22,144 nt of DNA from Haplosporangium gracile (lineage: Eukaryota; Mortierellomycota; Mortierellomycetes; Mortierellales; Mortierellaceae): the NCBI GenBank assembly GCA_015499985.1, contig JAAAUF010000697.1:1-22144 (forward strand), in the 5' to 3' direction. The notes beneath the pieces are model-generated. The model did not search any database, was not told where the DNA came from, and saw only the letters and a list, made by a program, of their open reading frames with translations. Made by a program: the position numbers and the translations under genes. Shown piece by piece: positions 1 through 22,144 of this stretch; position 1 is the stretch's first letter; every line of letters starts with the position of its first letter.

Positions 1-424
1 CCCACCACCACTCATTCTTCCTCTCTGCTACTGCATCGGCATCTGCTCGCTTCAGCATCTGCCATCCCTCCTCCTTCTCCCACCATTCCTTGCCTTCTTC
101 GTCATCGCGCTTCGCATGTCCGGGGCGCATTGACAGCTCACCACCAGAGGGCTCAGGTTTCTCGACAGCGGTGGGATGCGTTTTACCCAGACTAATCATT
201 CCTTTAACACTACCGTTGGTGCTGCTGCCGGCGCGACGGTTAAGGAGGGGACCGCGGGGACCGACGGGGACGGTAGGAGCCCCTGGATCGGCCTGCTGGA
301 CAACGTTAATACGACCGGGGGCGGCGTGGACGGTGGAGGTGTTGATGACTGTGAGAACCGCGAGGAGTGCCATCGAGAGGGTGATCAACTTGACGGCCGA
401 GGAGATCGAGGCAGAGAGTTTCAT
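1..424 (-). CDS. Secreted Kex2-type peptide precursor, 3' end off the window
   Basis: The frame is open from the ATG at 424 down to the left edge with no stop, giving 141 visible residues. Residues 1-35 form a classic signal peptide: K2, a hydrophobic core around 12-27, then a small-residue cleavage region ending HAA. The mature part is Pro/Gly-rich with an RR at 63-64. From residue 104 the character changes: AKR (104-106), the acidic Trp-rich segment DDEEGKEWWEKEEGWQML (107-124), KR (125-126), an alternating ADADAVAE spacer (127-134), then RK and NEWWW at the edge. Dibasic KR followed by an alternating X-Ala spacer is what Kex2 and Ste13-type dipeptidyl aminopeptidases process in yeast alpha-factor precursors and in fungal Kex2-processed repeat proteins. 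I see the layout directly; the function (pheromone-like or other secreted peptide) is inference. The leader is CA/A-rich with a TATA-like site about 190 nt upstream. An ordinary low-complexity secreted protein is the alternative. Confidence 0.72.
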   Translation of the reverse strand, partial: MKLSASISSAVKLITLSMALLAVLTVINTSTVHAAPGRINVVQQADPGAPTVPVGPRGPLLNRRAGSSTNGSVKGMISLGKTHPTAVEKPEPSGGELSMRPGHAKRDDEEGKEWWEKEEGWQMLKRADADAVAERKNEWWW

Positions 425-613
425 TGTGTGTTTTTTTTTTTTTTTTTGGTTGTTGGGGTATTGTGTGTCGTATTTCCAGGAGATTTGTTTGTGTTTGTTT
501 TGTGTGTGTGTGAGATGAAGAAATGTTTGATTTTGTTGGTGCTTGTTTGTTTGTTGCTTGTTTTGTTGTGTTGATGATGAAAAAAAAAAAAATCAGAGCC
601 TGGAATCCGCGGG

Positions 614-620
614 TATTTAT
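614..620 (-). promoter_or_regulatory. TATA-like box of the secreted peptide gene
   Basis: On the minus strand ATAAATA lies about 190 nt upstream of the ATG at 424. It is followed by a run of CA-, A- and T-rich DNA typical of fungal leaders. The assignment rests on position and composition only. Confidence 0.35.
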
Positions 621-2885
621 TTGTGTTTGTGCGGCTGTGCTATGATCTCTATTATGGCTCCCTGGTATTGAATTTTTCTTGTGACCAGGTAACCAGTCAA
701 CCACCTAGACAGCACTTACGAGGTTTTGCTGCTGTAGCCAAGAGAACAGCTAGGAATAGGAAAAAGGAGGTGTGTGTGGACGAAAAGGCACAAACAGAGA
801 AAGAGGCTGAAAAAAGAAGAGTGAGTAATAATGAGGCGTGAAGGACAAAAAGGCAGTGTTATTTTGAGAGGCAGGAAATGGAAGTCATTATTGTGTGGAA
901 AGGAGGAGGTAAGCGAGGGCTATGCTCACGAGAGACAGACCTTAGAGGGAACTGAGAAGGAGGGAGGAGGCGAGAGGGAGGGGAGGTGAAGGGCTTGTCC
1001 TGGGAAAAAGGAAAGGGCCCCTGGATGGTGGAGGGAAAGTGGTAGTAGCTAGGCGTCTTTAGTTTATTTGCTGCGTTTCTAAGAAGAATAAGATTTGCGT
1101 CCGCTCCTGCAATTCGCGTTCGCTCTGCCATTTGGGCGATGCTCGCACATGGTGAAACAAAAAGCGCACACAGACAAGGCGAATGAAGTAAAAGTATGAT
1201 TACGGCTGCCTTTGTGAAGAAAGAAGAGGTACAAATGTGGTGCCCGAGAATAAACTATTCCTAGCGATCTTCTTTAAGAAAATTAGAGGGGAATAAGTAG
1301 GCCACTGTGATGTGTGTATTTGTCGAGAAATCGTTACGTTAAATCTCATCAAGACCTTACAATAAAAAGAAATTGAAGGCAGAGATGAAAAGCCAGGTGC
1401 ACGGTGTTTACCACCTAACGTTAAAGGACTAAAAAAAAGTACGCGAGGATTGATTGCACAGAGGTTGCAGAAAGTAGGCTGCTATCATTAGGGAAAAAAG
1501 CAGTCTTATCTTATGTGGCAATGTGCATGATGATTATCTTTTTTTCACTATCGCCATTCATCCTCAACAGTCTCCCAGAACTCCCTTGTCAGAGTGTCCC
1601 TTTGGATCCCCTATGTTGATCGTCTGGACAAGAGGTACATATTTATGGCTGCCGACCTGGTTAACTGCCTTGCTTGTACCTGTTCTTGCGTTGTGATTAT
1701 TGTCTGTGTGGCAAAAGATGTAAAAATACATAATAGTCCAAAACGCGGTCGAGTATGCATGGTTATACCCTAACACTGCATTCATGCAGACAGGATAGAC
1801 TGAGAGACAGACAGGTGAACAGAAGTCGTCTTTTTCTCACACGTCCAATTTTCTCCAATTTTCTCTCTTTCTTAATGTACTTCACCGTCCCCATCGCCCT
1901 TTTCCATTCCGCCCTCCTCATCCTTACTCGAGTTGTGAATCACTCGTTTCGTTCCTCTTGACATTCATTCATTTCACTCTCTTTCCTCCAATCCCAATCT
2001 CAGCCTTTACCTTTATTTTGTCTGCACGCTTGACAGAGATCGCAACAACAAGAGAACAGGCATAAAAAAAACAAAGCCCCCTCTTACTCTCCTTGTCCGG
2101 CCGACGCTCTACGTCAAAGTTGCTTTTTTGCTTTTTTGCTCGTGTGAGGGATACTTCCATAAAACCCCCTTTTTCTTTGCTGGCACGCCTACCAAACTCG
2201 CCTCCCTCTACAAAAACCTTAGTAGCCTGGCTCCAAAAACCTTGTTCCTGGAAAGCACGGACCAGAATTACAATAGCCCTTTTCATCTCGTCTTTTGCTA
2301 TCAGGGGGTGACCAAAAGAAAGAAGCAATTACATGGCCGATGGGTAGTTTTCCATCTGTGATGATTTGTAACATGATTGACCATTGCCACCCTTGTGTAG
2401 ATCCTAATCCTATACTTCCTTCCTGTCATAGAACACGCTGACTTCCTGAATCCATCTGAATACACTGGACTAAGAACTTGGAACACTCTATCGCCAAGAA
2501 AGTAGACCACTTTCGCTTGTAACGTAAGTCCCACAGGTCCATTTGATTATATACGATTGGAGGCAAAGCAAAGTGATCATAAGTTCATGACAACACTGGC
2601 AAGGTCAAAGACGAGATAGTATGGCAAAGATGCCTTACAAAAAAATGGCGAAGAGATAAAAAGGCAAAGCAGAAGAGATGAAAATGAACCAAAAATAACA
2701 TACACCCCTTTCATGTATGCCATGCTACAAATATTCATGCTATTAGTCTATTAGGACCTTTCTAGTCATCGCTCCAATTATCCAATCAAGTGTTTTACTC
2801 TGCCATCGCAAATTGAAACTTTTTCAAACCTCTCCAAGCTCTCACATTACAAGTATGTTTTGCCTTATTGACATGCTGCAACACC

Positions 2886-2893
2886 ATTTAAAA
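2886..2893 (+). promoter_or_regulatory. TATA-like box of the NACHT-WD40 gene
   Basis: ATTTAAAA lies about 65-72 nt upstream of the chosen ATG at 2958. A start site about 30 nt downstream would give a leader of roughly 35-40 nt that still includes the upstream ATG at 2938. Position-based inference only. Confidence 0.3.
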
Positions 2894-2937
2894 CTTTGAA
2901 CAAGGAGATTCGCTAATTTCACGGTTTTTTTTTGTTT

Positions 2938-2961
2938 ATGTGGGATATAGAACACAAATGA
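2938..2961 (+). promoter_or_regulatory. 7-codon upstream ORF overlapping the NACHT-WD40 start
   Basis: An ATG at 2938 opens the peptide MWDIEHK and stops at TGA 2959-2961, which overlaps the main ATG (2958-2960) as ATGA in another frame. If the transcript starts upstream of 2938, ribosomes would meet this ATG first and reach the main start by leaky scanning or by termination-reinitiation. The transcript start is not known. Confidence 0.4.
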
Positions 2962-5900
2962 CTACCACAAGGCAAAGAAAGGGATCTGCTGTCCCCTGTT
3001 CGACGCCCACTTCAGCCCAATCTCGGTTCACACAATTGGAAGTGGCGGCCAAGAAGCTGCTTCGGTTCAACATTGACTCCAAGAAACGAACGGTACCCAA
3101 TGCACTCGCATTAATTCAATTTGGGACGCTCGAGATGCTTGTTCCTCAGGACTACGCAGGAGGCAACACTTCAACTTCAACCACCGCCACCACTGCCACA
3201 GCCGCCTCCACTAACACCACCATCTCATCATATTCCCCTCCAGCCATCTCTCAGCCTTGGCTGCATGTCTTTCCTACGAACGTCAACCAACCCTCACTCC
3301 ACGTTACAATTCCGCTTCCTGGAGCTCGCCTCGAAACTACATTACAGTTAGCTTATTGCAGCAATTTACTCCGCACTCATCTGTCGCCCTCATCGGCTGT
3401 CACAAGCATCTCTGGCCCTCTGAACCCATCTCAAAAAGCATCAATAGACGCCATCCTTAACAGCAAGGAGGAGCAAGACCACATCCGCGAAATGACGATC
3501 AGGGTCATTGAAGAGTTTGTAAATGACGGTCTCAAGACGTCGGAAAAGATCTCCGAGGTCGTTCTTCTGGGTCCTTGCCTTGACCAGGAGTACTACCGCA
3601 AGCTGCTCAACTGTTTCATCGCCGAGTTTGAGACCGCAAGGATGTTGGATCTCGACTTGCTCCAAGGACTGGTCCAGCTTGTTGAGTGTGCTGGACCACT
3701 CTACCTCGTACCAGACGATCTTGTCCGTATCTTAGTTGCACTGCGAACTCGCCTTCAGGGCACTCACCAGCAGACAGCCAAGCACCTTTGCTACTTGTCA
3801 CTGGCGCTTTCTCGTCTCCTCGATGTCATGGTCGAGGGAAAGGTCCGAGACCTGCGACGTGTTGTAGACCATGAACCTTTGTCTGCGATGCTGAGTCAGA
3901 TGATAGAGAGCCCGGATCCATTTCTCAAACATCAGGCGAAATATGCCTTACAGGGTCTGCGACATATACCTGACGACGAAACGCGCTGCCAGTATATATT
4001 GCGACACGCTGGAAACATTGCCATGGGTCTTCTCGGAGTGGCCAGTGTGTGCAAGTTAGACCTAGGCGAGTCTAAGAACGGAGTCAATCATTTATACAAA
4101 GCCGCGGGAGAGGCTCATGAGGTCAGCATCAAAATGATCGACGGCTTTCGAGCATTACGGGAAAGCGGCCAGGATATTACTGCGAGCATCAAAGTAGGTA
4201 TTTTGTCTGGCGGTAGACGACTGTGGTACGCTGCTCTGCGCGAGGCTCAGGAGCATGTTCGCAGCGGTCGGTTGGCAGAGTTCAACCGCCTTGTCTTTGC
4301 GGCGCCCTGTCGTCAGGATGTCGAATTCCAGTGGGGAGTCTGTCAGCTCCTTGGAGAGCTTGCCCTCGACCCGCAATGGGGCGTTACCACCCGCCAGCAA
4401 GCTGTTAACTTTCTTGCCGAACTTTACAAGAGCAGCACCAACTTGACCTCCAAGGATGAGGTTTTCAGGTGGATCTTAATCACCATACACCAAGTCGCTG
4501 CCTTACCTGAAATCGCCATCTCAGAACATGCCCGATTGATGCTCCAAAGTCTAGAGAGAGATGGCGATTCTGCGAAGCAGGCTCTTTACCGTGACTTTCG
4601 TGCCTCTCCTCCTAGTGCTTTTCATGTGAAAGTCCGCTTGTCTGCTCTGCAGAACTCTTCTCCGATACTTGCTCGCGTTCAGGATGTTCCCGATGTGGAG
4701 TACGACTTTCACAGACTTCGATCCCAACGATTGAAGGAGCGAGCGAATGCTCTGTACATTCCACCTCAAGCCAAGCCCTCGCTCCAATCTTCTGACGACA
4801 CCTTGTTTCTCCTGATGGAGAAGACGCTCGAGTTCTTGGCAGGTCCTGGTCTTGTACTTCTATTGCTGGGTGATTCAGGAGGAGGAAAGTCGACATTCAA
4901 CCATCAACTCGAGCACGGTCTTTGGAAGGACTATAAGCGAGGCGGCACCATCCCGCTTCACATCAACCTTCCAGCTATCAACAACCCGCAGGACGACATG
5001 ATCGAAAAACAGTTGCGATCACTCCATCTCTTCTCCGATGCGCAGATTCAGGAGCTCAGACAGAGCCGACAGTTTATTGTCATTTGCGACGGGTACGATG
5101 AGAGTCAGCTCAAGAGGAACCTGTACACTTCCAATCTCTTCAATCAGCCAGGACAGTGGAGAGCCAAAACGATCATCAGCTGCAGGAGCCAGTACTTGGG
5201 TCCCGACTACCGCGCACGCTTCCAACCAACTCTCGATCCTTACCAGAAACCAGTGGCCGAGCATTTCCAAGAAGCTGTCATTGCGCCGTTTTCGAGGGAT
5301 CGAATCGAGCAGTATGTTGAGCAATTCGTCCAGCAACCGCCTTCACACGCCATGGATGTCGCTCAGACGAGCTGGACCACCAAAGATTACATGGACAAGT
5401 TGATCAAGATCCCTGGCCTGATCGAGTTGGTGTCCAACCCTTTTCTTCTTACGCTGGCTCTAAGAGCCCTACCCATGGTTATCCGCTCTGAGAAGAGCTT
5501 GTCTGAGGTTCGCCTCACCCGCATTGGACTATACGACAACTTCACAAATCAGTGGCTGGAGACGAACAAGCGACGTCTAGAGGGGAGTTTACTGTCATCA
5601 GAGGCACAGGCGACATTCGACAACTTACTCGAAGCGGGATTTATTCAGTATGGGATCAGCTATCAAAAGGGTCTTGCCGCCGCCATCTTTCAGCACCAGG
5701 ACGGAGCCCCAGTAGTCGAATACACGCATTTGCGGGAGAGCCAGACTTGGAAGGCGGTGTTCTTTTCTCCAGATATCCAGGCTACTCTTCTCCGAGAATC
5801 CAGTCCGATTTCTCGATCCGCCAACCAGTACCGGTTCCTTCACCGCTCGATCTTGGAGTACTTTTACTCTCGCGTAGTGTCGGATCCATTCGATTGCAAC

Positions 5901-8246
5901 CAGTTGCCAGAACATGAAACTGCAACGACCGAGTCTAGCGAGTTCTTTGCCAGTCATCCCCTGAACCAGAGGAGTATTGTCGAAGAGCCTTCAATCTTAC
6001 AGTTCTTGGCCGAGCGTGTGGAACTGGACGTCTCATTCAAGACCTGCCTTCTCACTGCTATCGAGGGTTCGAAGACGAATGAGACAATTAGCCAGGCGGC
6101 GGCGAATGCCATCTCGATTTTGGTCAGGGCAGGGATTCGATTCAACGGCACGGACCTAAGGGGAATCATGATTCAAGGAGCTGATCTTTGTGGCGGACAG
6201 TTCGATTCCGCAAACTTTGAGGGCGCCAACCTGAGTGGCGTCAACTTGACCAAGACATGGCTTCGACAGGTGAATTTTGGTAATACGCAGATGTCAGGAG
6301 TACAGTTTGGCGAGCTGCCGCATCTTGTGTTAGCGAAGAACAGCGTCGTACATATTGTTTTTTCATATGGTGGGGATCTCCTCGCAGTGTCGACCGAACG
6401 TTCGATAGTTGTCATTTTCGATACGGCAACATGGACTATTATTGCCGCTCATCCCGGAGGAGGAGCCATTGACATTTCACCAATCACCCGCGAGCTTGCC
6501 AAGGGTAGGAAAGACAGCACTGTTGAACTGGGCGATGTCCTCACCGGAGAACTTCGACTTGTCTTGGCCGGTCACGGTGACGAGGTTACATGCATCACCT
6601 ATTCGTCCGACGGGACACAAATTGCTACTGCCAGCACAGACGCCACAGCACGGATCTGGTCGACTCTCTCTGGCGACAGCCTTCACACCTTTTGCGGTCA
6701 TCACGAGGCTGTTTTTGGCGTTGCTTTTTCGCCTACCGGCTTACAGCTTGTAACATCCAGCAAGGACAAGACCATACGAACGTGGAACACCCAGACAGGA
6801 GAGCCTTTGTTCATTTTGAATGGTCACACCGACCCTGTACTTTGCGTCACATATTCTCCTGATGGCAGCCAGATTGCTTCAGGAGACAAAAGTAATGCGG
6901 TTGCACTATGGAGCGCAAGTTCAGGCGAGCTTCTCCATGGTCTGTCCAGACCAGTTGGTATGATCTCTGATGTGGCATTCTCTCTAGATGGTCGCCAGGT
7001 CGCCTCCTGTGGCGAGGATGGGACTGTTCGCCTTTGGGATGCCTCTACCGGTGAATGCGTTAACATCCTCTCTGGACATCTCTTCGGCGTCACTAGTGTC
7101 GCCTATTCACCGAACGGCAGATTCATTGCCTCTGGTTCAGTTGATGAAACTGTAAGGCTTTGGAAGGTCGGATCAGTTTTTTCAGATGTAGAGTCGGGTG
7201 TTAATCCAAACGCTTGGCAAAATTTCGACATGTCCCCAGATGGAGCGTGGGTTGTCACAAGCAACAGTGATGGCGGAGCAGCGCAGCTCTGGGAGACACG
7301 GACAGGAGAACCTGGGGCGATTTTGAAGGGTCATACAGAGGCGGTAAATGAAGTTGCATTTTCACCCTGTGGACAAAATATCGTTTCGGTCAGTGATGAT
7401 ACAACCGTGCGACTTTGGTGCGCTCGAACAGGGATGTCGCTACAAGTCTTGAAGGGTCACACAGAGTGCGTTATAGGTGTTGCTTTCTCGCCTTGCGGGC
7501 GCCAGGTCGTCTCATGTGGCAACGACAGGACTTTGAGAACCTGGGACAGTAAGACAGGAGCGCCTAGCCATATCCTGGAAGGTCATATCGACACTATCAG
7601 AGGAGCAACATATTCACCAAGCGGTCACCAGATTGCTTCCTGCAGTGATGACAAGACCCTCCGACTGTGGTGTGTCCAAACCGGAACGCAGCTTTTTTTC
7701 ATGGATCATTCTGCAGAAGTCGACCGAGTGGCGTTTTCTCCAGACGGGCAAGAACTCGTTTCGGTTTCGATGTCGTACAGTGAGCTTCGTTGTTGGGATC
7801 CACAGTTTGGTGGGCGCCTTGAAAGACTGGACTTGGAGGCAAAATCATACGGGGTGTTTTGCTGTTGCTATTCACCCATCGGGCAGCAGCTTGTTGTCAC
7901 TGCCGGAACTGACGGAATGATGCGAGTATGGGATTGCAGTCCGGGTCATAGTCATTGGTTAGAGGTCTTTCGAACCATGATTGGGATCGTTTTCAAGATC
8001 CAATGGAGGCAAAGCAGTTCCGGAGATTCGTACCTGGTCACTCTAGGTGTTGGAACCATCCGTGTCTGGAACCTGGTAGAAGAGGAGAAAAAGTACTCTT
8101 TGCGGCTGGTCTGGAGCATGGGGAAGAAGGAACTGTCGTTTGAGAATACGAACTTGAGCAGTGCAGTTGGATTGAGTCCCGTCGATCTCAAGTTGGCAAA
8201 GCAGCGTGGAGCTATTATCGCGCCCAGGGACATGGCAATTGAATGA
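2958..8246 (+). CDS. STAND/NLR-like protein: helical N-terminus, NACHT, pentapeptide strip, WD40 propellers
   Basis: A single-exon gene encoding 1,762 aa. The frame is open from a GTG at 2940, but the first in-frame ATG, at 2958, is the plausible start. Residues about 25-600 are predominantly helical and repeat-like, resembling an ARM/HEAT-type platform (inference from composition). The NACHT NTPase has Walker A GDSGGGKST at 638-646 and Walker B FIVICDGYDE at 706-715. The motif FLHRSILEYF at 960-969 is the usual end of a STAND NTPase module. About 1062-1118 is a pentapeptide-repeat strip of A(N/D)LxG-like units. From about 1125 to 1740 I count roughly 14 WD40 blades; well-formed ones end IW at 1234 and VW at 1704, with clear GH and (R/L)xW motifs between, enough for two seven-bladed propellers. 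By family knowledge such proteins are nucleotide-driven oligomerising switches with WD40 sensors (fungal HET-E type). The blades are diverged, not near-identical. The ligand and effector output are unknown. Confidence 0.93.
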   Translation: MTTTRQRKGSAVPCSTPTSAQSRFTQLEVAAKKLLRFNIDSKKRTVPNALALIQFGTLEMLVPQDYAGGNTSTSTTATTATAASTNTTISSYSPPAISQPWLHVFPTNVNQPSLHVTIPLPGARLETTLQLAYCSNLLRTHLSPSSAVTSISGPLNPSQKASIDAILNSKEEQDHIREMTIRVIEEFVNDGLKTSEKISEVVLLGPCLDQEYYRKLLNCFIAEFETARMLDLDLLQGLVQLVECAGPLYLVPDDLVRILVALRTRLQGTHQQTAKHLCYLSLALSRLLDVMVEGKVRDLRRVVDHEPLSAMLSQMIESPDPFLKHQAKYALQGLRHIPDDETRCQYILRHAGNIAMGLLGVASVCKLDLGESKNGVNHLYKAAGEAHEVSIKMIDGFRALRESGQDITASIKVGILSGGRRLWYAALREAQEHVRSGRLAEFNRLVFAAPCRQDVEFQWGVCQLLGELALDPQWGVTTRQQAVNFLAELYKSSTNLTSKDEVFRWILITIHQVAALPEIAISEHARLMLQSLERDGDSAKQALYRDFRASPPSAFHVKVRLSALQNSSPILARVQDVPDVEYDFHRLRSQRLKERANALYIPPQAKPSLQSSDDTLFLLMEKTLEFLAGPGLVLLLLGDSGGGKSTFNHQLEHGLWKDYKRGGTIPLHINLPAINNPQDDMIEKQLRSLHLFSDAQIQELRQSRQFIVICDGYDESQLKRNLYTSNLFNQPGQWRAKTIISCRSQYLGPDYRARFQPTLDPYQKPVAEHFQEAVIAPFSRDRIEQYVEQFVQQPPSHAMDVAQTSWTTKDYMDKLIKIPGLIELVSNPFLLTLALRALPMVIRSEKSLSEVRLTRIGLYDNFTNQWLETNKRRLEGSLLSSEAQATFDNLLEAGFIQYGISYQKGLAAAIFQHQDGAPVVEYTHLRESQTWKAVFFSPDIQATLLRESSPISRSANQYRFLHRSILEYFYSRVVSDPFDCNQLPEHETATTESSEFFASHPLNQRSIVEEPSILQFLAERVELDVSFKTCLLTAIEGSKTNETISQAAANAISILVRAGIRFNGTDLRGIMIQGADLCGGQFDSANFEGANLSGVNLTKTWLRQVNFGNTQMSGVQFGELPHLVLAKNSVVHIVFSYGGDLLAVSTERSIVVIFDTATWTIIAAHPGGGAIDISPITRELAKGRKDSTVELGDVLTGELRLVLAGHGDEVTCITYSSDGTQIATASTDATARIWSTLSGDSLHTFCGHHEAVFGVAFSPTGLQLVTSSKDKTIRTWNTQTGEPLFILNGHTDPVLCVTYSPDGSQIASGDKSNAVALWSASSGELLHGLSRPVGMISDVAFSLDGRQVASCGEDGTVRLWDASTGECVNILSGHLFGVTSVAYSPNGRFIASGSVDETVRLWKVGSVFSDVESGVNPNAWQNFDMSPDGAWVVTSNSDGGAAQLWETRTGEPGAILKGHTEAVNEVAFSPCGQNIVSVSDDTTVRLWCARTGMSLQVLKGHTECVIGVAFSPCGRQVVSCGNDRTLRTWDSKTGAPSHILEGHIDTIRGATYSPSGHQIASCSDDKTLRLWCVQTGTQLFFMDHSAEVDRVAFSPDGQELVSVSMSYSELRCWDPQFGGRLERLDLEAKSYGVFCCCYSPIGQQLVVTAGTDGMMRVWDCSPGHSHWLEVFRTMIGIVFKIQWRQSSSGDSYLVTLGVGTIRVWNLVEEEKKYSLRLVWSMGKKELSFENTNLSSAVGLSPVDLKLAKQRGAIIAPRDMAIE

Positions 8247-8259
8247 GCCTTGAGCGCAG

Positions 8260-8265
8260 AATAAA
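8260..8265 (+). terminator. Poly(A) signal of the NACHT-WD40 gene
   Basis: AATAAA begins 14 nt after the TGA stop at 8244-8246 and is followed by T-rich DNA, the usual arrangement for a fungal 3' end. Confidence 0.6.
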
Positions 8266-8823
8266 TAAGATCTTTCTATTCTTGCTATGTCTTATACGTC
8301 CCTTATTCTCTGTCTTCTTTTTATACTTCTTGGTAACATTGGTTAACCTCTCCGCATTTGATGCATCAATTAATCGCTACATATTTCTTTTTACCATCAC
8401 TTTCAGCTCTGTGTTATTTTTTTCGCAATACAAGTTACAATGAACGACGAAAAAGGATAGGTCAGAAAACCTGCATGACATGCTGTATCAACATGTAGAA
8501 GAAGAAAAAGAATATGATCTGCGTTGCATTCAAACTTTCCTTCTCTCTCTTTCTCTCTCAACTTCTCACAAGGATGAAAACAGATCACCTCCTCTGCTAT
8601 CTCCATGTATGCCTCGGCATGTAGTGGCAATCCTGCAATGACAACCTAGTCAACTTGGGCGAGCTCGAGCTTGCAAAAAAAAAAAACAAAAAAACTTATT
8701 CCATACTTTTCCTTCAATTGAGTGATTGTAGTCCACGATTTTTTCTTCTTCTACGATCAACGTTTATTTTTTTTTTGCTCTTCTCTCTGTCAGAGTCTCA
8801 GAGAGCAAAAAAAAAGCGCGAGG
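8266..8823. other. Intergenic, AT- and CT-rich, no gene seen
   Basis: The stretch between the NACHT-WD40 gene and the left terminal repeat of the transposon. It holds A-runs (8675-8693), T-runs (near 8767-8775) and a CT-rich tract (8538-8560). Open frames here are short and low-complexity. Confidence 0.6.
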
Positions 8824-8983
8824 TACACCGAATTTTGGTTTTTGCGTACAGTTTGCCATATGTGACTGGGGCGAATACCTTTTTCACTTTTTTGAATGGA
8901 CTTGGTATTCAATAGCGGCTGTTTATTCAGTCACATAACCGGGCAGAAATAAAACAAAAAAAAAATGACAGAAGAGCGTGTTC
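8824..8983 (+). repeat. Left terminal inverted repeat of the transposon
   Basis: It pairs with 9904-10063 in reverse complement. Shared blocks include the outer CGAATTTTGGTTTTTGCG, a central CCTTTTTCACTTTTTTGAAT, TTATTCAGTCACAT, and at the inner end ATGACAGAAGAGCGTGTTC. The inner end carries an ATG that opens a short frame in both copies. Confidence 0.85.
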
Positions 8984-9855
8984 TTGCAGCATCAAACACG
9001 TTTGCGGAGAGGAGTAGAGCATCTGATCTAGCGTCTTCGTCATCCTCGCCCTCGTTGCCCCCATTGCCCCCCTCGCTAGACTTTTTAATCTTAGAAGCAG
9101 TACGCGCGACTTGCTTGAGCACGCCGTACGATCATCCTGTTCATTGCTTCCTTCCCCACAAGTTGCGCCATATGTTCGACTAATATAGGCGTAGAGGAAA
9201 CGAGGGTATTTTGATTAGAGTCACTCAATAATAACTAGTAAAGCAATTCTGATCTGTGCATATTTACCTACATATAACCCATGGCTTCAGCGCGTCGATA
9301 GTGTCTGCCTTGAGGATAGACGAGCCCGAGACACTCAATCCACTGCTACTTGACCAGCACAGTCTCCAATAGCTCGTTCTTGCGCTTGACCATATAGCAG
9401 GCGTCCTCGGGTAGCTCGACTGCCTTGCCACGTATTGCCTTCTCATTCCTGAGCCACCCTTGCAGAGTTGCTGAAGGTAACTTGACCCCAATCGTTTCGC
9501 CAAAGTTGCGGAGGGAGACGGTTCCGAGAAGGTCGTTCTGGCGGAGAACGAGGTAGTGATAGATATCGAGAATCTCGACTTTGTTCAACAGCGTCACACA
9601 GTTCCTAGCCATTGAAATCTCAAACTCTTTCACAGTCGGGAGTATCAATAAGGCAGAAACGTCTTTGCGCCTAGCACAGTCCAAGAGGTCCTGATACCTC
9701 CTTGCCCACTCATGATTCCTCTCGTGGAGCTCTTTGATGGTGTATGTTTTTTGGGGTTGGAGGGGTAGGAGTGTTTGTTTGGTTCGAGTTTTCTTTGATG
9801 CTGGGGTAATGGGGGTTGAACCAAGTCTTTTTTTAGAGGCATTTGGTTGGCTCAT
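8935..9855 (-). pseudogene. Broken CENP-B/pogo-like transposase (HTH part plus C-terminal tail)
   Basis: The frame from the ATG at 9855 runs 169 codons to a TAG at 9346-9348. It has a basic Ser/Thr/Lys-rich start, then KTYTIKELHERNHEWARRYQ, and near the end a helix-turn-helix-like stretch SATLQGWLRNEKAI. The frame continues past the TAG with QWIECLG, resembling the W-containing second HTH of CENP-B-type transposases, so the stop is probably a nonsense lesion. Farther on, 9180-9115 reads EHMAQLVGKEAMNRMIVRRA in one frame and QVARTASKIKKSSEGG in another, then an acidic stretch GEDDEDARSD and an Ala/Leu-rich tail, consistent with a frameshifted transposase C-terminus. No DDE core is present. A short direct duplication (GGCTCATGTT at 9849 and 9874) lies at and just upstream of the start codon. 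The family assignment is from motif resemblance only. Confidence 0.6.
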
Positions 9856-9903
9856 GTTGCAAAAACATGTGTTGGCTCATGTTACAAAGACAAGTGATGT
9901 GAT

Positions 9904-10063
9904 GAACACGCTCTTCTGTCATTCTTTTTTTTATTTTATTTCCGTTCGGTCATGTGACTGAATAAGCTACTGCTATTGAATACCAACCCCATTCAAAAAA
10001 GTGAAAAAGGTATACGCTCCAATCAACATGGGGAACTGTACGCAAAAACCAAAATTCGATGTA
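9904..10063 (-). repeat. Right terminal inverted repeat of the transposon
   Basis: Reverse-complement partner of 8824-8983, with about 20 differences plus small indels by eye. On the minus strand it lies directly upstream of the transposase remnant, so it probably supplied the promoter and leader of that gene. Confidence 0.85.
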
Positions 10064-10188
10064 GGAAAGGGGTATGGATGGGAGAAGGGCTATTTGATTT
10101 TGGCAGCCTAGCTGGACAAGTAGATAGACAGTCTCCGACTCTTTGAACACACAGTGGGCTTGTGATAGGCTGAGCTTGTAAGAGTCAT

Positions 10189-10194
10189 TTTATT
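10189..10194 (-). terminator. Poly(A) signal of NDUFAF6
   Basis: AATAAA on the minus strand, 17 nt beyond the TAG stop at 10212-10214. Confidence 0.55.
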
Positions 10195-10211
10195 ATTCCT
10201 GCTGGGATCGT

Positions 10212-11605
10212 CTATTCGATATGGAGAAGCTTGCCCTGGCGGAAACGATACCAGAGCTTGGCAGGGAGGAACCATTCACGCTGCTGGATGTTGGGTGCCA
10301 GAGGGTTGAAATCTGCCTTCTCTAACCGGGCGAGGTACGACTCTGTAGGGATTCCCGCCATCAGCACAGGCAGTGCTTCCTGGGGTAAGTTGCCCATATA
10401 TGACTGTGCGGTCGCCAAATGGACATGAGCTGCTGTTGCTACTTCCAATGTTGCGTCCTGAAGAGCCGGTGTGATTGTTGGGTTCCTGAACAATGCTTCC
10501 TGTGACAAGTTGTGCTAATTGTTTTCAAGTTTCAAAGATGCGGAGAAAAATATATGTCAGCGGCTGTCACGCTTTGCCCGTTTTTCACATAGCCATGCTG
10601 AGTGTCTAGTCCTGCATAGAGTAGTTACCTTGGCAGTGATCTCGGCAGGAATGACCATGCGGTTTTGGTGCATGTGGAATGGGAAGGCACGCAACATGGT
10701 CGCAATGCCCATAGCCTTGGCCATATGACTGGCAGCATGATCTGCCTCTAACGACTTAACACCCACTGACTCCAACTGCAAGTACAGCAATGACCCAAAA
10801 GTGTTCTCGCAGTACGTCTCCATCTGCCCCAAAGTCATGAACTGTGGGTCGGACAAGTTCTGTTCTCGCTCTGTGATCATCCTCTTGAACCAGATCAATG
10901 ACATCTCTGAATCGCCGCCGTTTCCTCCTTGCTGCTGGTGGTGAAGCTCCTGCTCCTGAATGGCATGAGCAAGCGCCAGGGCGACGGGTTGTTGTGGTGG
11001 CATGCCTGCGAAGATCTTGTCCAATGTGTCTCTCCAGAACTGCATCCGCATGCGGCCAATGTCCGTGTTGCTAACCGACTCTCGGATCGAGGCCAGCTCG
11101 ATGTTAAATGCTCGGAGGGCCAGTTGGGTAGGCTTTTGGTGTGCTGGAAAGAACTGTGAACAGAGGAACCCCTCATAATCTGCTTTTCTACAAAGTTAAA
11201 TGATATACGGACAAGTTAGGTATCATCGTAGTTTGCTCCGCACTTGCTCGTTGGATACAGAGCCAAGAAGTTCGATCACTCAGAGTGAACATACCGAACG
11301 AGGTTTTCGCAGTATTCAATGGCTTTTGTAGGCTTGGGCATGATCTCCTTGACAACCTTCTTCTTGGAAGACCGGCTGTTGGCTCCCAAGGAGAAAGGCG
11401 ACTGCTTCTTTGGTTCTTGGTGGTGGTGGTGGGTATGGTCGTGGTCGTGGTTGCAGTTGTGATCGTGTACATGGGCAAACCCACGACGGGCGACTGTTGA
11501 GGCCGCCATGGGACTGGACCACTGTGCATTCCTGACAAGGGTTGCGCTGCCTAGTTGACGCTGTGCGACTGTGTTCCCTGAATGAACGATTCCTGTAGCC
11601 TTCAT
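10212..11605 (-). CDS. NDUFAF6: Mitochondrial complex I assembly factor NDUFAF6 (squalene/phytoene synthase fold)
   Basis: Three exons: 11605-11295, 11187-10629 and 10514-10212. The introns (11294-11188, GTATGT...TAG; 10628-10515, GTAACT...TAG) keep phase and give 390 aa. Residues 1-44 are Arg-bearing and poor in acids, as in a mitochondrial presequence, with RRGFA at 40-44. A His-rich tract follows at 45-62. The conserved body starts near YCENLV (98-103). It contains ALRAFNIELASIRESVS (127-143), GRMRMQFW (148-155), the PPQQPVALAL region, ENTFGSLLYLQLE and ADHAASHMAKAMGI; exon 3 carries HNLSQEALFRN and the C-terminal LEKADFNPLAP. These blocks match animal NDUFAF6 closely. RESVS stands where active squalene/phytoene synthases have a DxxxD-type metal motif, so it is a non-prenyl-synthase relative. 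Family role: assembly of complex I, ND1 module, in the matrix. It is divergently transcribed from the zinc-finger gene. Confidence 0.93.
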
Positions 11606-11853
11606 TGTTTTTTGTTCCGGATGTAAGTGTAAGTTGAGAAAGAGGGGATGTTTCGGGTTTTGCCGAGAGGAAGGAAACGTTGATCAGTTTTGAACCGAAA
11701 AGGAAGAAACTCTCCTCACTCAAATTTCCGAAACAAAGCCACAGCAATGGGGCAATTCTTTTTCTTACTCACGGCAAACAAACTCTCTTTTTTTGTTCCT
11801 TCACACTTCAAACTTCTCGTTCGCGTGCATACATCGCCTAAACACACACCATC
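11606..11853. promoter_or_regulatory. Shared divergent promoter region (NDUFAF6 / ZNF511-like)
   Basis: Only 248 bp separate the two start codons, so both promoters and leaders must fit here or overlap the opposite gene. The plus-strand side is CT-rich (11755-11825), then CA-rich up to the ATG at 11854. I see no clear TATA box, consistent with a housekeeping pair. Confidence 0.5.
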
Positions 11854-13212
11854 ATGGAGATCGACCCACCTACATTCCCTCAGTCAGCAGACACACCGAC
11901 ACTCCCAGGAGTCGAGAACAACAGCGGTAGCAGTCTGGACGTCTTCCCCAGAAAAAGACCACTGCATCAGGACGACCCCTTCTTCCAAGAAGGCACCTAT
12001 GAATACAAGGCAGCCTGGCTCAGACTTGAGGATGCCGACGCGTACATCCCAGACCTCAACGAACCCGAGGACAACACCTACAGAACGTACGTCTACATTT
12101 CCGCATACGTGCACGCTGAAGTTACTGACACCCCTACCAGTTCGCTATCATCACTTTTACTCACAAAGACAAACAATATTTATGCTTCTTGTTCTATGTT
12201 AGTGCAGCTCAAGCATGTCACTATGGCTCATGTCACGGTGAAAAGACTTTTTCCAGTGCAGCCATGTACGAGCACCATTTTGACACCAACCATCGACACA
12301 TCTGCCAGACTTGCAAGAAAGCCTTCCCAGGCGAGAAATGGCTGGTCCTTCATATCCGTGAGATCCACGATGTCCTCGTCCGCATCCAAAGAGAGCGTGG
12401 TGAACGCACTGTACGTACTTCATGGCATGACTAGTTTTTTCTCTCAGATAGAATACTTTCAGGGAAAAGTTCCTCTAACATACCTTTCCTTTTATTGCCA
12501 ATAGTACCAATGTTATGTGGATGGATGCGATAGATTGTGCTCGACGCCACAGAAGAGACGGATGCATTTGATCGACAAACATCAGTACCCCAAGCACTTC
12601 AATTTTTCGATCGTGGTCACGGGCGTCATCTCATCCGCAGGGAGGACAGCATCCATTCAGAAGCAGAATGCTTGGGAAGCAAGGAAACAGGGACAACAGA
12701 AGCCAAACCAGCGCCAACACATCAAAGACCACGAGATGGTCGATGAACACTCGATGGAGGTTGAACATCCTACTTCTTCCACACAAGGACCCAACACTGC
12801 TAAATCTAACCGCAGGAAATCAACAACGCCGGATCTAGGAATGCTGACGCCAGCGATATCTGCACCTCGCACGGTCAAAAAGAATATCTTTCAGCAATAC
12901 AGGAGTCAGGACACAAAACCAAAACCAAGCCTAAGAAGAACCTCGATCATTCGCGATCATACTGACATGGACATGGATGTGCCGTCGACCCCGTCTGCGT
13001 CAGGTCCTGCTTCTGTTGCGTCAACTGGAGCCTCAAGCCAGCTGGACTTTGATATGGACCAACTTCAAATTAGCATGTCGCGACTGATGGTCCCCCGCTC
13101 AGTCGCAAAGAAGATGGCTGCCAAACCACGGGCACTCAACAACAACAACAGCATCCCTACTCTCACCACTACCAACAACAACAACAACAACAACAACGAA
13201 ACCCTCGGCTAA
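11854..13212 (+). CDS. ZNF511-like C2H2 zinc-finger protein
   Basis: Three exons: 11854-12086, 12203-12410 and 12505-13212. The introns (12087-12202, GTACGT...TTAG; 12411-12504, GTACGT...ATAG) restore a continuous frame of 382 aa. Residues 1-77 are acidic and Pro-rich. Three fingers follow: C83/C88 with His at 102-108, C112-x2-C115-x12-H128-x4-H133, and C150-x4-C155-x12-H168-x4-H173. The MYEHHFDTNHRHIC and KHQYPKHFNF blocks, the finger order and the short linkers match the ZNF511 family. After about 190 the protein is disordered and basic, with a GRTASIQKQNAWEARKQGQQ stretch, and it ends in an Asn-rich run. The family is nuclear and poorly characterised; any DNA or RNA target is unknown. Confidence 0.87.
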
Positions 13213-13216
13213 TAAA
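13211..13216 (+). terminator. Poly(A) signal overlapping the stop codon of the ZNF511-like gene
   Basis: AATAAA at 13211-13216 shares two bases with the TAA stop at 13210-13212. If it is used, the 3' UTR would be only about 10-30 nt. Confidence 0.4.
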
Positions 13217-13577
13217 TTAACATTTTCAGAATTGGTGGCAAAGCAGTCCTTGTCTCAATTTTTCAAAGCAACTTGCAGTGCGCTATGACCTCTTTGCCTT
13301 TTTTGTGGACCATTGCTTCCTTCGTTACTGCTCACCACCCACTTTCCCTCCCCTGATGCCACTACTTTCCATAACACCTTGCGCTGCGACATTCAACAAT
13401 CTCTGGCAACAGAGATTCGTCTCATTCTGGCTCATTCGTTTGAAAGCGCGACATGGCACTACTTTTACATTCAATCTTCAGACTCAGGGCCTCTACGGCA
13501 TTCATATACGCACTCAACTTCCTCTAACCTATACCCATCCTGGCATAACTTATTTCGCACGTAACTGTGTTTCACAC
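13217..13577. other. Gap between the zinc-finger gene and the Myb remnant
   Basis: About 360 bp. A plus-strand frame is open from 13278 and joins the Myb remnant in frame, but the residues before about 13578 show no conserved character, so the true start of the dead gene cannot be fixed. No other feature seen. Confidence 0.4.
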
Positions 13578-14623
13578 TACGCGACAAGAAAATCGCTCGC
13601 TTCAACAGTATCAGCACTGCCAGGAACTCCAGCAACAACCAGCGCAAAGCCATCGCTACAGCAGACCATCAAAGAACAGGAGTTGGCTCAGTGGACACGA
13701 GTGAGGTATGCGGTCGCGACCTCGATGACAGCAGACCCAATGGATAAGAAGATTGAACAGTTCAACTGGAACGGAGTGCAAAAAGGTGAGGATCGTGGTG
13801 AATGTTGTCAGCCTTGGAGGATTATAGGCCTACCGACAAGCTCTCGCACCTGTATATGATGAACTTAAAGTGGTCGGCCAAGGAAAGGACGGTACTGATC
13901 CATTTTGTCTTGACGCATGGATTCGAGTGGAAGACGGTTGTTAGAGAGAACCTGAAGGGACGGCTCTCGCCGGAGAAGTGTAGCGTCGCCTGAAAGAACT
14001 TGGATATGCCCGTCGCCAAGCTGAGAAATGCTGGGGGTATGAGATTGTTGCCGGACGCTTCCTCTACAGGGTCTTCGCACTATAAGGCAACAACGACTGT
14101 TGGGATCACAGGACATGGGCACAGTTCGGGATCTTTTCTTGCCATATAGGACCAAGGAAGATGTCATGCGATATTGGTTCAAGAAGGCCTTGAACAGGCC
14201 AGCTACTATCAGTATAGATGACCATTATCAATTTCATTCTGCGCTCAAGGAAGTAATAGCGGGCATGGATGAAAGTGATATCGATTGGCTGGATGCTCCG
14301 TGGAGTATTAAGGAGTGGAACGAGATTGAGCAAAAGATGGAAGGTGGGTAGAGCAAGCGGATCTGCGACGCGTGTGGGAGAGTTCGTTCTAGTTCCTGAT
14401 CCGATCCACTTCTTGGACACCTTAAGAGGATGAAATGTTGTTGCGGATGGTTGAGTTTGTAGGGAAAGATGATTGTTTCTCGGTTGCAAGGGCTTTGCAA
14501 AACTACAAGTCTGCATGGCAGTGTCGACTCCGGTGGTGCCAGCTCCTTGCCCCTGTTGAGCTGGACGTCTCTCACCTAACCCTCTTCTTCTGTAAGGCAG
14601 CAAATAAATTCGCGACTGTGTGA
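13578..14623 (+). pseudogene. Decayed multi-repeat Myb/SANT-domain gene
   Basis: Fragments of one Myb-type protein are spread over all three plus frames. In order: KEQELAQWTRVRYAVATSM (near 13672), then KWSAKERTVLIHFVLTHGF ending GRLSPEKC in another frame and hitting TGA at 13991. It resumes after an apparent 1-nt deletion as RRLKELGYARRQAEKCWGYE and stops at TAA near 14083. Then come LPYRTKEDVMRYWFKKAL and DAPWSIKEWNEIEQKMEG, then GRWVEQADLRRVWE in a shifted frame. A textbook Myb start follows, SWTP-stop-EDEMLLRMVEF, with TAA at 14423-14425 where Glu is expected, then VARAL and CRLRW. The helix spacing, W residues and (Q/K)CxxR(W/L) ends are Myb hallmarks. At least three frame changes and three stops, none with plausible GT-AG introns, indicate a pseudogene. 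The 5' limit is uncertain. Confidence 0.7.
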
Positions 14624-14789
14624 CCGCTAAAATGCAGATCGAGTTTGATCAACACAAAAATGGCGTCCGTTGTTTTTTTAATTTTTCCATTTCTCTTTTT
14701 ATCCCACAATTTCCACACCGGTCACCTCCTCACCGGTCCCAACAAGATCCGACAACGCCCCTCCCCCCACAACAACCATCCGACAAGTA

Positions 14790-16847
14790 ATGGATATCCC
14801 AGAGATCAGGTGCCTGGTCGCAGAGCAGATGGAACTGGACACATTGTGCTCCGCAGCACTGGTTTCCAGAGCCTGGCGCGACACCTGTATGCCCTTGATC
14901 TGGAACAACATCTCCTGGACCTCGCAGGTTAACGAACGTCCCACACCTGAGGCGCTACTTGCCAACGCGCACCTTGTGAGGACGGTTACTATTTTCACGA
15001 TGAAGCTTGATGCTCCCAGTAACGGCGGCTGCGGTACTGGAGACAGTGGAAACGGAGGTAGAGAAGCAGACGTAGGAACAGAGACAGGAACAGCAACAGG
15101 AACAGCAATGGAAGTCGTTGGCGGAGGTCCTGCAAGCGGAGAATCAGTAGAAATCAACGAGGCTGCTCCTGCTGAAGAATCAGGAAAAGCACATATTGGG
15201 GCAACAACAAAACCTGGAGGAGGGTTCCCGTTTGCACCATGTCGGAGGATCGAGGAACTCAACTTGCAACTTAACATCCGGCAGGCTCCATTATGGGATC
15301 ATCTCACCGACCTTGTCAAGCACAACCCAGGACTCAGGACCCTCTCCGTCTTTCTCTCTGGTGTGCCCCCAACCCTCGAGTTCATGCAAACCCTGGCAAG
15401 GTCCAACACCTCTTCACCAGCCTCGTCGCCATCCACCTCGTACACGTCACCTTCATCCCCACACGGATCAGGGACAGGATCAGGAGGTGGAGGGCTGAAG
15501 ACGTTCATGACAATGTTCTTGGATTTGAATAAACAGACCACAGAAGCCCTCCTCGATTTGGCCACAAAACTAGAGTCCCTTCAACTTAACGGCGCCACCA
15601 CCGTAGATCCAGGATCTCTCGACCGCTGGCCCGTCTTCCCAAACCTCGTAGTGCTCAAACTCGGACTCAGTTCTGGAATCACCCCTCACCATCAGCTCCA
15701 GATCATTCAACGGTGTCCTCAATTACAGTCTTTGGCTTGGGATTTGGAAGAGTCAGCGGCGACGGGACCGTTGACGTATGATGGTCCGCAGAATCCTACA
15801 CCGGATACGACGGCGTATTATAACTATCGGTTTCCCACCACGGCGGTGTGCCAGTTGTTTGAGCCCACATTTTGTCCGCAGTTGGAGAAGTTGTCGATTA
15901 CTTATCCGGCGCTATCAGATCAAGAGTTGGCCAGGGTTGTTGAGGCCTGTCCGAGGTTGACGTTGTTCGAGGTCTTTGAGACGGGCTTTGGAGTGAGGGC
16001 TTTTCATGCCATGACGAGGCACTTTGTGCACTTGACACGGCTAGATATCAGGAGGTGTTCGGGAGTTACGAGTCCGATGGCGCAGAGGATCTTGACGTCT
16101 TGTAGGAATTTGGTTTTTTTTTGTGGAGACGCCCTTCATGCCCGGGACATTGTCGGCTTCCATTCTCAACAACTCCAAGAAATCAACGCCGACAGGACGG
16201 TACAGTCTCCACAGGAACAACAACTCCAACCACAGGACTGGGTCTGTAACGACCTAACCTGGTTAACACTTTACATCTGCGGGCTCGAAAACGCCCCGCC
16301 CACCTGGTTACCCATAGTCCTGGCCCAACTCGCCCGCCTCACCTCCCTCGACTTCCTCACAATCTCCCCCACAGGTCCCGAATTCGACGGCACAAAAGAC
16401 GGACTCCCCCTCACCCTCTCCTCTGGCCTCTCCACCCTGTCAACACTCACGAACCTCGAACGGTTCTGTTTCCATGGTCTAGCACAAGAGATGCAGGAAG
16501 AAGATGTCCAGTGGATGGTCGACTCCTGGCCGCGGTTGGTGAGAGTCGAGGGGGTTGTGCACCCCGAGAGGGAGAGACGGATGGCGATTGAACCGATAAT
16601 GAGGAGGGAGGGGATTGAGGTGTGTGGGTACTTTGGGGATGATGATGAGGATGTTTTGGGGTTGCATGTTATTGCGTCTGAGGATGAGGATGGGGAGGAG
16701 ATTGATTTTGGAGGGCAGGAGGATATGTTGGAGGATGAGGAGGCAGTTTTGGAAGGTTTGGGTAGTGCTGCAGATCAGCCAGCTGAAGGAAATCCTCTAC
16801 CTCCACCAGCCCTCCCTCAAGAAGCCCAGGACCAGGATCATGTTTAG
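14790..16847 (+). CDS. F-box-like/LRR-like protein
   Basis: A single-exon gene of 685 aa, stop TAG at 16845-16847. Residues 1-43 have the F-box-like pattern: IPEIRCLVAEQMELDTL, then AALVSRAWRDTCMPLIW. The ATG at 14790 places this domain right at the N-terminus, as is usual for the family. Residues about 73-148 are a Gly/Thr/Glu-rich low-complexity insert. From about 150 to 600 there are repeated leucine-patterned units (for example LRTLSVFLSG, LEKLSITYPALSDQELARV, LTRLDIRRCSGVTSPMAQRI), typical of LRR/AMN1-type repeats. About 610-685 is strongly acidic and ends Pro-rich. By family role the F-box binds Skp1 in an SCF ubiquitin ligase and the LRRs recruit a substrate, which cannot be named here. 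It is convergent with the GGPP synthase gene; the stops are 118 nt apart, so the 3' UTRs may abut or overlap. No clear AATAAA was seen. Confidence 0.85.
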   Translation: MDIPEIRCLVAEQMELDTLCSAALVSRAWRDTCMPLIWNNISWTSQVNERPTPEALLANAHLVRTVTIFTMKLDAPSNGGCGTGDSGNGGREADVGTETGTATGTAMEVVGGGPASGESVEINEAAPAEESGKAHIGATTKPGGGFPFAPCRRIEELNLQLNIRQAPLWDHLTDLVKHNPGLRTLSVFLSGVPPTLEFMQTLARSNTSSPASSPSTSYTSPSSPHGSGTGSGGGGLKTFMTMFLDLNKQTTEALLDLATKLESLQLNGATTVDPGSLDRWPVFPNLVVLKLGLSSGITPHHQLQIIQRCPQLQSLAWDLEESAATGPLTYDGPQNPTPDTTAYYNYRFPTTAVCQLFEPTFCPQLEKLSITYPALSDQELARVVEACPRLTLFEVFETGFGVRAFHAMTRHFVHLTRLDIRRCSGVTSPMAQRILTSCRNLVFFCGDALHARDIVGFHSQQLQEINADRTVQSPQEQQLQPQDWVCNDLTWLTLYICGLENAPPTWLPIVLAQLARLTSLDFLTISPTGPEFDGTKDGLPLTLSSGLSTLSTLTNLERFCFHGLAQEMQEEDVQWMVDSWPRLVRVEGVVHPERERRMAIEPIMRREGIEVCGYFGDDDEDVLGLHVIASEDEDGEEIDFGGQEDMLEDEEAVLEGLGSAADQPAEGNPLPPPALPQEAQDQDHV

Positions 16848-16932
16848 ATCAAACTAGATATCTTCTTTGCATTCACACAACACAATACCACAATACAAAA
16901 CACTCGCATATCATCAAAACATCATCCTACAC

Positions 16933-16938
16933 TTTATT
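16933..16938 (-). terminator. Poly(A) signal of GGPP synthase
   Basis: AATAAA on the minus strand, 27 nt beyond the TGA stop at 16966-16968 and inside the 118-nt space shared with the convergent F-box gene. Confidence 0.6.
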
Positions 16939-16965
16939 TCCTCCCCTCCTTTCACACACCTCCCC

Positions 16966-19090
16966 TCACTTAGCAGCACCGCCAGTAGCGGTCGAGGTGG
17001 TAACAAACATGGGTACAACATTCTTCTCAGCGTCCGCAGAGACAGGGTCCGGAATACTCAACCGATCAATGATCCTCTCCAGACGTGCATTGCCTCCCAA
17101 ACGCCTTATCTCCTCCCGCGCACGTTCCTCGTAAAGCGTAAGCTGTTGGCGGCAGTACTCGAATGTCTTTGTGGCATTCATCAGACTCACGGCATAGACT
17201 TTTAGCTCGTGGTCTTTGGGCCTTTGCTTCAAAATATCTATTTCCGGGACAAGATTGAAAAGATATTAAAAGGTAAAGATTAAACAAATCTTTGCGGTCT
17301 TGCAGCTGTTTCGAAACGTAAATATGACAGTGCTAGTGACGGCGAGGAAAAAATAGCTTACTAAGGAGCTTTCGGCTGTTGGGTGCGGCGCGGATGGAGT
17401 GGATGATGGGGTATGAGAATTTGCCTTCCGTCAAGTCTTCGCAGAATCCCTTGTTTGCAGAGTACTATCACCCACAAATCCAGAACAAGAAACTTTCGGT
17501 TAACAAACAGCGGAGCAAATTATGTCTTGAGGTGTATCGTTCAGCACCCCTCGATCAATGAGGTGAGTGTTGCTGCTGCGAACTGTTGTTTTGTACCTGA
17601 CTGGATTGAAGGTTGAGGTAATCGTCTCGAATCTGAAAGTGGATCCCGATCAGCTCCACCATTGACACATAGTCACTAAATGAATAAAAAAAGAGCAATT
17701 CAGGGGTGTGAGCTTGCATGGTTCCGTATGTAGATAGTGACCTGCTATGAGCAAACTAAAGTGCGATCCTCGAGACGACATCATACACGGTAGAGTCGCT
17801 AGCGGTTTGCATTAACTTGACAGCGAGACGCAACAGACCTCCCGTTTCTATAGAAAGAAAATACGAACGAAGACGAGTAAGTATAAAATGAGGATCCATG
17901 AGCGCATCTCCTGGTGCCTAATGGTTGCAGAATAGGAAAAAAATGAGCATACTGTCGTTGACCATGGAGATGTACTCCTCCTCTGTTGGGCATGTGAGAC
18001 TGTCTCTCCAAAGTAACTCCATTCCCTGTCCTCTATGCAAACACAGTAATTCCTCTATGAAGTTACCAGGTTATGGGGAAAACATATCAGTGCTGTTGCT
18101 CATAGGACAAGACAGGATCATGACAACAAACAGACGCAATGGACGATGACAAGAAACGTACCGGTGAAGATGGAGAGCATTTTGGGGTTGGGAATCTTGG
18201 AGAGTTCTGCCAGTGCCAAGAAGTAGACATAGTTGGCACAGTTGATCGTCGCAGGTACTCCAAAGATCTTGTGTGCCACTAGAAAGATAGTTCAAAACAA
18301 TACAGAGAAGACATATGTTAAGTATGGGTGTACGTGTGGATGCAGTGTCTTTTTGTGGCAAGAACTTTCTTTGTTGCGAAGAAGGTTAGTTTTGTGTTTT
18401 TGTCACACGAGCAGCCAAGGGAGAGGCAGATGAGAGCTTTTTGGGAAAAGGAAAAACTCCACACATGATAAAGAACAAAACTGTCGATAAAAAAATATAA
18501 GGAGGGAAACGAAGAAGGAAGGAGAGAGAGAGAGTTGTGACGATCGTTCATTGTCATTGCTGCGTTCCTGTATTGGTTGTACTTCTTACCCGGCTCGCCC
18601 CTGCGCAGGACAGAGTCATCCTCAATATCATCGACCCTATTGTAGCCAAAAGAGAGGACACTCGTTAGATAAGGCCGTTCTCGGGTGCTGATCAATGGTC
18701 TCACAATAATCCTTGGTTCCTGAACTAACAGCTCGACTCCTTTTTTTGCAAGAAAGAAAAAAAAACAAGGAGAAAGCGTACAGGAGACTGGAGGTGTGGA
18801 GCATCTTTACGACCTTGGTGATGATGGCGAGCTCCTGAGGAGGCACCTTGAGCCAAATATTAAAAGCCTCGATCAGCTCTGTCCGCATCTCCTTGCCAGG
18901 GTTCGAGCAGATATACGTGTATGGCTCCAGAAGGGCCTATCGATGAGAGAAGTGGAAGGAAGGGTGAGTACCCTTGTTCGTTTGTTAAGTTACGTTGAAG
19001 GAGTAATGCAACGAGCATGGTCAAGAAGTAAAAAGGAATCTCGTTTACAGCTTCATCATGGTCCGTGGGGTAGATTGTAGGGATGGCCAT
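16966..19090 (-). CDS. Geranylgeranyl diphosphate synthase, nine exons
   Basis: Exons 19090-19049, 18936-18782, 18636-18590, 18278-18162, 18054-17953, 17847-17787, 17675-17597, 17464-17362 and 17237-16966 join in phase to 325 aa. All eight introns are GT-AG, 105-145 nt except one of 311 nt. The enzyme is a trans-prenyltransferase that makes C20 GGPP from FPP or shorter allylic diphosphates plus IPP. The first Asp-rich motif DDIED is at 68-72, followed by DSVLRRGEP; the second region has FQIRDDYLN, with DDYLN at 192-196. [27 protein letters not shown] and [16 protein letters not shown] are the other prenyl-synthase blocks, and the C-terminal FEYCRQQL...GGN is as in eukaryotic GGPS1. Length is normal. 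The 14-codon first exon starts [14 protein letters not shown]. In fungi the product feeds protein prenylation and, where present, carotenoid or trisporoid synthesis; no other pathway gene is in the window. Mucoralean homologues are called carG, but I leave the symbol blank. Confidence 0.94.
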
Positions 19091-19853
19091 TGTTGATGTG
19101 AGTTGGTTGTTATTGTTCCTTGAAGTGTGAGTGATGGTGTGAATGAAATAGGAAGGAGGAAGGAGCAATGTGAATGGGTTGAAAAAGTGATGAAGAAAGA
19201 AAAAAAGGAGAGAAAAGGAAATGAAAAGAAGGTTGTGGAGATGGCAAAGAAAAGAAAAGGGGGAATCGGTGTGACCTTGTGTGTGCCTGTGCCTGTGTTA
19301 GGCCTGTGTGACGCATTATCACACTCTCAGTGATTTTTATGCAAGCTAAGCATTCGACCTTTGATTGGATCATCGTGGCCACTCCACAACGCGTTCGCCT
19401 TTTCTTTTCTTATTGCTTAGGCCTCGCCTCTCAGTATCAATGTCAATGATAGTAGAATACAACACAGAGCTCAATCGACCCGAAAGGTGGAACAATTTCG
19501 ACTTTTGCTTTCCTCGCCGTCGACCCTCACAAAAGACATATGCTTTTCCATTGATCAAATGACAACTACCTTTCTAACCACACTCGAACACGTATTTCGT
19601 AGCGATGCTGGTTTTCAATTTCCTAAATATCTTGATACAACTCTTATCAAAGAAAATAGCCACTGCATCTGGTTACGCTGCGATCTCGATAACAACTTGC
19701 TACGGGTGATGTGAAGAAAAGAACAAGTACGCGTTTATCCCGTCATTCATCGCATTCGTAACAAAACAAGTAAGTATTGGGTACAAAAGAAAAAGAAAAA
19801 GAAAAAGAAAAAAGAAACAAAACGCAACAGTTCCAGTTTTGTGAATGTGGCGA
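19091..19853. other. Upstream region of GGPP synthase, no gene seen
   Basis: The region upstream of the minus-strand GGPP synthase start. It is purine-rich on the plus strand from 19145 to 19265 (pyrimidine-rich in the leader sense) and has a GAAAAA microsatellite at about 19786-19812. Short open frames are low-complexity. The regulatory sites of GGPP synthase are probably in 19091-19400, but no specific motif can be supported. Confidence 0.5.
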
Positions 19854-19940
19854 CAAAAAAAGGATTAACCTATTTAACAACCTGGGTTGCTCGAATTATT
19901 TGACAACCCTCGTACTAAGTCCATATAACTCACTTTTTTT
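19854..19940 (+). repeat. Left TIR of the MITE-like element
   Basis: Reverse-complement partner of 20204-20293, with about 10-12 mismatches by eye. It contains two degenerate TTTRACAACC sub-repeats about 30 nt apart. Confidence 0.75.
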
Positions 19941-20203
19941 TTCTCCACAGCGCCTTATTACAATGTTACAAACCCATTGCTAATGCTTTCATTTCGTTGC
20001 CCATCTTCCTACAGTTCAATTCATGGAGCTCATGTTCCATATCGTCATCACTACGGCTTGTCAGTAGTTAAAAAGTGACAATTTCAGTACAAACGCTTCA
20101 ATGATCACTTCTGAGGTGCACAAATGATGCTTCGAGGGAGCGCGAAGGAAAGCAAGTGCTTTCAATGAGTTTGGCCTCTCCTGTACACGTTTTTGTCTTG
20201 AAA

Positions 20204-20293
20204 ACAAAAAAAGAGAGTTACATGGACTTAATACGAGAGTTGTCAAATAATTCGAGCACCCCGGGTTGTCAAACAGGCTAATCCTTTTTTTTG
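20204..20293 (-). repeat. Right TIR of the MITE-like element
   Basis: Reverse-complement partner of 19854-19940. The 21-bp core GCTCGAATTATTTGACAAC plus flanks is unchanged between the two copies. Confidence 0.75.
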
Positions 20294-20802
20294 ACCTAAA
20301 ATGCTGCTCTTGTTTTCATTCCTTGTCCTCACCCATACTGTTCAAAGCGAAAACGCCCTTCAAGCACATTGATTTTTCCTGGATCAATTGGTTGACACTC
20401 CCTGTGCACTTTTCCCTTTGTTGCTGTTTTTATGGCGCCTGACTATTGAGGAATTGCTCGGCCTTTCTTTTTTGATAAATTCTAAAGCAATACCAATAAC
20501 AAGAAGAACAAGGACTGATCAGAGCAATAAAAACTAAGCGTGAAGAATAGCCTCTTTCTTGTTCGCCCTTACTTCACTTAATGCGAGCGTTTTTCTATAT
20601 GCTTGCTTCTGAATTCGGTTTTAACAACACAGGAAAAAATGAGTGCATTGCATTTAAATTAAAGCCACGGGTGCTCCTCTTTCTGCATTTTCTCTGACGG
20701 TACTGAAGGACAAATGCTGTCAATTGCACTTTGCTTAGACCTTGTCTTTGACCGACCTCACGCAAAATAAGGCCAGAGATAACAGCCGGATGAAGACGGA
20801 GG
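20294..20802. other. Intergenic, no clear gene
   Basis: The stretch between the MITE-like element and the doubtful small gene. A minus-strand frame continues through 20595-20860 (RTVKIGIDLRLHPAVISGLI and on), but it reads the doubtful gene's second exon in another frame and matches nothing I recognise. Confidence 0.4.
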
Positions 20803-21177
20803 TCAATACCAATCTTGACAGTGCGCTTCATCATCTTCATGAACAAAGGGTCTTGCATCCAGTCTATTTTGCAGGGATAGAGGAAAAGGTAGCATCTACT
20901 GGCACACGCCCCTTTGAATTTGCGCAAAAGATGCTTACCTTCTTGTGAGCTCAAAGATGCTGACCCGCTCGCTCCTACTTCCTTCTGCCTCTTGAGCACC
21001 AGCCTTGGATGTGATATTGACCCTGGGACAAAGCGAGACAAAAAAAGAAGAAATGAAAGGAGAAAAAGCACTTACATGGCTAAAACGACTGGCCGGGCGG
21101 AGTAGACGAAGTTGGTAGTCAAACCCACTTACGTTTCCCCATTCCGCATGTGGGTCACAGGCTCGTTCGATAATCAT
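20803..21177 (-). CDS. Doubtful small spliced gene, unknown function
   Basis: From the ATG at 21177 the frame is open for 79 full codons to a good donor (AAG|GTAAGC) at 20938. A 75-nt intron ending AATAG (20864) leads to exon 2, 20863-20803, which continues LDARPFVHEDDEAHCQDWY and stops, for about 99 aa. The middle is hydrophobic and pyrimidine-rich at the DNA level and contains an internal GTAAGT...CCCAG that could be another intron, although removing it breaks the frame. No domain recognised. Alternatives are a non-coding transcript, a decayed gene or chance. A 7-codon upstream frame (21197-21174) overlaps its start as ATGA. Confidence 0.22.
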
Positions 21178-21197
21178 GGCGACGCTTCTACCTCCAT

Positions 21198-21440
21198 TAG
21201 TTCGTGCTGAAGTGGGAACAAAATTTTCCGTAGCCGAAAATTGATTCTCTTAAAACAAGGTACTTTAAATGCACTAGACTTCCATTTATGGTTTAAGAGT
21301 CGATAGCCTTGCTTACCTTCTGTTAATCTCACTCACCTCTTCTCTCCTCTCGCTTCCTTCTCCTCATGCCTCCTTCTCCCGCATCGTTTCCTTATCCCTT
21401 CAGCTCTTACGCCAATTTTGCTGTTATTGTGTTCTCCTTG
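21198..21440. other. Intergenic spacer
   Basis: AT-rich to 21310, then strongly pyrimidine-rich on the plus strand from about 21320. No gene or motif supported. Confidence 0.4.
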
Positions 21441-21557
21441 TAGCCCCCTCATTACTTCCGTCTCTTTTCCGCTCTTCATGTAGCTTTTACATTACTCCAG
21501 TCTCTTTTCTAATTACGTCGCTTTCACATTACTTCAGTCTCTTTTCGCCCTTTCATG
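21441..21557 (+). repeat. Three-copy imperfect tandem repeat, about 40 bp unit
   Basis: Units at 21441-21480, 21481-21517 and 21518-21557 (40, 37 and 40 bp) share the core CATTACTYCRGTCTCTTTTC, preceded by TAGC/TCGC and a pyrimidine-rich link and mostly followed by TTCATG. It is non-coding on the plus strand. Confidence 0.75.
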
Positions 21558-22047
21558 CCTACATTCCTTTCCTTTCCTTTCCGATAACCCTCACAACAGT
21601 GCCTGTCTCCTTCCATGTTTTCTTGAATTACTCGCATTCTAGGATGCAGCTGGTGATCATTGATCTGTGAGAGTCCATTTCCCTTGTTTTTTTTTGTGCC
21701 TCCTTGTTTTTTTTTGTTTTGTCCCCCTTCGCCGTGATGCCATTTTCCTTCTGCTTTCCCTATGCAAGAGGTAATTGGAAGAAAAGGAGTCTTTCTTTTG
21801 GACATGGGTGAAGAGGGATGGCAACTACAATGTGAAGGTCTTTTTTTTGAGCTGTGGGACACAGTGGACGGGGCTGGCGGGTCTATTACTGATGAGGTTG
21901 GCAACTGAAGGTGGCGGTGATTGTGAGCTAGAAAAGGCGAAAGAAAGATGCAGAGAGCCATCGGGGTGCGACGGTGGGGCTCCGGGGAGATTAGTTTAGT
22001 CGCCGCAGTTCAAGAAAAAAAACCAAGATGTTTGACCACTCCACCGA
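21558..22047. other. Intergenic, low-complexity, no clear gene
   Basis: It contains two TTGTTTTTTTTTG tracts near 21686 and 21704 and CCTTTCCTTTCC repeats near 21565. A 145-codon minus-strand frame (21961-21524) starts with ATG but is dominated by Ser/Pro/Lys/Gly low complexity and part of the tandem repeat, so I do not call it a gene. Confidence 0.45.
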
Positions 22048-22143
22048 CCCTGTCAATTTGGGCACTTTTGGGGGGCTGTCTGTACAGGCCCTGTCAAAAA
22101 GCGAAAAACATATGGGGCAATAATTTTTGGTTTCGCCCCTGTC
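22048..22143 (+). repeat. Spaced CCCTGTC repeat at the right edge
   Basis: CCCTGTC occurs at 22048, 22089 and 22137 (spacings 41 and 48), twice followed by AA. An 8-bp palindrome CTGTACAG lies at 22080-22087, and the surroundings hold G- and C-runs. This resembles subterminal repeats of a DNA transposon whose body would lie beyond the window; identity unproven. Confidence 0.35.
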
Positions 22144-22144
22144 C

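Follow-up and report, generated by a model that had tools for sequence, protein, structure and literature searches.

A contig-edge gene of Haplosporangium gracile and a Mortierellaceae family of probable kexin-processed multi-peptide precursors

The window analyzed here, 22,144 bases of Haplosporangium gracile DNA, carries at one end a gene of a family so far known from Mortierellaceae, whose members, judged from their sequences, are probably multi-peptide precursors processed by kexin. The gene is real and correctly read, and it is truncated by the assembly, since the window spans its contig (C843, in a 37.5-Mb assembly of 1,157 contigs) from end to end. Nine relatives were found in six Mortierellaceae fungi, and these relatives, more than the fragment, carry the evidence for the family.

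On the minus strand, the open reading frames of the window include one that starts with the ATG at position 424 and stays open to base 2, giving the 5' part of the gene as 141 codons (2..424) without an end at the contig edge. The encoded fragment of 141 aa had no match in Pfam, and the window had none in Rfam at gathering scores. All features that follow are on the minus strand. The protein begins with a probable signal peptide (residues 1 to 35, 320..424) with the hydrophobic stretch LITLSMALLAVLTVI and a probable cleavage near HAA-P, which looks typical on inspection of the sequence. The Pro-rich segment PGRINVVQQADPGAPTVPVGPRGPLLN (residues 36 to 62, 239..319) leads to the dibasic site RR (residues 63 and 64, 233..238), dibasic in 8/8 covering rows of the family alignment. 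A segment running from AGSSTN to LGKTHPTAVEKPEPSGGELSMRPGHA (residues 65 to 104, 113..232) comes next; its LGKTHPxAVEKPEPSGG part, which matches the best Trp unit approximately in conservation, may be one of the peptides released. The first KR (residues 105 and 106, 107..112) is dibasic in 9/9 covering rows and opens the acidic Trp unit DDEEGKEWWEKEEGWQML (residues 107 to 124, 53..106), whose W115 column is Trp in 7/7. The second KR (residues 125 and 126, 47..52) lies in a column that is dibasic in 5/7 rows and stands at the same position in BG015_010432 of L. schmuckeri and BGZ47_001411 of H. gracile. The alternating spacer ADADAVAE (residues 127 to 134, 23..46), identical in BGZ47_001411, and RKNEWWW (residues 135 to 141, 2..22), cut at the contig edge, complete the fragment. 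Here the relatives go on with GPKAKR or SPKAKR, and the one leftover base at the edge, a G on the minus strand, could open a Gly codon as in the NEWWWG of H. gracile. The first-pass annotation had described a signal peptide, KR, an acidic EWW/GWQM peptide, KR, ADADAVAE and NEWWW at the edge, and all of these parts are present in that order; its list omitted the RR at residues 63 and 64 and the 40-residue stretch from there to the first KR. The aligner pairs the EWW of the window with AWWMQKR or ARWMQKR of relatives and its GWQMLKR with WEILKR of BG015_010432, other placements of DDEEGKEWWEKEEGWQML being uncertain.

The window also holds other genes. On the plus strand, a 1763-residue frame at 2955..8243 has an ARM-like domain (PF23948), many WD40 matches, a pentapeptide-like stretch and the motif GDSGGGKST, which we take to be a P-loop. 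It resembles the NLR-type (NACHT-WD40) proteins of fungi; the NACHT family was not among the best 25 of 48 families for this frame. The minus-strand gene at 10557..11195 encodes a squalene/phytoene synthase domain (PF00494, E = 8.2e-38) and is possibly an NDUFAF6-type relative, and a 721-residue plus-strand frame at 14682..16847 gave weak LRR and F-box-like matches, both under the Pfam cut-off.

When the window protein was used as a query against the genome, it matched C843 itself (E = 4.8e-91), as did the family proteins P0004 (E = 0.005 over 26 residues), P0008 and P0005 (BG015_010434). Neither the rest of the gene nor a second copy was found in the assembly, where the sole match outside this contig was weak (C365, E = 0.10). 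A degenerate NEWWW pattern matched the genome 7 times versus 9 for its reversed control; the 6 that fall elsewhere than in the window are in short frames, judged by eye not to be of the precursor family. The further KR units anticipated beyond the edge are seen in the relatives.

The relatives were collected in three protein searches. With the fragment as query, BG015_010432 of L. schmuckeri was recovered (the closest relative, 79% identical over 100% of the query), together with the partial BGZ47_003605 and, weakly, BGZ47_001411 (E = 0.78), both of H. gracile. The second search, with BGZ47_001411, added BG015_010433 and BG015_010434 of L. schmuckeri. The third used an alignment of six sequences and added BGX30_013582 (Mortierella sp. 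GBA39), KI688_001700 (L. hyalina), EC957_007959 (M. hygrophila) and BGZ97_002795 (L. gamsii); it scored the 7992 candidates sharing most words, so that more distant relatives may be missed. All nine are annotated as hypothetical proteins. L. schmuckeri, H. gracile and M. hygrophila are Mortierellaceae according to the NCBI taxonomy, and L. gamsii, L. hyalina and GBA39 were placed there through the genus name. The L. hyalina relative sits on a 2.2-Mb contig. The three L. schmuckeri genes have consecutive locus tags (BG015_010432 to 010434) and all belong to the precursor family, as a tandem array or as split gene models. Both H. gracile proteins are labelled partial, and both carry the stretch NEWWWGPKAKRSVPAGEEKDAAAVNKR and NEWWWGPKAKR-SVPAGEEKDAAAVNKR, of which there may be two copies; our guess is that, like the window gene, they were broken at a repeat during assembly. 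The first-pass annotation would have been contradicted by a lack of further dibasic-bounded units, or by homologues keeping neither the KR sites nor the Trp peptide; in the relatives, additional units bounded by dibasic sites are present, and many of the KR sites and Trp positions are retained.

Conservation was measured in an alignment of ten rows, the window and the nine relatives, from which P0001, the window's own shorter gene model, was left out. Of 16 segments compared, the signal peptide had the highest mean identity (0.75); FRxWHF had 0.73, LGKTHP..PEPS 0.72 and the ADPxxPRxPVGPRGPLL part of the Pro-rich stretch 0.66. The unit of the window's EWW reached 0.57, AGEE..AAAVN 0.46 and the NEWWW region 0.45, the lowest of the 16; the parts singled out at first are therefore not the best conserved. 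These values lend some weight to a version of the multi-peptide reading, not exclusive of it, in which the active product of the Kex2-processed precursor is the Pro-rich VPVGPRGPLL or LGKTHPxAVEKPEPSGG rather than a Trp peptide, the two segments being about as conserved as FRxWHF and more so than the NEWWW region. However, needs of folding or sorting can also keep a pro-region conserved, and the Trp columns are held too. Past the first KR, the mean pairwise identity of Trp columns was 0.70 versus 0.52 for the rest (p = 0.015), or 0.74 versus 0.48 with the L. hyalina group as one row (p = 0.002), and 6/13 Trp columns were invariant; such column identities are to be read with the tendency of aligners to stack Trp, the common ancestry of the rows and the uncertain alignment of the middle part in mind. 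We regard an N-terminal product as unlikely, though less so than the other alternatives below.

The fragment by itself does not prove the KR pattern, because the 106 residues that follow its signal peptide contain 2 KR, compared with 0.61 on average after shuffling (p = 0.11), and the placement of Trp in the fragment is near random, with 1/6 Trp within 8 residues before KR (random mean, 0.94). The relatives do prove it. KR counts were compared with 5000 shuffles of the same composition in 8/10 sequences including the window, BG015_010433 (P0006) and P0003 being left out. In L. schmuckeri, BG015_010432 had 4 KR versus a shuffled mean of 0.96 and BG015_010434 had 13 versus 2.25; the counts were 12 versus 3.06 in H. 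gracile BGZ47_001411, 8 versus 2.22 in L. gamsii, 9 versus 2.66 in GBA39, 7 versus 2.04 in L. hyalina and 8 versus 2.31 in M. hygrophila. The excess in these seven relatives ranged from 0/5000 shuffles to p = 0.008, so that p was below 0.01 in 7/8 sequences with the window as the exception, and the five relatives of 277 to 340 aa had 7 to 13 KR against shuffled means of 2.0 to 2.7 (p ≤ 0.002). Kexin sites bound short units along the whole of these proteins, and the window fragment has its 2 KR and 1 RR.

These sites also bear on another reading of the family, as a disordered protein of fast evolution, secreted or on the cell surface, whose N-terminal dibasic site alone matters, for removal of a pro-peptide, the other KR and the Trp being side effects of biased composition. 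K and R make up 13 to 23% of residues, and clustering of Trp before KR was not general (p < 0.05 in 2/8 sequences, at 0.023 and 0.048, and 0.066 to 0.64 in the other 6). Seven dibasic columns are only partly kept (5/8, 5/7, 5/7, 3/7, 3/7, 5/6 and 5/7), and several Trp are likewise lost in some rows. Against a composition effect, KR exceeds same-composition shuffles in 7/8 sequences while the reversed pair RK occurs 1 to 4 times per sequence, and dibasic columns are fully kept along the whole length, at columns 70 (8/8), 132 (9/9), 224 (9/9), 293 (4/4) and 328 (7/7), with columns 406 and 407 kept in 3/3 covering rows each. The Trp columns, better conserved than the rest, argue in the same direction. 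Past the first KR, dibasic K/R columns had a mean identity of 0.77 versus 0.59 for other K/R columns (p = 0.019), or 0.71 versus 0.60 with the L. hyalina group as one row (p = 0.098), a comparison that favors the dibasic set because its columns were chosen by presence in at least three rows. On balance, a merely disordered protein is distinctly improbable, and the multi-peptide precursor remains the better account of the family.

The units between the kexin sites are not near-identical repeats, so each precursor looks likely to yield several different peptides. In the 7/10 sequences tested (the window, BG015_010432 and BG015_010433 being left out), the best unit-to-unit score was at the level of shuffles in 6/7 relatives (p = 0.13 to 0.75) and reached p = 0.033 in L. 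gamsii; the summed score gave p = 0.023 in H. gracile BGZ47_001411 and 0.21 to 0.65 in the other 6. In the 340-aa BG015_010434, the units end in AWWMQ-KR, GWWVWND-KR, SRWEF-KR and KFRGWHF-KR, and the C terminus is RRWHW. L. gamsii and H. gracile BGZ47_001411 resemble it toward the C terminus (RRWHW and RRWHL), and the L. hyalina group ends in [FY]RTWHFK[RH]EE. A motif R(x)Wx[FWL] occurs 3 times in 3 of seven relatives tested, twice in 2, once in 1 and not in 1; it was chosen after the sequences had been viewed, so its p-values are not independent evidence. C-terminal amidation, with Gly before KR, was considered and set aside: one H. gracile unit has WNGKR, and other relatives have WNDKR, WNGKG or WNGKA. 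We also note PSGGELSMRPGH, which may bear a likeness to plant secreted peptides. The structure model of BG015_010434 had a mean pLDDT of 47.3, with 248/340 residues below 50, a helix at residues 7 to 28 and, within residues 11 to 30, blocks that reach pLDDT 90 and 83. Apart from the N-terminal helix, no part of it is confidently folded, which agrees with what a precursor should look like, although with ten sequences behind it this is weak evidence of disorder.

A kexin gene is present in the same genome, on contig C386; its peptidase S8 and P domains are spread across three frames, and its best PDB matches are named Kexin (1ot5, E = 5.5e-68). Cutting of the precursor by kexin is therefore possible in H. 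gracile. We infer the following course. A mostly unstructured precursor would be directed by its signal peptide into the secretory pathway, where kexin in the late Golgi would cut after KR and RR and a carboxypeptidase would then trim the basic ends. Several different short peptides, among them acidic Trp-containing ones, would be secreted, and FRxW[HN]F and RWx[FWL] peptides might also be released if the missing part resembles the relatives. By analogy with proposals for other fungal Kex2-processed precursors, the most likely role of such peptides would be extracellular, with other organisms or the producing fungus as the target, rather than that of a canonical alpha-factor mating signal.

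The general layout, with a signal peptide, a pro-region, KR, an Ala-rich spacer and a Trp peptide, is also that of ascomycete alpha-factor precursors. We therefore considered whether the gene might encode an alpha-factor-like mating pheromone used by a fungus of the Mortierellaceae, with Kex2, Kex1 and Ste13 as the trimming enzymes and a receptor of the Ste2/Ste3 type to perceive it. Besides kexin, the genome has DPPIV_N matches on two contigs. In Rhizophagus irregularis, Ste13 signatures have been published for KEPs (Kex2-processed repeat proteins; PMC6339444), and most components of the yeast pheromone pathway are on record too, an orthologue of Ste3 among them (PMC3834313). R. irregularis is the sole early-diverging fungus with such signatures in the set of Le Marquer and co-workers (PMC6339444), so an in-phase signature here would have been notable. 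That signature consists of repeated XA/XP dipeptides after the Kex2 site (PMC7329392). However, the spacer after KR reads AD-AD-AV-AE in the window and H. gracile BGZ47_001411 and AD-AK-AA-AE in BG015_010432, shifted by one residue from the register that XA/XP trimming would require, and is absent from the other 7/10 sequences; none of the 92 positions after KR or RR in the ten sequences starts with two XA/XP pairs, and 1 starts with a single pair. The units moreover differ from one another. Searches of the genome for Ste2 (PF02116) and Ste3 (PF02076) gave no match, although none of 14 control genomes matched either. Trisporic acid is the assumed sexual signal of Mortierella relatives (PMC3834313), in agreement with the first-pass annotation, which had named trisporoids as the mating signals; matches to RPE65-type carotenoid oxygenases on five contigs fit a trisporoid pathway without proving it. 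An alpha-factor-like pheromone is accordingly very unlikely, and a mating function of the peptides more generally, though possible, is unlikely, with nothing specific pointing to mating. What stands of the grammar first proposed is the secreted, Kex2-type multi-peptide precursor, carried by the KR excess and the conserved sites; the alpha-factor parallel fails on the register of the spacer and the differing units.

Dikaritin-type cores show a preference for aromatic residues, and the Kex2-bounded aromatic units match the general layout of such RiPP precursors. Cyclization of the cores by UstYa-family (DUF3328) oxidases is nevertheless very unlikely and the least probable explanation: the units are not repeated, a genome search for UstYa/DUF3328 (PF11807) gave no match (the 14 control genomes being silent too), no such domain was listed for the 8 window frames scanned, which cover one flank of the gene (best 25 of 48 families for the longest frame), and 0/357 Mucoromycota KEP genes in Table 1 of PMC7329392 are accompanied by a DUF3328 gene.

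Under the preferred reading, that of a kexin-processed multi-peptide precursor, the family contributes to the study of Kex2-processed peptides of early-diverging fungi, which have been counted in surveys, through its nine relatives, its conserved cut sites and a handful of candidate peptides. The first-pass annotation held that a peptide signal or effector would be new here; for Mucoromycota this was too strong, because KEPs have been surveyed there (PMC7329392, PMC6339444), with 357 listed in 38/39 strains (PMC7329392, Table 1). In the open-licence literature we found no description of this precursor family or of Mortierella KEPs, and members may stand in the supplementary tables of the surveys. 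What KEPs do in early-diverging fungi is described as an open matter (PMC6339444), and kep deletions in C. cinerea had no detectable phenotype in the account of PMC9769878, whose authors propose that KEPs may take part in interaction with the biotic environment. Should the peptides serve as signals, they would add a peptide channel to fungi with assumed trisporoid sexual signals (PMC3834313). More speculatively, and we think it a long shot, Mortierellaceae might secrete a hitherto undescribed family of linear peptides, Trp-rich ones and aromatic ones of the R(x)Wx[FWL] type, with more than one kind made from each precursor, as a species-specific extracellular signal for recognition of self, mate or partner beside the trisporoids.

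Among known systems, the window gene has most in common with its nine Mortierellaceae relatives, with which it shares the signal peptide and pro-region (where present), the dibasic sites and the Trp positions. Ascomycete alpha-factor precursors are alike in the order of their parts, down to the Ala-rich stretch and the Trp-containing peptide (PMC6339444), whereas here the Ala register is shifted by one, there is no repeated core and the receptor search was empty, with silent controls. KEPs are alike in having a signal peptide and many kexin sites that bound short units, and the surveys require at least three repeats (PMC6339444, PMC7329392); because their units are not near-identical repeats, the relatives fall outside this strict definition, although they follow the same working principle. 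Ece1 of Candida albicans, the candidalysin precursor, is likened here by description only: it has three repeated moieties among eight, and it too is one precursor that Kex2 cuts into different peptides (PMC7329392).
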